From Acetomicrobium hydrogeniformans (GTDB taxonomy: Bacteria > Synergistota > Synergistia > Synergistales > JAFGMB01), in assembly GCA_016841745.1 (NCBI GenBank), contig JAENYO010000004.1:146026-210025 (forward strand): a DNA stretch of 64,000 nucleotides, read 5' to 3'. The first letter of the stretch is position 1. Each line of letters opens with the position of its first letter. The translations under genes and the position numbers were made by a program. The notes beneath the pieces are model-generated. The model was given only the letters and a program-made list of their open reading frames with translations, ran no database searches and was not told where the DNA came from. Shown in pieces: positions 1 to 64,000 of the stretch.

Positions 1-2
1 GC

Positions 3-1973
3 CAGGCAAGCGGCCCGGTATCCTTCATGGAAACCTGGAATACCATGGGTTCCGTGGTTGTGCAGGGGGGAAGGCGAAGAGCGGCCCTCATGGGCATGCT
101 CTTTGACAACCATCCTGACATCGAAGAATTCATCGATGCTAAGGTCGAAGATGGTAAACTTTCCTACTTTAATATATCCGTCTGTGTTTCCGATGATCTG
201 CTCGAAGCCACTGAGAAGAACAAAGACTTCCCCCTTATTTCCCTTTATGACGGCAAGCCGGTGAGAACAGTCAAGGCCCGGGACCTTTGGGATAAACTCT
301 GCAGAAGTGCCTGGCTCAGGGGTGACCCTGGAGTATTCTTCATTGATAGGGCTAATGCTGACAACATACTTAAAATGGATGAACAGTGGAAGATCGAATC
401 GACTAATCCATGCGGTGAACAGCCCCTTCCAAACTACACCAGCTGCAACCTCGGATCTATTAACCTTGAATCTTTCGTCGATAATACTGACCCGGAAAAG
501 CCTTTATTTGATCTTGAAGCTTTCGTTGACCAGGTATATCGTTCCATGTACTATCTTGACCTTGTCATTGATGCATGTTCCTACCCTCTTGAAAAGATCG
601 AAGCACGGACAAAGAAGATACGTCCTGTCGGCCTTGGCCTTATGGGATTGGCAGATGCTGCTATTCTGCTGAAGATGCGTTATGGTTCCGATGATTTCAA
701 TGACTTCTGTTCGTCCATCGCAAATACCATGGCATCTGCCTCCCTTCTCGCTTCCCAGAAACTTGTTACTGAAGTGGGCAGAGAAGAATTTCCTGAAGCT
801 CACCTTGTACGGGACCTCTTCCACTTTTTCCACGAAGAATTCGGAGATGGAGAATTTCTTACCGAAGACTGGATATCCAGTCTTGATATGGATGGTTTCA
901 GAGGCCTCATTAAAAAGATGCGCCTTTCAGAAACCATCCCTTACACCCTGGTCAATACCCTTGATGGTTTTACAGCTGATAATTCTGCAATGGGTGAGGA
1001 AGAAAGGCTTTTTACGATGAGGGAAGTCCTTCTTAATCTGGCCGGAGGCAAGATGAGGAATAGCCGCCGTCTGAGTATAGCTCCGACGGGTTCTATTTCC
1101 ATGATCATGGATTCCAGTCCCGGAATTGAGCCTAATTTTGCATGGTCCTGGACCAGAAAGATCTCCGCTTCAAATGGAGACGGTTTTGAGTTAAGGGAAT
1201 TTTTCCACAAGCTGGTGCATGAAAAACAGAAAGAAGAGTTCCACAAGTACGGTAAACTCAGTGACCCCATCTATGCTACAGCCTATGATATATCTACCCG
1301 GGAGCATGTGGCAGTGACGGGGATCTTTTCACAGCTCGTAGATTCGGGCATCTCAAAGACGGTCAATTTACCCAGCACGGCAACTGTGGAGGACGTTCAG
1401 AAGGTCTACGAGATGTGTTACCGTCTTGGAGCAAAGGGTATTACCATATACAGGGACGGATCAAGATCTTATCAGCCCATAGAAGTCAAAAAGCCTGAGA
1501 CCTCAGTGGAACATACCAGCCAGGTCAAGGAAAGGCCCGGACTGGTAGTTTTCGGTAAAACAGTGAAGGAAAGGACTCCATGGGGAAGTTTCTATGTCAC
1601 TCTTAACTTTGATGGAAGTGAACCCTTTGAAGTCTTTGCTAATATAGGAAAAAGCGGTTCCGAAATGATGGCAATGACAGAGGCTCTTTCCCGTGTTATC
1701 TCCATCGGTCTCAGAAGCGGCGGTAAACTTGAAGACTTTATCACCACCCTCAAGGGGATTTCCGGCAAGGAATACTGGATGTTTGAAAGCGATGAAAAGC
1801 ATGTGGTTCGATCCATCCCGGATGCCCTTGCCCTTCTCCTGGAACAGCTTATCGGTGCTGTTCCAGATGATCATGATGATACCAAGAAGGTCTGTCCCGA
1901 ATGTGGGAGTCCTCTTGAAATGATATCAGGCTGTGCTTATTGTTTCAGTTGCGGATATTCTCCCTGTAAATGA
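3..1973 (+). CDS. nrdJ: Adenosylcobalamin-dependent (class II) ribonucleotide reductase, 3' part
   Basis: Reduces ribonucleotides to deoxyribonucleotides using B12 radical chemistry, so it works without oxygen. The reading frame is open to the left edge (codons in phase from base 3), so the start and N-terminal part lie outside the window. Visible family marks are the NPCGEQ active-site loop with the Cys codon at 411-413, the following SCNLGSINL stretch, the TGSISM...SPGIEPNF loop near 1088-1140, a TSCPD-type domain at about 1575-1850, and a Cys-rich tail (CPEC...CAYCFSCGYSPC) typical of the redox/zinc C-terminus of NrdJ. No sign of damage. The next gene, metK, has its own promoter and riboswitch, so nrdJ probably ends its own transcript. 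Confidence 0.95.
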   Translation, partial: QASGPVSFMETWNTMGSVVVQGGRRRAALMGMLFDNHPDIEEFIDAKVEDGKLSYFNISVCVSDDLLEATEKNKDFPLISLYDGKPVRTVKARDLWDKLCRSAWLRGDPGVFFIDRANADNILKMDEQWKIESTNPCGEQPLPNYTSCNLGSINLESFVDNTDPEKPLFDLEAFVDQVYRSMYYLDLVIDACSYPLEKIEARTKKIRPVGLGLMGLADAAILLKMRYGSDDFNDFCSSIANTMASASLLASQKLVTEVGREEFPEAHLVRDLFHFFHEEFGDGEFLTEDWISSLDMDGFRGLIKKMRLSETIPYTLVNTLDGFTADNSAMGEEERLFTMREVLLNLAGGKMRNSRRLSIAPTGSISMIMDSSPGIEPNFAWSWTRKISASNGDGFELREFFHKLVHEKQKEEFHKYGKLSDPIYATAYDISTREHVAVTGIFSQLVDSGISKTVNLPSTATVEDVQKVYEMCYRLGAKGITIYRDGSRSYQPIEVKKPETSVEHTSQVKERPGLVVFGKTVKERTPWGSFYVTLNFDGSEPFEVFANIGKSGSEMMAMTEALSRVISIGLRSGGKLEDFITTLKGISGKEYWMFESDEKHVVRSIPDALALLLEQLIGAVPDDHDDTKKVCPECGSPLEMISGCAYCFSCGYSPCK

Positions 1974-2024
1974 TCTGATCCATGAATATGGTGGAAAAGG
2001 TAAGATGGAAAACTTGACACTCTG

Positions 2025-2052
2025 TTGACATATTCTGAAAGAGGATTATAAT
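2025..2052 (+). promoter_or_regulatory. Sigma-70-type promoter of metK
   Basis: TTGACA at 2025-2030 and TATAAT at 2047-2052 match both consensus hexamers with a 16-nt spacer. Transcription would start near 2059, about 30 nt before the SAM-I aptamer. Confidence 0.8.
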
Positions 2053-2088
2053 CTTTTGTCGGTGTTTCTGTAACGAATACAACTGAAG

Positions 2089-2190
2089 CTCTTATCCAGA
2101 GCGGTGGAGGGACTGGCCCGATGAAACCGCAGCAACCTGCCTTGGGTGCATGGTGCTAAAACCAGAAGCCTGAAGGCTGGATGATAAGAG
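2089..2190 (+). promoter_or_regulatory. SAM-I (S-box) riboswitch
   Basis: P1 is formed by CTCTTATC (2089-2096) and GATAAGAG (2183-2190). Between them are the conserved S-box core segments AGAGCGGTGGAGGGA, GATGAAACC and GCAACC, then the GGTGCTAAAACC stretch. S-box RNAs bind S-adenosylmethionine and end transcription when it is plentiful. Its place ahead of metK, the SAM synthetase gene, fits feedback control. The 3' strand of P1 (AAGAGAGGA) can pair in part with the loop side of the terminator downstream, which would form the antiterminator; that pairing is inferred. Confidence 0.95.
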
Positions 2191-2210
2191 AGGAAAACTT
2201 GAATATTTTC

Positions 2211-2241
2211 AGGTCCTTCCTCTTGGAAGGACCTTTTTTTT
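2211..2241 (+). terminator. Riboswitch terminator
   Basis: AGGTCCTTCC (2211-2220), loop TCTT and GGAAGGACCT (2225-2234) form a perfect 10-bp stem followed by seven T. It lies between the SAM-I aptamer and metK and is the expression platform of the riboswitch. Confidence 0.93.
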
Positions 2242-2308
2242 ATGAGGAGAAGAGTGCTCTCAGGATGTATTACAGAACATACTTTTTTTCTTTCAGGAGG
2301 TTGGAGAA

Positions 2309-3514
2309 ATGTCCAAGCAAGGTTTTTTGATCTCATCTGAATCTGTAACTGAAGGGCATCCGGATAAAGTCGCTGATCAGATATCTGATGGAGTACTTGA
2401 TGCAATTCTTACAGATGATCCTATGGGCCGTGTAGCCTGTGAAACACTCGTAACGACAGGCCTGGTAATGGTGGCTGGAGAGATCAGCACTTCTACCTAT
2501 GTTGATATTCCCCGTCTGGCGAGGGAGATCGTTAAGGAGATAGGTTATACGCGGGCAAAATATGGATTTGACGGTGATACCTGTGCAGTCCTTACGGCCA
2601 TTGATGAGCAGTCCGGGGATATTGCCCAGGGAGTCAATAAAGCTTTGGAGATCAGGGAAGGAGATATGGACGAAGCCGATATAAACAAGGTCGGAGCTGG
2701 AGACCAGGGAATGATGGTCGGTTTTGCAAGCAATGAGACAGAAGAATTCATGCCCATGCCCATAGCACTCTCTCACCGGCTTTCCAGACGTCTTGCCTTT
2801 GTAAGGAAACAGGGTATTATTCCCTACCTGCGTCCGGATGGTAAAACCCAGGTCACCCTTGAATATCATGATAATAAAGCTGTTCGTGCCGATACTATAG
2901 TTGTTTCTGCCCAGCATCACCCGGATGTGGATCCCAAACAGATAAGAGCGGATATAGTAGAGCATGTGATCGACCCGGTGGTTCCGAGAGAGTTCATGGA
3001 AGATCATCCCCGCATACTTGTCAACCCTACAGGCCGTTTTGTTAAGGGAGGACCCATGGCTGATACAGGCCTTACGGGCAGAAAGATAATCCTTGATACA
3101 TATGGTGGATGGGTTTCCCATGGAGGCGGAGCGTTCTCAGGCAAGGATCCCACCAAGGTTGACCGTTCGGCGGCATATATGGCCAGATACGCCGCTAAAA
3201 CTATTGTAGCAGCCGGTCTTGCTGACAGGTGTCAGATCCAGGTCGCTTATGCCATAGGTGTTGCCCATCCGGTCTCTGTGATGGTAGAAACCTATGGCGA
3301 AGGAAAGATCAGTGATGAAAAGCTTACCAGGCTTGTCCGGGAGCACTTTGATTTTCGCCCGGCGGCCATAATAAGGGATCTTGATTTGAGAAAACCCCAG
3401 TATAGAAGGATCGCATCCTATGGCCATATGGGCCGTATTGATCTGGAACCCATGCCTGCATGGGAGAGAACGGACAGGGCAGAGGTACTTCGCAAAGCAG
3501 CGGAGACGATCTGA
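2309..3514 (+). CDS. metK: S-adenosylmethionine synthetase
   Basis: Makes S-adenosylmethionine from methionine and ATP in the cytoplasm. The 401-residue length fits the family. Motifs seen are [12 protein letters not shown] (residues 16-27, ATP site), GAGDQG near residue 130, and the glycine-rich [19 protein letters not shown] loop near residue 272. The ATG at 2309 follows AGGAGG with normal spacing. Expression is controlled by the SAM-I riboswitch and terminator directly upstream, so high SAM should shut it off. A hairpin with a T-rich tail follows the stop codon, which makes this a single-gene unit. Confidence 0.97.
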
Positions 3515-3546
3515 TCGCCGGTCTCCGATAAAAGGTCTGAATATTA

Positions 3547-3580
3547 AGGGCTCTGGAACTTTTTCGGAGCCCTTTTACTT
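3547..3580 (+). terminator. Terminator after metK
   Basis: AAGGGCTC (3547-3554) pairs with GAGCCCTT (3567-3574), followed by a T-rich tail (TTACTTTTTTTATT). Confidence 0.85.
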
Positions 3581-3611
3581 TTTTTATTAGACAGAATGAC
3601 TTTTCCCCCGG

Positions 3612-3664
3612 GTAAAACTTCTGGTGTAATCCCCTAATGCTGTAGAATTAGGGAAAGGTTTTAC
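3612..3664 (+). promoter_or_regulatory. Structured leader upstream of the cation-efflux gene
   Basis: Two nested stems are visible: an outer GTAAAAC (3612-3618)/GTTTTAC (3658-3664) and an inner CCCTAAT (3632-3638)/ATTAGGG (3647-3653). The element sits about 70 nt before the CDF transporter start. It does not match the metal riboswitches I know (yybP-ykoY, NiCo). It could be a regulatory RNA or simply stable DNA inverted repeats. Confidence 0.3.
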
Positions 3665-3735
3665 TGTGGGTTTTGTGCCGTAAACTTTCCTTGTCTCCAT
3701 CAGTAGAATAGAGCGGCCTGTCAGGAGGTTATGAA

Positions 3736-4659
3736 ATGGGAAAAGGATTTATTCGCGCAGAAAAAGCTAAAGTGGTTGCCCTTATTGGTCTTATAGCCAA
3801 TATATTTCTGACTGTTATAAAATTTCTTGCAGGTATCCTGGGTAACAGTTCTGCCATGGTAGCGGATGCAACCCATTCCCTTTCAGATCTTCTTACCGAC
3901 ATTATCGTTTTTCTAGGGTTCAGGGTTGCAGATAAACCGGCTGACAGTACTCATCAGTATGGTCATGGGAAAGTGGAAACCCTCCTGGCAGCTATCTGTG
4001 GAGTATTCCTCCTGTTCGCAGGTATTGGTATCTGTGCCGGAGGTATTAAAAGCCTTTATCTGTATATGACAGGCCTATCCATTCCCCGCCCCGGGAATTT
4101 TGCCTTGGTGGCGGCCATCCTTTCCATTCTGTCCAAGGAGAGCCTTTTTCGCTATACCATGTCCAGGGCCCGTGATCTCAGTAGTCCTGCTCTTGTGGCG
4201 AAGGCGTGGGATCACCGTTCGGATGCCTTTTCTTCAGTAGGTACCCTCCTGGGGATAAGCGGAGCTATTCTACTGGGACCGAAGTGGAGACTCCTTGATC
4301 CTGCAGCAGCTGTTATGGTAAGCGGTTTTGTTTTAAAGATAGCCTTTTCAATTCTTGCCGAGAGTCTTAATGAACTGCTTGAGGCATCCATCGACAGGGA
4401 AATGAAAAAAGAAATACTCGAAGTTATCCATGAAGATCCTGAAGTCAGGGATATTCACCTTATGAGAACCCGGAAGATAGGTCCCTATTTTGCACTTGAG
4501 GCTCACATAATGGTGGACAGGTCCCTTTCCCTGGTAACAGCCCATGACGTATCAACCAGGATAGAAGGGGCCATTCATGATATCTTTGGAGAAGAAACCC
4601 TTATTACCCTGCATGTGGAGCCCTTGCCGGAAAAGGGCAGACCCCATGTGGACATTTGA
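3736..4659 (+). CDS. Cation diffusion facilitator (CDF) family metal transporter
   Basis: Membrane protein of 307 residues that probably exports divalent metal ions (Zn, Fe, Mn or Co) in exchange for protons. The N-terminal two thirds hold about six hydrophobic segments. DATHSLSDLLTD near residue 42 carries the first HxxxD-like metal site and DHRSDAFSS near residue 158 carries the second, as in CDF proteins. The C-terminal part from about residue 215 is soluble and fits the cytoplasmic metal-sensing dimer domain. The ATG at 3736 follows CAGGAGGT. A carbonic anhydrase gene starts 36 bases after its stop and may be co-transcribed. The metal cannot be read from the sequence. Confidence 0.92.
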   Translation: MGKGFIRAEKAKVVALIGLIANIFLTVIKFLAGILGNSSAMVADATHSLSDLLTDIIVFLGFRVADKPADSTHQYGHGKVETLLAAICGVFLLFAGIGICAGGIKSLYLYMTGLSIPRPGNFALVAAILSILSKESLFRYTMSRARDLSSPALVAKAWDHRSDAFSSVGTLLGISGAILLGPKWRLLDPAAAVMVSGFVLKIAFSILAESLNELLEASIDREMKKEILEVIHEDPEVRDIHLMRTRKIGPYFALEAHIMVDRSLSLVTAHDVSTRIEGAIHDIFGEETLITLHVEPLPEKGRPHVDI

Positions 4660-4695
4660 TATTGAGTCTGAAAAACAGACAGGAGGCCTGATACT

Positions 4696-5244
4696 GTGGA
4701 TAGACTGATAAAAGGGTATGGCGAATTCAAAAAAAGAGCGGACCTCAGGCTCTATGAGAAACTTGGAAAAGGTCAGTTCCCTCATACTTTTGTAATATCA
4801 TGTTCGGATAGCAGAATAGTCCCTGAAAAGATATTTTCTGCAGAGGCAGGTGATCTTTTTGTGCTAAGGAATGTGGGCAACCTTGCAGGCCTGGATGATC
4901 CCTGTTTTCTCTCAGCCCTGGAATATGCACTTTTACATCTGGAGGTAGATAATATCCTGGTTCTCTCTCATTCGGAATGTGGAGCGGTCAAGGCTCTATC
5001 CGAGAGAGAGCACATAGACACAGAAGGTCTTGAGAAATGGTTTGCACATGAAACATATGATGGAAATAGCATGGATGAAGCGGTCAGAAACAACGGGATA
5101 AGGCAATATAACAGAATTCTGCAACATGCCCTTGTAAGCAGGACAATGAAAGATAGAGAACTTAAAGTTGAACTCCTGTTCTTTGATATATCTACTCTGA
5201 GGCTTGAGCGTTTCTGCGGGGATAAATGGGAAGAAATAAAATAA
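4696..5244 (+). CDS. Beta-class carbonic anhydrase
   Basis: Converts CO2 and water to bicarbonate. The 182-residue protein has the zinc-site motifs of the beta class: CSDSR (Cys36, Asp38, Arg40) and HSECG (His92, Cys95). Start is GTG at 4696, preceded by ACAGGAGGCC. It follows the CDF transporter by 36 bases on the same strand, so the two probably share a transcript. A strong hairpin follows the stop. Small length and motif order suggest a plain single-domain enzyme, cytoplasmic because there is no signal peptide. Confidence 0.93.
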   Translation: MDRLIKGYGEFKKRADLRLYEKLGKGQFPHTFVISCSDSRIVPEKIFSAEAGDLFVLRNVGNLAGLDDPCFLSALEYALLHLEVDNILVLSHSECGAVKALSEREHIDTEGLEKWFAHETYDGNSMDEAVRNNGIRQYNRILQHALVSRTMKDRELKVELLFFDISTLRLERFCGDKWEEIK

Positions 5245-5260
5245 TTTCTTCATAGAATAA

Positions 5261-5293
5261 GCAATGGGGCCCGGTTGAACCGGACCCCATTGC
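5261..5293. terminator. Long hairpin between convergent genes
   Basis: GCAATGGGG (5261-5269) pairs with CCCCATTGC (5285-5293), and inside it CCGGTT pairs with AACCGG. It lies between the carbonic anhydrase (plus) and acyl-CoA synthetase (minus) stops, so it probably serves both strands, although neither side has a clear T run. Confidence 0.65.
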
Positions 5294-5298
5294 CTGTC

Positions 5299-6783
5299 CT
5301 ATGAAGTGTGTCTTTCCCGAAGTTCTCTTCGGAGGATCTTTCCCACTGGAGAAAGAGGAAGTTCGGTTACGAATTCAACTTTTCGGGGTACTTTATAATG
5401 GGCCAGCCGGTCCTTGCAGAACTGAATAATTCCCGTCTGAGTAAGATGGGCTCCCTCTTGGGGTATCACAAATGCCTTGGGATATTCTCCTGTAAGATGG
5501 TGTTTTATTCCAACTACAGCAGCCATATAAACGTCCGGATGTTCCTGGATGACCTCTTCTATCTCCTGGGGATAGACATTGAAACCCCCTACTATTATCA
5601 GGTCAGTAGCCCTGTCAAGTACTTTTATATAATTATCTTCATCAATGGAGACAATATCCCCGGTATTGAACCATCCATTATGAAACCTTTCCTCATTAAG
5701 CTCAGGGGCTCCAAGATAGCCTTCACAGACAGAGGGTCCCCTTACCCAAAGGATACCTTCTTTTCCCCTGGGAAGGACATTGCCTTCTGGATCCCTTATC
5801 TCAATTTCATAATCCGGTAAGGTCAGTCCTATAGTCCCGGTTTTTTTTGTAGCACTGCTCCTGTTTGTTGCCACTACTGGAGAACATTCAGTGAGACCAT
5901 ATCCCTGGAAACTGACAACGCCCATCCTGGCTTCGACCCTTCTCTCCAGATCCGGATCGAGTCTTCCTCCTCCTGAAAGAATGTACCTCAGGCTTTTCGG
6001 TATCTTTTCACCCTTCTCGACAGCACCAAGAAGGAAGGGAAGCATGGTAGGTACGGCGATAAGTATCCTTACTTCGGCTTCCCTGAGGGCGGCGAATGTG
6101 TTTTTTACTGGAATGAAAGATGGCAGGAGGACCTGGGGCAGCCCGAAGATCAGGGGCAGGAGGCCACAGACGGTGAAACCGAAGGCGTGAAAATTTGGCA
6201 GGATATTCATAAGGATATTTCCCGTTTCGAAACCTTCAACATTCTCATGAACAGACCTGGCATTGTTGAGGAGATTGGAATGACTTAGTGGAACGAGCTT
6301 CGGATTTCCAGTTGTACCCGAGGTTGCGAAAATTATAGCCATATCCCTTCGGCCTTCTGCATGGACAGTTATCCGGAAAGAGGGGATCGGTCCTTCAAGA
6401 TCGGCCATGACAGAGGTAAAGCCCTCGCTCTCGATAGCTTCAGGCAATCCACGGGTGCCTTCCGAGAAGATTATCCCTGAAGGCTTGAGCTTTCTCAGAA
6501 TCCGGAGATTTGCTTCGGTCCCTCCCCTTGTGTTGAGGGGAACTATTGTTCCTCCAATCTGCCAGACCGCGACTGATAAAATGAGAAGGAGAGGGGAATC
6601 GGGAAGATACAGGGCCAACCTGTCTCCCTCTTCAAAACCGCTTTTTTCAAGAATTTCCCGGCATGCAGCAACTTTTGCCAGGAATTCTTTTCTATTCCAC
6701 CATCTACCGTTCCACCAGAGTATCCTTTTTTCAGAATTCTGTGAAACAAGATTCTCGACCATAGTTTCAAGCCTGATGTTCAA
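5299..6783 (-). CDS. AMP-dependent acyl-CoA synthetase / ligase
   Basis: Member of the adenylate-forming ANL superfamily, which activates a carboxylic acid with ATP and passes it to CoA or another acceptor. Seen are the phosphate-binding loop TSGTTGNPK, GYGLTECSP, the GWFNTGD aspartate, the hinge KVLDRATDLI and the C-terminal catalytic lysine region SPVGKILRREL. I chose TTG at 6783 because GGAGG lies 7 bases upstream (6791-6795); an in-frame GTG at 6807 has no such site. This gives 494 residues, a normal length for the family. The substrate is not apparent; a medium- or long-chain acid is a guess. It is the only minus-strand gene here, and divergent from the transglycosylase gene. Confidence 0.88.
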   Translation of the reverse strand: MNIRLETMVENLVSQNSEKRILWWNGRWWNRKEFLAKVAACREILEKSGFEEGDRLALYLPDSPLLLILSVAVWQIGGTIVPLNTRGGTEANLRILRKLKPSGIIFSEGTRGLPEAIESEGFTSVMADLEGPIPSFRITVHAEGRRDMAIIFATSGTTGNPKLVPLSHSNLLNNARSVHENVEGFETGNILMNILPNFHAFGFTVCGLLPLIFGLPQVLLPSFIPVKNTFAALREAEVRILIAVPTMLPFLLGAVEKGEKIPKSLRYILSGGGRLDPDLERRVEARMGVVSFQGYGLTECSPVVATNRSSATKKTGTIGLTLPDYEIEIRDPEGNVLPRGKEGILWVRGPSVCEGYLGAPELNEERFHNGWFNTGDIVSIDEDNYIKVLDRATDLIIVGGFNVYPQEIEEVIQEHPDVYMAAVVGIKHHLTGEYPKAFVIPQEGAHLTQTGIIQFCKDRLAHYKVPRKVEFVTELPLSPVGKILRRELRERHTS

Positions 6784-7003
6784 GAAACCACCTCCAGGAT
6801 TATTCACTCAACTGAATATGTTCTTTTCTTTTAGTCCTATTACTTTTTTATCAGTCTTTTAATAATACCTCTTTCCCTGAAAAAATAACAAAAATCGTTG
6901 AAACTTTCCATTTCATTCCCCAAATAGCATTAAAATATATTCCTGAGGAACTGTAATGTATAATGAAAAAAGGTTATCAAAACTATTTTTGAGGGTAGAG
7001 ATT

Positions 7004-7603
7004 ATGACAGTTTCCCGAAAGAGTTCTATCCTGTTTCTGCTGACGGTCTTTGTTCTTATATTCCTGACATCGACCGCATCAGCATATACCAGGGTATTTC
7101 CGGATAGTTCGTTGTACAGGTATATGCTGAAACACCAGGATTCAAGAGATAAAGATAAACGGATCAAGGCTACAGCAAGGTATTTCTGCCAGAAAAATCC
7201 TAAACTGGCAGCAAAAACTGCAAGAACCTATGCCATCCTGGTGGAAAGAACTTCCCGAAAATATCATCTGGACTCCATCCTGATCGCTTCCATAATAGTC
7301 AAGGAATCAACCGTGAACCGTGTAGCCTGTTCCGGCAGGAGCTATGGATTGATGCAGATCAACTGGAATGCGAATAAATCGTGGATACCGCGGGTTTTTC
7401 CCAAGGTTCGTTCGAGAAAGGACCTTTACCGGAGTGCAACGAACATAGAAGTCGGGAGTTATATTCTTAAAAAGGCCCTGGAAAAATATCATAATAATGT
7501 GGATAGAGCTTTGGACAGGTATAGGGGGAAAAGTCTTGTCTCTTACCGTAAAGCAGTATTGGCACATTACTGCGCTATTGTTAAAATCTTTCAAAAGACA
7601 TGA
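7004..7603 (+). CDS. Lytic transglycosylase-like (SLT domain) exported protein
   Basis: Probably cleaves the glycan strands of peptidoglycan outside the inner membrane. The 199-residue protein starts with a signal peptide (MTVSRKSS, hydrophobic core, TASA cleavage region near residue 27). The C-terminal part has the SLT/goose-lysozyme pattern: catalytic-type Glu101 in VKEST, then YGLMQIN, then a helix with VGSYILKKAL. ATG 7004 is preferred over ATG 6956 because GAGGGT lies before it and it begins the signal peptide. The following SPOR-domain gene, 58 bases downstream, binds peptidoglycan too, so the pair is likely an envelope unit. The exact cleavage type is inferred. Confidence 0.8.
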   Translation: MTVSRKSSILFLLTVFVLIFLTSTASAYTRVFPDSSLYRYMLKHQDSRDKDKRIKATARYFCQKNPKLAAKTARTYAILVERTSRKYHLDSILIASIIVKESTVNRVACSGRSYGLMQINWNANKSWIPRVFPKVRSRKDLYRSATNIEVGSYILKKALEKYHNNVDRALDRYRGKSLVSYRKAVLAHYCAIVKIFQKT

Positions 7604-7661
7604 TACCCCTAACTGCGGGGCTAACTGTTATTACGCTTAAAATTAATTGGAGGTACCTGTT

Positions 7662-8561
7662 TTGAAAAGAAGAGGAACCAGCCGGGATGAAAGAGAAACA
7701 CGTGCTGATACTCACCGTAGGATAAATGAACATAAAAAAAAGCGTTTCCCAGGTTCAGCGGGTTATCTGCTTATTCCTCTTACCGGCCTGATCGTGGTGG
7801 TGGCCCTTTTTTTTGCTTCAAGAGACATATTCTTCAGTGATAAGTCTCCCCTTTACCAGAAGCTTCCATCTGAATCGGAGGTGAATGAGGAGAATATCGC
7901 ACCCGATGTCGAAGTTCTCCAGGCCGAAACTTCCGAAGTTGCCAAAACAGGAGAAGAACCTGTCCCGTCTCCGAAAGAACCCCCCGTAAAGAAGGCTCAG
8001 ATGGAGAAGGATTCTCCGAAATTTTCCACTGAGGTCCTGAAGTTCCAGAAATCGCATCTCTGGGGTATTCAGCTTGCCATGTCCACTTCTAAAACAGATT
8101 CAGAAAGACTTGCAGAAGAGGTTCGCGGGAAAGGGTATAACTCTCAGATAACAAGGCCAGGAGAGCATTACAGAATAAGAGTAAACGGGGGAGAAGATCA
8201 GCAAACGGCCCGTAAGATCGAACAAATGCTTAAAGCCGATGGTTATGATACCCTGCTTGTGCATTCGCCCTCTATTGATCCAATACCAGTTGAAAAGGAA
8301 ACGGTCATGGTACCGGAATTTTCCAGGTATCAGAAGAATGATACCTGGGGTGTCCAGGTCGGAATGTTTCCCGATAAGGCAGGTGCTGTCAGAGTATCGG
8401 AAGAAGTCAGAAAAAAGGGTTTCAATCCGGAAATAACTAAACCTGGGAAATACTACAGGGTAAGGGTTAAAGCTGGAATAGACCAGAAAACAGCGGAAAA
8501 AATAAATATTCTCCTGAAAAAAGAGGGTTACAATACCCTTATGGTAAGATCATCCGAATAA
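7662..8561 (+). CDS. Membrane-anchored protein with two SPOR repeats
   Basis: SPOR domains bind glycan strands that lack stem peptides, often at division sites. Residues 1-30 are basic and polar, residues about 34-53 form one membrane segment, and a Pro/Glu-rich linker follows. Two similar units of about 75 residues then occur (nt 8040-8270 and 8316-8550). Each opens with a W-G-[IV]-Q stretch, has an S-E-E-V-R helix and ends near Y-[DN]-T-L. This suggests an internal duplication. TTG 7662 is chosen because GGAGGT lies 7 bases upstream; an in-frame TTG at 7647 overlaps that site. Placed directly after the transglycosylase gene, it may target or regulate wall cutting. Confidence 0.78.
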   Translation: MKRRGTSRDERETRADTHRRINEHKKKRFPGSAGYLLIPLTGLIVVVALFFASRDIFFSDKSPLYQKLPSESEVNEENIAPDVEVLQAETSEVAKTGEEPVPSPKEPPVKKAQMEKDSPKFSTEVLKFQKSHLWGIQLAMSTSKTDSERLAEEVRGKGYNSQITRPGEHYRIRVNGGEDQQTARKIEQMLKADGYDTLLVHSPSIDPIPVEKETVMVPEFSRYQKNDTWGVQVGMFPDKAGAVRVSEEVRKKGFNPEITKPGKYYRVRVKAGIDQKTAEKINILLKKEGYNTLMVRSSE

Positions 8562-8659
8562 TTGAACGTAGCAGATTTCCAGTTCGTCTATGCAGATCCG
8601 GTTTTCAATGTTGATCTTGCCAGTTTCTGCAGTGTACGGATCCAGGAGGATTTCCATTT

Positions 8660-9562
8660 ATGTTGATTCATCTTTCGACAGCACAGGTTGACGTAAACGT
8701 TATACTTCTTGTTTCCCTTGGTCTTGTTGTGGGTTTCCTTGCCGGACTCTTTGGTGTGGGAGGAGGATTCCTTCTGACACCTTTCCTTAATGTTTTTTTC
8801 GCCATTCCCTATAATGTGGCCGTAGGGAGCAGCCTTGCCCAGATGGTTATTACCGCCCTTTCAGGCTCCATAAGGCATATGAAACAGAAAAATGTTGACT
8901 ATAAACTTGCCTTGACCTTTTTTGCGGGTGCTGTAGCAGGGGTCAGGATCGGAATAAAGATCCTGGGATCTTTCAGCAGCGAGATCCAGTACTGTATCAG
9001 GGGGAATTATGTCTGTCAGCTTGATCTTTACATGAGCATCATCTACCTTGTTTTTCTGATCTCTGTGGGTTCCTTCATGTTGTATGAAACATTCCGGGCA
9101 AGGTTTCCCGATTGCGAAGCAAATACAGGGATATCGCGAAAGATCAAAGAAATATCCCTGTATCCAGTGGTTCACTTTTCATCCCTTGAGAATAAGGCCA
9201 TGTCTATCTGGCCCATTCTCGGCCTTGGTCTCTTTATTGGTACCCTGTCGGGACTCCTGGGCGTAGGGGGCGGTTTTATCCTGATGCCGACACTGGTTTA
9301 TCTCCTTGGAATACCTACCAGAACTGCCATTGGAACAAGTCTGGTCCAGACCTTCTGTACTGCCATTTTTGGAGCCTCGAACCATTTTATTAAGGGAAAT
9401 GTCGACATCGTCCTGGTAATGCTTATTCTGCCTGGTTCCGTTATGGGTGCGCAGATAGGAGCCTGGCTTACTACGAGGATAAACTGTGTTTCCCTCCGAA
9501 AATATTTTGGCTTCATGGTGCTTCTTTCAGCCCTTGTTATTATAATGAAATATCTGTTATGA
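8660..9562 (+). CDS. TauE/SafE (TSUP) family permease
   Basis: Multi-pass inner-membrane protein of 300 residues. The family carries sulfite, sulfoacetate or other small organic anions, but the substrate here is not evident. The sequence shows the family's internal duplication: GLFGVGGGFLLTPFL in the first half and GLLGVGGGFILMPTLV in the second, each followed by a short loop and AVGSS/AIGTS. A polar loop of about 60 residues separates the halves. ATG 8660 follows CCAGGAGGA. It is 56 bases ahead of the D-threonine-aldolase-like gene and the two may be co-transcribed. Confidence 0.88.
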   Translation: MLIHLSTAQVDVNVILLVSLGLVVGFLAGLFGVGGGFLLTPFLNVFFAIPYNVAVGSSLAQMVITALSGSIRHMKQKNVDYKLALTFFAGAVAGVRIGIKILGSFSSEIQYCIRGNYVCQLDLYMSIIYLVFLISVGSFMLYETFRARFPDCEANTGISRKIKEISLYPVVHFSSLENKAMSIWPILGLGLFIGTLSGLLGVGGGFILMPTLVYLLGIPTRTAIGTSLVQTFCTAIFGASNHFIKGNVDIVLVMLILPGSVMGAQIGAWLTTRINCVSLRKYFGFMVLLSALVIIMKYLL

Positions 9563-9618
9563 GAACTTTTTCCCCTGATTACTGACGGGAAGATTTTTTT
9601 GAGAAAGGAAGGAATTTA

Positions 9619-10719
9619 ATGAAAAAGATGGAACTGGATACTCCGGCCCTCCTGGTAGATCTGGACCGCATGGAGGCAAATATGCATTTTGGGCAGCAGT
9701 TCGCCAATTCAGTTGGTGCAAAACTCAGACCACATATCAAGACTCACAGGACACCGGCCATAGCGCTGAAACAGCTGGAAAATGGAGCAGCAGGTATTGC
9801 CGTGGCCAAGCTCGGAGAAGCGGAGGTAATGGCAGAAGCTGGCATAGAGGATATTTTTATCGCAAATGAGATCGTAGGGGATGTAAAACTGGAAAGACTC
9901 AGGAATCTGGCTGGGAAGGTCCGCCTCGCAGTGGGAGTGGACAATCCTGTCCACATCGAAATGCTGTCCCGGATTTTTATGAATGAAGATAGATCAATTG
10001 ATGTCATGATAGATGTCAACACGGGATATCCAAGAACTGGAGTCCAGTCGGGAAAACCGGCTCTGGAACTTGCAAAAATCGTGAAATCCTCTCAGGGTGT
10101 AAATCTCAGGGGTATCTATACCCACGATGGCCAGACCTATGTGGCTGATGCAGTAAAAGAAGTAAGAGAGATCTTCCGCACAAGCCAGGAAAAGATCCTT
10201 TCAACAGCATATCTTCTCAGGTCAGAAGGTATAGAATGCAGGGAGATAAGCGTTGGTTCCACTCCGTCACTGCTCGTAGGGGAGCCTCTCAATGGTGTTA
10301 CCGAGATAAGGCCTGGAACCTATATATTCCTCGATGCCGACCAGGCAAATGTCATAGGAACCTGTGACAGATGTGCCCTGACTGTTCTGGGAACGGTTAT
10401 CAGCAGACCGGTACCGGAAAGAGTGGTCCTGGATACGGGAGGAAAAGCCCTTACTTATTATGTCCAGAAAGAGGGGATAACGAGGACTCCCGGTTTTGGA
10501 ATATTGAAGGATCATCAACAGGTCAGACTTTACAGCCTCTCCGAAGAGCATGGGTCTTTCATAAGGCCCCAGGGGCTGGATTTCAACATTGGAGACAAGA
10601 TAGAAATAATACCCAACCACGCATGTCCCACTTGTAACCTCTATGATCGAATGTACTGTATCCGTAACGGGGAAGTGGTGGATGAATGGCCCATCCTGGC
10701 CAGAGGAAAATCTCAATAA
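9619..10719 (+). CDS. D-threonine aldolase / D-serine dehydratase-like PLP enzyme
   Basis: Fold-type III PLP enzyme of the alanine racemase N-domain group (DSD1/D-threonine aldolase family), 366 residues. Lys41 in RPHIKTHR is the expected PLP lysine. The C-terminal NHACPTC carries the His and Cys that bind a divalent metal in D-threonine aldolase and D-serine dehydratase. Such enzymes act on D-3-hydroxy amino acids. ATG 9619 follows AAGGAAGGAA. It lies between a TSUP permease and a ureohydrolase on the same strand, which hints at use of an imported nitrogen compound, but the actual substrate is unknown. Confidence 0.82.
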   Translation: MKKMELDTPALLVDLDRMEANMHFGQQFANSVGAKLRPHIKTHRTPAIALKQLENGAAGIAVAKLGEAEVMAEAGIEDIFIANEIVGDVKLERLRNLAGKVRLAVGVDNPVHIEMLSRIFMNEDRSIDVMIDVNTGYPRTGVQSGKPALELAKIVKSSQGVNLRGIYTHDGQTYVADAVKEVREIFRTSQEKILSTAYLLRSEGIECREISVGSTPSLLVGEPLNGVTEIRPGTYIFLDADQANVIGTCDRCALTVLGTVISRPVPERVVLDTGGKALTYYVQKEGITRTPGFGILKDHQQVRLYSLSEEHGSFIRPQGLDFNIGDKIEIIPNHACPTCNLYDRMYCIRNGEVVDEWPILARGKSQ

Positions 10720-10866
10720 AAGTTCTGGACTGTACGTTATAGAACATCCCTATATATATCTTCTCAAGCTGTAAACGTGTTTTTTTGTTTTGATCCTTAC
10801 CGGAAAAAACTCATTGGAGCAGAGTTTTTGGAAAGGACGTAAATCTGAGCGATGCAGGAGGACATA

Positions 10867-11838
10867 ATGAATCCAAAACTTGAGCCCCATAAGACCATGA
10901 TGGGAGATAATCCTATGCTTGCCCCTCGTTATTGTGGTGTTCCCACCTTTATGAGAACCCCCCTGGTCAGCGATCCAACTCTTGTAGATATAGCACTAAT
11001 AGGGGTTCCGTATGATGGAGCAGTTGAAGCGCGGTCTGGCGCCCGGCAGGGTCCACGCCAGATTCGAGATATGTCCAGCATGATGCGTGCCATACATCAT
11101 GTAACAAGGATAAATCCTTATGAGCTGTGCAGGGTTGGAGATATGGGTGATGTACCCTTTAACCATATCTTTGATGTAAAGGCGAGTCACGCTGATATTA
11201 CAGACTTTTATGAAAGGATCCGGAGGGCAGGTGCTTTTCCTCTAAGCGCAGGAGGAGATCATTCAATATCCCTTCCTATTTTGCGGTCCGTTGCTTCAGA
11301 ACGGCCTGTGGGGTTGATACATATTGATGCCCATACAGATTGCTGCGATGAGGAAATGAACTCCAAATACAGCCACGGAACTCCTTTTCGCCGTGCGGTC
11401 GAAGAAGAACTTGTCGACCCTGGACGAACAGTTCAGATAGGCATAAGGGGAGCAGCCAATTCAGATGAATGCTGGACTTACGGGGAAAAAGCCGGAATAC
11501 GGATCATTTTCATGGAAGAGTTTACAAAGATGGGGGTAGATAATGTTATTGCCGAGGCTAGAAGGGTGGTTGGTGAAGGCCCTGTTTACATTACTTTTGA
11601 TGTAGATGGAATAGACCCTGCTTTTACTCCTGGTACTGGTACTCCAGAAATCGGTGGACTCACGCCAGTGGAGGTACAGGCTTTGGTCCGCGGATTCAGG
11701 GGTCTTGAGATCATTGGGGCCGATGTAGTTGAAGTGGCGCCCCCATTTGACCCCTCGGGAAATACGGCACTCGTAGCCGCTACCATGATGTATGAGATCC
11801 TTTGTATCTTTGCTGAATCAGTGGCAGGGCGCAGATAG
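10867..11838 (+). CDS. Ureohydrolase (arginase/agmatinase family)
   Basis: Mn-dependent hydrolase that releases urea from a guanidino compound such as agmatine, guanidinobutyrate or guanidine. The 323-residue protein has all metal-ligand motifs: GGDHSISLP, HIDAHTDCCDE and TFDVDGIDPAFTPGTGTPE. The short N-terminal part and the GTGTPEIGG loop suggest agmatinase or a related enzyme rather than arginase. ATG 10867 is chosen because GGAGG (10857-10861) precedes it; ATG 10852 lies before that site and has none of its own. A strong hairpin follows, after which the duplicated fragment of the metallo-hydrolase gene begins. Confidence 0.88.
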   Translation: MNPKLEPHKTMMGDNPMLAPRYCGVPTFMRTPLVSDPTLVDIALIGVPYDGAVEARSGARQGPRQIRDMSSMMRAIHHVTRINPYELCRVGDMGDVPFNHIFDVKASHADITDFYERIRRAGAFPLSAGGDHSISLPILRSVASERPVGLIHIDAHTDCCDEEMNSKYSHGTPFRRAVEEELVDPGRTVQIGIRGAANSDECWTYGEKAGIRIIFMEEFTKMGVDNVIAEARRVVGEGPVYITFDVDGIDPAFTPGTGTPEIGGLTPVEVQALVRGFRGLEIIGADVVEVAPPFDPSGNTALVAATMMYEILCIFAESVAGRR

Positions 11839-11921
11839 GAAGACTTTTATTGAATCAGATCTGAACCGCATTATTGTTTCCAGAAGAATTATGAGCATGT
11901 AATGGACATCAAGAAAAGAAG

Positions 11922-11953
11922 AGGGGAAGGGGCATATATTTGCCCCTTCCCCT
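11922..11953. terminator. Terminator hairpin after the ureohydrolase
   Basis: AGGGGAAGGGGCA (11922-11934) and TGCCCCTTCCCCT (11941-11953) form a perfect 13-bp stem with loop TATATT. Its right end continues directly into the 224-bp repeat copy A. Confidence 0.8.
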
Positions 11954-11960
11954 GATGGGT

Positions 11961-12184
11961 TTTCTATATCTCGAAGACCTTTCCTGAGCTGAGAGGTTCG
12001 AATCTTTCTCCGAAGGCTTCAAATAATTTTACCTGTGCCTTGAAACCTGTACAGTGTCCCGAGCTGATCCAGCCAGGATCTATCTCTCCCAGGGCATCCA
12101 CTGTTTTAGAGATCTTTTCTTCAGATGCCTCTACAAGGTGGAACCCGCCGATTATTCCTTCTACTGCCTCATCCGGGAAAAGTG
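11961..12184. repeat. 224-bp direct repeat, copy A
   Basis: By eye this stretch is identical, base for base, to 17276-17499 (copy B) in the same orientation. Weaker similarity with small changes runs on to the left, as TTCCCCTGATG occurs at 11947 and 17263. The two copies bracket a cassette of about 5.1 kb. The right edge of copy A falls exactly at the stop codon of the IclR gene. Copy B lies inside an intact gene, so copy A is the derived end. Confidence 0.93.
11964..12184 (-). pseudogene. 3' fragment of a metallo-hydrolase gene (duplicate)
   Basis: On the minus strand this fragment encodes the last 70 or so residues of the metallo-beta-lactamase-fold protein whose intact gene lies at 17279-18151, including the GGFH and SSGHCTGF stretches and the same stop. 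It lacks the N-terminal half with the THCHYDH metal motif, has no start or ribosome site, and is joined at its 5' side to the IclR stop codon. It cannot make a working enzyme. Confidence 0.88.
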
Positions 12185-13012
12185 CTAGACGAGTGGCTTA
12201 CCTTTGTCAGGGAAAGTTGCCATAGTCAAATGTGATGGTTTGATTTCCTGTCCGTTCTTTTCTTTAAAGCCAAGAAGAAATGATATTTCCTTTGCGTATA
12301 TCAGAGTTTGTTCAATTATGTGGTCTATCTGCTGTCCCTGAATCCTGAAGGAGGGACCAGATACTGCAATGCAGGCTGTTACTTTCCCTTCCTGGTTGAA
12401 GATCGGAACAGCAATAGAGGCTACTCCTTCTTCCCTTTCTGATAGGCTTTTGGAATATCCTCTGGACCTGATAGTTCTTATCTCATTCACAAATTGCTCA
12501 CGGCTTGTTATGGTGTTTGCAGTTAAAGGTTTTGCTTCAGATACAATATCATTGAATTCATTTTCAGGTAGATAGGATAGGAAACATTTTCCTGAGGCTC
12601 CAGCCCAGAGAGGAAAACGTTTACCCAATTTTGCTGAATGTTTCAATGTTTGGTTGCTTTCAGCATGTTCATAACAAATCCTTGAGTTACCTTCTCTAAA
12701 ATAAAGATTTACTGTTTCGCCTGTTATATCTCTCAAACGTTCCATTAATGGTAAGGATATGTTAATAATATTCATTGATTTATTGGCGATCTTTCCCAGG
12801 TAATAAAGCTTTGCCCCCAGAGAAAGGACTTTACTGTTGGGGTTTCTGTAAAGGTAACCGGCATCAACAAGGACCTTGATGGTACGATGAGCTGTCGAGA
12901 AGGGTATTCCCAGAGAGACTGCTATTTCTCTGATAGTTAATTCCGGGTTTGAATCGGAAAAACATTCCAGAACACCAAGAGCTTTTTCAATAGCTGTATA
13001 TTTCTGCTGCAT
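12185..13012 (-). CDS. IclR-family transcriptional regulator
   Basis: Winged-helix DNA-binding regulator of 275 residues. The N-terminal part (about residues 5-65) fits the IclR helix-turn-helix, with ALGVLECF, LTIREIAVSLGIPFSTAHRTIKVL broken over helices, and the later part fits the effector domain with ASGKCFLSYL and GVASIAVPIFN. ATG 13012 is chosen because GGAGG lies 8 bases upstream. The upstream in-frame extension to 13135 runs into the operator region and has no ribosome site. It is divergent from the TAXI gene, with a perfect 11-bp-arm palindrome between them, so it probably controls the TRAP/lyase genes and itself. Its stop codon touches the duplicated repeat, so its original C-terminal end may have been altered. 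Confidence 0.9.
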   Translation of the reverse strand: MQQKYTAIEKALGVLECFSDSNPELTIREIAVSLGIPFSTAHRTIKVLVDAGYLYRNPNSKVLSLGAKLYYLGKIANKSMNIINISLPLMERLRDITGETVNLYFREGNSRICYEHAESNQTLKHSAKLGKRFPLWAGASGKCFLSYLPENEFNDIVSEAKPLTANTITSREQFVNEIRTIRSRGYSKSLSEREEGVASIAVPIFNQEGKVTACIAVSGPSFRIQGQQIDHIIEQTLIYAKEISFLLGFKEKNGQEIKPSHLTMATFPDKGKPLV

Positions 13013-13067
13013 TTTTAGGGCCTCCAAGAGTTCTATTTGTGTATTTAGAATACATTGCTTATTCCCC

Positions 13068-13095
13068 TTGACATTATGCACAGGGTTTCTATACT
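13068..13095 (+). promoter_or_regulatory. Promoter of the TAXI-TRAP genes
   Basis: TTGACA (13068-13073) and TATACT (13090-13095) are spaced 16 nt apart. Transcription would start near 13102 and run through the palindrome at 13121-13149. Confidence 0.65.
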
Positions 13096-13120
13096 TGTTG
13101 TATGTTATCTTACAGTATGA

Positions 13121-13149
13121 ATACCATATCCGCAATGTGGATATGGTAT
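13121..13149. promoter_or_regulatory. Perfect inverted repeat, probable IclR-family operator
   Basis: ATACCATATCC (13121-13131), a 7-nt spacer and GGATATGGTAT (13139-13149) form an exact palindrome between the divergent IclR and TAXI genes. It lies about 20 to 48 bases downstream of the predicted TAXI start site, a place where a bound regulator would block transcription. Confidence 0.65.
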
Positions 13150-13202
13150 GGGTGATTCCCCAGGGGAATTAATCTGGACAAAACCAAAAGGAGGTAAAGA
13201 GA

Positions 13203-14159
13203 ATGTCAAAAAGAATTTTTATGCTGCTCGTGGTTTTTCTTATGGTTTTTGTATTTGCTGTGGGTGCTTTTGCAGATGAAACCTTTATCAGAATAGGTAC
13301 CAGCAGTGTCGGCGGAGGGTTTTATCAGATAGGAAACACCATTGCCCAATTGGGTAACAGGGAACTTGATAATTTCAACTTTACCGCGGTTACAGGGGGA
13401 TCAAAGAAGAACTCCCTCAATCTTGCTAAAAAAGAGATAGAGCTTGGACTTGTCCAATCTGCAACTCTTATGGATGCCTGGAATGGAACAGGTTCTTTTG
13501 ACGGCAAAGCGGTTAAAGAACTTCGTTTTGTCACAGCTATTTACCCCATGCCTTTTCACATTCTTGTGAATAATAAAGCGAAGATCAAGTCAATCGGTGA
13601 TGTTAAGGGGAAAAGGTTTGATTTCGGACCTGTAGGCGGAGGTATTGAGGTAAATGCTAATCGTGTTCTGGGTATGTACAAAATGAGTGACAAAGATGTT
13701 AATGTCCAGAGATTTGGCAGATCCGAAGTGTCAGAAGCCCTAAAGACAGGTCGTTCAGAAGCTCACATATGGGCTACCAGTATTCCTAATGCAATGGTCA
13801 CTGATATGGTAGGAAGTGGAAAAGTAGGTCTTATCGGTCTTGAAGAGGACAAAATCAAGGCTATCGTTGCGCAATATCCTGCTTATGCAGCAGCAGTAAT
13901 TCCAGGTGGCGTTTATAAGGGATATGAAAATGATCTATCTGTAGTAGCTGCAGTAGGTACTCTTCTTACATATGCCGATATGGATGAGGAAGTTGTTTAC
14001 AGGATAACTAAAATGCTTTATGAACACTCTGACTTTCTTAAAGAACGTCTGAATTATTTCAAACATTTCAACATGGATAATGCGTTGGACGGGATGGTAT
14101 GTCCTCTTCATCCTGGTGCAAAAAAATTCTATGTAGAAAAAGGACTGATCAAGGAATAG
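13203..14159 (+). CDS. TAXI-family TRAP transporter solute-binding protein
   Basis: Exported binding protein of 318 residues that captures a substrate for a TRAP permease. The first 24 residues form a clear signal peptide (MSKRIFMLL, long hydrophobic core, VGAFA before DETF). The mature part opens with IRIGTSSVGGGFYQIG and continues with ELGLVQSATLMDAW, which is the TAXI pattern. ATG 13203 follows AAGGAGGTAAAGAGA. A stem-loop follows the stop, and the fused permease gene comes next. TAXI proteins are linked with glutamate and other organic acids; the ligand here is unknown, though the lyase gene downstream hints at a hydroxy or keto acid. Confidence 0.92.
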   Translation: MSKRIFMLLVVFLMVFVFAVGAFADETFIRIGTSSVGGGFYQIGNTIAQLGNRELDNFNFTAVTGGSKKNSLNLAKKEIELGLVQSATLMDAWNGTGSFDGKAVKELRFVTAIYPMPFHILVNNKAKIKSIGDVKGKRFDFGPVGGGIEVNANRVLGMYKMSDKDVNVQRFGRSEVSEALKTGRSEAHIWATSIPNAMVTDMVGSGKVGLIGLEEDKIKAIVAQYPAYAAAVIPGGVYKGYENDLSVVAAVGTLLTYADMDEEVVYRITKMLYEHSDFLKERLNYFKHFNMDNALDGMVCPLHPGAKKFYVEKGLIKE

Positions 14160-14178
14160 CTTTTAGAGCTCAATAACG

Positions 14179-14225
14179 GGAAAGTCCGCTCTGATTAATT
14201 CTCTCTTCTGCGGGCTTTCCATTTT
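14179..14225 (+). terminator. Intercistronic stem-loop after the TAXI gene
   Basis: GGAAAGTCCGC (14179-14189) pairs with GCGGGCTTTCC (14210-14220) with one G:U pair, followed by ATTTTT. It probably acts as a leaky terminator or mRNA stabiliser, which keeps binding protein in excess over permease. Confidence 0.65.
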
Positions 14226-14255
14226 TGATCGTTATCGATATTGAAGGAGCCTGAA

Positions 14256-16139
14256 ATGGGAGAAAAACAGACGAACCCTTCCTCAAAATCAAAACGGAAA
14301 GAATCTTCAGGGAAGCTGAGAGTTATGATAACTCTCCTTACTGTTGTACTTGCAATTTTTCATCTTTACACAGCATATTTTGGATTGTTCCCTGCCATGC
14401 AGCAGAGAAGTTTTCATATTGGTTTTGTTTTAATACTTGTATTTTTGCTTTATCCAGCATGTCGGGGAACTTCGAAAGGAAGACCATCCTGGCTGGACTG
14501 GTTACTTGCAGCTTTGGGAGCTTTATGTTGTTTCTACGTTTTCTTTAATTATACAAGCATAGCCGATAGAGCAGGTATGTTTGAAAACTATGAAATATAT
14601 CTTGGTGCTCTTATGACGGTACTTGTTTTCGAAGCTGGCAGAAGAGTCCTGGGTTATCCATTGCCTTTGTTCTGCAGTCTATTTCTGTTATTTGCCTATT
14701 ATGGCAGGTCTATGCCTGGTCCCCTTAAACATTTTGGTCTCTCGCTTCCTCGAATAATTGAAGAGCTTTACCTGACTACAGATGGGCTTTTTGGACTTGT
14801 GGCAGGAGTTTCTGCCACTTATATATTCCTTTTTATTCTCTTTGGATCTTTCCTTAAATCCACTAAAACCTCGGATTTTTTTAATGATCTTGCCATGGCT
14901 CTAGCCGGCCATCTAAAGGGAGGTCCTGCCAAGATAGCAGTTCTTTCCAGTGCCTTAATGGGAACTATCAGTGGAAGTACCTCTGCAAATGTAGCAACTA
15001 CCGGGGCTTTTACCATTCCACTCATGAAAAACATCGGATATGAGCCCTATTTTGCAGGAGCAGTAGAGGCAGCTGCATCAACAGGCGGACAAATAATGCC
15101 CCCTGTTATGGGAGCTGCAGCTTTTATAATTGCCGATACACTGGGTATTTCCTATCTCAATGTTTTACTGGCAGCCATTGTTCCAGCAGTACTATATTTC
15201 TGGGGTATTTGGTGCTGTCTGAGTCTTGAAGCAAGTCGTCTGGGTCTCAAGGGGCTTCCGAAAAAAGAGCTTCCAAAAGTTTTGGAGGTCCTTTTAAAGC
15301 AGGGCTACAAGGCGATTCCTCTGATAGGTATAATTGTGGTTCTTGTAAAAGGATACAATCCACTATATGCCGGATGTTGGGGAATTTTCCTTGCAACAGC
15401 CCTCACTTTTGTTAACAAAGAGGACAGGCTTAACTTCAAAGAGCTAATTGCAACTCTTGAAGCTGGAGCTAGAACAGCCCTTCCTGTAGCTGTGGCATGT
15501 ACTATTGTTGGTATTGTCATAGGAATGATGGGTGCTACAGGAGTTGCTCTAAAGATCGGAGATGCTGTTCTTCTTTTCACAAAAGGGAAGCTACTTCCAA
15601 CTCTTATCATCAGTATGGTTATTTCCCTCATGCTAGGTATGGGTATGCCAACAACTGCAAGCTATGTTATGGCAAGCGCAGTGGCTGCGCCGGCTCTTGT
15701 CCTCCTGGGTTGCAGAGCCCTCGATGCCCATCTTTTTGTGTTCTATTTTGCGGTCCTGTCTACCTTGACACCACCAGTTTGTGTAGGAGCCTATACAGCA
15801 GCAGGTCTTGCCGGGTCTAATCCTAACAGGACGGCTTTTACCGCAATTAAACTTGCTCTTGCAGGTTTTGTAATTCCTTATGTGTTTATCTATTCGCCCA
15901 CCCTTCTTCTTACTAATGTGTCAAACTGGGGTCATTTTGGAATTTCTCTTGTTAGTGCAATTATTGGAGTTTTTGCCCTTGCCGTTACCACTGAAGCCTT
16001 TTTTGTTAAACCTGTAGGAAATGTTTTGAGAATTCTTTCACTGGTAAGTTCCATAGCCTTGATAGATCCAAGATATACCACTGATCTTGGGGGGATTATT
16101 TTATTTGCATTTGTTTATCTGATCAACAGAAAAATATAG
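14256..16139 (+). CDS. TRAP transporter fused 4TM/12TM permease (DctQM type)
   Basis: Inner-membrane permease of 627 residues that works with the TAXI binding protein and is driven by an ion gradient. An N-terminal region of about 170 residues has four hydrophobic segments (small DctQ-like part), and the rest is the large DctM-like part with many segments. DctM-type motifs are SGSTSANVATTGAFTIPLM and GMGMPTTASYVM. ATG 14256 is chosen because AAGGAG lies 7 bases upstream; an in-frame TTG at 14241 overlaps that site. The gene looks more AT-rich than its neighbours outside the cassette. A hairpin follows, then the lyase gene. Confidence 0.93.
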   Translation: MGEKQTNPSSKSKRKESSGKLRVMITLLTVVLAIFHLYTAYFGLFPAMQQRSFHIGFVLILVFLLYPACRGTSKGRPSWLDWLLAALGALCCFYVFFNYTSIADRAGMFENYEIYLGALMTVLVFEAGRRVLGYPLPLFCSLFLLFAYYGRSMPGPLKHFGLSLPRIIEELYLTTDGLFGLVAGVSATYIFLFILFGSFLKSTKTSDFFNDLAMALAGHLKGGPAKIAVLSSALMGTISGSTSANVATTGAFTIPLMKNIGYEPYFAGAVEAAASTGGQIMPPVMGAAAFIIADTLGISYLNVLLAAIVPAVLYFWGIWCCLSLEASRLGLKGLPKKELPKVLEVLLKQGYKAIPLIGIIVVLVKGYNPLYAGCWGIFLATALTFVNKEDRLNFKELIATLEAGARTALPVAVACTIVGIVIGMMGATGVALKIGDAVLLFTKGKLLPTLIISMVISLMLGMGMPTTASYVMASAVAAPALVLLGCRALDAHLFVFYFAVLSTLTPPVCVGAYTAAGLAGSNPNRTAFTAIKLALAGFVIPYVFIYSPTLLLTNVSNWGHFGISLVSAIIGVFALAVTTEAFFVKPVGNVLRILSLVSSIALIDPRYTTDLGGIILFAFVYLINRKI

Positions 16140-16146
16140 ATTGTCG

Positions 16147-16179
16147 ATCTCCAGGTTGAAAATCCCTGGAGATAGTTTT
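16147..16179 (+). terminator. Hairpin after the TRAP permease gene
   Basis: ATCTCCAGG (16147-16155) pairs with CCTGGAGAT (16165-16173), followed by AGTTTT. It may stop or reduce read-through into the lyase gene. Confidence 0.6.
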
Positions 16180-16241
16180 CAGGGGTATTAAGTATGAGTT
16201 TACCTCTGCCGGCATGTTTCAGACAGGGGTGTTTTCGGCTG

Positions 16242-16270
16242 TTGATAAAAAGATATGGACAGGATATACG
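16242..16270 (+). promoter_or_regulatory. Possible promoter of the lyase gene
   Basis: TTGATA (16242-16247), a 17-nt spacer and TATACG (16265-16270) lie about 50 bases before the lyase start and after the TRAP hairpin. The match is moderate. Confidence 0.4.
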
Positions 16271-16318
16271 AATAATGGATATATCTACTGTCTAAAGTTA
16301 ATTACAGGAGGGGAAAAT

Positions 16319-17209
16319 ATGAAAAAGTCAACAACGCTTAAGAATCTTATTCATGAGAAAAGGGCAGTTCCATGTCCAGGAGCTCATGATGTCCTATCAG
16401 CCAAGCTTATTGAAAGAGCCGGGTTTGAAGTTCTTCAGGTTAGTGGGTTTGGACTTGCCGCTACTTATCTTGGGCTTCCCGATATGGCATTTTTGTCTTC
16501 CTCTGAGATGCTTGATTTTACCCGAAATATTGTCAATGCAGTAAATATCCCGGTAATGGCAGATGCTGATACAGGTTTTGGAAGTGCTATCAGTGCTATG
16601 AGGATCACGGAACAGGTCATTCTCACTGGAGCTGCTGGAATGAATATTGAAGATCAGGCTTTTCCTAAAAGATGTGGTCACATGGAGGGGAAACAGCTGG
16701 TTTCTGCGGATGAGATGGTTTTAAAGCTTAAAGCCTGTTGTAAAATCAGAGATTCACTTGATCCGGACTTTGTTATTAACGCAAGGACTGATGCAATTGC
16801 CATTGAGGGCATTGAAGAAGCTATCAAAAGAGGAAATGCTTATGCAAATGCCGGTGCGGACATGATCTTTGTGGAGGCACCTCGTTCAGAGGAACAGATA
16901 GAAAGAATAGTTAAGGAGATCAATGCTCCTGTCAGTATAAATCTTTTTGACAATGTAAAAGGAGGAAAGACACCCCTCTTATCTGTTGAAAAGCTTGCAG
17001 AGCTCGGAGTAGCACGTGTTAGTATCCCCGTAGGTACGACTTTTGCTGCTATGAAGGGCGTGGAGAATTACCTTGAGGCCATCAAGGGAGGAGCACTTGC
17101 CGAGGGCAGATATGATCTTGTGAGCACATTTGAGGAGTTCAAGGAAGTAGTGGGTTACAACACCTTCCGTGATCTTGAAAAGGAATATCTTCCTGGCTTT
17201 GTCGAATAG
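16319..17209 (+). CDS. Isocitrate lyase / PEP mutase superfamily enzyme (methylisocitrate-lyase-like)
   Basis: Mg-dependent enzyme of 296 residues that most likely splits a C-C bond in a branched hydroxy acid to give pyruvate or a similar keto acid. Visible are PGAHDVLSAKL near the N-terminus, the metal-binding DADTGFG (residues 82-88), IEDQAFPKRCGH with the KRCGH signature (117-121) of the lyases, ARTDA, and EAPRSEEQI. The Cys in KRCGH argues for a lyase rather than PEP mutase. Candidates are 2-methylisocitrate or 2,3-dimethylmalate lyase. ATG 16319 follows AGGAGGGG; an in-frame ATG at 16214 lacks a site. As last gene of the TAXI-TRAP cassette it probably acts on the imported acid. Confidence 0.85.
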   Translation: MKKSTTLKNLIHEKRAVPCPGAHDVLSAKLIERAGFEVLQVSGFGLAATYLGLPDMAFLSSSEMLDFTRNIVNAVNIPVMADADTGFGSAISAMRITEQVILTGAAGMNIEDQAFPKRCGHMEGKQLVSADEMVLKLKACCKIRDSLDPDFVINARTDAIAIEGIEEAIKRGNAYANAGADMIFVEAPRSEEQIERIVKEINAPVSINLFDNVKGGKTPLLSVEKLAELGVARVSIPVGTTFAAMKGVENYLEAIKGGALAEGRYDLVSTFEEFKEVVGYNTFRDLEKEYLPGFVE

Positions 17210-17232
17210 CCCGGGTTACAAAAAATAGAATA

Positions 17233-17278
17233 AAACACATCAGGGGAAGAGACATAGATCTGTTCCCCTGATGTGTTT
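17233..17278. terminator. Bidirectional terminator between lyase and metallo-hydrolase genes
   Basis: AAACACATCAGGGGAA (17233-17248) and TTCCCCTGATGTGTTT (17263-17278) form a perfect 16-bp stem. On the minus strand it is followed by a T-rich run (TTTTATTCTATTTTTTG), so it mainly ends the molybdenum-hydroxylase operon. Its right arm overlaps the start of repeat copy B. Confidence 0.85.
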
Positions 17279-17499
17279 CTATATCTCGAAGACCTTTCCT
17301 GAGCTGAGAGGTTCGAATCTTTCTCCGAAGGCTTCAAATAATTTTACCTGTGCCTTGAAACCTGTACAGTGTCCCGAGCTGATCCAGCCAGGATCTATCT
17401 CTCCCAGGGCATCCACTGTTTTAGAGATCTTTTCTTCAGATGCCTCTACAAGGTGGAACCCGCCGATTATTCCTTCTACTGCCTCATCCGGGAAAAGTG
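17276..17499. repeat. 224-bp direct repeat, copy B
   Basis: Identical to 11961-12184 in the same orientation. This copy is part of the intact metallo-hydrolase gene (its last 73 or so codons and stop). Distance between equal points of the two copies is 5315 bases. Confidence 0.93.
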
Positions 17500-18151
17500 A
17501 AAGGGCGTATTCTGTTATGTTAACTATGCCTGCATGGCTGCAGCCTGTTATTATAACGATCCCTTTGTCTTTTACATTTGCCAGGAGTGAAATGTCGTCA
17601 AGGACCGGGTCGGGCATTACCGTATCTCCGTAGATGGTGAAAAGGTTTATCCCGGCATCTTCAAAATCCGTATTCCGGGGGATCTCGCCAGAGGTTATGA
17701 GGCCGGGCATTATCTGAAAGGGCTCCGATGTGAGGAAGAGCATTCCCCCTTTGGCTTCGATCTCTTCCCTTTCATCTCCAGCCATTATTCCTACATGCTG
17801 GAGGAATGGGGCGTTGATAAAATGAGGACGGAAAATCTCCGGATGGGCTATGACAGGAAAATTCTTTTTCCCGGTTGCTTCTACCAGTTTTGCAGCTCCC
17901 AAGGTGTGATCATAGTGACAGTGGGTCAAAACCAGGGCGTCAATGCTTGCAGGGTCTATGCCCAGGATCTGCATGTTATGGCTGAGGGCTTCGAAATTCT
18001 GCCCTACATCGACCATTATTCGTTTAGTCAGGCCATCCTTTTCTGCTTCCACAAGTAAAGAAATACCATGCTGTCCCCAGAGAGGACTTTCGTAGGGCAC
18101 GCTGTCTTCGGCTATGACAGTTACTTTAAGGCTGTCCAGAGTAAGCTCCAA
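17279..18151 (-). CDS. Metallo-beta-lactamase-fold hydrolase
   Basis: Cytoplasmic metal-dependent hydrolase of 290 residues. THCHYDH gives the HxHxDH metal motif, AHPEIF and GCSHAG supply later ligands, and the C-terminus has GGFHL and SSGHCTGF. This arrangement resembles the subgroup named dihydropterin/ribofuranosylaminobenzene-phosphate synthase-like, whose members have varied functions. TTG 18151 is chosen because AAGGAGG lies 9 bases before it inside the upstream gene, whose TAA ends one base earlier. It is the last gene of the molybdenum-hydroxylase operon, so it may open a ring or lactone made by those enzymes. Its 3' end is duplicated at 11961-12184. Confidence 0.82.
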   Translation of the reverse strand: MELTLDSLKVTVIAEDSVPYESPLWGQHGISLLVEAEKDGLTKRIMVDVGQNFEALSHNMQILGIDPASIDALVLTHCHYDHTLGAAKLVEATGKKNFPVIAHPEIFRPHFINAPFLQHVGIMAGDEREEIEAKGGMLFLTSEPFQIMPGLITSGEIPRNTDFEDAGINLFTIYGDTVMPDPVLDDISLLANVKDKGIVIITGCSHAGIVNITEYALSLFPDEAVEGIIGGFHLVEASEEKISKTVDALGEIDPGWISSGHCTGFKAQVKLFEAFGERFEPLSSGKVFEI

Positions 18152-18152
18152 T

Positions 18153-19538
18153 TTATTGTTCCTCCTTCTGATTTCTTTCTTCAATTATACCAAGAAGAAA
18201 TTTCTTTACGAGATTTCCCGTAACCTGCTTTCTGTATTCGGGTGTCTTTCTTGGATTTACACTCCCAGAAGCTATATTGCCAGCTTTGATGGCAATATCT
18301 TCTGTAAGATCTCTGCCCCGAAGAAAATTCTGGAGATCTTCAAGCATGAAGGCTGTCTTTCCCATTGTCCCGACGGCAAACCTTGGTTCAAGAATACTCC
18401 CATTTTCATCTATCTCTATATATCCAGCTAATGAAACCCTTGCAATGGTAAGCATGGATCTTGATCCCCTTTTATAAAATATCTGTCTGCTGTTTTCTGA
18501 AGGGATAGGAACTTTTATCCCGACGAGAATTTCTTCAGGGAGTCTCACCGTAGTTCTATAGCCTGTCCATAGTTCTGTGATGCTGATTTCCCTTGATCCG
18601 GAGGTGCTTCTCAGTACGGCCTTTGCACCCAGGGCCATGAGAACAGGAGGCATATCTGCAGCGGGAGATGCTGTCATGAGATTACCACCCAGGGTAGCTC
18701 TATTCTGGAGGGTTATTGCTCCATTCAGCCTGGCTGCTGTTTGCAGGGCCGGGAAGTGTGACTGTACTACGGGATTGGAGTAGATCCTGGAATAGGTGGA
18801 ACAACTGCCTATTTGCAGGGAATCATTTTCAAGGGATATACTCGACAGTTCTGGTATCCGTGATATATCCATCAGGGCTTCCGGCTCTTTTCTGCCGTTT
18901 TTTAATTGAACCATGATATCTGTCGTTCCTGCCAGGAGGGTTATAACTTCTCCATGTGTTTTCAGAATTGCCAGGGCTTCCTCGGTACTGTGGGGGATGA
19001 AAATCCTGTTCTTCTCATTCTCACATAATTCAAAGGAGCCTGGAGTTGAAAGGAAGAAGGATGGTTCGATGGTTTCGCCATATCCTTCTCCTGCGGCTCT
19101 TTCAACAGCTCTAAAAATTCTTTCGTATCCGGTACATCTGCAGAGGTTGCCTGCAAGTCCCATACGGATCTGTTCTTTATCAGGTTTATTGTTCTGACTC
19201 AGTAGAAACCTTGATGCCATTACCATCCCTGGTGTGCAGAAGCCGCACTGAACAGCGCCTTCCTCTACAAAGGCCCTTTGGAGAGGGTCCGGTTCTTCAG
19301 GTGATCCCAATCCTTCAATTGTAAGAACATGTTTCCCGGGAAGCTGTATGGCCGGCACCATGCATGAATTTACAAGCATGCCGTCCATGATAACTGCACA
19401 GGCTCCGCATTCTCCCTCCCCGCAGCCTTCCTTGGTTCCCGTAAGTCCCAGATCTTCACGGAGGATATCAAGAAGCCTTCTTAAAGGAGAGGACTCAATG
19501 CTGATATTTTTACCATTCAAGGTCATATCAAACTTCAT
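18153..19538 (-). CDS. Molybdenum hydroxylase FeS/FAD subunit (fused)
   Basis: Electron-transfer subunit of 461 residues for a xanthine-dehydrogenase-type hydroxylase. The N-terminal part has plant-type [2Fe-2S] cysteines (GCGEGECGACA...NSC), then the second cluster domain (CGFCTPGMV...CRCTGY). After a linker, the middle has the FAD-binding domain of CO dehydrogenase flavoproteins (LLAGTTDIMVQLK, GGNLMTASPAADM) and its C-terminal domain. ATG 19538 is used; it overlaps the end of the large-subunit gene by 11 bases. An earlier in-frame extension to 19637 lies inside that gene and is unlikely. It pairs with the 770-residue large subunit upstream. Confidence 0.9.
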   Translation of the reverse strand: MKFDMTLNGKNISIESSPLRRLLDILREDLGLTGTKEGCGEGECGACAVIMDGMLVNSCMVPAIQLPGKHVLTIEGLGSPEEPDPLQRAFVEEGAVQCGFCTPGMVMASRFLLSQNNKPDKEQIRMGLAGNLCRCTGYERIFRAVERAAGEGYGETIEPSFFLSTPGSFELCENEKNRIFIPHSTEEALAILKTHGEVITLLAGTTDIMVQLKNGRKEPEALMDISRIPELSSISLENDSLQIGSCSTYSRIYSNPVVQSHFPALQTAARLNGAITLQNRATLGGNLMTASPAADMPPVLMALGAKAVLRSTSGSREISITELWTGYRTTVRLPEEILVGIKVPIPSENSRQIFYKRGSRSMLTIARVSLAGYIEIDENGSILEPRFAVGTMGKTAFMLEDLQNFLRGRDLTEDIAIKAGNIASGSVNPRKTPEYRKQVTGNLVKKFLLGIIEERNQKEEQ

Positions 19539-21840
19539 CTCTGGAGGCCCCTTCTGTTTCATTATGAGTTTCTCTCTGGAGTCTTTCCAGTCTTTCTCCG
19601 GTAACTGGTATCTGATTCGGAGAAAGTCCCGTGGCATTCTCTATAGCAGAGACCAGGGCGGGAGCTCCGCCGTCCATGGGCAGTTCCCCAAGCCCCTTTG
19701 CTCCGAAGGGGCCTCCAGTATAGGGGATTTCCTCAATGGAAACATGAAAGTCGGGAGAATCCATGGAAGTCGGAATGTGATACTGGGTCATGTGCCCACT
19801 CTCAAATTTACCTTTCCGGATCTTCATCTCTTCAAGATAGCCGTAACCGAGGGCCTGAAGTTTCCCTCCTTCAACCTGGCCCAGTGCCGTTATTTCATTG
19901 ATAACTTTTCCTATCTCAACAACGGTAGTTATTCTTACTGGTTTGATTTCATAGGTGTTCATATCCACCTCGACCTCGGCCACATCTGCTCCCCAGGAAT
20001 AGCTCTTGTAGGCAGTGCCGGTGAAAGAATCTTCATCCCATAACATTCTTTCAGGAGGTACGTATCTGGCAAAACCTGAAAGGGGACCTTCTTCCAGGAG
20101 AAACCTGTCTGCCATTTCGGTGAAGTGCCCCAGTGGGCCATTTTCTGTGGAGAATAGACCCTTTGAATAAATAATATCCCCATTTTCAGCCTTATGCCAT
20201 TTCCCAACGGCAGACCTGAGTGCTTCAAGAAGATTAAGACAGGCATCCATTACGATCCGGCCTACGAACATGGTTGTTCGAGATGCGACGGTGGGTCCGC
20301 TGTCAGGAACGATGGAAGTATCGGGTTGAGGGTGTTTGAACATTGAAGGGGGTAGTTCCATAGTTTCTGCTGCCAGGGAAGTGAACATTACAGTGGCTCC
20401 CTGTCCCATCTCAACACTGCTGACAAGGATCTCGATCAGGCCATTCCCGACATATCTGACCTTTGCTTTCCCATCGATCTTCTCTTCGCCCCTTCCGGTA
20501 AATCCTCCTCCGTGAAAGTACAGGGACAGGCCTATTCCGTATTTTTTTGAAGGAGGACAGGTCTTTGGAGGAAATGTCCTTTTCTTTTTGTAATCAGAAA
20601 GATCAACAGCTTTTTCCAGGACAAGGTCAAGATTTTCTCCTTCTGTAAATTCCTGGCCGAAGGGAAACCGGTTCCCGTTCTGAAGGAGGTTCTTTTTCCG
20701 CAAATCAAAGGGGTCTATACCAAGTCTTGCGGCAATGTGATCCATCTGCCTTTCAACGGCAAAACAGCTCTGGGGAACCCCAAAACCCCTGAAGGCGCTG
20801 CAAGGAGGTGTATTTGTCGCTAATGCCCTCCCTCGTATATATAGGTCCGGGATCCTGTATGGACCTGCAGCATGAAGAATAGCTCTCTGGAGGACCACTT
20901 TGCTCAGGGTGGCATAGGCTCCTCCATCAAGAAGAATCTCGATATGAGAGGCAATTAGGGTTCCGTCTTTTCGGACACCGGTTCTGTGTCTTATCAGAGA
21001 TGGGTGGCGCTTTGGTGTAACAAGAAGGTCTTCTTCCCTGTCGTAGACCATCTTTACTGGATGGCCGCTCTTCATGGCCAGCAGGGCTGCATGGATCCCT
21101 ATTACTGAAGGGTAATCTTCTTTCCCTCCGAACCCCCCGCCTGTTACTGCCTGTTTTATGACAATGTTCTCCGGATCAAAAGGAAGAGCGTGGGAAGCTG
21201 CCCTGTGTATGTAATAGGGACATTGCATGGATCCAATTATCTCTATGCCATTTTCAACGGGTAGGGCGATCATCCCCTGGGTTTCCAGGTAGAGCTGTTC
21301 CTGATATCCTGTCTGATAAGTTCCCTCTATGATCATGTCTGCCTTTTCCAAGGCCATATCAGGATTCCCGTCGGATATGGCGTAATCCGCAAATACATTA
21401 TCCTTTCCGTAGATTATCTTTTTTCCTTCAAGGCTTTTTTCTATTGTCAGAAGAGGTTTCTCTTCTGCTGTGATTATGGATATGGCCTTTACGGCTGCTT
21501 CAAGTAAAGCCTTTCCCGGAGCGGCGATTAGGATGACGGGTTCTCCGCAATAACGGATCTTCTCCTCTGCCAGTATGGGCAGGTCATTTTCAACCATGCA
21601 CACCTCATTCGGTCCGGGAAGGTCTTCTGCTCTGATCACAGTTACCCTCGACCAGTTGAAGGAAGGAGCCATTTCTATCTTTCTGATAGTTCCGGAGGGT
21701 ATGGAAGATCTTATGGTCCTGCCGAACCACATGTCGGGAAAACTTATATCATCTATAAACATAGCCCGGCCCGTTACCTTTTCCCACCCGTCCGGTCGGG
21801 GAAGGGTAGAACCGATGTATTTCCCAGTGGTTTTTCTCAT
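19528..21840 (-). CDS. Molybdenum hydroxylase large (molybdopterin-binding) subunit 1
   Basis: Catalytic subunit of 770 residues of the xanthine dehydrogenase family, which adds oxygen from water to N-heterocycles or aldehydes. It has the family order: N-terminal a/b hammerhead domain, GGGFGGKED (molybdopterin contact), AFRGFGVPQ (substrate-pocket Arg region), SSVEMGQGA, and GAKGLGE with the catalytic-type Glu near the C-terminus. ATG 21840 follows AGGAGG by 7 bases. Its partner FeS/FAD gene overlaps its 3' end. Selenium-associated genes nearby (ssnA in the operon, yedE/yedF at 30.6-31.9 kb) suggest a seleno-molybdenum site, which the sequence alone cannot prove. Confidence 0.9.
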   Translation of the reverse strand: MRKTTGKYIGSTLPRPDGWEKVTGRAMFIDDISFPDMWFGRTIRSSIPSGTIRKIEMAPSFNWSRVTVIRAEDLPGPNEVCMVENDLPILAEEKIRYCGEPVILIAAPGKALLEAAVKAISIITAEEKPLLTIEKSLEGKKIIYGKDNVFADYAISDGNPDMALEKADMIIEGTYQTGYQEQLYLETQGMIALPVENGIEIIGSMQCPYYIHRAASHALPFDPENIVIKQAVTGGGFGGKEDYPSVIGIHAALLAMKSGHPVKMVYDREEDLLVTPKRHPSLIRHRTGVRKDGTLIASHIEILLDGGAYATLSKVVLQRAILHAAGPYRIPDLYIRGRALATNTPPCSAFRGFGVPQSCFAVERQMDHIAARLGIDPFDLRKKNLLQNGNRFPFGQEFTEGENLDLVLEKAVDLSDYKKKRTFPPKTCPPSKKYGIGLSLYFHGGGFTGRGEEKIDGKAKVRYVGNGLIEILVSSVEMGQGATVMFTSLAAETMELPPSMFKHPQPDTSIVPDSGPTVASRTTMFVGRIVMDACLNLLEALRSAVGKWHKAENGDIIYSKGLFSTENGPLGHFTEMADRFLLEEGPLSGFARYVPPERMLWDEDSFTGTAYKSYSWGADVAEVEVDMNTYEIKPVRITTVVEIGKVINEITALGQVEGGKLQALGYGYLEEMKIRKGKFESGHMTQYHIPTSMDSPDFHVSIEEIPYTGGPFGAKGLGELPMDGGAPALVSAIENATGLSPNQIPVTGERLERLQRETHNETEGASRDEV

Positions 21841-21876
21841 TATCGGGCCTCCTTACAATGATATGTCAGGGTTCCT

Positions 21877-22797
21877 TTACGGGCCCAGGAGTTTTGCCCT
21901 TTCCTCTGCATTTCTGATATATAGCCCTCTTATCTCCTTTAACGATGCATAATTATGAGAATCAAGCCATTCAGCTATTTCCCCTGCGACCTTTCCATAT
22001 ATCTCAGGTCCCTTTCGCAGGGCTGCAGTACATATCTGGACCAGGGAAGCTCCTGCCATGAAAAACTTTATGGCATCTTCTCCCGAAGAAATTCCTCCTG
22101 CACCGATGACAGGTTTGGCCTGGACCTTTGCGAGCCTGTATACGGTGCAGAGAGCAAGGGGAAGTATGGGAGGGCCCGAAAGCCATCCCTCGCCATAGGA
22201 TGAGCCGAGGAAGGGATGGGGATTTTCAATATCAATATCCAGTGTCGGGCCAAGGGAGTTAATGGCAACGAAACCATCAACTATGGATGAGGCAGAAAGA
22301 GCCAGCTCTTCCAGGTCAGGTATTCCAGGGGAAACCTTCATCCATATGGGACAGCTGACTGCTCTCTTCAGAGATGCTGCCACCTTTAGAAGAGGTTTCA
22401 GGGATCTGCCGGTGTAATGGGTGGAAAACTCAATGATCTCGGGCTGCACCTCTTTTTCAAGGATAGTTCCAAGCCTGCTGACATCTTCCGGCGTGTACCC
22501 TATGGAGACTATGAGGGGAATTCTGTTAGTCCTTACATAACGATAGGCTGGCGTGAAATAGAGGAGCGGTTTTTCAGACCAGGTTTCACAGTTGAAAAGA
22601 CCTTCGAAGTTTCCCTTTTTTATGGTGGGTTTTTTATCCTTTGCAGGATAAACAGACACAGTTTTGGTGACGATCCCGCCTGCCCCTCCTCCAATGGCTT
22701 TATGTATCATTTCTTCTGAACCCACATTGGGTCCGGCAGCAGTCAGGACGGGGTTCCTGAAACTTACACCATTCACGATGATCGAAATATCCGCCAC
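21877..22797 (-). CDS. Dihydroorotate-dehydrogenase-like FMN protein
   Basis: TIM-barrel protein of 306 residues related to class 1 dihydroorotate dehydrogenase and the catalytic part of dihydropyrimidine dehydrogenase. Signs are NPVLTAAGPNVG, GGIVTKTVS, WMKVSP, the FMN-phosphate loop IGAGGISSGEDA and the AGASLVQICTAAL stretch. At the place where these enzymes normally carry the active-site Cys (a SCPN/SCPH-like motif) it reads EFSTHYTG, with no Cys. It therefore may not reduce or oxidise a pyrimidine in the usual way. Start is GTG 22797 behind GAGGGG. It lies between ssnA and a large-subunit gene in the hydroxylase operon. Confidence 0.78.
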   Translation of the reverse strand: MADISIIVNGVSFRNPVLTAAGPNVGSEEMIHKAIGGGAGGIVTKTVSVYPAKDKKPTIKKGNFEGLFNCETWSEKPLLYFTPAYRYVRTNRIPLIVSIGYTPEDVSRLGTILEKEVQPEIIEFSTHYTGRSLKPLLKVAASLKRAVSCPIWMKVSPGIPDLEELALSASSIVDGFVAINSLGPTLDIDIENPHPFLGSSYGEGWLSGPPILPLALCTVYRLAKVQAKPVIGAGGISSGEDAIKFFMAGASLVQICTAALRKGPEIYGKVAGEIAEWLDSHNYASLKEIRGLYIRNAEERAKLLGP

Positions 22798-22834
22798 GAT
22801 AGTTCCCCCTCGCTTTATACAACTATTATTTATA

Positions 22835-24133
22835 TCAGGCCATAAATCTTTTATGAAGAGCTTTTACTGTTTTTTTTGTATTTACAAGGATCTCTTTCTC
22901 GTCCAGGAAGGGAAAATGTCCATCCCTCCAGATGATCCTTCCCCTGGAAATGGTCATCCATGATCTGGCTGATCGGGCTCCGAAGATAAGATTGGAGATT
23001 ACATTTTCCCTTGAAACAGAGGAAAGGGGTATATAGTCCAGTATCGCCAGATCTGCTGCATTTCCGGGCTGAAGGTTTCCCATTCCGGGAAAATAAAGGT
23101 TCAAAACCTTTTTGGGACGGTCAAAAAAGAGTTTTCTCATTTCCTCGAAGGATTCCTGATTTCCTTTTCCCAGAAGATAATATGATCTCAGGGTCTGGAT
23201 CATGTCGCAGCCCATTCCGTCCGTTCCCAGAACGAAAGAGTTTAACTTTCCCCTTTTCATGGATCCGACACGGTTATTTGCGTTTGATTCGGGGTTGTTC
23301 ACTACTACTGGTGAAATTTCTCGAAGTATTTCCAGGTCCGTATTGGACAGATGTACGGCATGTGCCAGTATGGATCTTTCATCGAGAAGACCATGAGAAT
23401 CAAGCCTGTCCACGGGTCCCGTGTAGCCAAGTTCTACGCAGTAATCGAGGTCTTCCTCAGCCTCTCCGCAGTGAATATGTATGGGCATTCCGGGTGGTTT
23501 CAGTTCTGCAATGACATCCATGGTTTCTTCGCTGAGAGTGAGATTAGCATGAAGGCCGAAACAGCCTTTAAGATTGTCCGAATCTTTCTGCTGCTCCCAG
23601 AAGTCAATGTTTTCCCGGATATGTTTTACCACCTCAAGGTCGCCATGACGATCTGAAGTTTCATAGCATAGGAGTCCCTTTATACCCACTGTTTCAAAGG
23701 CTCTTCCAAGGGTGGAAAGACTTCCTGATACATAGGACATGGAAGCATGATGGTCAAAAATGGTGGTAATACCGTATCTGACAGCATCCATTATGGCGAC
23801 AAGGGCTGAATAGTAAACACTTTCCTCATCCAGGTTGCGGTCAAGATGCCACCAGAGATTTTCCAGGATCTGGAGAAATGTCCCTGTTTCCCCGCAGGGT
23901 GCAAGACCTGTAGCAAAATATGAGTAAAGGTGGTGGTGGGGGTTAATCAGTCCAGGGACCAGCATTCGGCCGCCCATGTCTATTTCGATTCCCTGATGAT
24001 CATCCATCTCTTCTCCCGGACCGATCCATATTATCTCTCCATTTTCGATCAGCATTGCACCGTCTTCAATGAAAAGGGAATTACCGTCAGTAATTGTGCC
24101 GTGGGTCAGATAGAATTTATCCAGATTTTCCAT
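22835..24133 (-). CDS. ssnA: SsnA-like amidohydrolase
   Basis: Amidohydrolase-superfamily enzyme of 432 residues. Metal-site motifs are NPHHHLYS, IHCGEAE, ILAHAVHL and GTDGMGCD, in the order seen in chlorohydrolase/deaminase proteins. The stretch after HHHLYSYFATGL and the LWWHLDRNLDEE region match what I recall of SsnA, which is encoded with selenium-dependent molybdenum hydroxylases in E. coli and clostridia. It probably deaminates or opens an N-heterocycle. ATG 24133 follows AGGAAAGG and is 18 bases after the second large-subunit gene, so translation is likely coupled. Confidence 0.82.
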   Translation of the reverse strand: MENLDKFYLTHGTITDGNSLFIEDGAMLIENGEIIWIGPGEEMDDHQGIEIDMGGRMLVPGLINPHHHLYSYFATGLAPCGETGTFLQILENLWWHLDRNLDEESVYYSALVAIMDAVRYGITTIFDHHASMSYVSGSLSTLGRAFETVGIKGLLCYETSDRHGDLEVVKHIRENIDFWEQQKDSDNLKGCFGLHANLTLSEETMDVIAELKPPGMPIHIHCGEAEEDLDYCVELGYTGPVDRLDSHGLLDERSILAHAVHLSNTDLEILREISPVVVNNPESNANNRVGSMKRGKLNSFVLGTDGMGCDMIQTLRSYYLLGKGNQESFEEMRKLFFDRPKKVLNLYFPGMGNLQPGNAADLAILDYIPLSSVSRENVISNLIFGARSARSWMTISRGRIIWRDGHFPFLDEKEILVNTKKTVKALHKRFMA

Positions 24134-24151
24134 GGATTGAACCTTTCCTGA

Positions 24152-26470
24152 CTATAGTTTTTTCAGTTCCCTGAGTATTTTGTCTGGAGTGAAGGGTGTT
24201 TCAAACAGTCTTACCCCAATGGCATCATAAATGGCATTAGCTATGGCTGGAGCAGGTCCGTTCAGACCTATCTCTGAAACAGATTTGGCTCCATAAGGGC
24301 CGGTCTTTTCCTCAGAATCCACAATTATGGTATGTATTTCAGGTATATCCGGCGCAGTGAATATCTTGTAATCCCAGAAGGAATCGTTCATCATCCTTCC
24401 GTTATCACTGAAAATATAATTTTCATGAAGGGCGTAGCTGATCCCATTGATAGTTGCCCCCTCTACCTGTCCTTCAGCCAGGCGGGGATTTATAGCCCTG
24501 CCGCAGTCAACAGCAGAGACAAATTTTATGACCTTGACTTCTCCGGTTTGGGTATCCACCTCAATTTCTGCGAACTGCGCCATGAAGGGAGGAGGGGATT
24601 CACTGGCCACATGGGATGCACATGACTGGATCTGGTACTGGTCCTTTGTGTAAAGAGCATGGAGGCAGACTTCCTCAAGTCTTACTTCCGTGCTTCTGCT
24701 GCGATCACTTATCCTGCCTTCTCCGTAAAGAAGTTCATCCCGGGGGATTTCCAGGATCTGTGAAGCTGTTGTGAGGATCTGTTCCCTGACGTTTAAGGCA
24801 CATTTCTCCACGGCCTTTCCGGAAAGATATGTGGTGGATGAAGCATAGGCTCCTACATCAAAGGGAGTAAGATCTGTATCCGAGGAGAGGATAATGATCT
24901 TTTCCGGAGAGACGCCGAGAACCTCTGCCGCGATCTGTGAAAGGACTGTGTCTGAGCCTGTACCCAGATCGGTCGCACCGACATGGAGATTAAAAGAACC
25001 ATCTTCATTCATTTTCATTGAAGCGCTTGCCATATCGATCAGGGGAATTGCCGAACCCTGCATGGAGATGGCCATCCCTACACCCCGGACCTTTTCAGGA
25101 ACCGGTGAAAAATGAAGGTCCCGCCGCTCATACCACCTGATCTTTTCAGCGCCCCTGTCTATGCATTCGTCAAGTCCGCAGGAACCGATATACTGTTCAA
25201 CACCTTCCTTGCCTTCTCCAAGGATCCTGAAGACTTCCGATGTTTCTCCATTTCTGATATGCCATTTTTTTGCAAAATCAAGGATATCCTGGCTGGTTTT
25301 TCTTGCTATGATGTCGATCTGCTGGTTAAAACCAAAATATGCCTGGGTGGCACCATATCCCCTGTAGGCTCCTCCTACTGGAGTGTTCGTGTAAACAGTC
25401 CTTCCCAGGAAATGGACATTTTCTATCTTGTTGAATAGGGGAAGCATTTTTGAACCTGAATTTGAAAGAACGGTCAGAGCGTGTGCTCCGTAAGCTCCGG
25501 AATTCATAAGGGCGTCCACATCCATGGCAGTGATGGTGCCATCTTTCAGATATCCCGTTCTGAAGCGCATACGGAAGGGATGTCTTGTGCGGCAAAAGGT
25601 GAATACCTCTTTTCTGGAGAGGACGAATCTAACGGACCTTTTATGTTTCCATGCTACATAGGCCGCCATGGGTTCAAGGATTATCTCCTGTTTTCCCCCG
25701 AACGCCCCTCCTATGCGCGGCTTTACCACCCGGATGGATCGGAGAGGAATGTCGAGAACCCTGGCGAGGGTTCTTCTTACATGGAAGGGGACCTGGGTGG
25801 AGGTTATCACTACGAGCCGTCCCTTTTCGTCGAAATAAGCCTTTGTGGCATGGGGTTCCATGGCACAGTGGGAAGCAAAATGGGTGTGATAGATGTTGTC
25901 CTCAATCAGGTCTGCTTCAGAAAATCCTTTTGCCATATCTCCAAAACCCAGTTCCACCTCTGCAGCGAGGTTTCTAAGGGGATCATATTTTACAGGAAGA
26001 GGAGCATAGGCATCTTCACCATGAAGTTTAGGGGCAAGGGGTTCCATGGACCCTTCAGGATCAAAGATAGCTTCCAGTTCCCCATATTTCACCTGGATCA
26101 TTGCAAGAGCTTTTCGGGCTGCTTCGGCTGTTTCCGCCGCAACAAGGGCTACACGGTCTCCAATGAACCTCACCTTCCTGTCGAACATGCGGTAGTCATA
26201 CGGGGATGGTTCAGGATATCCCTGTCCTGCAGTTGTATAAAGGGTATGAGGAGTATTCTCATAGGTGAGGATATCCACTACACCGTCTACAAGTTCAGCC
26301 TCTGATGTGTTTATGGCGATTATCTCTGCATGGGCATGGGGAGAGTGGAGAAGCATCAGACTGAGGGGGTTCTCCAGAGGGAAATCGTCTGTATAAAGGG
26401 CCCTTCCTGTTGCAATAGAGAGGGCATCCACTTTTCTGATGGATCTCCCTACGTTTTTCAGATCAGACAT
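24152..26470 (-). CDS. Molybdenum hydroxylase large (molybdopterin-binding) subunit 2
   Basis: Second catalytic subunit of the xanthine dehydrogenase family, 772 residues, clearly diverged from subunit 1. Seen are the N-terminal hammerhead domain with VRFIGDRVALVAAE, GGAFGGKQE, AYRGYGATQ, ATDLGTGSDT, and GAKSVSEIG with the catalytic-type Glu. It starts at 26470, overlapping the end of the separate [2Fe-2S] subunit gene by 8 bases, and forms a three-gene set (FAD, FeS, Mo) like nicotinate or xanthine dehydrogenases with split subunits. The substrate may differ from that of subunit 1 or follow it in the same pathway. Confidence 0.9.
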   Translation of the reverse strand: MSDLKNVGRSIRKVDALSIATGRALYTDDFPLENPLSLMLLHSPHAHAEIIAINTSEAELVDGVVDILTYENTPHTLYTTAGQGYPEPSPYDYRMFDRKVRFIGDRVALVAAETAEAARKALAMIQVKYGELEAIFDPEGSMEPLAPKLHGEDAYAPLPVKYDPLRNLAAEVELGFGDMAKGFSEADLIEDNIYHTHFASHCAMEPHATKAYFDEKGRLVVITSTQVPFHVRRTLARVLDIPLRSIRVVKPRIGGAFGGKQEIILEPMAAYVAWKHKRSVRFVLSRKEVFTFCRTRHPFRMRFRTGYLKDGTITAMDVDALMNSGAYGAHALTVLSNSGSKMLPLFNKIENVHFLGRTVYTNTPVGGAYRGYGATQAYFGFNQQIDIIARKTSQDILDFAKKWHIRNGETSEVFRILGEGKEGVEQYIGSCGLDECIDRGAEKIRWYERRDLHFSPVPEKVRGVGMAISMQGSAIPLIDMASASMKMNEDGSFNLHVGATDLGTGSDTVLSQIAAEVLGVSPEKIIILSSDTDLTPFDVGAYASSTTYLSGKAVEKCALNVREQILTTASQILEIPRDELLYGEGRISDRSRSTEVRLEEVCLHALYTKDQYQIQSCASHVASESPPPFMAQFAEIEVDTQTGEVKVIKFVSAVDCGRAINPRLAEGQVEGATINGISYALHENYIFSDNGRMMNDSFWDYKIFTAPDIPEIHTIIVDSEEKTGPYGAKSVSEIGLNGPAPAIANAIYDAIGVRLFETPFTPDKILRELKKL

Positions 26471-26930
26471 TTTTTCTCATCCTCTCCGCAGCAAGCCTCA
26501 CTGCCTCAAAGATCTTGACGTATCCAGTACATCGGCAGATGTTACCGTCCAGGGCCTGTTTAATTTCGTCATCTGAGGGATGGGGATTCTCTTTCAAAAG
26601 AGCATAGGAAGCAAGTATCATTCCGGGTGTACAGAAACCGCATTGAATAGCACCGGTATCGGCAAAAGCTTCCTGCAGGGGGTGGGGATCATGAACATTC
26701 CCCAGGCCTCGGACCGTAGTGATCTCTTTTCCTCTAACAGAAGCGGCGAGGATCTGGCAGGAATTGACCAGGATACCGTCAAGGAGAATTGCGCAGGCTC
26801 CGCATTCACCCTCGCCGCAGCCTTTTTTAACCTCATAGTGACCGTTATTTCTCAGGACATCAAGGAGTACATCAGTTTCATCAAATTCATACTCTATTCT
26901 CTGGCCATTTATCGTGAAAATATCTTTCAT
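26463..26930 (-). CDS. Molybdenum hydroxylase [2Fe-2S] subunit
   Basis: Small electron-transfer subunit of 155 residues with two [2Fe-2S] sites: GCGEGECGACAILLDG with a later NSC in the N-terminal domain, and CGFCTPGMI with CRCTGY in the C-terminal domain. It overlaps the FAD-subunit gene by 4 bases (ATGA) and the large-subunit gene by 8, so the three are translationally coupled and form one enzyme. Length and motif order are as usual for the family. Confidence 0.92.
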   Translation of the reverse strand: MKDIFTINGQRIEYEFDETDVLLDVLRNNGHYEVKKGCGEGECGACAILLDGILVNSCQILAASVRGKEITTVRGLGNVHDPHPLQEAFADTGAIQCGFCTPGMILASYALLKENPHPSDDEIKQALDGNICRCTGYVKIFEAVRLAAERMRKNV

Positions 26931-27739
26931 GTTCTCTCACCCCCGGTGATCTCCCTGATACCTCGCCGCAGCCATACTTTGAGGAGGCAGTTCAACTGCC
27001 CGGAAGAAGCTGTCTTTCTTTCAGGGAATTCCAGTTCCGGCATTTTCTCCATCAGATCAACCGGGTCTGGAGAATCTGCCGAGCGTCCGGCAAGGAGGGT
27101 TTCCAGTTCATAGATCCGGGTGAACCTGTTCCTGGTACCTATAACTACTATTCTGGAATCCGCGATCCTTCCAGCTTCTATCTTTAACAGGATGGTCAGG
27201 GTAAAAAGGGGATAGTCAAAGGCAACTCTTGTATGACGGTGATACCAGCTTAAAGGCCATTCTTTTTTATATTCTATTCCGGTTATGAGGCTCCCCTTAA
27301 GTAATTCTCTGTTCCCTGAGATGTACTCTACAGGGTGTTTTGTTTCAGTTTCTTTAAGAAGATTTACCTGAGATCCAAGAGCTATGAGGGGTCCCATCAG
27401 GTCTGACCAGATAGGGAAGGATGCTATGCTTCCACCCAGGGTTATCCTGTTCCTGAGAGGAGTTGAAGCAGACATGGATAGTGCCTTGGGTAGTATAGAT
27501 CCGGGATCTTTCTGCATCAGGGTCCTGCAGATCATGGAATAGGTGCTGGAGGATCCAAGAATGATCGAACCATTGTTCTCTTCAATTGCATCCAGGTGTA
27601 GTCCCGAGAGATCCACCAGGCCCTTTAACCTGCTTAAACCGGTCCTTAACAGGCCAGTTCCGCCACCGTGGGGAGCTAACCCTTCTTTCTTCAGGAGTGG
27701 GGGCACTTCCTTCAGTTCAGTAGGGAAATACCAATCCAT
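26927..27739 (-). CDS. Molybdenum hydroxylase FAD-binding subunit
   Basis: FAD subunit of 270 residues that carries electrons from the FeS subunit to the acceptor. It has the APHGGGTGLLRTG segment and TLGGSIASFPIWSD in the place of the two FAD-contact motifs, slightly altered from the usual AGGTD and GGNIA-type forms. ATG 27739 is chosen because AGAGGTGA lies 8 bases upstream; the in-frame TTG at 27760 precedes that site. This is the first gene of the eight-gene minus-strand operon, and two short palindromes lie just upstream. Confidence 0.82.
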   Translation of the reverse strand: MDWYFPTELKEVPPLLKKEGLAPHGGGTGLLRTGLSRLKGLVDLSGLHLDAIEENNGSIILGSSSTYSMICRTLMQKDPGSILPKALSMSASTPLRNRITLGGSIASFPIWSDLMGPLIALGSQVNLLKETETKHPVEYISGNRELLKGSLITGIEYKKEWPLSWYHRHTRVAFDYPLFTLTILLKIEAGRIADSRIVVIGTRNRFTRIYELETLLAGRSADSPDPVDLMEKMPELEFPERKTASSGQLNCLLKVWLRRGIREITGGERT

Positions 27740-27782
27740 AACATGGATCACCTCTTTCAAAGGGATAGAAGGGGCAGATACA

Positions 27783-27815
27783 ATAAGTTACACTTATCTT
27801 TTCAGTATCTGAAAA
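27783..27815. promoter_or_regulatory. Two adjacent palindromes upstream of the molybdenum-hydroxylase operon
   Basis: ATAAGT-TAC-ACTTAT (27783-27797) and TTTTCAG-TAT-CTGAAAA (27799-27815) are both exact inverted repeats with a 3-nt centre, one base apart. They lie 44-76 bases before the first start codon in an AT-rich stretch, where an operator would be expected. No regulator gene is next to the operon's 5' end. Confidence 0.5.
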
Positions 27816-28003
27816 TTATTTTAATCTATTTTTATCAAAATATCCCTTTATCCGGATGAAGAAATCATTGATTTATGTTTATGGAGTTTTTCAAATTAAC
27901 AGGCCATACCTTCTTCCTGACAGTAAGTCCAATCACTCTGATGCCTGGTAATATCTCCTTTCAGGTGGATAATATAAAGGCATCTGTTCCAGGGAGCGGG
28001 ATA

Positions 28004-29131
28004 TCACCTTACTGCATAAAATCTTCCATCCATGCTGCCGAAAAACAGGGTTCCCGAAACAAGTATTGGAGAGGACAGGATCTCCCGGCCTGTGGATATG
28101 GTCCATAGATTTTCTCCGTTACTTACAGCAATAGCGTAGAGATTACCGTTTGAACTGCCCATAAATACAGTGTTTTCCGTTACTGCGGGGGAAGCATGTA
28201 TCCCTCCTTCGGAGTGGAATCTCCAGATCTCCCTGCCCATGCTTGCTTCTATAGATATAAAATCTCCACTTACAGTGCCAACAAATATCCTGTCAGCTAT
28301 TATGGCCGGGGAAGTTGTGATCTCGGATCCAGTATTGAAGCGCCATGATGGAATTACTCCCCTTAACTTTGTTGCGTAAAGGGTTCCGTCCCATCCTCCA
28401 AAGTAGATACTGTTACCAGAAATTGAAGGAGAAGCGTCAATTGGGCCTCCTGCCCCTCCACCCCAGATCTTTTTGCCTGTCTTCCCGTCAAGGGCGTGGA
28501 ATTTCCAGGTATGGTCTCCAAAATAGACCAGACCTTTGTGGACCACTGGAGAACATCTTATTTCCCTTCCTGTTTCAAAGGTCCAGACCCTTTTCCCCGT
28601 TGTACTGTCAAGGGCATAGAGATTTCCGTCAGCACTTGTAAAATAGATGTATTCATCAAGTACAGCAGGAGATGAATGGATAGCTCCGGTATTTATCTCG
28701 GTACCGGCCGTAAATTGCCATATCAGATCCCCGGTGCTGGCGTTAAGGCATACCAGTCTGCCTGCCGTATTACCAACGTAAAGTCTGTTCGCCTGTATTG
28801 CAGGTGCTCCATATATGGTGTTACCTGTATCATATTTCCATATCAGGTTGCCATTTTCGCTTCCCAGGGCATAGACAATTCCCAGAGAATCTCCGAAGTA
28901 GACCTCTCCATCAGAATAGCAGGGGGATCCGGAAATTCCGGTATCCGCTTCAAAAGTCCATTTGATCTTACCCTGGGACGGTGAGGGACTGTTATCATAT
29001 CTTCCAGTCTGAGCACTGTTCACTCTGAACATGGGACTTTCTGCATATGCATTTCCCCGGGCGAAAAGAACCGCTAACAAAGCAGCCACTACAAGCAACA
29101 GGATCGACCTTACTCTCCATGTAGCAACCAT
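28004..29131 (-). CDS. Exported PQQ-like beta-propeller repeat protein
   Basis: Secreted or periplasmic protein of 375 residues. A signal peptide with a long hydrophobic core ends near GNAYA. The rest consists of about eight repeats of roughly 40 residues of the pattern G-x-[IV]-Y-[FA]-[GT]-S...G-x-[LI]-Y-A-L-[DN]...W-x-[FY], as in BamB and PQQ-dependent dehydrogenase propellers. It lacks an obvious catalytic domain, so it is likely a scaffold or binding protein. ATG 29131 is chosen; a GTG at 29140 overlaps the AGAGGTGA ribosome site. It stands alone between the hydroxylase operon and the HD-domain gene. Its role is unknown. Confidence 0.8.
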   Translation of the reverse strand: MVATWRVRSILLLVVAALLAVLFARGNAYAESPMFRVNSAQTGRYDNSPSPSQGKIKWTFEADTGISGSPCYSDGEVYFGDSLGIVYALGSENGNLIWKYDTGNTIYGAPAIQANRLYVGNTAGRLVCLNASTGDLIWQFTAGTEINTGAIHSSPAVLDEYIYFTSADGNLYALDSTTGKRVWTFETGREIRCSPVVHKGLVYFGDHTWKFHALDGKTGKKIWGGGAGGPIDASPSISGNSIYFGGWDGTLYATKLRGVIPSWRFNTGSEITTSPAIIADRIFVGTVSGDFISIEASMGREIWRFHSEGGIHASPAVTENTVFMGSSNGNLYAIAVSNGENLWTISTGREILSSPILVSGTLFFGSMDGRFYAVR

Positions 29132-29140
29132 CGTTATCAC

Positions 29141-29517
29141 CTCTTTTTAAAATATTAAGGAGTTACCTGAGCAATAGGATACCACAAATTAGTGCATCTA
29201 TCAGTGTTCTAATCCTGTATGTAATTTACAGCAAAGGTATCCATATCCTGAACGTACGGTAATACCAGATATTTATCCTGGAATACAAGGTATCAGGAAC
29301 GGTCCTTTACAAATGGACGGAGATAATATTGCCAGGTCTTTACAAAGAATGGCTTTTGAGTTAAGTATTGCCTGTAATCATATTTATAGAAGAGGAGTTC
29401 TGGATCTTCTCTGCAGATCCTGGAAAGGAAGGATTCTCGGAGGATGATCATATACCCGTATCCCGGATTAGTTCCAGCCTTGACTTCTCTGGCAGGTAAA
29501 ATGTATCAGGAAAGGAA
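29141..29517. other. Intergenic region without a supported gene
   Basis: This divergent spacer separates the propeller gene and the HD-domain gene. A 44-codon open frame (29313-29447, plus) has no good ribosome site and no recognisable similarity. A short inverted repeat GGATCT...AGATCC lies near 29402-29420. No RNA gene was recognised. Confidence 0.5.
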
Positions 29518-30303
29518 ATGATAGTATTGAACAGGCTTCAACTCAGCATTTCCAGACAGTGGTTTGATAGCTACTCCCATACTTTCGCGGGCGAAGGCAT
29601 GATATTTGTGCCTTTACTGCAGGTGAAATATGAACACTCATTCCGGGTTGAAAAACTGGCTTACCGGATCGCAGGAGAACTGGAATGGTCAGAACCGGAT
29701 ATAAGGTGTTCTCAGGCCATAGGGCTTCTTCATGATGTAGGGCGTTTTCCCCAGTATACAGAGTTTGGGACATTTTATGACCCTTCTTCTGTTGATCACG
29801 GAGATCTTGGACAGGAAGTGCTGATCAAAGATTTCCCATGGGAATATTTTGATGAACCCTTACCCTTAAAAATCCTGTCATCCGTCAAGTATCACAATAA
29901 GAGGATTATCCCTGAGGGAATGGATGAAGAGATACTTCCCTATTTAAAACTTGTCAGGGATGCGGACAAACTGGATGTCTTTGAAGTAGTAAGAGAACAT
30001 GTTTCCACAGACAGGGTAAAGGATCTTCTTCCGGGAATAAGCCTGGAAGAAAAGGTTTCAGAAGGGCTGGTCAGAGAAATAGAGCAGAGGGGCAGCGCTT
30101 CCTACTCGAATGTATCCACACTCCTGGATTTTCTCATGGTTCAGACCACCTGGATACTTGACCTGAACTACCATCCCAGTTTCAGGATATTGGAAGCTAA
30201 CGGCACATTAGAATGGCTCAGGGAACAGCTTTCATCTGATGCTGCTTCTGGAGCTGTCTTTGAAATGGTACAGGAAAGGATTCATGGGAACACTTTTTCC
30301 TGA
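29518..30303 (+). CDS. HD-domain phosphohydrolase
   Basis: Metal-dependent phosphohydrolase family protein of 261 residues. HSFRVEKLA supplies the first His, LLHDVGRFPQY the HD pair, and DADKLDVF a later Asp, matching the HD superfamily order. The VDHGDLG segment resembles a further metal-site His. Such proteins act on nucleotides or cyclic nucleotides; the substrate is unknown. ATG 29518 follows CAGGAAAGGA. It stands alone, followed by a perfect-stem terminator. Confidence 0.8.
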   Translation: MIVLNRLQLSISRQWFDSYSHTFAGEGMIFVPLLQVKYEHSFRVEKLAYRIAGELEWSEPDIRCSQAIGLLHDVGRFPQYTEFGTFYDPSSVDHGDLGQEVLIKDFPWEYFDEPLPLKILSSVKYHNKRIIPEGMDEEILPYLKLVRDADKLDVFEVVREHVSTDRVKDLLPGISLEEKVSEGLVREIEQRGSASYSNVSTLLDFLMVQTTWILDLNYHPSFRILEANGTLEWLREQLSSDAASGAVFEMVQERIHGNTFS

Positions 30304-30310
30304 ATATTCC

Positions 30311-30340
30311 TGAGAGGCAGATCCTGCCTCTCATTTTCTT
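30311..30340 (+). terminator. Terminator after the HD-domain gene
   Basis: TGAGAGGCAG (30311-30320), loop ATC and CTGCCTCTCA (30324-30333) form a perfect 10-bp stem followed by TTTTCTTT. Confidence 0.9.
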
Positions 30341-30392
30341 TAGCCTTTCAGCAAGACCCTCTCCTTTGAGAGTCCATTACAGATAATTCCTG

Positions 30393-30420
30393 TTGAAAAA
30401 TAGGGATATTTAGTTATAAT
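30393..30420 (+). promoter_or_regulatory. Promoter directly upstream of a terminator, before yedE
   Basis: TTGAAA (30393-30398) and TATAAT (30415-30420) are spaced 16 nt apart. The start site would be near 30427, which is the first base of the terminator hairpin that follows. Confidence 0.6.
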
Positions 30421-30427
30421 CATTATT

Positions 30428-30470
30428 AAATTCAGGAATAGTCCTTTAATTGGATTATTCCTGAATTTTT
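30428..30470 (+). terminator. Leader terminator before yedE
   Basis: AAATTCAGGAATA (30428-30440) pairs exactly with TATTCCTGAATTT (30456-30468), followed by TTGTTTG. Being placed right after a promoter, it would end most transcripts at about 43 nt unless read-through is allowed, so it may be an attenuator or a very short RNA. Confidence 0.7.
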
Positions 30471-30503
30471 GTTTGCCCCTTGATATTTAAGGGAAGAATT
30501 ACT

Positions 30504-30538
30504 TGTGTACAGTATTTTCATGATTTTACCTGTACACA
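30504..30538. promoter_or_regulatory. Inverted repeat just upstream of yedE
   Basis: TGTGTACAG (30504-30512) and CTGTACACA (30530-30538) form an exact inverted repeat with a 17-nt spacer, about 30 bases before the TTG start. It may be an operator or a stem near the ribosome site. Confidence 0.4.
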
Positions 30539-30566
30539 TCAAAACTTGAGAAAGAGGTGAAAGTAG

Positions 30567-31661
30567 TTGAGCAAAGTTAACGAATTACTGATGTCCCGCT
30601 GGGGACCGATTATCACCGGAGGTATTGTAGGGGCTCTGGCAGCACTCCTTGTGAAATTGGGGAACCCGGGAAATATGGGGATATGTGTTGCATGTTTTAC
30701 CAGGGATATTGCCGGAGCACTTGGACTTCATCATGCGGCGGTAGTGCAGTATATCCGTCCTGAAATAGCTGGTTTTATTCTGGGTTCATTTATTTCTGCC
30801 CTTATCTACAGGGAATACCTTCCAAGAACGGGTTCTTCTCCTCTTGTAAGGTTCTTCCTCGGATTTTTTGCAATGATCGGAGCTCTGGTCTTTCTGGGAT
30901 GTCCCTGGAGAGCATATCTGAGACTTTCCGGCGGTGACTGGAATGCCATTCCGGGAATCCTTGGCCTTATCGCTGGAATAATTATAGGTATTTTCTTCCT
31001 ATGGAACGGATACAGCCTCGGGCGATCCTACGAAGTTAAAAAAGGTTCAGGTTACATAATGCCCCTTGCCGCTGTTACCCTGATAGTATTCCTTCTGTTG
31101 GCTCCGCAATTCGGTGCAGGAGGGACAGGCGGTCCTGTATTCTTCTCGGAAAAGGGTCCTGGCGCTGCCCATGCGCCCTGGATAATAGCACTCGGAGTGG
31201 GATTGCTTGTTGGCTGGCTGGCTCAAAGGAGCAGATTCTGTACCGTTGGCGCTATTCGTGATCTGGTAATGCTTAAAGATCCCCATCTTTTTAATGGTGT
31301 TTTGGCCTTTATAGTTGTTGCTTTTCTTGTTAACTTTGCTCTTGGACAGTTCAACCCCGGTTTTCAGGGTCAGCCGGTGGCCCATACAAATAATCTGTGG
31401 AACTTTATGGGAATGGTCCTTTCCGGTCTCTGTTTCACCCTCGCCGGAGGCTGTCCGGGACGACAGTTCATCATGAGCGGTGAAGGAGACGGTGATTCTT
31501 CCATATTTGTTCTTGGAATGCTTGTAGGTGCAGGTTTTGCCCATAATTTCAGCCTTGCAAGCTCTCCAAATGGTCCGGGAGCCTTCGGTCCGGCGGCGAC
31601 CATTACAGGTATCATTTTCTGTCTTGCCGTGGGTTTCCTTATGCGGGAAAGATTTGAATAG
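30567..31661 (+). CDS. yedE: YedE-family selenium-associated membrane protein
   Basis: Integral membrane protein of 364 residues with about ten hydrophobic segments, of the YeeE/YedE (sulfur transport) family. The paired GNMGICVACFTRDIAG and RSRFCTVGAIRD segments, each with a Cys, and GGCPGRQ are family marks; the Cys residues are thought to bind the sulfur- or selenium-containing substrate. Followed after 14 bases by a YedF/TusA-like gene, the pair matches the selenium-metabolism pair known from many selenium users. Start TTG 30567 follows AGAGGTGA. Selenium as the substrate is inferred from this pairing and the nearby hydroxylase operon. Confidence 0.85.
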   Translation: MSKVNELLMSRWGPIITGGIVGALAALLVKLGNPGNMGICVACFTRDIAGALGLHHAAVVQYIRPEIAGFILGSFISALIYREYLPRTGSSPLVRFFLGFFAMIGALVFLGCPWRAYLRLSGGDWNAIPGILGLIAGIIIGIFFLWNGYSLGRSYEVKKGSGYIMPLAAVTLIVFLLLAPQFGAGGTGGPVFFSEKGPGAAHAPWIIALGVGLLVGWLAQRSRFCTVGAIRDLVMLKDPHLFNGVLAFIVVAFLVNFALGQFNPGFQGQPVAHTNNLWNFMGMVLSGLCFTLAGGCPGRQFIMSGEGDGDSSIFVLGMLVGAGFAHNFSLASSPNGPGAFGPAATITGIIFCLAVGFLMRERFE

Positions 31662-31675
31662 GAGGGTATGCAAAG

Positions 31676-31894
31676 ATGAGTGAACCTGTAATCGTGGATG
31701 CCAAAGGGCTTTCTTGTCCCCAGCCGGTTCTTGTAACTCAAAAGACCATTGCACAGATGGAAGGCGGTTGTGTTGAAGTTCATGTGGATACAGTTACCTC
31801 AAGGGAAAACGTAGCCCGATTCGCAAGAAAAAAGGGCTGGAAAGTTGTTAAAGAGGATTATGGAGACTGGCAGAAAATTATTCTGACAAAATGA
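31676..31894 (+). CDS. TusA/YedF-like sulfurtransferase protein
   Basis: Small protein of 72 residues of the TusA (SirA) family. The CPQP motif holds the active Cys (residue 14 in LSCPQPVL) that carries sulfur, or selenium, as a persulfide-like group. It is only the TusA-like domain; full YedF proteins have a second domain, which is absent here. ATG 31676 follows AGGAGGGT and the gene is 14 bases after yedE, so it is probably coupled to it. A 48-bp perfect palindrome follows. Confidence 0.88.
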   Translation: MSEPVIVDAKGLSCPQPVLVTQKTIAQMEGGCVEVHVDTVTSRENVARFARKKGWKVVKEDYGDWQKIILTK

Positions 31895-31902
31895 TCTTTC
31901 TT

Positions 31903-31950
31903 TTGATTCAGAAGGGGGGTCCCTCCGGAGGGACCCCCCTTCTGAATCAA
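31903..31950. terminator. 48-bp perfect palindrome after the yedE-yedF pair
   Basis: The left half 31903-31926 and right half 31927-31950 are exact reverse complements with no spacer (centre CTCCGGAG). It likely acts as a terminator although no T run follows (GTCAGGGTAC). Confidence 0.7.
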
Positions 31951-32045
31951 GTCAGGGTACAATCCGTAAAGGAATTCCCTGAAAATACTGTTCTGAAAAT
32001 TGAAATGGATGAGATTCTCTGTTATAAAGAAATTACTGCATTTTT

Positions 32046-32073
32046 TTGTCTATTTAACAAAATATGAGATAAT
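32046..32073 (+). promoter_or_regulatory. Promoter of the flavin oxidoreductase gene
   Basis: TTGTCT (32046-32051) and GATAAT (32068-32073), spacer 16 nt, about 50 bases before the TTG start. Confidence 0.45.
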
Positions 32074-32123
32074 ACACGAGTTTGAATTATTTTCCGTAAC
32101 AGGTCTGAGAAGGAGAGATACTA

Positions 32124-33194
32124 TTGTTTAAATTACCTGTTTTAAGGCTTGGCAAACACCAGCCACGATATCCCCTCATACAGGGTGGCATGGGTGTAGG
32201 TATATCCGGTCCGGTCCTATCCGGTGCAGTGGCCCTTCATGGCGGTGTGGGAACGATTGCCAGCGTTGGTCTAGCAGTAAGTTCTCCACTCTATAACGGG
32301 AATAACTATTTTGAGGCTAATCAGCAGGCCGTAAAGGATGCCCTTGAAAAAGCGAGAAGGATAGCACCAGAGGGAGTTCTGGCGGTCAACTGTATGGTAG
32401 CCCTGACTGACTATGAACTCCATGTCCGTTCTGCCTGTGAAGGAGGAACGGATGTCATAATATCCGGTGCCGGACTTCCTTTGAAGCTGCCTGACTACAC
32501 CAAAGATTTCCCCGATGTTGCACTTGTGCCCATAGTGAGTTCCCGAAAAGCGGCAGATCTTATTGTCAGGCGATGGGAAAAGCTTTATGGCCGTATTCCT
32601 GACGGTTTCGTTGTTGAAACACCTAAATATGCAGGAGGACATCTTGGAGTTACCAAGGCAGCTCAGGTGGACGATGATGCATTTTCCCTTGAAACAGTTG
32701 TTCCTGAGTTGGCCGAGTACATACAAAAAGAACTTAAACTTGATATTCCGGTCATAGCTGCCGGCGGAATATGGGATAGAAAAGACGTTGAACATTCCTT
32801 CAGCCTTGGAGCTAAGGGAGTTCAGATGGGAACCCGATTTGCCTGTACCTTCGAGGGCGATGCAAGTGACAGGTTCAAACAGGCATATATAGATGCAACG
32901 GAAGATGATGTGGTTATTATACATAGTCCCGCAGGCTTACCTGGGCGGGCTATAAAGAATCCCTTCATCAGGGATTACATTGAGGGGCATGTGGAAAGCA
33001 AGCCCTGTATTGCCAACTGCCTTACTCACTGCCGGTACAAGAAGACCCGTGAGACCTTCTGTATAGCCCAGGCCCTTGTAGATGCTCTGAAGGGGAACTG
33101 GGAGGAAGGTCTTTTCTTCTGTGGTTCAAACGTTACACGCTGTTCAAAGTTGGAACATGTGGAGGATATCATAAGGGAACTTTTTGTGGAATGA
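32124..33194 (+). CDS. NAD(P)H-dependent flavin oxidoreductase (nitronate monooxygenase / FabK family)
   Basis: FMN-binding TIM-barrel enzyme of 356 residues. PLIQGGMGVGISGP at the N-terminus, VNCMVAL, ISGAGLPL, AAGGIWD and GVQMGTRFACT fit the family that includes nitronate monooxygenase and FabK enoyl-ACP reductase. The C-terminus has several Cys (CIANCLTHCRYKK, TFC, FFCGSN), unusual for FabK and perhaps a metal or cluster site; such a tail occurs in a subgroup of unassigned function. TTG 32124 follows AAGGAGAG. It stands alone and ends in a good terminator. Function is uncertain. Confidence 0.78.
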   Translation: MFKLPVLRLGKHQPRYPLIQGGMGVGISGPVLSGAVALHGGVGTIASVGLAVSSPLYNGNNYFEANQQAVKDALEKARRIAPEGVLAVNCMVALTDYELHVRSACEGGTDVIISGAGLPLKLPDYTKDFPDVALVPIVSSRKAADLIVRRWEKLYGRIPDGFVVETPKYAGGHLGVTKAAQVDDDAFSLETVVPELAEYIQKELKLDIPVIAAGGIWDRKDVEHSFSLGAKGVQMGTRFACTFEGDASDRFKQAYIDATEDDVVIIHSPAGLPGRAIKNPFIRDYIEGHVESKPCIANCLTHCRYKKTRETFCIAQALVDALKGNWEEGLFFCGSNVTRCSKLEHVEDIIRELFVE

Positions 33195-33220
33195 TCCCTG
33201 AACACTAAAGAGGTAGACCG

Positions 33221-33243
33221 AGGCGGGCCCAGCCCGCCTTTTT
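33221..33243 (+). terminator. Terminator after the flavin oxidoreductase
   Basis: AGGCGGGC (33221-33228) pairs with GCCCGCCT (33232-33239), followed by TTTT. Confidence 0.9.
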
Positions 33244-33276
33244 AATGCAGACAAGTCTTTCTGACCTGTTCAACTC

Positions 33277-33304
33277 TTGTAAAGACCTGAAGTATTGTTA
33301 CAAT
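33277..33304 (+). promoter_or_regulatory. Promoter of the MscS-like gene
   Basis: TTGTAA (33277-33282) and TACAAT (33299-33304), spacer 16 nt, about 40 bases before the start codon. Confidence 0.5.
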
Positions 33305-33347
33305 AGAAGAGCGATCCATTTCATCGTCTTCAAGGGGAGGGACCTTT

Positions 33348-35645
33348 ATGAGGCGATACAGATCTTTTCGACGGTGCATTTCAGTAATTCTGCTAGTTAC
33401 CGTTCTGTTAACCCTTTTCTGCATATCTGCCTGGGCCCAGGACAAGCCTGTTTCGGCCTCTCCTTCCGATACCCGGCCCGAACAGACAGTTCTGTCTGAA
33501 AAAGGAACTTTCCAGAAAAAACTGGATGAAATAAATGTCCGCCTTTCAGAATGGGAAAAGACGGATAACTCTCTTTTCGCTATTCAGAACGCCATCCCCG
33601 AAACAGAGGTTTCAAACCAGATCGTTCGTCTTAATGCAATTACATCCTATTACAGGCGCATCATCACCGCCCTTGAGAAAAGAGACACTCTATCCAAGGA
33701 GATGGACAGACTCAAAAGCACTGCCGAGCAGGCGGTGGAATCTCTTGTACCAGAAAAACCTCCCTATTCCCTTTCTTTTTATGAAACCTATCTCAGGAAT
33801 CTAGAAGGCCTTGATAACAAAATAAAAACCCTTAAACGTTCAAGAGCTCAGGTCGAATCAGCCCGCAATGTGGCCAGATCTGCCCTTGACAAGGCTTCGA
33901 GCAGAGTACGTATCCTCAAGGAACAGGTCGATAAGGTAGAGCAGGGATCTGTTCCCGAACTGGCCTGGGAATACCGTACAGCCAAGGCTGAATCGGAACT
34001 TTACAGCGTTATTCTTGATTTCCAGGGGATAAAGGATTCCAATCTGAAGATAGAGATAGAATCTTCTCAAATAATTAGGGACAGGAATGCCCAGGGAATA
34101 AAATGGATAAAGGATAACCTTCATTATGATGCTGCTGATCTGCAGAAACAGGTTGAGGATCTTCAGAAAAATATAGAGAGCCTGAAAAAGGAAATGGAAA
34201 TTCTGGAAACGGAAAGGGTTCAAGTAGAACAGAATCTCATCAAGGCCCAGGCTACGGTGGAGATCACTCAGGATCCAGACAAACTGCAAATTGCCAATAT
34301 AGCACTGAAGGAGCAGCAGATCTGGTGGGAATACTACCAGTCAAGGATAGAGCACAACGAGGAGATCCTGCAGTATTTTGCCGAATCCCAGAATATATGG
34401 CGTTCCCGATATTCCCTGCTTAATGGGGATACCAAGACAGAGACCCTCTTTGAAATCAGGAACAGCATATCGGCCCGGATCGACAAGCTTGAACAGAATC
34501 TTCTGGAGGAACAGGAGCGTCTTTCGTCGATCAATTCCCTCCTCACTGTGGCTGAAGAGGAACTTTCGAGGTCTGATATCAATAAACAGGCAGAGCCCTA
34601 TCTTAAGGGGATAGCCCTTGCCCTTGAAAAGTACCTTGAAGAAGATCACCTGAATTACACTTCAAAACTGAGCATGATCCTTACGATGAACAGCCGTCTC
34701 CTGGAAGAAGTTGAAAACAAACTGGACGCTGTCCAGATAACAAAGAAAGTATCCACCTTTGGACGTGAGAGGATATTCGGGATATTACAGACAGAACTGT
34801 GGACCGGAGAAGGGTATTCCATGACCGTCAGAAAACTTATTCTGGCCATCCTGATCCTTGTTATCGGGCTTTCCATAAGTAAGAAATTAACCATGGCTGT
34901 AAAGGGGAGACTGGAAAAAAGAAATGTAGATCAGTCGGCCACCATGGCTATCCAGAAAATATCCTATTACATCCTTATCATAACCTTCATACTTATCACT
35001 CTGAAGATGGTCAACATACCATTGACAGCCTTTGCATTCCTTGGTGGTGCCCTTGCAATTGCCATAGGTTTTGGAGCCCAGAACATCTTCAGCAACCTCA
35101 TAACAGGCTTCATTATCATGTTTGAGAAACCCTTCAAGGTTAACGATATTGTCCAGGTTGATGATAGCGTGGCCACGGTTGTGGAGATAGGATCCAGGGC
35201 CACCACGGTCAGGGATTTTGATAACGTTGAGATAATGATCCCTAACAGTCATTTTCTGAGCAATAAAATAATTAACTGGACCCATAGCGACAAACTCATT
35301 CGTGGAGTTGTTACTGTGGGTGTGGCCTATGGATCCCCAGTCAGAGAAGTTGAAAAACTTCTCTTTAACGTTGCTACAAGCCATTCCAAGGTCCTTAAGA
35401 ATCCCGTTCCTTACGTTGTTTTCAGGGAATTCGGAGACAGCGCTCTTCTCTTTGAACTCTATTTTTACGTGGACATGAAGGAGGCTTCCCGATTTTTTGT
35501 TGCAAGTGACCTGCGTTACATGGTAGATAATGCTTTTGCGAAAAATGACATTGTTATTGCCTTTCCCCAGATGGATGTTCATCTGAATGTTATTCCCGGG
35601 ATGGGTTCTGAAAATGTCCCGGAACAACCTGGAGAGGATAGTTGA
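33348..35645 (+). CDS. Large MscS-family mechanosensitive channel
   Basis: Channel of 765 residues that opens under membrane tension to release solutes. A signal-like N-terminus (hydrophobic residues about 9-27) is followed by about 450 residues rich in Lys, Glu and Gln with long heptad-like stretches, a likely coiled-coil exported domain. Membrane segments occur near residues 495-515 and 540-620, including the pore-helix pattern GGALAIAIGFGAQNIFSNLITGF split over the TM3 kink, then the MscS beta and C-terminal domains (EIGSRATTVRDFDN). ATG 33348 follows GGGAGGG. Size and layout resemble MscK/YjeP-like large channels rather than small MscS. It stands just before the phosphate-transporter genes. 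Confidence 0.88.
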   Translation: MRRYRSFRRCISVILLVTVLLTLFCISAWAQDKPVSASPSDTRPEQTVLSEKGTFQKKLDEINVRLSEWEKTDNSLFAIQNAIPETEVSNQIVRLNAITSYYRRIITALEKRDTLSKEMDRLKSTAEQAVESLVPEKPPYSLSFYETYLRNLEGLDNKIKTLKRSRAQVESARNVARSALDKASSRVRILKEQVDKVEQGSVPELAWEYRTAKAESELYSVILDFQGIKDSNLKIEIESSQIIRDRNAQGIKWIKDNLHYDAADLQKQVEDLQKNIESLKKEMEILETERVQVEQNLIKAQATVEITQDPDKLQIANIALKEQQIWWEYYQSRIEHNEEILQYFAESQNIWRSRYSLLNGDTKTETLFEIRNSISARIDKLEQNLLEEQERLSSINSLLTVAEEELSRSDINKQAEPYLKGIALALEKYLEEDHLNYTSKLSMILTMNSRLLEEVENKLDAVQITKKVSTFGRERIFGILQTELWTGEGYSMTVRKLILAILILVIGLSISKKLTMAVKGRLEKRNVDQSATMAIQKISYYILIITFILITLKMVNIPLTAFAFLGGALAIAIGFGAQNIFSNLITGFIIMFEKPFKVNDIVQVDDSVATVVEIGSRATTVRDFDNVEIMIPNSHFLSNKIINWTHSDKLIRGVVTVGVAYGSPVREVEKLLFNVATSHSKVLKNPVPYVVFREFGDSALLFELYFYVDMKEASRFFVASDLRYMVDNAFAKNDIVIAFPQMDVHLNVIPGMGSENVPEQPGEDS

Positions 35646-35852
35646 TACTGGCCTTACAGGTTCCTTCGGACAGACTCTGGATTTCTGTTCCAGAAGAATT
35701 TACAAGGAAAGAATTTATTCCCCATATATTGAAATAATTTCTCTTTTTGAGTCTACCCATGGCGATTCTTATGGTATGATGATTCGGTTTGAGAATCTGG
35801 CAGTTATTCCAAAGTAAAAGAAGAACCCTGTTTCAATTCTGGAGGTTTGCCA

Positions 35853-37493
35853 ATGAATACAGCAATGGCCTTTCAACTCCTCGGAGGAGTAGGTCTTTTC
35901 CTTTATGGCATAAAGTTGATGGGTGATTCCCTGCAGGACCTGGCAGGAGACAGACTTCGACAGTTGATAGCTTCCCTTACGAGTACACCTGTAAAAGGAA
36001 TACTCGTTGGCACTTTAGTTACCATGGTAATACAAAGCAGCAGTGCAACTTCAGTCATGGCAGTCAGCTTTGTTCATGCCGGGCTCATGAGTTTAAAACA
36101 GGCAATAAGCGTAATAATGGGAGCGGCCATAGGTACTACGATCACAGCACAGCTCATTGCCTTCAAGATCAAACATTTTGCCCTTCCCCTTGTAGGAATA
36201 GGGATGATCTTTGCAGTCTTTGGAAGAAACAAGAGGCAGAAATACCTGGGGAACGGAATGGTCGGATTTGCCCTTCTCTTTTTGGGAATGATACACATGG
36301 AGGGTGCTATGGCGTTTCTGAAGGATCGCCAGGATATATTTCTGGCCTTCAGTGACAACCCTTTTCTTGGTGTTCTTGCTGGTACGGGACTTACTATGCT
36401 TGTCCAGTCAAGTTCTGCAACTGTCGGTCTGACCATGGTAATGGCTTCCCAGGGACTGATCAATATTGATGGAGCCATCCCTATCCTTTTCGGAGATAAT
36501 ATAGGCACAACGATAACAGCCGTCATTGCTTCACTGGGATTAGGACGAACAGCTAAACAGGCGGCAGTTTCGCAGGTGTTTTTCAAGATTATTGGAACCA
36601 TAATTTTTATGACCATTTTCCCAGTGTTCAGATCAGTAGTTGTTTTAACTTCCCATGATATAGCCCGTCAGCTGGCCAATGCCCATACTCTTTTTAACGT
36701 TACAAATACCCTTATCCTGCTTCCCTTTATAGGGCCTTTTTCCCGGCTCATAGAAAAAGTGGTACCTTCTCGGGGTGAGGTTGTATTTACAGGTCCTCAA
36801 TACCTTGACAGGAGACTTGTGAATGCTTCCCCGGCTGCAGGTGTGGATGCTGTCAGGAAAGAGCTCATACGCCTTGGCGGTCTGGTCCAGAATATGATGG
36901 CCTATGTATTCGATGCCTTCGAAAAAGATGATTATCACATGATAAATCAGGTCAACAGAACAGAAAAGATAGTGAATGAGACAACCCATACTATTGCTTC
37001 TTATGCATCAGAACTTTTTCAGAAGAGCCTCTCGGAAGAACTCTCCATAGTTCTTTCCTCTTATGTCAACGGACTCGGTGATATTGAGCGGATAGGTGAC
37101 CATGCACAGAATCTTATAGAACTGTTTGAATACAAGTTTGAACATAAGCTTTCTTTTTCTCAAAAGGGTATGGAGGAATTTGAAGATATGTTCAATACTA
37201 CTTCAAGAGCTGTCGATCTCTGTATTGAGGCCATGGCGGAAGAAAACCAGTCGAAGGCCAGGGAAGTGATCGATGTACTGGAGAAAGAGATAGACAGGAA
37301 GGAAAAAATTCTCCGCAAGAGCCATATCAAGAGACTCAATATGGGGAAGTGTCAACCATCTTCAGGAGTCGTGTTCATAGATATTCTGAGTAATCTTGAA
37401 AGGATAGGGGACCATGCCCATAATCTTTCATATATAGTTCTTGATGTGGTAGGTGTCCGAAATATTCAAAGGATTCCCAAACTGAAAAAATAG
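35853..37493 (+). CDS. Na/phosphate cotransporter-family protein with PhoU-like tail (paralogue 1)
   Basis: Inner-membrane protein of 546 residues. The first 310 residues hold the duplicated NptA/Na-Pi cotransporter fold with two QSSSATS/QSSSATV motifs, the key substrate loops. The last 200 residues are soluble helices like PhoU, with two IERIGDHA-type motifs (GDIERIGDHAQN and NLERIGDHAHN) that bind metal clusters in PhoU. It probably imports or exports phosphate with sodium. ATG 35853 is chosen because GGAGG lies just upstream; an in-frame TTG at 35847 is too close. A closely similar paralogue follows in tandem. Confidence 0.9.
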   Translation: MNTAMAFQLLGGVGLFLYGIKLMGDSLQDLAGDRLRQLIASLTSTPVKGILVGTLVTMVIQSSSATSVMAVSFVHAGLMSLKQAISVIMGAAIGTTITAQLIAFKIKHFALPLVGIGMIFAVFGRNKRQKYLGNGMVGFALLFLGMIHMEGAMAFLKDRQDIFLAFSDNPFLGVLAGTGLTMLVQSSSATVGLTMVMASQGLINIDGAIPILFGDNIGTTITAVIASLGLGRTAKQAAVSQVFFKIIGTIIFMTIFPVFRSVVVLTSHDIARQLANAHTLFNVTNTLILLPFIGPFSRLIEKVVPSRGEVVFTGPQYLDRRLVNASPAAGVDAVRKELIRLGGLVQNMMAYVFDAFEKDDYHMINQVNRTEKIVNETTHTIASYASELFQKSLSEELSIVLSSYVNGLGDIERIGDHAQNLIELFEYKFEHKLSFSQKGMEEFEDMFNTTSRAVDLCIEAMAEENQSKAREVIDVLEKEIDRKEKILRKSHIKRLNMGKCQPSSGVVFIDILSNLERIGDHAHNLSYIVLDVVGVRNIQRIPKLKK

Positions 37494-37517
37494 GAATAGT
37501 CGTGAAAGGTTTATTAT

Positions 37518-37584
37518 AAGCATTCTATAAACAGGGGGAACGGAAACCTGCGGGTTTCCTGTTCCCCCTGTTTATAGAATGCTT
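37518..37584. terminator. Very long hairpin after paralogue 1
   Basis: The arms 37518-37541 and 37561-37584 are exact reverse complements (24 bp each), and GGAAACC/GGGTTTCC continues the stem inside. TTTTT follows about ten bases later. Confidence 0.75.
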
Positions 37585-37738
37585 AAACAGTTTTTGACTT
37601 TCAAGTTCTGAAAACTGCAAATTCCCATCTTCAGAGGGGATCTATCGATCCCAAGATAACGGTGTTTATCTTTTTCCCTAATTTCATGGCAAAAAGCTAA
37701 TGTTTTGAGATAATAGTGTATTGAAAAAAAGTATTAGC

Positions 37739-37785
37739 AAGTCATACGGATTTTATTTTTTCTGTATGACTTAGCGGTTTTTTTC
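37739..37785 (+). terminator. Possible leader terminator before paralogue 2
   Basis: AAGTCATAC (37739-37747) pairs with GTATGACTT (37764-37772), followed by AGCGGTTTTTTTC. It lies between a GATAAT box and the start of paralogue 2, so it may attenuate that gene. Confidence 0.5.
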
Positions 37786-37813
37786 AAAATGCCGGTTTGG
37801 GAGGAATAATACG

Positions 37814-39454
37814 ATGTCTACCGGGACGATATTTCAACTTCTCGGAGGAATAGGGCTTTTCCTCTTTGCTATCAAGCTTATGGGGGAATCCCTTCAGGAT
37901 CTGGCCGGGGACAGACTGCGCCAGCTTATATCTTCACTTACCAGTACTCCTGTCAAAGGGGTACTGGTTGGGACTCTTGTAACGGTGCTGATACAGAGCA
38001 GCAGTGCTACGACGGTAATGAGCGTCAGTTTTGTACATGCGGGACTTATGACCCTCAAACAGGCAGTCGGGGTTATCATGGGGGCTAACATAGGTACCAC
38101 AGTAACAGCCCAGCTCATCGCTTTCAAGATCAAGCATTATGCACTTCCCATAATAGCCGTTGGTATGATGCTTTCAGTTTTCGGAAGGACCAAGAAACAG
38201 AAATATCTGGGTAATGGACTGGTAGGCTTCGGTCTTCTCTTCCTGGGGATGCAATATATGGGAGATTCCATGAAGTTCCTCAGGGGAAGACAGGATATAT
38301 TCCTTGCTTTCAGCCATAACCCGCTCCTTGGTGTGATGGCAGGAGCAGGTCTGACCATGCTGGTACAGTCCAGTTCTGCTACGGTAGGCCTGACCATAGC
38401 CATGGCAAGCCAGGGACTTTTCGGTCTGGATGCGGCAATTCCCATCCTCCTTGGTGATAACATCGGTACTACCATAACAGCTGTTATAGCATGTATGGGG
38501 TCTAACCGGAGCGCCAAGCAGGCCGCCGCGGCCCATGTGCTGTTCAACGTCATAGGTGTGGGTATATTCCTGCTGATCCTTCCTTTCTTCAGGAGTGTCG
38601 TACTTATGACCTCGGGGGATATTGCCCGGCAGCTTGCAAATGCCCATACTCTGTTTAACGTTACGAATACCCTTCTTTTCCTGCCCTTTACATCCCTTTT
38701 CGTTAAGATCATCCAGCTTGTCATACCGTCAAAGGAGACCATTTCATACATTGGGCCCCAGTTCCTTGATATCAGGCTCATCGAGGCTTCTCCAGCGGCT
38801 GCCGTTGATGCTGTGAGAAAGGAGATATTACGGATCGGTGATCTTGCAAGTCAGATGATGATGGACGTTCATAATGCCTTTACGCTGGATGATGTTCACT
38901 TGATAGAACAGGTTAACCAGACAGAGAAGATCGTGAACGAACTTACCCATAAGGTTGCCCAGTATTCTTCAGAACTCTGGCAGAAAAGCCTTTCCCAGGA
39001 TCTGTCTATAGTGCTATCCTCATACATTAACGGATTGGGAGATCTTGAAAGGATAGGTGACCATGCCCAGAATCTTATTGAACTTTATGATTACAAGAGG
39101 GAAAACAGGCTTCCTTTTTCTGAAAAGGCTATGGAGGAATTTGAAGAGATGTTCAGTACGACCAACCGGGCATTAGAACTGAGCCTGGAAGCCATAGCGG
39201 GTGAAGATGTGGAGAAGGCCAGGGAGGTAATTGATGTTCTGGAAAGCAAGATCGATACAATGGAAAAGGAACTGCGGATCCGTCACATCAAGCGTCTTAA
39301 CAAGGGAGATTGCCATCCTTCGGCCGGGGTTGTCTTTATCGATATTCTGAGCAATCTGGAAAGAATAGGAGATCATGCCCACAACCTCTCCTATATTGTT
39401 ATTGATGTAGCAAAAGTAAGAGGACAGGATCAGAGGCACAAATACATTTCTTGA
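37814..39454 (+). CDS. Na/phosphate cotransporter-family protein with PhoU-like tail (paralogue 2)
   Basis: 546 residues, collinear with and closely similar to the gene just upstream through its whole length (same QSSSATT and QSSSATV loops, same GDLERIGDHAQN and NLERIGDHAHN motifs), so the pair arose by tandem duplication. Membrane and PhoU-like parts have the same borders. ATG 37814 follows GGGAGGAA. The two differ mainly in conservative changes and have separate upstream control regions, which suggests different expression (for example by phosphate level) rather than different function. A hairpin with T-rich tail follows. Confidence 0.9.
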   Translation: MSTGTIFQLLGGIGLFLFAIKLMGESLQDLAGDRLRQLISSLTSTPVKGVLVGTLVTVLIQSSSATTVMSVSFVHAGLMTLKQAVGVIMGANIGTTVTAQLIAFKIKHYALPIIAVGMMLSVFGRTKKQKYLGNGLVGFGLLFLGMQYMGDSMKFLRGRQDIFLAFSHNPLLGVMAGAGLTMLVQSSSATVGLTIAMASQGLFGLDAAIPILLGDNIGTTITAVIACMGSNRSAKQAAAAHVLFNVIGVGIFLLILPFFRSVVLMTSGDIARQLANAHTLFNVTNTLLFLPFTSLFVKIIQLVIPSKETISYIGPQFLDIRLIEASPAAAVDAVRKEILRIGDLASQMMMDVHNAFTLDDVHLIEQVNQTEKIVNELTHKVAQYSSELWQKSLSQDLSIVLSSYINGLGDLERIGDHAQNLIELYDYKRENRLPFSEKAMEEFEEMFSTTNRALELSLEAIAGEDVEKAREVIDVLESKIDTMEKELRIRHIKRLNKGDCHPSAGVVFIDILSNLERIGDHAHNLSYIVIDVAKVRGQDQRHKYIS

Positions 39455-39469
39455 AGTGATCATTATCAA

Positions 39470-39510
39470 GGGGGAACCATGGTAAATGAACATGTTCCCC
39501 CACCTTTTAT
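39470..39510 (+). terminator. Terminator after paralogue 2
   Basis: GGGGGAAC (39470-39477) pairs with GTTCCCCC (39494-39501), followed by ACCTTTTATTT. Confidence 0.75.
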
Positions 39511-39539
39511 TTCTAAAATAGTGAACAAAAGTATATAAC

Positions 39540-39569
39540 TTGACAAACTCATATACTATAGTTTACAAT
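39540..39569 (+). promoter_or_regulatory. Promoter of the lysW operon
   Basis: TTGACA (39540-39545) and TACAAT (39564-39569) with an 18-nt spacer lie about 30 bases before lysW. An inverted repeat AGTATAT (39530-39536)/ATATACT (39551-39557) straddles the -35 box and may be an operator. Confidence 0.65.
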
Positions 39570-39601
39570 CCCTCCATACATTTTTTTAGGAGGAATTAGA
39601 T

Positions 39602-39769
39602 ATGACCGTCAATTGTGTTGTATGTGAAGGACTTGTTACCATGCCGGAAGATGTGATGGAAGGAGAACTATTGTTGTGTCCTGATTGTGGAACTGAACTT
39701 GAGCTGGTTAGCATAAATCCCCTGACAGTTGAAGAAGCGCCAGAAGTTCAGGAGGACTGGGGAGAATAA
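39602..39769 (+). CDS. lysW: LysW amino-group carrier protein
   Basis: Carrier of 55 residues whose C-terminal Glu is joined to the amino group of aminoadipate (lysine route) or glutamate (ornithine route), protecting it through the later steps. It has two Cys pairs (C5VVC8 and C26PDC29) that form the zinc knuckle, an acidic body, and the diagnostic C-terminal EDWGE. ATG 39602 follows AGGAGGAAT. Its stop is one base before the ATG of lysX, so both are co-translated. A good promoter lies upstream. It is easily missed because of its small size. Confidence 0.95.
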   Translation: MTVNCVVCEGLVTMPEDVMEGELLLCPDCGTELELVSINPLTVEEAPEVQEDWGE

Positions 39770-39770
39770 A

Positions 39771-40610
39771 ATGTCTTCCCTGAAGTTTTTCTACTCAAGG
39801 CTCAGAACAGAGGAAAAACAGCTTTTTAAAGCAGCAGAGAAGCTGGGAATTCCCTTTGAATTTATTGATGTCAGGAGTCTGGTATGGCCGGATGTTGATA
39901 TCTCTCCCGGGGATGTAGCGGTAGGCCGGGTGGTAAGCCAGACTCAGAACCAGGCAATCTGTCAGCTTCTGGAGTCGAAGGGTGTCCGAACAGTTAATCC
40001 TTCTTCAGTAGTAGCTCTCTGTGGAGACAAGGTTGCTACTGCAGCAGCCCTTGATAATGCGGGGATACCCCAGCCTCCATATCGTGTCGCCTTTTCTCCT
40101 GATGAAGCTATTCTGGCTTCTGAACAACTTGGTTATCCTGTCGTATTCAAGCCGCCTGTGGGGAGCTGGGGAAGGTTACTGGCCAAGATGAACGATAGGG
40201 ATGCGGTGGAAGCTCTTGTTGAGCATAAATCTTACATGGGGCCACAGCACCAGGTCTTTTTTATTCAGAAGTATATAGAAAAAGATGGATGGGATCTAAG
40301 GGCGACAGTCATTGGAGGAAAGCCTGTAACCGCTATTCGCCGATGCAGTGAACACTGGATAACCAATACTGCAAGGGGTGCCCGGGCGGAAGGGTTTCCT
40401 CTGGATAGTATCCTTATTAATATCCTGAAAAAAGTTCATGGAGCGATTGGTGGAGATGTGCTTGCAGTAGACCTCTTTCAGACTAGGGATGGATGGTTGT
40501 TAAATGAAGTTAACGGCCAGCCCGAATTCAGAAGCTCCATCGAAACTACAGGTGTAGACCTTCCTGAATTGATAGTTAACCATGCATGGTCTCTGGTTTC
40601 CAGGGATTAA
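39771..40610 (+). CDS. lysX: LysX-type ATP-grasp ligase (amino acid to LysW)
   Basis: Joins the amino group of 2-aminoadipate (or glutamate) to the C-terminal Glu of LysW using ATP. The 279-residue ATP-grasp enzyme of the RimK/LysX family shows VFKPPVGSWGR (ATP-binding lysine loop), FIQKYIEKDGWDLR and the Mg-site EVN near the end. At the substrate end it reads EVNGQPEFRSS, while the LysX I recall from Thermus reads EVNHTMEFKNS; this leaves open whether it prefers aminoadipate or glutamate. ATG 39771 follows the lysW stop directly; in-frame upstream sequence overlaps lysW and is not used. About 260 bases separate it from lysY. Confidence 0.9.
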   Translation: MSSLKFFYSRLRTEEKQLFKAAEKLGIPFEFIDVRSLVWPDVDISPGDVAVGRVVSQTQNQAICQLLESKGVRTVNPSSVVALCGDKVATAAALDNAGIPQPPYRVAFSPDEAILASEQLGYPVVFKPPVGSWGRLLAKMNDRDAVEALVEHKSYMGPQHQVFFIQKYIEKDGWDLRATVIGGKPVTAIRRCSEHWITNTARGARAEGFPLDSILINILKKVHGAIGGDVLAVDLFQTRDGWLLNEVNGQPEFRSSIETTGVDLPELIVNHAWSLVSRD

Positions 40611-40722
40611 CAGAAAGGATTTTATCTTGATATATAAACAGCTATTCTATTTCACCAGATCAAAGTGCAGAGCAGGACAGCAAGGGATCCTCAGGCGAGG
40701 AGGTTCTCTTTATCTTTATTAT

Positions 40723-40816
40723 GGTTGAAGGAATGATCTTTAAGAGATCTTTTATGGCAAAACTGAAAATATTCCTTCAACCCACTGGCCAGAGGTCATG
40801 TGGGTTTTATTTTTTA
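40723..40816 (+). promoter_or_regulatory. Leader with mutually exclusive stems before lysY
   Basis: GGTTGAAGGAAT (40723-40734) pairs exactly with ATTCCTTCAACC (40771-40782). The end of that second arm overlaps the 5' arm of a terminator, AACCCAC (40779-40785)/GTGGGTT (40800-40806) with a T-rich tail to 40816. Only one of the two can form, so the first stem acts as an antiterminator. Sequence upstream (40640-40720) may contain the sensing part; it does not match the lysine riboswitch or T-box cores I know. Confidence 0.55.
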
Positions 40817-40870
40817 ACGTAGGGTTAAATAGTTTTTTAAGATCTATTTAACCACAAGGAGGTTGCTACC

Positions 40871-41911
40871 ATGTTCAGGATCATCGTATGGGGTGCCAAT
40901 GGAATGGCGGGAGGCGAGCTCTTGAGGCTCCTGGCCGGCCATCCTGAATTAAAGCTGGAAGGGGCTGTTTCCAGGAGTAAAGCTGGTCAGCCTGTCTGGC
41001 ATGTCCATCCCCATCTTCGTCAGGATTTCCCTTCGGAGACATTCATTTCTCCCGAGGAGGCCTTCGGGAGGGACAGTCATCTTGTGTTTCTGGCTTTACC
41101 CCATGGAAGTTCCTGGCCGGTAATAGAACAATATCTTCAACAAAAGGTTAAAGTTGTAGATCTTTCTGCAGATGTGAGGCTCTCCAACCCCGAAGACTAT
41201 GTCAAGTGGTACGGTTCCATCCATGGTGCTCCCCATCTCCTTGAAAGAAGTGTTTATGGTCTGCCGGAAGTCCACAGGGAAGAGATCCGTGGGGCAGACC
41301 TGGTAAGCGGGGTTGGATGTAATGCTTCATGTTCCATCCTTGGCCTTTTTCCCCTTGCCCGTGAAGGGCTGTTGGAGGATGCAAGGCTTGAACTGAGGGT
41401 AGGCTCCTCCGAAGGAGGATCCAATCCCAATACGGGCAGCCATCATCCTTATAGAAGCAGAACATTGAGAGTTTATGAGCCCTTCAGGCACCGTCACCTT
41501 GCAGAGATCGTCCAGGAACTGAAAACTCCAGAGGAGTTATTTACAATGACAATGACGGCTGCAGGGATTGTCAGAGGTGTACAGATGCTGGCCCAGGTAA
41601 GACTTGCGCGAAAGATGAAGGAATCAGAACTGTGGAAGATCTACAGGAAATATTACCAGGGTGAACCCTTTATGAATCTTTGTCCTGCCAGACCTTCCCA
41701 CCTCAGATTGCCGGATCCGAGGTTTGTAATGGGAAGTAACAGGGTTCTTACCGGATTTTCTCTCCATGACGACGGTTACAGACTTATCGTTGTTTCTGCC
41801 ATCGATAATCTGATGAAGGGAGCTTCCGGTTCGGCTCTTCAGTGTGCCAACCTTATGTTTGGTCTGGAAGAGACAAGTGGTCTGGAAATGAGACCCCTGT
41901 ATCCTGCCTGA
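40871..41911 (+). CDS. lysY: LysY: LysW-aminoadipyl (or glutamyl) phosphate reductase
   Basis: NADPH-dependent reductase of 346 residues of the ArgC family; it turns the LysW-bound acyl phosphate into the semialdehyde. The N-terminal nucleotide fold shows WGANGMAGGELLRLL, and the catalytic Cys is Cys150 in GVGCNASCS. SEGGSNP and HHPYRSRTLRVYE follow as in LysY/ArgC. ATG 40871 follows AAGGAGGTT. It is the first gene after the structured leader, and lysZ follows after 15 bases. Length and motifs are normal. Confidence 0.92.
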   Translation: MFRIIVWGANGMAGGELLRLLAGHPELKLEGAVSRSKAGQPVWHVHPHLRQDFPSETFISPEEAFGRDSHLVFLALPHGSSWPVIEQYLQQKVKVVDLSADVRLSNPEDYVKWYGSIHGAPHLLERSVYGLPEVHREEIRGADLVSGVGCNASCSILGLFPLAREGLLEDARLELRVGSSEGGSNPNTGSHHPYRSRTLRVYEPFRHRHLAEIVQELKTPEELFTMTMTAAGIVRGVQMLAQVRLARKMKESELWKIYRKYYQGEPFMNLCPARPSHLRLPDPRFVMGSNRVLTGFSLHDDGYRLIVVSAIDNLMKGASGSALQCANLMFGLEETSGLEMRPLYPA

Positions 41912-41926
41912 TGGAGATGACTGATA

Positions 41927-42766
41927 ATGAAAGGGTCTGAAAAAATGAAAACTCTCGGAACGGGTGTCGTGAAGATCGGCGGAGCAAGGGGTAACAATGT
42001 GATGCCATTATTGAAAGATCTTGCTGTACGAACAAAAAGGGGAGAAAAATGGGTTCTTGTCCATGGAGCAAGCGGATCCATGGAGGATATCTGCATCGCT
42101 TCCGGCCTGGAGCCTGATTATGTGATAAGCCCGAGCGGGTTCCGCAGCCGCTACGTTGGAGAAAAGGAACGGGACCTCTTTGAATTCGCCTGTACAAAGT
42201 TTTCCATAGACCTTGTCTCGGCAGCGGCTCTCCTTGGACTATGGGCATTGCCTCTGTACCCGCAGTATTTCCCATCTGCTTTTGGAAAACGCAAGGATGT
42301 TCTCAGGTCTGTGGAAAATGGGCGTATAAGGATACTCAGAGGTAATTACAGCGGGAAAATAATGTCTTTCAACCCCGAGTGGGTAAGGAAGGCCTGGTCT
42401 ATGGGTGCCCTTCCCATGCTGCCTCCCATTGCTTTGTCTCAAGAGGATAAAAGCCCCCTTAACGTAGACGGCGACAGATTGGCAGCAGCAGCTGCAGGAG
42501 CTCTGGAAGGGGATATGCTTGTTATCCTGAGCAACGTTCCCGGCCTGCTTTCAGACCCATCTGACAGTGCCAGCATGATCCGGAAGGCCGATCTTTCCCA
42601 GTGGGACAGACTGGAGAAATGTGCCGAGGGGAACATGAAAAGAAAACTTCTGGCAGCCAGGGAAGCTCTGGAGCAGAAAGTGCAGAGGGTGTTTATAGCT
42701 GACAGCAGAGAAGAAGAACCTTTAGAAAAAGCCCTTTCGGGAGGAGGAACCATGTTATGTCACTAA
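41927..42766 (+). CDS. lysZ: LysZ: LysW-aminoadipate (or glutamate) kinase
   Basis: Amino-acid kinase family enzyme of 279 residues, related to ArgB acetylglutamate kinase; it phosphorylates the side-chain carboxylate of the LysW-bound amino acid. KIGGARGNN near the N-terminus and VHGASGSM form the nucleotide-binding loops, and NVDGDRLAAAAAGAL is the usual later motif. The start could be ATG 41927 or the in-frame ATG 41945; the first is kept because GGAG lies before it at the end of lysY. Its 3' end overlaps lysJ by 10 bases. Confidence 0.9.
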   Translation: MKGSEKMKTLGTGVVKIGGARGNNVMPLLKDLAVRTKRGEKWVLVHGASGSMEDICIASGLEPDYVISPSGFRSRYVGEKERDLFEFACTKFSIDLVSAAALLGLWALPLYPQYFPSAFGKRKDVLRSVENGRIRILRGNYSGKIMSFNPEWVRKAWSMGALPMLPPIALSQEDKSPLNVDGDRLAAAAAGALEGDMLVILSNVPGLLSDPSDSASMIRKADLSQWDRLEKCAEGNMKRKLLAAREALEQKVQRVFIADSREEEPLEKALSGGGTMLCH

Positions 42767-43890
42767 TTTATGGATCCAGAAAACTGGAAATAGCTGGTGG
42801 AAAGGGGTCTCTTGTCTGGGACAGAGATGGGAAAAAATATATTGATTTTATGTGCGGTCATGGAGCGGCTCTTTTTGGGCATGCCCATCCGGTACTGGTC
42901 AAAGCTCTTGAAAGAGCTTCAACTTATCCCTGGACACTTGGAGCCGGATTTAATTCTCCTCCCAGGGAAAAATTCAGGTTAAAACTGGGAGGACTCCTTC
43001 CGGAAGGGCGTGTTTATCTGGGTAACAGCGGAGCAGAGGCGATCGAAGCGGCCCTGAAGCTTGCAGTAGCTTTAAAACCGGGAAGAACAAAGATCATAGC
43101 CCTGAGGAGGGGTTTTCATGGAAGGACCCTTGGTGCCCTGTCTCTGACCTTTAATCCTCAGTATAAAAAATACTGGAAAGATATATTGCCATCGGTCCTT
43201 CATGTTTCCCCCGAAGATCTCCCTGCCTCGATAGACCAGGATACTGCTGCAGTGTTTGTGGAGCCTCTCCAGGGAGAGGGCGGAGTTTATTCTCTGGGAA
43301 CAGGACTGGCACAGCGGATCAACCTTGCCTGCAGGGAGAATGGATCTCTTCTTATAGCTGACGAGATCCAGTGCGGCTGGGGGCGCTGTGGACATATCCT
43401 TGCCAGTTCTTTGACAGGACTGGATCCACACATTGTCTGCCTTGCAAAAGGTGTTGCCGGAGGTCTTCCTGTAGGAGTAACCATATGGAAGGGTGAAATC
43501 GGCGATTTCCCGGCAAAGGGACATGGGTCAACCTATGGCGGTAATCCCCTTGTTTCAGCAGTGGGTCTTGCTGCCTTTGAGCTTCTCCTTGAAGAAAACC
43601 TTCCAGCGAAGGCAATAGAAGAGGGGAGTAAATTCCGTTCAGCCCTTGAACAATTAAAAAGCCCATTAATTCGTGAAGTCCGGGGAATGGGTATCCTTAC
43701 GGGGGTTGAGCTTTCGGTCAAGGCCACCCCGGTTGTGTCGACCCTTCAGCACAAGGGTGTCCTGGCCCTTCCGGCAGGCCCAATGGTACTTCGATTTATG
43801 CCTCCCTTTACTGCTGAAAAAGAGGACTATGACACCGTCATATCCGTACTTGGTGAGACTCTGGAAGTGATATTGAATGACGACCAATGA
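42757..43890 (+). CDS. lysJ: LysJ: LysW-lysine (or ornithine) aminotransferase
   Basis: Class III PLP aminotransferase of 377 residues of the ArgD/LysJ family; converts the LysW-bound semialdehyde to the amine. Marks are GNSGAEAIEAALK (PLP phosphate loop), GFHGRTLGALS, ADEIQCGWGR and the PLP lysine Lys231 in CLAKGVAGG, then GSTYGGNPL. ATG 42757 follows GAGGAGGAA inside the end of lysZ. It overlaps lysK by 14 bases, a sign of tight coupling. Confidence 0.92.
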   Translation: MSLIYGSRKLEIAGGKGSLVWDRDGKKYIDFMCGHGAALFGHAHPVLVKALERASTYPWTLGAGFNSPPREKFRLKLGGLLPEGRVYLGNSGAEAIEAALKLAVALKPGRTKIIALRRGFHGRTLGALSLTFNPQYKKYWKDILPSVLHVSPEDLPASIDQDTAAVFVEPLQGEGGVYSLGTGLAQRINLACRENGSLLIADEIQCGWGRCGHILASSLTGLDPHIVCLAKGVAGGLPVGVTIWKGEIGDFPAKGHGSTYGGNPLVSAVGLAAFELLLEENLPAKAIEEGSKFRSALEQLKSPLIREVRGMGILTGVELSVKATPVVSTLQHKGVLALPAGPMVLRFMPPFTAEKEDYDTVISVLGETLEVILNDDQ

Positions 43891-44923
43891 AACTTTACTG
43901 GTTAAACTCGTAGGTATCCAGAGCATCAGCGGAAAAGAAGGAGAAGCTGTCAAATATCTTGCGGAAACCCTACCCGATTTTGGTTGGGATTCCACATTCA
44001 TTGATGATGCAGGTAATCTTGTAGCCGCAAAGGGGAAGGGGGAAAAAGAACTTGTCCTTCTTTGCCACGTCGACACTGTTCCGGGAGGTCCTCTCCTTAA
44101 ACTTGATGGAAATGTCCTTTGGGGAAGAGGATCTGTCGACGCGAAGGGACCACTTTGTTCTTTAGCAGTAGCAGGAGGAAAGATAAATGTACCTGAAGAC
44201 TGGAAATTGACCTTCATCGCTGCGGTAAGAGAGGAAACAGATTCCAGGGGAGCCCGTTTCAGAATACCCCTACATTCTCCTGCTGCCTGTATTGTTGGGG
44301 AGCCTTCCGGTTATGACGGAGTAACCCTTGGATACCGGGGAAGCCTCAGAATGTGGATCAAAGGAGAAGATGGTGGTGCTCACCGGAGTGGAGACGCAGG
44401 GCCTCTTACTGCTTGCCTTATGGCATCAGCAGAAGTTCTGAAAAGTATCGGATTGATGGATATTCCCGGGAAACCGATAATAGAACGCACCAGCGGAGCA
44501 GTTGCCTGTATGGAGGGGAGAGAAATAGCCGGTCGTTCTGCCTGCATAGATATTGATATCAGACTTCCTGTGGGCACAGATCCCGATACATGGATCGAAA
44601 TAGCCCGGAAATATGCCATGAAGTGGGGAGTCGAAGCTGAAGTCCGCTCTGCCATAAAGGCCCATGTCGTTCCAACCAGTGATCCGGTGATAAGAGCTTT
44701 CCGGGTCGGAATAAGAAAATCCGGATTCAAACCAAGATTGCTTGCAAAGGGAGGAACCGCGGACTTCAACCTGGCAGCGGCGTGGAACTGTCCTATGGCA
44801 GCCTATGGTCCCGGAGACAGCCACCTTGACCATACTGATCAGGAAAGGATAGATCTGAATGAATATGCGAGTTCCATCTCCATCCTGGAAGGGGTAATTC
44901 CTGGTTTAATGAGTATTATCTGA
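43877..44923 (+). CDS. lysK: LysK: LysW-lysine (or ornithine) hydrolase
   Basis: M20-family metallopeptidase of 348 residues that frees lysine or ornithine from LysW in the last step. Metal ligands are in LLCHVDTVPGG, GRGSVDAKGPL, VREETDSRGA and GEPSGYD, in the ArgE/LysK order, with a C-terminal KGGTADFN and HTDQERID. ATG 43877 lies inside the end of lysJ. It closes the run lysW-X-Y-Z-J-K. Genes for making aminoadipate are not in the window, so lysine versus ornithine as product cannot be decided here. Confidence 0.9.
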   Translation: MTTNETLLVKLVGIQSISGKEGEAVKYLAETLPDFGWDSTFIDDAGNLVAAKGKGEKELVLLCHVDTVPGGPLLKLDGNVLWGRGSVDAKGPLCSLAVAGGKINVPEDWKLTFIAAVREETDSRGARFRIPLHSPAACIVGEPSGYDGVTLGYRGSLRMWIKGEDGGAHRSGDAGPLTACLMASAEVLKSIGLMDIPGKPIIERTSGAVACMEGREIAGRSACIDIDIRLPVGTDPDTWIEIARKYAMKWGVEAEVRSAIKAHVVPTSDPVIRAFRVGIRKSGFKPRLLAKGGTADFNLAAAWNCPMAAYGPGDSHLDHTDQERIDLNEYASSISILEGVIPGLMSII

Positions 44924-45041
44924 TCTTATGATGAACCCGCTCCTATTATCTCTTCTCTAAAATGATACAATCGGTCCCAGGTCTGCTATCAGTTTCATGG
45001 AGATCGATTCCTATTTGAAAAACTGAGTGGAGGGAGATATT

Positions 45042-46700
45042 TTGATCCAATACAACAGGGATGGAATTTACAGACTGTTACTTGAACTATGTTCAGTTCC
45101 CAGTATCTCGGCATCACCGGAAGGAGAAAATCTGGCTGCAACAATGATATACAACAAGCTCTCTGAACTTGATTATTTCAGGGATCATCCTGAAGATCTT
45201 CAACTGCTCCCTGTTGAAGGTGATCACCTGGGTCGTAATATAGTAACAGCTCTTGTCAGGGCTGTTCCGGAAACAATAAAAACTGTTATCGTAACAGGTC
45301 ATTTTGATGTTGTTGATGCTGATGTATGCGGTCCTCTCCGGGATATTGCCTTTGATCCCGAGGAGTATACCCGAAGGATAGGTGAAATGCCTATCTCAGA
45401 AGAGACCAGACTCGATCTTGAAAGCGGCAACTACCTTTTTGGACGGGGTGTTGCCGACATGAAAGCCGGAATAGCCGTGGAAATGGCCCTTATTGCTGAT
45501 TTTTCCAGGAAAAGAGAGGAACTGAAAGGCAATCTGCTTTTTCTTGCAGTCCCGGATGAAGAGAATACTTCTGCCGGAATGAGGGGAGCTGTTCCGTATA
45601 TAGCCGGTTTCCAGGAGGAGATGGGTCTTGATCTGCTTGCCTGCATCAATACGGAGCCTACTGTTACTATAGACAAGGTCGGCTCAGGAAGTATTTATAC
45701 CGGTTCAATCGGGAAAATAATGCCCTTTTATCTTTGTGTAGGAAAGGAATCACACGTAGGAGAGTACTTCGAGGGAATAAGCGCTTCTCTAATTGCTTCC
45801 CACCTCAATATACTCATTGAGGGTAATCCATCCTATTCAGATATGCTCGGGAACAGTTTATTTCCACCCCAGACATGTCTCAAGATCAAGGACCTTCGGG
45901 ATTCCTATTCTGTTACTCTGCCGGAGAGGGCTGTTGCCTATTACAATTGTCTGACCGTTTCAAAGACTCCGGCTGTGGTAATGGAAGAGATGAGATCCCT
46001 TGCTTCCCTTGCCCTTGAAAGAACCTTTCTTCATCTTAAAAATTCTGCAGACTGTTACAGGGAAATGGGACAGAAAAATCTCCCTGATTATGAGATAGAA
46101 CCGACAGTTTTCACTGTTCAGGAAATAGAGGAAAAAGCCAGGGGAAAATTAGGAGAAAAATATCTCTCCGCCCTTGATGATCTTATTTCATCCTTTTCTG
46201 AAAAGGATGATGAAAGAGACATGGGTATAGCCATCCTTAACTGGATGATAGATGTTTCAGGTGACAAAGGACCCTTTGCTGTTGTCGGTTTCCTGCCCCC
46301 CTATAACCCCTATCGTGTTAATCATAGACAATCAGTAAGGGAACTGGTTATCATCAGAACAGCAGAAGAGATGGTGGATTTCGCTAGAGACAGATACGAA
46401 CAGGAAATATCCATAGAAGAGGTTTTTGAGGGAATAACGGACCTCAGCTATGTGGGTTTCCAGGGAGACAGGGATGATCTTGAGCCCATTGTGGACAATA
46501 CACCAGGGTGGGGAAGAATATATAGTCTTCCAGTGGAGGAACTGCTTCGCCTTGATATTCCTGTTATGAATATAGGACCTGTAGGTAAGGATTGCCACAA
46601 AAATACTGAGAGGCTTGATCTTGCTTCGGGTCTGGAAATAGTCCCGGGTTTACTTTCCTACGCTGTCCAGAGGATCTGTGAGCTTAACCGGGAAGTGTAA
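45042..46700 (+). CDS. RocB-like M20 family peptidase
   Basis: M20-type metallopeptidase of 552 residues resembling RocB, an arginine-utilisation protein of unknown chemistry. Metal-site motifs are VTGHFDVVD, GRGVADMKAG and VPDEENTSAGMRG. The length is well above that of ArgE-type enzymes because of an extended middle and C-terminal part. TTG 45042 is chosen because GGAGGG lies 7 bases upstream; the in-frame GTG at 45027 overlaps that site. It follows lysK on the same strand but 118 bases later, and ends in a clear terminator. A role in arginine or peptide breakdown is plausible, not shown. Confidence 0.8.
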   Translation: MIQYNRDGIYRLLLELCSVPSISASPEGENLAATMIYNKLSELDYFRDHPEDLQLLPVEGDHLGRNIVTALVRAVPETIKTVIVTGHFDVVDADVCGPLRDIAFDPEEYTRRIGEMPISEETRLDLESGNYLFGRGVADMKAGIAVEMALIADFSRKREELKGNLLFLAVPDEENTSAGMRGAVPYIAGFQEEMGLDLLACINTEPTVTIDKVGSGSIYTGSIGKIMPFYLCVGKESHVGEYFEGISASLIASHLNILIEGNPSYSDMLGNSLFPPQTCLKIKDLRDSYSVTLPERAVAYYNCLTVSKTPAVVMEEMRSLASLALERTFLHLKNSADCYREMGQKNLPDYEIEPTVFTVQEIEEKARGKLGEKYLSALDDLISSFSEKDDERDMGIAILNWMIDVSGDKGPFAVVGFLPPYNPYRVNHRQSVRELVIIRTAEEMVDFARDRYEQEISIEEVFEGITDLSYVGFQGDRDDLEPIVDNTPGWGRIYSLPVEELLRLDIPVMNIGPVGKDCHKNTERLDLASGLEIVPGLLSYAVQRICELNREV

Positions 46701-46745
46701 ATAGTCATCAATAGATGCTCCTTTGGGAATACCTGTAAATAATAA

Positions 46746-46790
46746 AAGAGCCGGACCATTCTTTCAGGGGAAGAATCCCGGCTCTTATAG
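46746..46790 (+). terminator. Terminator after the RocB-like gene
   Basis: AAGAGCCGG (46746-46754) pairs with CCGGCTCTT (46778-46786); ATTCTT/AAGAAT form an inner stem. It may serve both converging genes. Confidence 0.8.
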
Positions 46791-46833
46791 TTTCTGTGAC
46801 CATTGTCCGGATATGGGAACGATATAAATAAAT

Positions 46834-47472
46834 TCAGTCGAGTTCCTTCTGCGCCCGTATCGCAATAACGGCTCCTTCGCCGAACCCTTTCTTCACTCTA
46901 TCCGGTTCTGTCATTTTCTGGAAAGGCAGAAATATGGTCTGTGCATAGTCCAGGTTTTCAAAGCCCGTCTTTGTGAGCAGGTAAGAGATCTCTCTTACCG
47001 AATAGAACCATGGTTCCCGGCACATAAGCCCTTTAAAACGGACATCCTGGTATGCTTGTCCGGAAGGGCTTTTCCCATCTATAAAACCAAGAATGAGAAA
47101 CCCTCCTGGTTCAATAACTCTAAAGGATTCTGCAAGGGCTTTTTCCAGGTCTGAAATGAAACATATCACATTTATCATAAGTACAAAGTCAAAACTGTTA
47201 TTTTCGAAGGGTATGGCATCTGCGGTGCCTTCCACAACCCTTATTCCCCGGCTTCTTGCTGTTTCAGCCATGGGAAGGGAAGGTTCAAGTCCCATGCTGA
47301 TTCCGAGTTTTTCTGCAAATCTGCCTGTTCCTACGCCAATCTCCAATCCTTTATCGAAATCGGTAAGTAGACTTCTGACAAGGTTGAGTTCCGACTCATA
47401 TGCGTAGGGATAATTATTGAACCAGTCGTCGTAAAGCTGGATATTATGGCTTGATTCCGGAGAATAACACAA
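46834..47472 (-). CDS. Class I SAM-dependent methyltransferase
   Basis: Methyltransferase of 212 residues. LEIGVGTGRFAEKLG is motif I for SAM binding, MGLEPS the acidic residue of motif II, ADAIPFENNSFDFVLMI motif III and RVIEPGGFLILG the later strand, the Methyltransf_11 pattern. TTG 47472 is chosen because GGAGG lies 8 bases upstream (47481-47485); the frame stays open to 47553 but without a ribosome site. The substrate cannot be told from the sequence; the family methylates many small molecules. Confidence 0.82.
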   Translation of the reverse strand: MCYSPESSHNIQLYDDWFNNYPYAYESELNLVRSLLTDFDKGLEIGVGTGRFAEKLGISMGLEPSLPMAETARSRGIRVVEGTADAIPFENNSFDFVLMINVICFISDLEKALAESFRVIEPGGFLILGFIDGKSPSGQAYQDVRFKGLMCREPWFYSVREISYLLTKTGFENLDYAQTIFLPFQKMTEPDRVKKGFGEGAVIAIRAQKELD

Positions 47473-47663
47473 ATATTTCACCTCCCCACCATTATTCTGA
47501 TCTTTTCTGCGGATTTTCAGAAATTCACCAGTTTTAAACCGGTAACATGTCATAACATCACGCTAGTTATTTAATGTAACACCATGTTAAGCTATTTTGC
47601 AAGTGGGAATCATAATTCAATGGAGGGAGCTGCAGGTGATCCTTTATGGAAATGGAAGGTATC

Positions 47664-48164
47664 TCAATCGGCCATGGATTGGATTTTAGTATGCCTGTCC
47701 GCTACGGTACTCGCTCCACACGCGTCAGGTTTGGTCTGACATGCGAAACCGCTGCCTCTGACCATTCCAACAACCGAACTTACAAGTTCCCTGGTTCGTC
47801 CATTATTACCTATATCGATATGAATCTCGATCTCGGGAAGATCGGATGAAAGAAATTCAGGAGATCTTTCCATGGCCTTCAGTAGATCACCAGCCATTTT
47901 CAGACTCAGGGACACTTCCGTGAACATTCTTTCCTCAAGGGCGAATTTTTTGATTACCAGTTCCCTGTCATAAAAATAGATAGCCCCCTTTCCTATCCGG
48001 TGCACTATTATGGCAGATATAAAAACGACCTTCGGACCAGGATAAACCTGGGAATCCGTTCCTACAATAAATCGATATTCCTCTTCTTTTCTACTGGACA
48101 GAAAATCATTGATCCTGTAGATCGTATCATCAAAGGTCAGACAACCCCATGTTGGACTGAGCAA
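47664..48164 (-). CDS. YkuK-like (RNase H-like fold) protein
   Basis: Protein of 166 residues resembling the DUF458/YkuK family, predicted to have an RNase H-like fold. VGTDSQVYP near residue 40 supplies acidic residues in the first strand, and IHIDIGNNGRTREL a second acidic strand; KPDACGASTVADRHTK ends it. Function in the family is unknown, with links to sporulation or DNA/RNA work in other bacteria. Start is TTG 48164; the ribosome site before it is weak, so the start is uncertain. It stands alone. Confidence 0.7.
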   Translation of the reverse strand: MLSPTWGCLTFDDTIYRINDFLSSRKEEEYRFIVGTDSQVYPGPKVVFISAIIVHRIGKGAIYFYDRELVIKKFALEERMFTEVSLSLKMAGDLLKAMERSPEFLSSDLPEIEIHIDIGNNGRTRELVSSVVGMVRGSGFACQTKPDACGASTVADRHTKIQSMAD

Positions 48165-48183
48165 TTGGCATCAACTCTTTTCG

Positions 48184-48407
48184 TTAAGGATCTTATTTTT
48201 CCGTAAAGAAAGAACTATTGCCGATGTTGAAATATTAAAGGAGAAATTCTTTTCAGGGATCATCGTAATTTAGAACTGGAACGGGTAAGTTTATGCATTG
48301 AAAAGGTATGTTTACGTTTAATGGAGGAAAATGTCTCTACTGAATTTAATTATACCCTTTATCCACAATGGGAACACTTTATGTCAGATCAGGTAATAGT
48401 CGAATAA
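48184..48407 (+). pseudogene. Possible decayed gene with a frameshift
   Basis: Two open frames on the plus strand join smoothly if one T is added to the TTTT run at 48250-48253: an upstream frame ending in ...ILKEKFF and a downstream frame RDHRNLELERV...ending at TAA 48405-48407. The joined helical product is charged and gene-like, but no start codon with ribosome site was found and I recognise no family. It may also be chance open sequence. Confidence 0.2.
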
Positions 48408-48441
48408 ACAAAGCATGGGAGTAAGCTATTCGTATTTTAAG

Positions 48442-48915
48442 CTATCTTACTTTTATGACCAGATAGAGATGTGATCTATCAAAAGGGGCAGGGCTTGAAT
48501 AATCGAGCTCTTGTTCTGATATGCATCCCATGATTCCCTTTTCCGAAGCCTCCGATAAAAGACTTTCCCTGACCGCAGGCTGATCATCCGGGAGTTTGCC
48601 GAGAATGTAAAGGCCGCTATCGGTCTGATATAAACTGAACCCCCTTGGGGAAAGATCCCTTCTGCCAACCATTCCAACAATTTCTTCTATATCCCGGGGC
48701 CACCTCCCTTTATCCATGTAGAAAGCGCTGACAGCTGTTTTCAGTTCTTCAAGATCCCCCCTTATCCTTATAGAGGCAGCAAGTGTAATTGTTTCCCTGG
48801 GAGGTCCTTTTTCCCCTTGAAAAACTGCTGTCATATGCCTGGTAGCCAGTATCCCCATGATCGCTATAACTACAATAACAACTATAAGCGCGAAACCCCT
48901 CTGTCTTTTAACCAA
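48442..48915 (-). CDS. Prepilin-type protein lacking Glu5 (minor pseudopilin-like)
   Basis: Protein of 157 residues with a type IV prepilin leader: a short basic head (MVKRQRG), a G/F cleavage point, then a hydrophobic helix FALIVVIVVIAIMGILA. The fifth residue of the mature form is Val, not the usual Glu; this is typical of tip pseudopilins such as GspK or of other minor pilins. The rest holds a helix and a small globular domain with WPRDIEEIV. TTG 48915 follows GGAGG. It is downstream of a second, standard pilin-like gene on the same strand. Confidence 0.75.
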   Translation of the reverse strand: MVKRQRGFALIVVIVVIAIMGILATRHMTAVFQGEKGPPRETITLAASIRIRGDLEELKTAVSAFYMDKGRWPRDIEEIVGMVGRRDLSPRGFSLYQTDSGLYILGKLPDDQPAVRESLLSEASEKGIMGCISEQELDYSSPAPFDRSHLYLVIKVR

Positions 48916-49004
48916 AGTACTTTCCTCCAGTTAGAAGATCTTAAAGCCTTGTTTATTGATATGTTCCCTCAAAAGGAGATAGGCAGAACAGAAAACAAAA
49001 TTTA

Positions 49005-49493
49005 CTAGTGTTTAGATTTGTTGTAAACCACCATAAGTATGTATCCGGTATCCTGTGCAGCGTATGGGTCAATATCCTGGTTAGAGTTTATCGCCCCGAT
49101 GGTATTCGTCGAATATAATATGCCGCTTTGCTCTGCCATCCTGCCCAGACTGTTCCTTATACCTTCTGAAATTTTTGTCACATCACAAAGAACACAGCAG
49201 AGGTCTGAGCTTGAATCTGTTAGAGCATATCCCATGGAAGACCATTTTTCGGAACTGTACTGGATATCCATTGTTCCGGCAAGCTGGGAGAGATCCTCCG
49301 GCCAGATTTCTTTATCGCAGTAATACATAACACATCCGACCCTCAGGTTTTCCATGTTGCTGACAAGTTTAGTGGCTTCTGCCTTAGTAGTTGCGCTGAA
49401 AGATGCAAGGAGCAACATGCCAGCCAGGATACCGATAATTATCATGACTATCATTGTCTCGATCAGTGTAAAGCCTGTTCTTCCTGTCCTCAA
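49005..49493 (-). CDS. Prepilin-type N-terminal domain protein
   Basis: Pilin or pseudopilin of 162 residues. The leader MRTGRTG is followed by the standard cleavage site and helix G/FTLIETMIVMIIIGILAG with Glu at mature position 5. The C-terminal part has three Cys and a Trp-containing short domain. TTG 49493 follows AAGGAG at fair spacing. It probably forms an operon with the Glu5-lacking protein 90 bases downstream. No secretion ATPase or prepilin peptidase gene is in the window, so assembly must depend on genes elsewhere. Confidence 0.82.
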   Translation of the reverse strand: MRTGRTGFTLIETMIVMIIIGILAGMLLLASFSATTKAEATKLVSNMENLRVGCVMYYCDKEIWPEDLSQLAGTMDIQYSSEKWSSMGYALTDSSSDLCCVLCDVTKISEGIRNSLGRMAEQSGILYSTNTIGAINSNQDIDPYAAQDTGYILMVVYNKSKH

Positions 49494-49846
49494 GGGGATC
49501 CACTCCTTGACTTTTCTGTTTTATTAAAATAACGCTTCTCCTTAATAGGAATAACATAAAATGAAGGTCACCGTATGGGACTTTGATATTATGGATATTA
49601 GGACTATATGCTCAATTTTTCTCTTTACAGAGAAATATTGAGCTATCTTACCATCTGGTAATCTGAAAAGATCCAGGCCAGGTTCCAGGAGATATCCTCT
49701 GTTTTTAGGAAAACATCATCGATGTTATGCAGCAGAATCTGGATCTGGTTCATAACTCTTGTTTGCCCTCACTTTAGGGTGTACACTAAAGTGAGGGCAA
49801 AATTCTATTTATTCTAACTAACATAACAGGAGGACGTGAGCGAAAA
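49494..49846. other. Spacer between pilin and hut genes with two inverted repeats
   Basis: No gene was found here. GCTCAATTTTTCTC (49610-49623) pairs with GAGAAATATTGAGC (49630-49643) with one mismatch. A second, exact repeat TTTGCCCTCACTTTAG (49762-49777)/CTAAAGTGAGGGCAAA (49786-49801) with 8-nt centre lies 45 bases before hutH. Divergent promoters for the pilin and hut operons must lie in this region, but no clear hexamer pair was found. Confidence 0.55.
49762..49801. promoter_or_regulatory. Large exact inverted repeat before hutH
   Basis: Two 16-bp arms (49762-49777 and 49786-49801) around GGTGTACA. Neither strand has a following T run, so an operator or mRNA leader stem for the hut operon is as likely as a terminator. 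Confidence 0.5.
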
Positions 49847-51382
49847 ATGAATGACAGCGACAGGGTACTATTAAATGGACATTCTCTGGATCTGGCAGAT
49901 GTAATCAGAGTAGCACGAAAAAACTGTCCGGTAGAACTTGATCCTTCGGCTCTGGCCTTTGTTGAACGAGGTTCCGGCATTGTCAGGGAATGGATAAATT
50001 CCGGCAAAATAGTGTACGGGGTCAGTACTGGTTTTGGTGATCTGGCTTCTGTAGTTATATCTCCCCGGAACAGCAGATTGCTCCAGGAAAACCTTCTTAA
50101 AAGCCATGCCTGTGGAGTCGGGGATTTATATCCCGAAGATGTTGTACGTTCAATAATGTTGTTAAGACTTAACAGCCTTATAAGAGGATTTTCCGGGATA
50201 AGTCCTTCTCCTATACTCCAGCTTGTTAATTTTTTGAATATGGGTATTCATCCTGTGATTCCTTCCCAGGGATCTGTTGGTGCAAGTGGGGATCTCTGCC
50301 CCCTTTCCCATCTTGCCCTTCCTCTTATTGGAGTGGGGGAAGTCTTTTTTCATGGAGTTAGGATGCCTGCCCATAAGGCTTTGAATGAGGCAGGCCTTGA
50401 ACCCGTTGCACTAGGCCCAAAGGAAGGACTTGCACTTAATAACGGAACAGCAGCAATGGCAGGAGTCAGCATTCTGACCCTCGCGGATGTCCTGGAGCTT
50501 GCTGCCCTTGCAGATATCAGTGCTGCCATATCCCTCGAAGCTCTTCACGGTGTTCCCTATGCTTTCGATGACAGAACCCACGAACTGAGACCCTACAAGG
50601 GGCAGCGTAAAGTCGCGGGAAATATAAGAAAATTGACCAGAAAAAGTGAGATCATTGAAAAGTATAAACATGACAAAGTTCAGGATGCTTATTCACTTAG
50701 ATGTGTTCCCCAGGTTCACGGAGCCAGTCGAGATGCTTTTAACTACATAAGGGGTATTCTAGAGGTGGAGATGAATTCGGTGACAGATAACCCCCTGATC
50801 TTTCCTTCAGATGGAGAATCTTTGAGCGGGGGAAATTTCCATGGGCAGCCAATAGCTCTTTCAATGGATTTTTTTGCAATAGCAGCAGCTGAGCTGGCGA
50901 ATATTTCAGAGAGAAGGGTTGCACGGCTGGTAGATGCCAAGCTTTCGGGACTTCCTCCCTTTCTTATGAAGGATAGTGGCCTTAACAGCGGATTCATGAT
51001 CCCCCAGTATACCTGTGCTGCACTTGTTTCTGAAAACAAAGTCCTGGCTCATCCCTCATCAGTAGATTCCATCCCTACATCGGCTAACCAGGAAGATCAT
51101 GTTTCCATGGGAGCCTACAGTGCCAGGAAAGCACAAACTATTACCTCGAACTTGTCTAAAGTTCTCTCCATAGAGTTGCTGACGGCATGCCAGGCCCTGG
51201 AATTCAGTTTCCCCCTTCAACCGGGGGAAGGTACATTAGCCGCATTCAATATTATTCGGTCAAGAGTTCCCTTTCTGGAAAAAGATCAGTACATGTACCC
51301 CCTTATACAGGAAATGCAAGTCCTTTTGAAAGAGGGAAGGATCCTTAAGGCAGTCCGGAGCGAGATAAGTGATTTTTCCTGA
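49847..51382 (+). CDS. hutH: Histidine ammonia-lyase
   Basis: First step of histidine breakdown: histidine to urocanate and ammonia. The 511-residue protein has VGASGDLCPLSHLAL, whose Ala146-Ser147-Gly148 fold into the MIO cofactor, YGVSTGFG with the catalytic Tyr (residues 57-64), and the later SVTDNPL and GGNFHGQP stretches. ATG 49847 follows AGGAGGAC at rather long spacing. It is the first gene of hutH-ftcD-hutI-fchA-hutU. A large inverted repeat lies just upstream and may control the operon. Confidence 0.97.
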   Translation: MNDSDRVLLNGHSLDLADVIRVARKNCPVELDPSALAFVERGSGIVREWINSGKIVYGVSTGFGDLASVVISPRNSRLLQENLLKSHACGVGDLYPEDVVRSIMLLRLNSLIRGFSGISPSPILQLVNFLNMGIHPVIPSQGSVGASGDLCPLSHLALPLIGVGEVFFHGVRMPAHKALNEAGLEPVALGPKEGLALNNGTAAMAGVSILTLADVLELAALADISAAISLEALHGVPYAFDDRTHELRPYKGQRKVAGNIRKLTRKSEIIEKYKHDKVQDAYSLRCVPQVHGASRDAFNYIRGILEVEMNSVTDNPLIFPSDGESLSGGNFHGQPIALSMDFFAIAAAELANISERRVARLVDAKLSGLPPFLMKDSGLNSGFMIPQYTCAALVSENKVLAHPSSVDSIPTSANQEDHVSMGAYSARKAQTITSNLSKVLSIELLTACQALEFSFPLQPGEGTLAAFNIIRSRVPFLEKDQYMYPLIQEMQVLLKEGRILKAVRSEISDFS

Positions 51383-51525
51383 ACAGTATCCTCCCGGGAC
51401 ACAGAACATTTCTCTTCCTGGATCGGTGTCTTTAGACAGTAGATCAGCAAAAGTGCTAACATATATTATGGAATAGAGCGTAACTATCATTTGGAGTAAT
51501 TCATCCGTAAGGAGGATAAGTCAGC

Positions 51526-52440
51526 ATGTCCAGAGGTTTAGTAGAATGCGTGCCGAACTTCAGTGAGGGTAGAAGAAAAGACATTATAGAAGCTATCGTA
51601 GCTCCCTTTCGATCCTGCAATAACTGTTACCTTTTTGATTACAGGGCTGATGAAGACCATAACAGGCTGGTAGTAAGCCTCGCCGGAGACCCGGATTCCC
51701 TTCAGGAAGCCTTGTTGCAGGCCTGCCAGGTGGCAATAGAGAGCATAGATATGAATATCCACCAGGGTGCTCATCCAAGAATTGGAGCCGTGGATGTGAT
51801 TCCCTTTACTCCCGTTAGCGGGTTAACCATGGAACAATGTGTGGAAATTTCCCGAAGCTTCGGTAAAAAATATCATGAGGTTACGGGTGTTCCAGTCTAT
51901 TTTTACGAAGATTCCGCCTACCTTCCGGAGCGTAAAAAACTTGAGGTGATCCGTAAGGGCCAGTATGAAGCCCTCAGGGAGGAAATCGGATTTCCGGAGC
52001 GTCACCCGGATATAGGAGAATCTCGATTGCACCCCACTGCTGGTGCTACAGTGATAGGCGCTCGCAGATTTCTGGTGGCCTTCAATGTTAACCTGAGAAC
52101 CTCGGATGTTGAAGTGGCGAAGAGCATTGCCAGATCAGTCAGGGCTTCAAGTGGCGGTCTTTGCCATGTCAAGGGAATAGGGCTGTCCCTGGAGGATCGG
52201 GGACTGGTACAGGTAAGCATGAATGTTGTTGATCATGAAAAGAATGCCCTCTATCGTGTGCTGGAAATGGTAAGGATGGAAGCCAGGAGATGGGGTGTAG
52301 AGGTTGCGGAAACTGAAATCTATGGCATGGTTCCTGCCCGGGCCATTCTTGATAGTGCAGCCTATTATATGCAGATAGCGGGTTTTGATCCGGATCAGAT
52401 TCTCGAACTTAAGCTTCTTGAGATGCGTCAGGAGGGTTGA
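51526..52440 (+). CDS. ftcD: Glutamate formimidoyltransferase
   Basis: Moves the formimino group of formiminoglutamate to tetrahydrofolate, giving glutamate. The 304-residue protein has only the transferase part; the cyclodeaminase activity is encoded by the separate fchA gene in this operon, unlike the fused animal enzyme. Typical stretches are VPNFSEGRR at the N-terminus, HQGAHPRIGAVDVIPF and GIGLSLEDRGLVQVSMN. ATG 51526 follows AAGGAGGAT. About 140 bases separate it from hutH. Confidence 0.95.
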   Translation: MSRGLVECVPNFSEGRRKDIIEAIVAPFRSCNNCYLFDYRADEDHNRLVVSLAGDPDSLQEALLQACQVAIESIDMNIHQGAHPRIGAVDVIPFTPVSGLTMEQCVEISRSFGKKYHEVTGVPVYFYEDSAYLPERKKLEVIRKGQYEALREEIGFPERHPDIGESRLHPTAGATVIGARRFLVAFNVNLRTSDVEVAKSIARSVRASSGGLCHVKGIGLSLEDRGLVQVSMNVVDHEKNALYRVLEMVRMEARRWGVEVAETEIYGMVPARAILDSAAYYMQIAGFDPDQILELKLLEMRQEG

Positions 52441-52442
52441 TA

Positions 52443-53687
52443 ATGTCAAAAAAACTGTTTGTAAATGCCAGGATCGTTACTCCCATTGATAAAGGAAAAC
52501 CGTCATCTGGAAAAGACCAGGGCCTGGTAAGGAGTTATGAAAGAGGTTCTGTCTACTGTGAGGATGGGATCATTAAAGAGGTTGGGGACGAGGAGAGGAT
52601 AAAGGAACTTGTCTGTGACCGTGACATCGATATGGTAATTAACTGTGAAGGAATGTGTCTGATACCAGGATTTGTCGACCCCCATACCCATATGTGTTTT
52701 GCAGCCAGGCGTGAGGAAGAGTTTTCCATGCGCCTGAGAGGAGCTTCTTATATGGAGATACACAAGAGAGGGGGCGGCATTCTTTCTTCTGTAAGATCTG
52801 TGAGAGACAGCGGAGAAGAAGAACTTTTTCTAACAACCCTGTCTAATGTCGAGTCCGCTCTTTCCATGGGAACTACCACAGTGGAGATAAAAAGCGGGTA
52901 TGGTCTGGATACGGAGAATGAGCTGAAGATGCTGAGGGTTATAAGGCGAATAGGTCTTGAAACGCCACTGGATGTTGTTCCAACCTTTATGGGAGCCCAT
53001 GCTGTGCCAGAGGAATTCAGGGGCGAACCCGACAGGTTCGTGGACCTTGTGGTAGAGGAAATGATACCTGAAGTAAAAAAACAGGGAATAGCTCATTTTA
53101 TCGATGTATTCTGTGAAGAAGGGGTATTTACTCTGGAACAGAGCAGAAAGATCCTTGAAGCCGGAATGAGGGCAGGTTTCAAGGCAAAGATCCATGCGGA
53201 TGAGGTTATTGATACAGGAGGTGCAGGTCTGGCTGCTGCCCTTGGTGCGATTTCAGCAGAACATCTTCTTGCTGCCAATGAAAATAACATCGCATCCATG
53301 TCTGAGTCTGGAGTTATAGCAGATCTTCTTCCTGGAACTGCTTACAGTCTGAGAAAAGCATATGCACGTGCAGGAAAAATGATAGAAAGAGGTGTTCCCG
53401 TGGGTCTGGCAAGCGATTGTAATCCTGGCTCATGTTTTACTGAATCCATGCCCTTTGTTTTTGGTCTGGCTGTAATGAATATGGGTATGACACCGGAAGA
53501 AGCCCTTGTCGCTTCAACTCTGAACAGTGCTTATGCTATAGAAATGGCTGCAAGGGTAGGTAGTGTTGAACCCGGCAAACAGGCTGACTTGATACTTCTG
53601 GACGGAGATTCTCCCACCATACTGGCCTATCATGCAGGGGTCTCTCCGGTAATGGCAGTATATAAACTCGGCGAACTGGTCGCCTGA
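52443..53687 (+). CDS. hutI: Imidazolonepropionase
   Basis: Opens imidazolonepropionate to formiminoglutamate, the third step of the pathway. Amidohydrolase-type enzyme of 414 residues with the metal HxH in GFVDPHTHMCFA, KSGYGLDTENELKML, KIHADEV and LASDCNPGSC. ATG 52443 is chosen because CAGGAGGG lies just upstream; the in-frame TTG at 52437 is too close. It follows ftcD with only 2 bases between them. Confidence 0.96.
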   Translation: MSKKLFVNARIVTPIDKGKPSSGKDQGLVRSYERGSVYCEDGIIKEVGDEERIKELVCDRDIDMVINCEGMCLIPGFVDPHTHMCFAARREEEFSMRLRGASYMEIHKRGGGILSSVRSVRDSGEEELFLTTLSNVESALSMGTTTVEIKSGYGLDTENELKMLRVIRRIGLETPLDVVPTFMGAHAVPEEFRGEPDRFVDLVVEEMIPEVKKQGIAHFIDVFCEEGVFTLEQSRKILEAGMRAGFKAKIHADEVIDTGGAGLAAALGAISAEHLLAANENNIASMSESGVIADLLPGTAYSLRKAYARAGKMIERGVPVGLASDCNPGSCFTESMPFVFGLAVMNMGMTPEEALVASTLNSAYAIEMAARVGSVEPGKQADLILLDGDSPTILAYHAGVSPVMAVYKLGELVA

Positions 53688-53699
53688 GGAGGTGGGAAT

Positions 53700-54335
53700 A
53701 TGTCTCTCGCAGATCTTACTATAAAAGAATTCCTGGATGAATTGTCATCTGATTCCCCTGCGCCAGGAGGGGGTAGTGTTGCCGCTCTTTCCGGAGCTCT
53801 TGGTTCTGGTCTGATCACCATGGTATCAAGACTTACGGTTGGCAGAGATAAGTACATGGAACACTGGACCGAGATGTCACGTATAAGAGATGAAAGCAAG
53901 ATCCTTGTGAATACCTTTCTTGATCTCATGCACGAGGATACGACAGCCTTCAACACCTTTATGGAGGCTCTTAAGCTGCCGAAGGAAACTGTCGAGGAAA
54001 AGGAGATCAGAAGGGAAATGATGCAGAATGCCATGAAGAAGGCAACGGAAATTCCCCTTCGTACGCTTTCTGAATGTGTAAAACTGACCCACCTGGCAGC
54101 TTCTGCTGTCAGGGACGGTAATCCCAATGCTGTCACTGATGCAGGAACTGCAGCTCTCCTTGCCCGATCAGGAGCAGAATCTGCAGCATATAATATCAGT
54201 ATAAACCTGGGAGGTATCAAGGATCTTTCCTATACGAATAAAGTGAAGGAACATATGGATACCCTGCTTCTAGAGATAGAAGAAGAGGACAGGGAGATCA
54301 GAGCTGCAATACAGGATATCCTTACAAAGTATTGA
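53700..54335 (+). CDS. fchA: Formimidoyltetrahydrofolate cyclodeaminase
   Basis: Helical enzyme of 211 residues that converts formimino-tetrahydrofolate to methenyl-tetrahydrofolate and ammonia. SPAPGGGSVAALSGALGS near residues 19-36 is the family's N-terminal signature, and NPNAVTDAGTAALLARSG is a later one. It matches FchA-type stand-alone cyclodeaminases of amino-acid fermenters. ATG 53700 follows GAGGTGGG, 12 bases after hutI. The one-carbon unit can then yield formate and ATP through folate enzymes outside the window. Confidence 0.94.
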   Translation: MSLADLTIKEFLDELSSDSPAPGGGSVAALSGALGSGLITMVSRLTVGRDKYMEHWTEMSRIRDESKILVNTFLDLMHEDTTAFNTFMEALKLPKETVEEKEIRREMMQNAMKKATEIPLRTLSECVKLTHLAASAVRDGNPNAVTDAGTAALLARSGAESAAYNISINLGGIKDLSYTNKVKEHMDTLLLEIEEEDREIRAAIQDILTKY

Positions 54336-54355
54336 TCCTTGAAGTTTATATTTCA

Positions 54356-54381
54356 CTATCCGGGTGGTATTAACCGGATAG
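54356..54381 (+). promoter_or_regulatory. Stem-loop between fchA and hutU
   Basis: CTATCCGG (54356-54363) pairs with CCGGATAG (54374-54381). No T run follows, so it is more likely an mRNA stability or processing element than a terminator. Confidence 0.5.
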
Positions 54382-54409
54382 AAGTTTATCCTAGGGGGAG
54401 GTTTTTTGG

Positions 54410-56431
54410 ATGGGAGTGAACAAATTCATATCGGAGGCCATGACCATAAAGATTGAGGAAGTGCCTCGAGAAGTGGCAGTTTTTGAGGAAGGGATCAGGA
54501 GGGCGCCTGACAGGGGTTTTACCCTTAACCGGCAGGAGACTGAAATAGCTCTGAAGAACGCCCTTCGCTATATTCCTGAGGAATATCACGAGGAACTGGC
54601 CCCGGAATTCATGGAAGAACTTCGAACAAGGGGAAGAATATACGGTTACCGTTTCAGGCCCCGGAACATGATATACGGCAGGCCCATAGATGAATACAAA
54701 GGCAGATGTGTTGAGGGCAAAGCTTTCCAGGTGATGATAGACAACAACCTGGATTTTGATGTGGCCCTTTACCCTTATGAGCTTGTCACCTACGGGGAGA
54801 CTGGACAGGTATGCCAGAACTGGATGCAGTACCAGCTTATTAAAAGATACCTGGAGGAACTGACGGAGGATCAGACCCTTGTTGTGGAGTCGGGACATCC
54901 CCTTGGACTTTTCAGATCGAAGCCCGATGCACCGCGAGTCATCAACACCAATGGTCTTATGATAGGCATCTTTGACAATCAGAAGGAGTGGCATCGGGCA
55001 ATGCAGCTTGGAGTTGCCAACTACGGCCAGATGACAGCAGGAGGATGGATGTACATTGGTCCCCAGGGCATAGTCCACGGAACCTTTAACACAATTCTGA
55101 ATGCGGGAAGAATGAAACTGGGTCTGGCAGATGGTGATGATCTGGCGGGTCATATGTTCGTATCATCAGGACTTGGCGGAATGAGCGGAGCCCAGTCCAA
55201 GTCCGTCGAGATCTCGGGAGGAGTAGGTATCATAGCAGAGGTGGACCTTTCCAGGATACAGACCAGGCATGAACAGGGCTGGGTGTCAAAGGTCTCTTCT
55301 GATCTGGGAGAGGTTTTCCGGATGGCTCAGGAGTACATGGATAGAAAAGAGGCAGTTTCCATAGCCTACCATGGAAACATAGTAGATCTTCTGGAATATG
55401 CGGTGGATAAGGATATATCAATAGAACTCCTCTCAGACCAGACATCCTGCCATGCAGTATATGACGGAGGTTACTGCCCCCAGGGACTTTCCTTTGAAGA
55501 GCGAACAGAGATGATCAGCAAGGATCATGATAAATTTGCAGGTCTGGTTGACGAAAGCCTGAAAAAACATTTCGAGCTAGTCAGGACCCTTGTGGACAGG
55601 GGGACTTATTTCTTTGATTACGGCAACTCTTTCATGAGGGCCGTCTATGATGCCGGAGTAACGGAGATATGTAAAAACGGCAGAGACACCCATGACGGAT
55701 TCATATTCCCGTCCTATGTGGAAGACATAATGGGTCCCCTACTTTTCGATTACGGCTATGGTCCTTTCCGCTGGGTATGTCTCAGTGGCCGTCATGAAGA
55801 CCTTGTGAAGACCGACCATGCCGCTATGGAATGTATAGATCCTAACAGGAGACCCCAGGACAGGGATAACTATGTATGGATAAGGGATGCTGAAAAGAAT
55901 GCCCTTGTGGTGGGAACCCAGGCGAGGATCCTTTACCAGGATGCAGAAGGCAGAAGGAATATAGCCCTCAAGTTTAATGATATGGTCCGCAGAGGTGAAA
56001 TAGGCCCCGTAATGCTTGGCAGGGACCATCATGATACGGGAGGGACAGATTCACCTTACCGTGAAACTTCGAATATCAAGGATGGAAGTAACATAATGGC
56101 AGATATGGCCACTCAGTGCTTTGCCGGCAATGCGGCAAGGGGAATGAGCCTTGTTACCCTTCATAACGGTGGAGGAGTAGGAATAGGCAAGGTTATCAAC
56201 GGCGGTTTCGGCATGGTCCTTGATGGAAGTGAGAGGGTAGATGAGATACTCAAGTCAGCCATGATGTGGGATGTCATGGGAGGAGTTGCAAGGCGGGCAT
56301 GGGGCCGGTGCGAGAATGCCATAGAAGTGGTGGCAGATTTTAACAGAAAAGATGAAGGAAATCATGTCACCATTCCATATATAGCCGATGACGGCCTTGT
56401 GAAAAAGGTAGTGAAAAGAGTTTTCGAATAG
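54410..56431 (+). CDS. hutU: Urocanate hydratase (long form)
   Basis: Second step of histidine breakdown: urocanate to imidazolonepropionate, using tightly bound NAD. The protein has 673 residues, close to the longer urocanase form (animals and some bacteria) and well above the 550-560 residues of the common bacterial form. Marks are GQMTAGGWMYIGPQGIVHGT, SGLGGMSGAQ, the Cys in DQTSCH, GPFRWVCLSG and GRDHHDTGGTDSPYRET (catalytic region). ATG 54410 follows GGGGGAGGT. It closes the hut order hutH-ftcD-hutI-fchA-hutU. Confidence 0.94.
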   Translation: MGVNKFISEAMTIKIEEVPREVAVFEEGIRRAPDRGFTLNRQETEIALKNALRYIPEEYHEELAPEFMEELRTRGRIYGYRFRPRNMIYGRPIDEYKGRCVEGKAFQVMIDNNLDFDVALYPYELVTYGETGQVCQNWMQYQLIKRYLEELTEDQTLVVESGHPLGLFRSKPDAPRVINTNGLMIGIFDNQKEWHRAMQLGVANYGQMTAGGWMYIGPQGIVHGTFNTILNAGRMKLGLADGDDLAGHMFVSSGLGGMSGAQSKSVEISGGVGIIAEVDLSRIQTRHEQGWVSKVSSDLGEVFRMAQEYMDRKEAVSIAYHGNIVDLLEYAVDKDISIELLSDQTSCHAVYDGGYCPQGLSFEERTEMISKDHDKFAGLVDESLKKHFELVRTLVDRGTYFFDYGNSFMRAVYDAGVTEICKNGRDTHDGFIFPSYVEDIMGPLLFDYGYGPFRWVCLSGRHEDLVKTDHAAMECIDPNRRPQDRDNYVWIRDAEKNALVVGTQARILYQDAEGRRNIALKFNDMVRRGEIGPVMLGRDHHDTGGTDSPYRETSNIKDGSNIMADMATQCFAGNAARGMSLVTLHNGGGVGIGKVINGGFGMVLDGSERVDEILKSAMMWDVMGGVARRAWGRCENAIEVVADFNRKDEGNHVTIPYIADDGLVKKVVKRVFE

Positions 56432-56515
56432 TTTCCCTGTTGTAAGGATGAGGGGGTACGGCCCTTACTTGCCGTATCCCCTTTTCTGATTTGGGGTATA
56501 ATAACTGGGAAATGG

Positions 56516-56725
56516 ATGGTGTTTCCTATGATAATTGTGAACGGGGATAAGATGGATTGGGAAAAAGGGATGACTGTAAGGAAGGTGCTGCATAAGCGTA
56601 AGTGGACTTATCCTCTCATAGCAGTCTGGATAAATGAGATTCCCGTTAATCCTGATGATTTTGGTATCACAGATATCCCTGATGATGCCACTGTACAGGT
56701 TGTACATATGATTGCAGGCGGTTAG
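56516..56725 (+). CDS. ThiS-like sulfur carrier protein
   Basis: Ubiquitin-fold protein of up to 69 residues that ends in Gly-Gly (HMIAGG), the mark of ThiS/MoaD-type sulfur carriers. After the N-terminus it has IIVNGDKMDWEKGMTV, as in ThiS. An ATG at 56528 gives a 65-residue form starting MIIVNG that matches ThiS better, but neither start has a strong ribosome site. No thiamin genes are near; it follows hutU after 84 bases and a bidirectional terminator follows. Its partner enzyme is unknown, so a role in thiamin, molybdopterin/tungsten cofactor or cysteine synthesis remains open. Confidence 0.78.
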   Translation: MVFPMIIVNGDKMDWEKGMTVRKVLHKRKWTYPLIAVWINEIPVNPDDFGITDIPDDATVQVVHMIAGG

Positions 56726-56744
56726 CAGGATGAACAATGCAAAT

Positions 56745-56783
56745 AAAAACAGGGGCGGAATAACTATTCCGCCCCTGTTTTTT
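56745..56783. terminator. Bidirectional terminator between the ThiS-like and livF genes
   Basis: Arms 56745-56762 and 56765-56782 pair exactly over 18 bp (core ACAGGGGCGGAATA/TATTCCGCCCCTGT) with A and T runs at the outer ends, so it works on both strands. Confidence 0.92.
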
Positions 56784-56822
56784 ATCTGGTCAAAGTATTT
56801 TTTGTCTGCTTATTATTCAGCT

Positions 56823-57578
56823 TCAGTGCAGCCGGGATTTTTTCTTTTTGCCAGTTCCCAGATACGCAGCTTCTATCTCGGGATTGGCCAGGAGATCTCC
56901 GGATTTTCCCTGTAAAATTATATTACCCGTCTGAAGGACGTAAGCCCTGTGAGACAGGATGAGAGCCTGTCTTGCATTCTGTTCCACCAGAAGTATGGTT
57001 ACTCCTTCCAGGTTTATCCTTTTCAGCTCTCTGAAAATATCCTTGATTATTATGGGAGCCAGCCCAAGAGACGGCTCGTCAAGGAGAAGGACCCTTGGCC
57101 TTGACATGAGGGATCTGGCAATGGCAAGCATCTGCTGCTCTCCGCCAGAAAGGGTTCCTGCATACTGTTCACGTCTTTCTTCCAGCCTGGGAAAAAGGGA
57201 GAAGACCCAGGTCAGGTCTTCTGGTATTTTCCCCCTGTCTTTGCGGGGAAAAGCGCCCATCATAAGATTTTCGTAAACGGAAAGAGGTGCAAAGACCTTT
57301 CTTCCCTCCGGAGTCAGGGCAATTCCCTGGGACACTACCTGAAAACTTTTGTTGGAAAGAGGCACACCATTAAGGTATATCTCTCCGCCTTCCCGCGGTA
57401 CCTGGGCCATAATGGCCTGCATGAGGGTGGATTTACCTGCTCCATTTGCTCCGATGACACTTACGATCTCTCCTTCCTCAACGTGAAGGGAGACTCCTCG
57501 CAGGGCCTTGATGGCTCCGTAGCTTACATGGAGGTCCTTAATTTCCAATATAGGTTGTTTATCCTTTGGAGCAGCCAT
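56823..57578 (-). CDS. livF: Branched-chain/hydrophobic amino-acid ABC transporter ATPase LivF
   Basis: ABC ATPase of 251 residues that powers the liv importer. Walker A GANGAGKST, the Q-loop region, signature LSGGEQQML and Walker B VLLLDEPSLGL are intact. The HAAT-family type of ATPase is shown by the short length and pairing with LivG. Its ATG overlaps the stop of livG by one base (TAATG), so translation is coupled. It is the last gene of livK-H-M-G-F. Confidence 0.94.
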   Translation of the reverse strand: MAAPKDKQPILEIKDLHVSYGAIKALRGVSLHVEEGEIVSVIGANGAGKSTLMQAIMAQVPREGGEIYLNGVPLSNKSFQVVSQGIALTPEGRKVFAPLSVYENLMMGAFPRKDRGKIPEDLTWVFSLFPRLEERREQYAGTLSGGEQQMLAIARSLMSRPRVLLLDEPSLGLAPIIIKDIFRELKRINLEGVTILLVEQNARQALILSHRAYVLQTGNIILQGKSGDLLANPEIEAAYLGTGKKKKSRLH

Positions 57579-58369
57579 TATTCTTCCACCTCCTCACCAA
57601 GGTATGCCTTGAGGACCTCTGGATGTTCCTGTATCTCGTCAGGATTGCCTTCAGCTATCTTGGCGCCAAAGTTCATACATATTATGTGCGGGCATATTTC
57701 CATGACAAGGTCCATATGATGTTCTATCACCAGTATGGTCAGGTTAAATTCCTCGTGGATGCCTACAATAAGGTCGTTCAGCTCGTTAACCTCTTCGGGG
57801 TTCATCCCCGCCGCTGGTTCATCCAGAAGAAGAAATTCGGGTTCAAGAGCGAGAGCCCGTGCGATCTCGAGCCTTCGCTGCATTCCATAGGGGAGAGTGC
57901 CTGATTCCTGGTGTGCTCTCTCAGCAAGCCCTACCCGATCAAGAATATCCATGCTGTTGAGATGAATCTCTCTCTCTTTCTTACCCCATTTTCCCATATG
58001 AGTTATTGCTTCTCCAAAGGAATAACCATGGTGCTGCTGCATTGCTACCATGACGTTTTCCAGGGCTGTAGAGCGGGGAAAAAGTCTGAGGTTCTGGAAG
58101 GTCCTGGCAACCCCTTTCCTGATAATCTGGAAAGACTTGAGGAAAGTGATATCCTCTCCCAGAAAATTGATATGACCGCTGTCGGGAGAATACACTCCAG
58201 TGACAAGGTTAAATATGGTTGTCTTTCCTGCTCCATTGGGGCCGATAAGCCCCGCAAGCTCTCCCCTGCTGATAGTGAATGTCATATCCCTGACTGCATG
58301 GACACCACCGAAAAACTTGTTGAGGTTGTCCAGTTCCAGAACTACATTCTTTGGGGTGGCAGTCATCAT
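57578..58369 (-). CDS. livG: Branched-chain/hydrophobic amino-acid ABC transporter ATPase LivG
   Basis: Second ABC ATPase, 263 residues. Walker A GPNGAGKTT, LPYGMQRRLEIARAL in place of the usual signature (the LivG form), and Walker B FLLLDEPAAGMNP are present, with the C-terminal NFGAKIAEGNPDEI typical of LivG. The start overlaps the end of livM by 4 bases; ATG 58369 or 58366 is possible. Confidence 0.94.
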   Translation of the reverse strand: MMTATPKNVVLELDNLNKFFGGVHAVRDMTFTISRGELAGLIGPNGAGKTTIFNLVTGVYSPDSGHINFLGEDITFLKSFQIIRKGVARTFQNLRLFPRSTALENVMVAMQQHHGYSFGEAITHMGKWGKKEREIHLNSMDILDRVGLAERAHQESGTLPYGMQRRLEIARALALEPEFLLLDEPAAGMNPEEVNELNDLIVGIHEEFNLTILVIEHHMDLVMEICPHIICMNFGAKIAEGNPDEIQEHPEVLKAYLGEEVEE

Positions 58370-59253
58370 GATGGCTCACCTTCTTTTTCAGAGCTTTCCT
58401 TTGTAAAGCGATTTTTAAGCATTCTGAAAAACCTGGGTCCCAGCTCATACTGGCCCATTATTCCTTCGGGACGAAGGACCATTATTATTACAAGTACCGC
58501 TCCGTAGATCAGCATCCGGTACTGGGAAATGGGTCTGAAGAGCTCTGTGACAAGGGTTATTACTGCAGCACCGATGAGGGTTCCGCTCATAGAGCCCAGT
58601 CCCCCGAAAACAACAACAGAAGTAAGTTCCGTTGATTTGATCATATCGAACATGATGGGCTGTATAAATGATAAAAACCCTCCAAGCAGTGCACCGGATA
58701 CTCCGCAGTAAAAAGCAGACAGCACAAGACTTAAAACTCTGTACCTGGCGGTATTAAAACCCAGAAGTGAAGCTGCAATATAGTCGTCCCGACAGGATTT
58801 GAAAGCTCTCCCGAAACGGCTGTGAATGAGGTTGAACATGCCGAAGGCCATCACCGCGAAGAATCCAAGAGATACATAAAGAGTTGTATATCCCTCGATT
58901 CCCGGATAACCCCTTGCTCCCCTGGTTAGGGACTGCCAGTTTTCCAGTATCAGTCTTATTGTTTCTCCAAGGCCTATTGAGGCGATGGCATAGTAATCCC
59001 CCATAAGCTTAAGAGTGGGCACACCTATAACATATGCCACGATCATGGCCATGGCACCTCCCAGGAGAATGGCAGGTATGTAATGAACACCGTATTCTAC
59101 AGTAAGAATAGCTGTTGTATAAGCTCCTACGGCCATATATGCTGCGTGACCGAGGCTGAATATACCGGTGAAACCGGTAAGCAGGGAAACTCCCATAGCG
59201 GCAATGGCGTTGATGCAGAGAAGGATAATTATTCCTTCAGTATAGCCAGACAT
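58366..59253 (-). CDS. livM: Branched-chain/hydrophobic amino-acid ABC transporter permease LivM
   Basis: Inner-membrane permease of 295 residues with about eight hydrophobic segments. GFTGIFSLGHAAYMAVGAY is the typical N-terminal stretch and FGGLGSMSGTLIGA the ATPase-contact region. ATG 59253 follows GGAGGTAAGAGGG. It lies between livH and livG on the minus strand. Confidence 0.94.
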   Translation of the reverse strand: MSGYTEGIIILLCINAIAAMGVSLLTGFTGIFSLGHAAYMAVGAYTTAILTVEYGVHYIPAILLGGAMAMIVAYVIGVPTLKLMGDYYAIASIGLGETIRLILENWQSLTRGARGYPGIEGYTTLYVSLGFFAVMAFGMFNLIHSRFGRAFKSCRDDYIAASLLGFNTARYRVLSLVLSAFYCGVSGALLGGFLSFIQPIMFDMIKSTELTSVVVFGGLGSMSGTLIGAAVITLVTELFRPISQYRMLIYGAVLVIIMVLRPEGIMGQYELGPRFFRMLKNRFTKESSEKEGEPS

Positions 59254-59266
59254 CCCTCTTACCTCC

Positions 59267-60157
59267 CTATACCTTTTCGCTGATGTTTTTCCCGAAAAGA
59301 CCCTGGGGACGGATAAGAAGGGTGATTATCAGAAGGGAAAAAACAACAATATCTCGTAATTGACTGGAAATAAAGCCTGCTGTCAACATCTCTGCGAGGC
59401 CCAGAATCAGGCTTCCCACCACTGCACCCGGAAGAGACCCGAGTCCACCTATGACCGCTGCTACAAAAGCCTTGATGGTTATCATTCCTAACTGGGGATA
59501 AAGAGTGTATCTGACTGAAAGGAAAATCCCTCCAACTGCAGCAAGAAAACCTGCGACGAAAAATACGATAGAAATGAGAAGGTTGACATTAACCCCCATA
59601 AGCCCGGCAGTTTTCAGATCGTAGGCTGCTGCTCTGATAGCCAGTCCCCATTTTGTTTTTATAAGAAATAGCTGAAGGGCTCCGAGGAAGAATACTGCTG
59701 CCAGCAGTGAAAGGATGTCAAAGGCACTGGTGGTGGCAAGACCGAACAGATGTACAGGGTGAGTCGGGATGACCGGTGGAAGGGCCCTGAATCTTCCTCC
59801 TACAACTATGACGAAGATATTCTCAATAACTATGCTCATACCCATTGATGCGATGAGAAGATATAAAGTTACGTTCGTCCTTTCCCTGATCGGTTTATAA
59901 GCCAGCCTTTCTGTAAGGACTGCTGAAAAACCAGCTCCCAAAAGAGACAGGAAACCGGCAACCCATATGCTTACCCCCATGGACTTAAGCGCGAAATAAC
60001 AGATATAACCTCCGATTACGAGGAAACCTCCGTGGGCAAAATTTGAGAAAAGGAGGATGGAATATACAAGAGAATAACCAACGGCAATAAGTGCGTAAAC
60101 AGAACCAAGAGAAAGTCCATTTATGGTCTGTTGCAAAAAGGTATCCAAACATTTCAC
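59267..60157 (-). CDS. livH: Branched-chain/hydrophobic amino-acid ABC transporter permease LivH
   Basis: Inner-membrane permease of 296 residues. NGLSLGSVYALIAVGYSLVY at the N-terminus and GGLGSLPGAVVGS (ATPase contact) are family marks; several membrane segments are visible. Start ATG 60157 follows AGAGGTGA. It follows the binding-protein gene livK after a GC-rich stem-loop and precedes livM by 13 bases. Confidence 0.94.
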   Translation of the reverse strand: MKCLDTFLQQTINGLSLGSVYALIAVGYSLVYSILLFSNFAHGGFLVIGGYICYFALKSMGVSIWVAGFLSLLGAGFSAVLTERLAYKPIRERTNVTLYLLIASMGMSIVIENIFVIVVGGRFRALPPVIPTHPVHLFGLATTSAFDILSLLAAVFFLGALQLFLIKTKWGLAIRAAAYDLKTAGLMGVNVNLLISIVFFVAGFLAAVGGIFLSVRYTLYPQLGMITIKAFVAAVIGGLGSLPGAVVGSLILGLAEMLTAGFISSQLRDIVVFSLLIITLLIRPQGLFGKNISEKV

Positions 60158-60172
60158 CTCTTTCCAGAAGAA

Positions 60173-60201
60173 GGGCGGGCACGGACTTCCCGCGCCCGCC
60201 C
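60173..60201 (-). terminator. GC-rich stem-loop between livK and livH
   Basis: GGGCGGGC (60173-60180) pairs with GCCCGCCC (60194-60201). It lies just after the binding-protein gene, as after the TAXI gene, so it probably lowers read-through or protects the livK message. Confidence 0.65.
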
Positions 60202-60233
60202 AGTTAAGTACAACTTTCTGGTTCTGGCAGTTT

Positions 60234-61388
60234 CTATTCAGGTTTGATCTTCATGTAGAACTGACCATGTCCATCTTTTGCTACGATGATGATACCGTCT
60301 TTATCCAGGGGATTATGAAATTCATCGAAAGTAATAACGGCGTGATGGAGCTGAAGGTCCTTTGTCTCGGAAAGAGCCTTGGCGATGAGTTTGGGATCTG
60401 CTTTTCCAGCTCTCTTTATGGCGTCGAACATCAAATACATACCATCATAACCGAGAATGCCGTTGACGAATTCTTTGCATTCATCATTGTATTTTGCCTT
60501 ATAAGAGGCAAAGAAAGGAGCCATTGCCGGGTCTTCGGGGCTAACGTGGTTTATCCAGTAGGAATTCTCCATGGCGTCTCCAGCGATCTCCCACATGAAT
60601 TCAGCATAGCCGTCTCCACCAACGAAGATGATGTCATCCATGCCAAGTTCCCGGGCCTGTTTCATGATGAGAGCCATTTCCTTACCCATGTTTGGGAGGA
60701 TAAGAACATCGGCTTTTTTATCACGGATCTCGGTCAGCTGGGCGCGGAAATCAACATCCTGACCTCCCCTGAAACCAAGGTCGGCTACCATTTTCCCGCC
60801 ATATTCCCCGTAGCTTTTCATGAAGAACTCACGAAGTCCCTGAGAATAATCGCTTCCCACATCATAAAGTATTGCCGCATTCATTCTTTTCAGTTCTATG
60901 GCTGAGAAATAAGCAATAAGTTTACCCTGATATGGATCGGTAAAGCATACCCTGAAAGAGAAGGGACGGACTTTACCCTTTTGGTCCACTGTCACTAACG
61001 GGTTAGTAGAAACAGTTCCTATCTGGGGAATCCCGTACCTGTTTACAAGGGGTGCCGTAGCGATATTAATGCCGCTTCCGTTAGCTCCCACTATACCGAC
61101 TACCTTATCCTCTTCTGCCAGACGCCTGACAGCATTTACAGCGTCCTCAGCCCTGGTGCGGAAATCGTAAACTACCAGCTCAACCTGCTTGCCTAAAAGC
61201 CCCCCCTGGGCGTTGATCTCTTCGACAGCAAGCTGTGCTGTATTTGCCTCGGTCTGGCCATATGCGGCCCAGTCACCTGTAAGAGCAGCAAGGTAACCGA
61301 TCTTGACGGTATCGGCTGCCATGGCAGCCCCTGCTCCCAAACACAAAACCACTGCAAGAACTAATACTGCAATACACGTACGTTTCAA
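60234..61388 (-). CDS. livK: Amino-acid ABC transporter substrate-binding protein LivK
   Basis: Exported binding protein of 384 residues. A signal peptide (ILKRTCIAVL..., core, AAMAA before DTVKIG) leads into the LivK fold with IGYLAALTGDWAAYG, AVNAVRRL and VGGDGYAEF. TTG 61388 is chosen because GGAGGT lies 9 bases upstream and it begins the signal peptide; an ATG at 61418 lacks a site. First gene of livKHMGF. The ligand is not known; the hut operon next door makes histidine or another amino acid possible. Confidence 0.92.
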   Translation of the reverse strand: MKRTCIAVLVLAVVLCLGAGAAMAADTVKIGYLAALTGDWAAYGQTEANTAQLAVEEINAQGGLLGKQVELVVYDFRTRAEDAVNAVRRLAEEDKVVGIVGANGSGINIATAPLVNRYGIPQIGTVSTNPLVTVDQKGKVRPFSFRVCFTDPYQGKLIAYFSAIELKRMNAAILYDVGSDYSQGLREFFMKSYGEYGGKMVADLGFRGGQDVDFRAQLTEIRDKKADVLILPNMGKEMALIMKQARELGMDDIIFVGGDGYAEFMWEIAGDAMENSYWINHVSPEDPAMAPFFASYKAKYNDECKEFVNGILGYDGMYLMFDAIKRAGKADPKLIAKALSETKDLQLHHAVITFDEFHNPLDKDGIIIVAKDGHGQFYMKIKPE

Positions 61389-61561
61389 AATGCTTACACC
61401 TCCCATAAAGGATAACAATACTGGAATTTATTCTAGCAGATTGATGGGTCTGAGGGGAAATAAATCTTTGTAGTCATTGATAAAAAATAAAATAAAATTC
61501 AGATGAAAAAACGAAACCAGGAAATATCATGGGTTTTTTTTTGCCTGCAGAGGCAAGTTCG

Positions 61562-62014
61562 CTAATATTGAACCATCCACTTTAGTTTTCGGGGGTTATA
61601 GACCAGGACACTGCAGTGTGTGTGGTCCATTATCCTGACCCCCAGGTTTCCGCTCAGAAATCCCTCGATCCCACTGGCAATAGACTGACCCAGGACTATT
61701 AGATCATAGTGCATTTCCTTTGCCCTGTTGACTATTTCTTCTTCGGGTAGTCCTTTTATGATCAGGATATTGAAGGAAACCACCTTTGAAGGGAGGTTTT
61801 CCATGCATTTCTCAACCATCGCTCTTACCTTTTCCAGGATGTTTTCCCCCCGATCCTGAGACGAATTCTCAGTCAGATCCAGGTCCCTATCTTCATCCTC
61901 AACATGAATAAAATCTATGTGATGAAGTTGATGTCTCTGTGCATAGGGGAAAACAAATCTTATCAGAGAATTGCTTTCTTCATTCATATCTATGGCAACA
62001 AGGGCCCTTTTCAT
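61562..62014 (-). CDS. Universal stress protein (UspA family)
   Basis: Small alpha/beta protein of 150 residues. It begins MKRALVAIDMNEES and ends with the ATP-binding type loop LGQSIASGIEGFLSGNLGVRIMDH and VLVYNP, split here by position, fitting ATP-binding Usp proteins (G-x2-G-x9-G-S/N pattern only loosely kept). Role in stress tolerance is general for the family. ATG 62014 follows AAAGGAGT. It stands alone between liv and the PDZ gene. Confidence 0.85.
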   Translation of the reverse strand: MKRALVAIDMNEESNSLIRFVFPYAQRHQLHHIDFIHVEDEDRDLDLTENSSQDRGENILEKVRAMVEKCMENLPSKVVSFNILIIKGLPEEEIVNRAKEMHYDLIVLGQSIASGIEGFLSGNLGVRIMDHTHCSVLVYNPRKLKWMVQY

Positions 62015-62253
62015 TTCGATAACTACTCCTTTTCCAGGATAATACTATTATAACTTGACATGTGCAGTGAAATTTCAGGTATACAAATTCTGGCCCATTT
62101 TCTGTTCTTGTTTAGGCAGAGAATGATTTTTCATGATTTCGACTACTCATTGCCGAATTCAAGTATTGAAAAAAACAGGCCAACGTGGCAAGATAAACCT
62201 TAGGAAACAACATACTGGTATCTTATAAAGTTAAAATGAAGGGCGGTGACAGA

Positions 62254-63087
62254 ATGAAAAAAACTCGAGTGGCTTTTTTGGTATCGTTTCTGGTACTTTT
62301 ATCGGTTACCTTTATGATGGGAAATGCCTATGGAGAAATGAATTTCTCAGTATCCGGATTGGAGCTTGGAGAACCTGATGAAGGGGGTAAATTTCTGGTT
62401 ACCAGGGTATATGAAGATAGTCCAGCGGAACATGCCGGTATTATGGCAATGGATCTGCTGGTAGAAGTAGATCACCTTTCCATTACGGACAAGTCTGCGT
62501 CAGAGGTGGAGAATGCTCTTTCCCGCAGGCTGGGAGAAGGAGGATCTGCGGTACTCACCCTGTTGGGAAATTCAGGCAAGGTAGTCACCTGGCTGAAGCC
62601 CGCCAGATACAGTATCGAAAAGAGGGAAACCCTTGATTTCTGCCAGAAGCTTATCTGGCAGAATAATCTTGCCAATGCTCACTGGGAACAGGCCAACCAG
62701 CTTTTCAGGGAAGCTATCCTGGGAAATGTTTCCATGGAAACATTTGAAAAGGAAATGCCTCAGATCGCCCAGGGTATTACACAGTCCCGCCTTGCTATTT
62801 CAGGATTATCGCTGCCTTTACACACAAGTTTAGATGTTGTAGCCCTGTGTGCTAAAACACGGAATTTATATGCAAATACCCAGTTCCTTAGAAATGACGC
62901 AAGGGCAAAGATGCAGGATTACGCGAAAGCAAGATGGGGGGATAAAACCTTCATCCAGAAAAGATGGGATAAGATCGAACCGGCAGTCATGGCTGCAGAT
63001 AAGCGATATAGTCATGGTGACATAATGCTGGATCAGGTCCTGAGATCTATCGGATACGACAGGGGCAGGCTGAGTGTGGAATATTAA
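62254..63087 (+). CDS. Exported PDZ-domain protein
   Basis: Protein of 277 residues with a signal peptide (MKKTRVAFLVSFLVL..., cleavage region NAYG). Residues about 25-110 form a PDZ domain (FLVTRVYEDSPAEHAGIMAMDLLVEVD), which binds C-termini or acts as a protease module, but no protease domain is present. The C-terminal 150 residues are helical without recognised similarity. ATG 62254 is chosen because GGCGGTGA precedes it; ATG 62236 lies before that site. It could be an adaptor in envelope quality control; its partner is unknown. Confidence 0.75.
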   Translation: MKKTRVAFLVSFLVLLSVTFMMGNAYGEMNFSVSGLELGEPDEGGKFLVTRVYEDSPAEHAGIMAMDLLVEVDHLSITDKSASEVENALSRRLGEGGSAVLTLLGNSGKVVTWLKPARYSIEKRETLDFCQKLIWQNNLANAHWEQANQLFREAILGNVSMETFEKEMPQIAQGITQSRLAISGLSLPLHTSLDVVALCAKTRNLYANTQFLRNDARAKMQDYAKARWGDKTFIQKRWDKIEPAVMAADKRYSHGDIMLDQVLRSIGYDRGRLSVEY

Positions 63088-63129
63088 GTTTTCCTGCACT
63101 GCCTATACATCTTTAATATAAGCTATCCA

Positions 63130-63159
63130 GAAGGGATCCCTTGAAGAGGGGATCCCTTC
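63130..63159. terminator. Hairpin between the PDZ and MoaD-like genes
   Basis: GAAGGGATCCC (63130-63140) and GGGATCCCTTC (63149-63159) form a perfect 11-bp stem between converging genes. No T run follows. Confidence 0.65.
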
Positions 63160-63160
63160 G

Positions 63161-63445
63161 TTATCCACCAGCAGCGGGAGGGAAAATACTTACCACGTCA
63201 GAGTCATTAAGAGGAGTCTGAAGGTCCTTAAGGTGTAATATATGGTGGCCATTTACCATTATGAGAGTACCTGTAATAAGGGTACGGCCTGATCCTTCAT
63301 CTTTTCTCCATATCCATTTATCAAAGTGTGCCCCGTATTTACGGGACATCAGTTCCAGGAGGGAAGCCACATCGGTTGGCGCTTGAATTTCGAGTTCCCT
63401 TTTCCCAACTTCGTACATCAGAAAAGCAAAAAGACGAACTTTCAA
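63161..63445 (-). CDS. MoaD/ThiS-family sulfur carrier protein
   Basis: Ubiquitin-fold carrier of 94 residues ending in FPPAAGG, the MoaD-type C-terminus that is charged with sulfur for molybdopterin or tungstopterin synthesis. A body with VRLFAFLMYEVGK and ASLLELM fits MoaD. TTG 63445 is chosen because AAGGAG lies 8 bases upstream; a GTG at 63454 overlaps that site. The ThiF/HesA-like gene starts divergently about 125 bases away and probably activates this carrier. The insert WIWRKDEGSG makes it a little longer than usual MoaD. Confidence 0.85.
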   Translation of the reverse strand: MKVRLFAFLMYEVGKRELEIQAPTDVASLLELMSRKYGAHFDKWIWRKDEGSGRTLITGTLIMVNGHHILHLKDLQTPLNDSDVVSIFPPAAGG

Positions 63446-63569
63446 AGTCAGCACTCCTTCCCGGGTTGAACTTATACTATTATCGGTTCGGATATCATAG
63501 ATTTCAATAGTAATATTCGTGTTCTCGGAATGACCAGGATTTACTCTTGTTTGAAGGGGGGAAAAGTAT

Positions 63570-64000
63570 TTGGATTCTGTAAGACTGAAAAGGGCGATAG
63601 AGGAAAGGTCTGTTTATGATGGAGAGAGGATCCTCTTATCTATCGAGGATTCCAGAAACCTGGCCATATCCTTCGAAATTCATCCTCTCATTATCGAAAA
63701 ATGCGCTCTTGAGCAAGGCATCATTCCCCGCAGATATGAAAGAAATATTGGTGTCCTTGGGATAGAAGGACAGTTAAGACTCCTTTGTTCTTCAATTGCT
63801 GTTATCGGTTGCGGTGGCCTTGGCGGAGTCATCGTGGAAATACTTTCGAGAGCCGGTATAGGATGCCTGATCCTTGTTGATGGAGATTCCTTCAGCGAAG
63901 ACAACCTTAATCGGCAGCTCCTTTCTTCAGAAGCTTTTGTCGGCAGGCTTAAAGTCGAGGCTGCAGCAGAAAGGATAGCGGCAATTAACAGCGCCGTCAG
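63570..64000 (+). CDS. ThiF/HesA/MoeB-family carrier-activating enzyme, 5' part
   Basis: E1-like enzyme that adenylates the Gly-Gly end of a sulfur carrier. TTG 63570 follows AGGGGGG. An unusual N-terminal extension of about 45 residues precedes the core; then RYERNIGVLGIEGQ, the nucleotide loop VIGCGGLGGVIVEIL, DGDSFSEDNLNRQLL and KVEAAAERIAAIN are seen, as in MoeB/ThiF. The frame runs off the right edge, so the catalytic Cys and zinc-site parts are not visible. It is divergent from the MoaD-like gene and most likely acts on it. Confidence 0.88.
   Translation, partial: MDSVRLKRAIEERSVYDGERILLSIEDSRNLAISFEIHPLIIEKCALEQGIIPRRYERNIGVLGIEGQLRLLCSSIAVIGCGGLGGVIVEILSRAGIGCLILVDGDSFSEDNLNRQLLSSEAFVGRLKVEAAAERIAAINSAV

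Follow-up and report, generated by a model that had tools for sequence, protein, structure and literature searches.

The lysWXYZJK operon and its surroundings

The window (the whole stretch of 64,000 nucleotides that was analysed) belongs to a genome of 3.04 Mb and carries on its + strand a lysWXYZJK operon. Genes for the amino-group carrier protein (lysW, 39602–39769) and for a RimK-family ligase with the signature HWITNTARG (lysX, 39771–40610) are followed by a spacer of 260 nt and then by lysY (40871–41911), lysZ (41927–42766), a lysJ/argD-like aminotransferase gene (42757–43890) and a gene for a lysK-like deacylase (43877–44923). The products of lysW, lysX, lysY and the deacylase gene matched NCBIfam models above cut-off (TIGR01206, TIGR02144, TIGR01850 argC and TIGR01902, respectively); the best model for lysZ was NF010659, just below cut-off, and that for the aminotransferase gene TIGR00707, below cut-off. 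A candidate sigma-70-like promoter lies 5' of lysW (39540–39569, + strand; 11 of 12 matches), recorded by a pattern scan in which promoter-like sites were not enriched (two in the region, where shuffles average 2.7).

The operon is preceded immediately by two adjacent Na+/Pi-cotransporter-PhoU paralogs (35847–37493 and 37814–39454) and followed directly by a gene for an M20-family peptidase (PF01546, 45027–46700), which presumably resembles the arginine-utilisation protein RocB. The sole gathering-level Rfam match in the window was a SAM riboswitch (RF00162) at 2089–2190 on the + strand, with 88.8 bits.

Leader frame and alternative hairpins in the lysX-lysY spacer

All elements of the spacer described here lie on the + strand. 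A Shine-Dalgarno-like AGAAAGGA (40612–40619) is situated 7 nt 5' of a TTG codon, from which a frame encoding LIYKQLFYFTRSKCRAGQQGILRRGGSLYLYYG extends to a TGA stop codon (40627–40728). This frame contains Lys and Arg codons, resembles in its layout the leaders of relatives and is likely the leader ORF, its translation being predicted from sequence. A leader peptide as such had already been proposed in an earlier note on this DNA and is retained here, but the frame chosen there, starting with ATG at 40754, was rejected, since it reads through the terminator as part of a longer ORF and has no Shine-Dalgarno sequence recognisable by eye. Both the MFE and the centroid fold place a hairpin over the leader ORF (40682–40710), the counterpart of hairpin P1 of the relatives, with the last two Arg codons AGG CGA (40693–40698) in its loop; covariation for P1 is seen in the relatives only and not in the window's own family.

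The stop codon of the leader (40726–40728) falls within the 5' arm of the antiterminator (40723–40734), which forms an exact stem of 12 bp with its 3' arm (40771–40782). No equally long stem arose when the spacer was shuffled 200 times with dinucleotide composition kept, so that the stem reported in the earlier note is confirmed as exceeding chance. The T-tailed terminator reported with it was likewise recovered, as an intrinsic terminator (40779–40815) with a stem at 40779–40806 and the T-rich tail TTATTTTTT at 40807–40815; its inner stem was also found by a pattern scan (four sites, with shuffles averaging 1.4). The fold of the whole 260-nt spacer was mildly better than that of shuffles (z -1.71, nine of 200 shuffles at least as good). 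Between the terminator and the Shine-Dalgarno sequence of lysY, an AT-rich hairpin was noted at 40823–40853 (15-nt arms, 87% complementary, 1-nt gap).

Stem and terminator share bases, as had been claimed, but their exclusion of each other is partial: only the four positions 40779–40782 are common, and the combination of antiterminator with shortened terminator (-22.9 kcal/mol) is nearly iso-energetic with that of full terminator and shortened antiterminator (-23.4 kcal/mol, 0.5 apart), so that exclusion is limited to four base pairs. A terminator-like hairpin that can largely coexist with the antiterminator would also suit a constitutive internal terminator, which lowers lysYZJK relative to lysWX as a matter of stoichiometry and to which the upstream stem and ORF would be incidental. 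The same layout of terminator and antiterminator could also be the expression platform of a metabolite-binding riboswitch for lysine, arginine or another ligand. However, no Rfam family matched the lysX-lysY spacer at the gathering threshold; six matches obtained near it at E values up to 10 scored far under the gathering level. Neither the lysine riboswitch nor the T-box model matched in the spacer, in agreement with the earlier observation that no core of either is present.

Occurrence of the leader in Synergistota

LysY was searched for at E <= 1e-60 and found in 74 of the 185 genomes of the phylum. Manual reading of the spacers revealed a comparable leader, after lysX and before a terminator-like hairpin, in 40 of these 74 genomes, distributed over the families f1 (2/2, including the window), f2 (2/2), f5 (25/26), f6 (4/4), f7 (2/3), f8 (3/3, counting L015, whose spacer has unknown bases) and f10 (2/3, the third genome having only the terminator on its contig). 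By this manual reading, seven families combine a K/R-containing leader ORF with a terminator-like hairpin, in f2 without a clear U-tract, which argues against an incidental frame beside a constitutive terminator. No leader was recognised in f3 (sequence was available for 16 of 17; 12 gaps were <=24 nt and four of 55–130 nt were viewed by eye), in the six loci of f4 (lysX-lysY gaps of -1 to 1), in the four of f9 (-11 to -8) or in f11 (a gap of -4 in the three of four that were measured), and 5' of lysW no comparable attenuator was recognised by eye at 16 leaderless loci, 15 of them from f3, f4 and f9 and one from f11.

The single further genome found of the window's family, L003, has a contig that ends 164 nt before lysY, with lysX off the contig. 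The visible end of its leader frame reads PFRKRGLSPAG, and its stop codon again lies within the antiterminator 5' arm. The antiterminator arms are GGCTGAAGG with CCTTCAGCC in L003 and GGTTGAAGG with CCTTCAACC in the window, which corresponds to one change from T-A to C-G; the change was read directly by eye, since automatic spacer alignments match the 3' arms and not the 5' arms.

A K/R motif recurs across leaders with differing codons (NKCKRGIKR, ARKRGLKR, EKRGVKRSA, KCGIKKDKR), and the I-K-R core of f5, viewed by eye, has an invariant K in all 20 sequences and an R in 19 of them, encoded by synonymous codons. Judged from coordinates, the start of the leader overlaps the lysX stop codon as ATGA at no fewer than four loci (L016, L020, L022, L062). 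L111, which was not used in the model, carries SKTAKRDKRKPAIKRVCKVG and, by eye, an antiterminator and a terminator. In f2 (L007, L008) a 12-bp antiterminator shares its 3' arm with a second hairpin, which by eye has no clear U-tract and ends near the lysY Shine-Dalgarno sequence; control in this family might be translational. The f7 leaders L021 and L024 fit poorly, their reading frame still being open where lysY begins.

An additional gene separates leader and lysY in four genomes of f5 (G053, G014, G183, G038), where the leader still adjoins lysX. A gene at this place was noted at L019, L031, L069 and L070; that of L019 gives a match to PF00285, the C-terminal domain of citrate synthase in Pfam (E 1.4e-34), and proteins similar to it by eye are encoded in L031 and, 5' of lysY, in L023. 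A lone citrate-synthase-like protein within a LysW operon is odd.

Putative attenuation mechanism

Taken together, the anatomy of the leader ORF and the computed structures, with the conservation and folding results given below, suggest that the lysX-lysY spacer probably acts on the lysWXYZJK operon as a ribosome-mediated transcription attenuator. In this scheme, a ribosome would translate the short Lys/Arg-containing leader peptide that starts just past lysX and, with charged tRNA-Lys or tRNA-Arg being scarce, would stall on the Lys/Arg codons and leave the downstream segment free; the antiterminator would then form, and RNA polymerase would continue into lysYZJK, lysY being the first gene under the proposed control. 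A ribosome that has passed the K/R codons and reached the stop codon would cover the antiterminator 5' arm, upon which the terminator would form and transcription would be limited to lysWX. We infer the stalling, the termination in the cell and the Arg and/or Lys signal from this arrangement. The statement of the earlier note that such a layout would control lysYZJK and not lysWX is considered right.

Conservation of pairing

Pairing was followed in an alignment of 20 f5 spacers with pairs selected by eye; of the eight pairs in P1 automatic prediction recovers five, and it recovers the terminator completely (eight pairs) but not the antiterminator. For P1, the hairpin over the K/R codons, together with the antiterminator, 91.6% of cells were paired and 17 were double-change cells (each reached in 0 of 500 shuffles), with the number of pairs showing a double change and that of pair types reached in 15 and 26 of 500 shuffles, respectively, where it has to be considered that related sequences can exceed such shuffles even without structure. 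Sliding the partner by one to three columns left 31–42% of cells paired. One P1 pair occurs as G-C in nine, A-U in five, C-G in five and G-U in one of the sequences. Covariation of the f5 terminator is modest, with 95.6% of cells paired (1/500 shuffles), double changes at 14/500 and pair types at 202/500. Antiterminator and terminator were counted separately because six alignment columns (118–123) are common to both; both helices are kept, and they are mutually exclusive in f5. Compensating changes in relatives, for which the earlier note had suggested looking, are hence present in f5, in addition to the one seen by eye in L003, and in f5, the only family amenable to alignment, they argue against a constitutive terminator.

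A hairpin loop AUAAAG kept in 17 of the 20 f5 sequences (by eye) could be taken as part of a ligand-binding fold, which would favour a riboswitch. Yet no large aptamer common to the families was seen, and what is conserved is an ORF that varies synonymously and in f8 and f10 is even LysX coding sequence; together with the negative Rfam searches this makes a riboswitch very improbable, and ribosome-mediated attenuation is preferred.

A covariance model of the f5 leader, applied to the 185 genomes, gave matches in 24, including all 20 training genomes. Matches near lysX outside the training set were obtained in G143, with the same peptide as a training sequence, in G182, in G006 (f6) and in G053, of the type with an inserted gene; all four start within about 65 nt 3' of lysX, which in G182 was recognised by eye. 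Those of G053 (26.1 bits) and G006 (29.9 bits) owe their acceptance to position, because their scores are near those of two matches taken as chance. The latter, in G150 and G178 (27.4 and 24.7 bits), are far from lysX and by eye adjoin a GntR-like gene and ribosomal-protein genes, respectively. The f5 model matched neither in the window nor elsewhere in the window's genome.

Codon content and ribosome position

The density of K and R in any open window of 12 amino acids was not above that of shuffled spacers in a test set of 36 loci (34 leaders and two f3 controls), with p<0.05 at one locus of 36 and p=0.75 for the window. As density is at chance level, the K/R richness of one spacer proves nothing, and density was rejected as stand-alone evidence, a point in favour of a constitutive terminator. 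The duplex of the upstream region with the terminator 5' arm, compared with shuffles, reached p<=0.05 at 15 of the 29 scored leader loci (window p=0.075). A first terminator finder detected none in L052, L060, L064, L018, L015, L076 and the control L040 and misidentified the hairpin in L007, L008, L065 and L017; the folding model relied on another finder, which failed in L007, L008 and L060, where hairpins were set by hand.

In the folding model, an equilibrium model without kinetics, a ribosome was placed at each codon of 38 leaders, pairing under the ribosome was forbidden, and the probability of the outer pairs of the terminator was computed, L003 being unscored. In the model the terminator was more probable after the K/R stretch than on the K/R codons in 31 of 37 leaders, less probable in four (L030, L065, L021, L028) and equally probable in two (L052, L063). 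Positions of low terminator probability comprised 132 of 296 K/R codons against 320 of 949 others (Fisher p 5e-4). Rotating the peptide against the profile equalled this in 0 of 2000 trials for the 37 leaders holding K/R, and in 4 of 2000 in a set thinned by hand to reduce near relatives (27 loci, 26 usable, L003 out). With other ribosome footprints, 13 of 14 and 14 of 14 leaders followed the expected direction among 15 selected loci, L003 again unscored. A single comparison of the last motif K/R codon with the stop codon had given the expected direction in 18 of 38 leaders and the opposite one in eight of 38, loci with a wrong hairpin included; the comparison of whole profiles, chosen after this outcome was known, replaced it because in f6 the chosen codon faces the antiterminator arm.

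In most leaders, the modelled position of the ribosome on the product codons would thus decide which structure forms. In the window the modelled effect is weak, with a mean terminator probability of 0.63 at K/R codons, 0.72 after them and 0.92 at the stop codon, and its switch falls at the L-Y-L-Y-Y codons 3' of the last Arg codon. Such position-dependent folding is not what a constitutive terminator would lead one to expect, and with the recurrence in seven families and the compensatory changes we hold that alternative to be quite unlikely in comparison with attenuation by a translating ribosome.

The same RNA switch could also be driven by a nascent-chain arrest peptide, in which a sequence of the type K-C-K-R-G-I-K-R would stall the ribosome on free arginine, ornithine or lysine and not on uncharged tRNA. 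Many f5 leaders keep Cys, Gly and Ile next to the K/R residues, the motif recurs in other families, and arginine-linked leader control is known for Salmonella speF (PMC6386406). Nevertheless, different residues occupy the places between K and R (C, Y, N, R; G, E, A, W), partly tracking hairpin pairing when read by eye, and the peptides of the window and of f2 match the motif only loosely. Moreover, in 20 of 37 leaders (manual reading) the switch point lies at most two codons from the last K/R codon of the motif, as codon sensing predicts. An arrest peptide therefore appears unlikely, and sensing of charged tRNA by codons remains the preferred reading.

K/R-rich tails of LysX as possible leaders

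In f8 and f10 the K/R motif is coding, since it forms an in-frame C-terminal tail of LysX, which extends beyond its usual end by 22 codons in L017, by 26 in L028 and by 28 in L029. These K/R-rich tails include LMKRDKRGEKRGVKRSAPESGASSPGE and KIKRTKCGIKKDKRAPYKGSGLDEHTES and are then followed by a terminator; in L029 an 11-bp antiterminator 5' arm lies inside the codons of the tail. The ends of LysX at other loci are unlike these tails. Here, a ribosome finishing LysX would read out the supply of Lys and Arg and decide on transcription of the remaining operon. It is conceivable, though put forward tentatively and with some doubt, that the LysX tail is the sensor, that free-standing leaders, the window's among them, are the split form of it and that Lys and Arg codons are both read, the pathway serving both amino acids. 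If true, a leader peptide fused to the tail of an enzyme, whose own translation is the sensor, would be unusual, and the K/R tails of LysX would be regulatory rather than catalytic. A second lysX-like gene was noticed in L076, 5' of lysW, besides the K/R-tailed lysX before lysY.

The probable amino acid signal

The window's genome lacks ArgJ (of 61 genomes searched, one has it), contains a single match to LysY and carries argG, so that the LysW genes probably serve the ornithine/arginine route; by eye, an argH-like gene stands beside argG. DAP decarboxylase (lysA) is present in this genome as well. As to an aminoadipate route, homocitrate synthase was over cut-off in none of the 185 genomes, with sub-threshold matches in 155. 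The signature HWITNTARG of the window's LysX has the same letters in 3vpd and 1uc8, which we take to be LysX of T. thermophilus, and in 5k2m, and differs from 3vpb. One publication (PMC10433800) gives 5k2m as LysX of T. kodakarensis, whose pathway is listed there as ornithine/lysine, and 3vpb as ArgX of Sulfolobus. As the window's LysX has a signature of the LysX type despite the evidence for an arginine route, the signal is kept as probably Arg and/or Lys.

Relation of the proposed attenuator to known systems

The kind of attenuator is known. The proposed scheme, a leader ORF with likely product codons, an antiterminator and a terminator, with the position of the ribosome deciding between them, is shared with attenuators of the trp/his/thr/ilv type, from which the element of Synergistota differs in sitting inside the operon after the second gene, in a leader that holds both Lys and Arg as likely products, and in that some leader starts overlap the lysX stop codon, while in two families the leader is the LysX tail. 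In Escherichia coli, the intercistronic attenuator of rph-pyrE, where translation of the end of the upstream enzyme gene controls a terminator, senses UTP via polymerase pausing; it resembles the present element in this arrangement between genes and differs in that it senses UTP and not amino-acid codons. For the lysine gene cluster of Thermus thermophilus, leader-peptide attenuation was reportedly described by Tsubouchi and co-workers in 2005; LysW-dependent biosynthesis genes and product codons in a leader peptide are said to be common to both, whereas Thermus belongs to another phylum and its leader is said to stand at the head of the cluster. Lysine riboswitches and T-boxes also place amino-acid genes under alternative terminators, but neither model matches here.

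Among the listed titles and abstract openings of open-access PMC papers, no description of this leader element was seen. Judged by these papers, four features appear new: its site behind lysX, its mixture of K and R codons, its fusion with LysX in two families and its presence in Synergistota. The LysW carrier-protein route to lysine or arginine in this phylum gains a concrete, testable regulatory model.

Attenuation would also explain the long lysX-lysY gap, which is mostly absent from the loci examined outside the phylum: among 80 listed matches, at least 45 loci were from outside it by record title, 43 of them with lysX upstream, and among these the gap was <=11 nt in 37 of 43 and 34–341 nt in six of 43. 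One contig labelled Phycisphaerales (L097) is identical to the Synergistaceae locus L096 in the C-terminal residues of lysX and in a 19-nt gap, and is probably misbinned.
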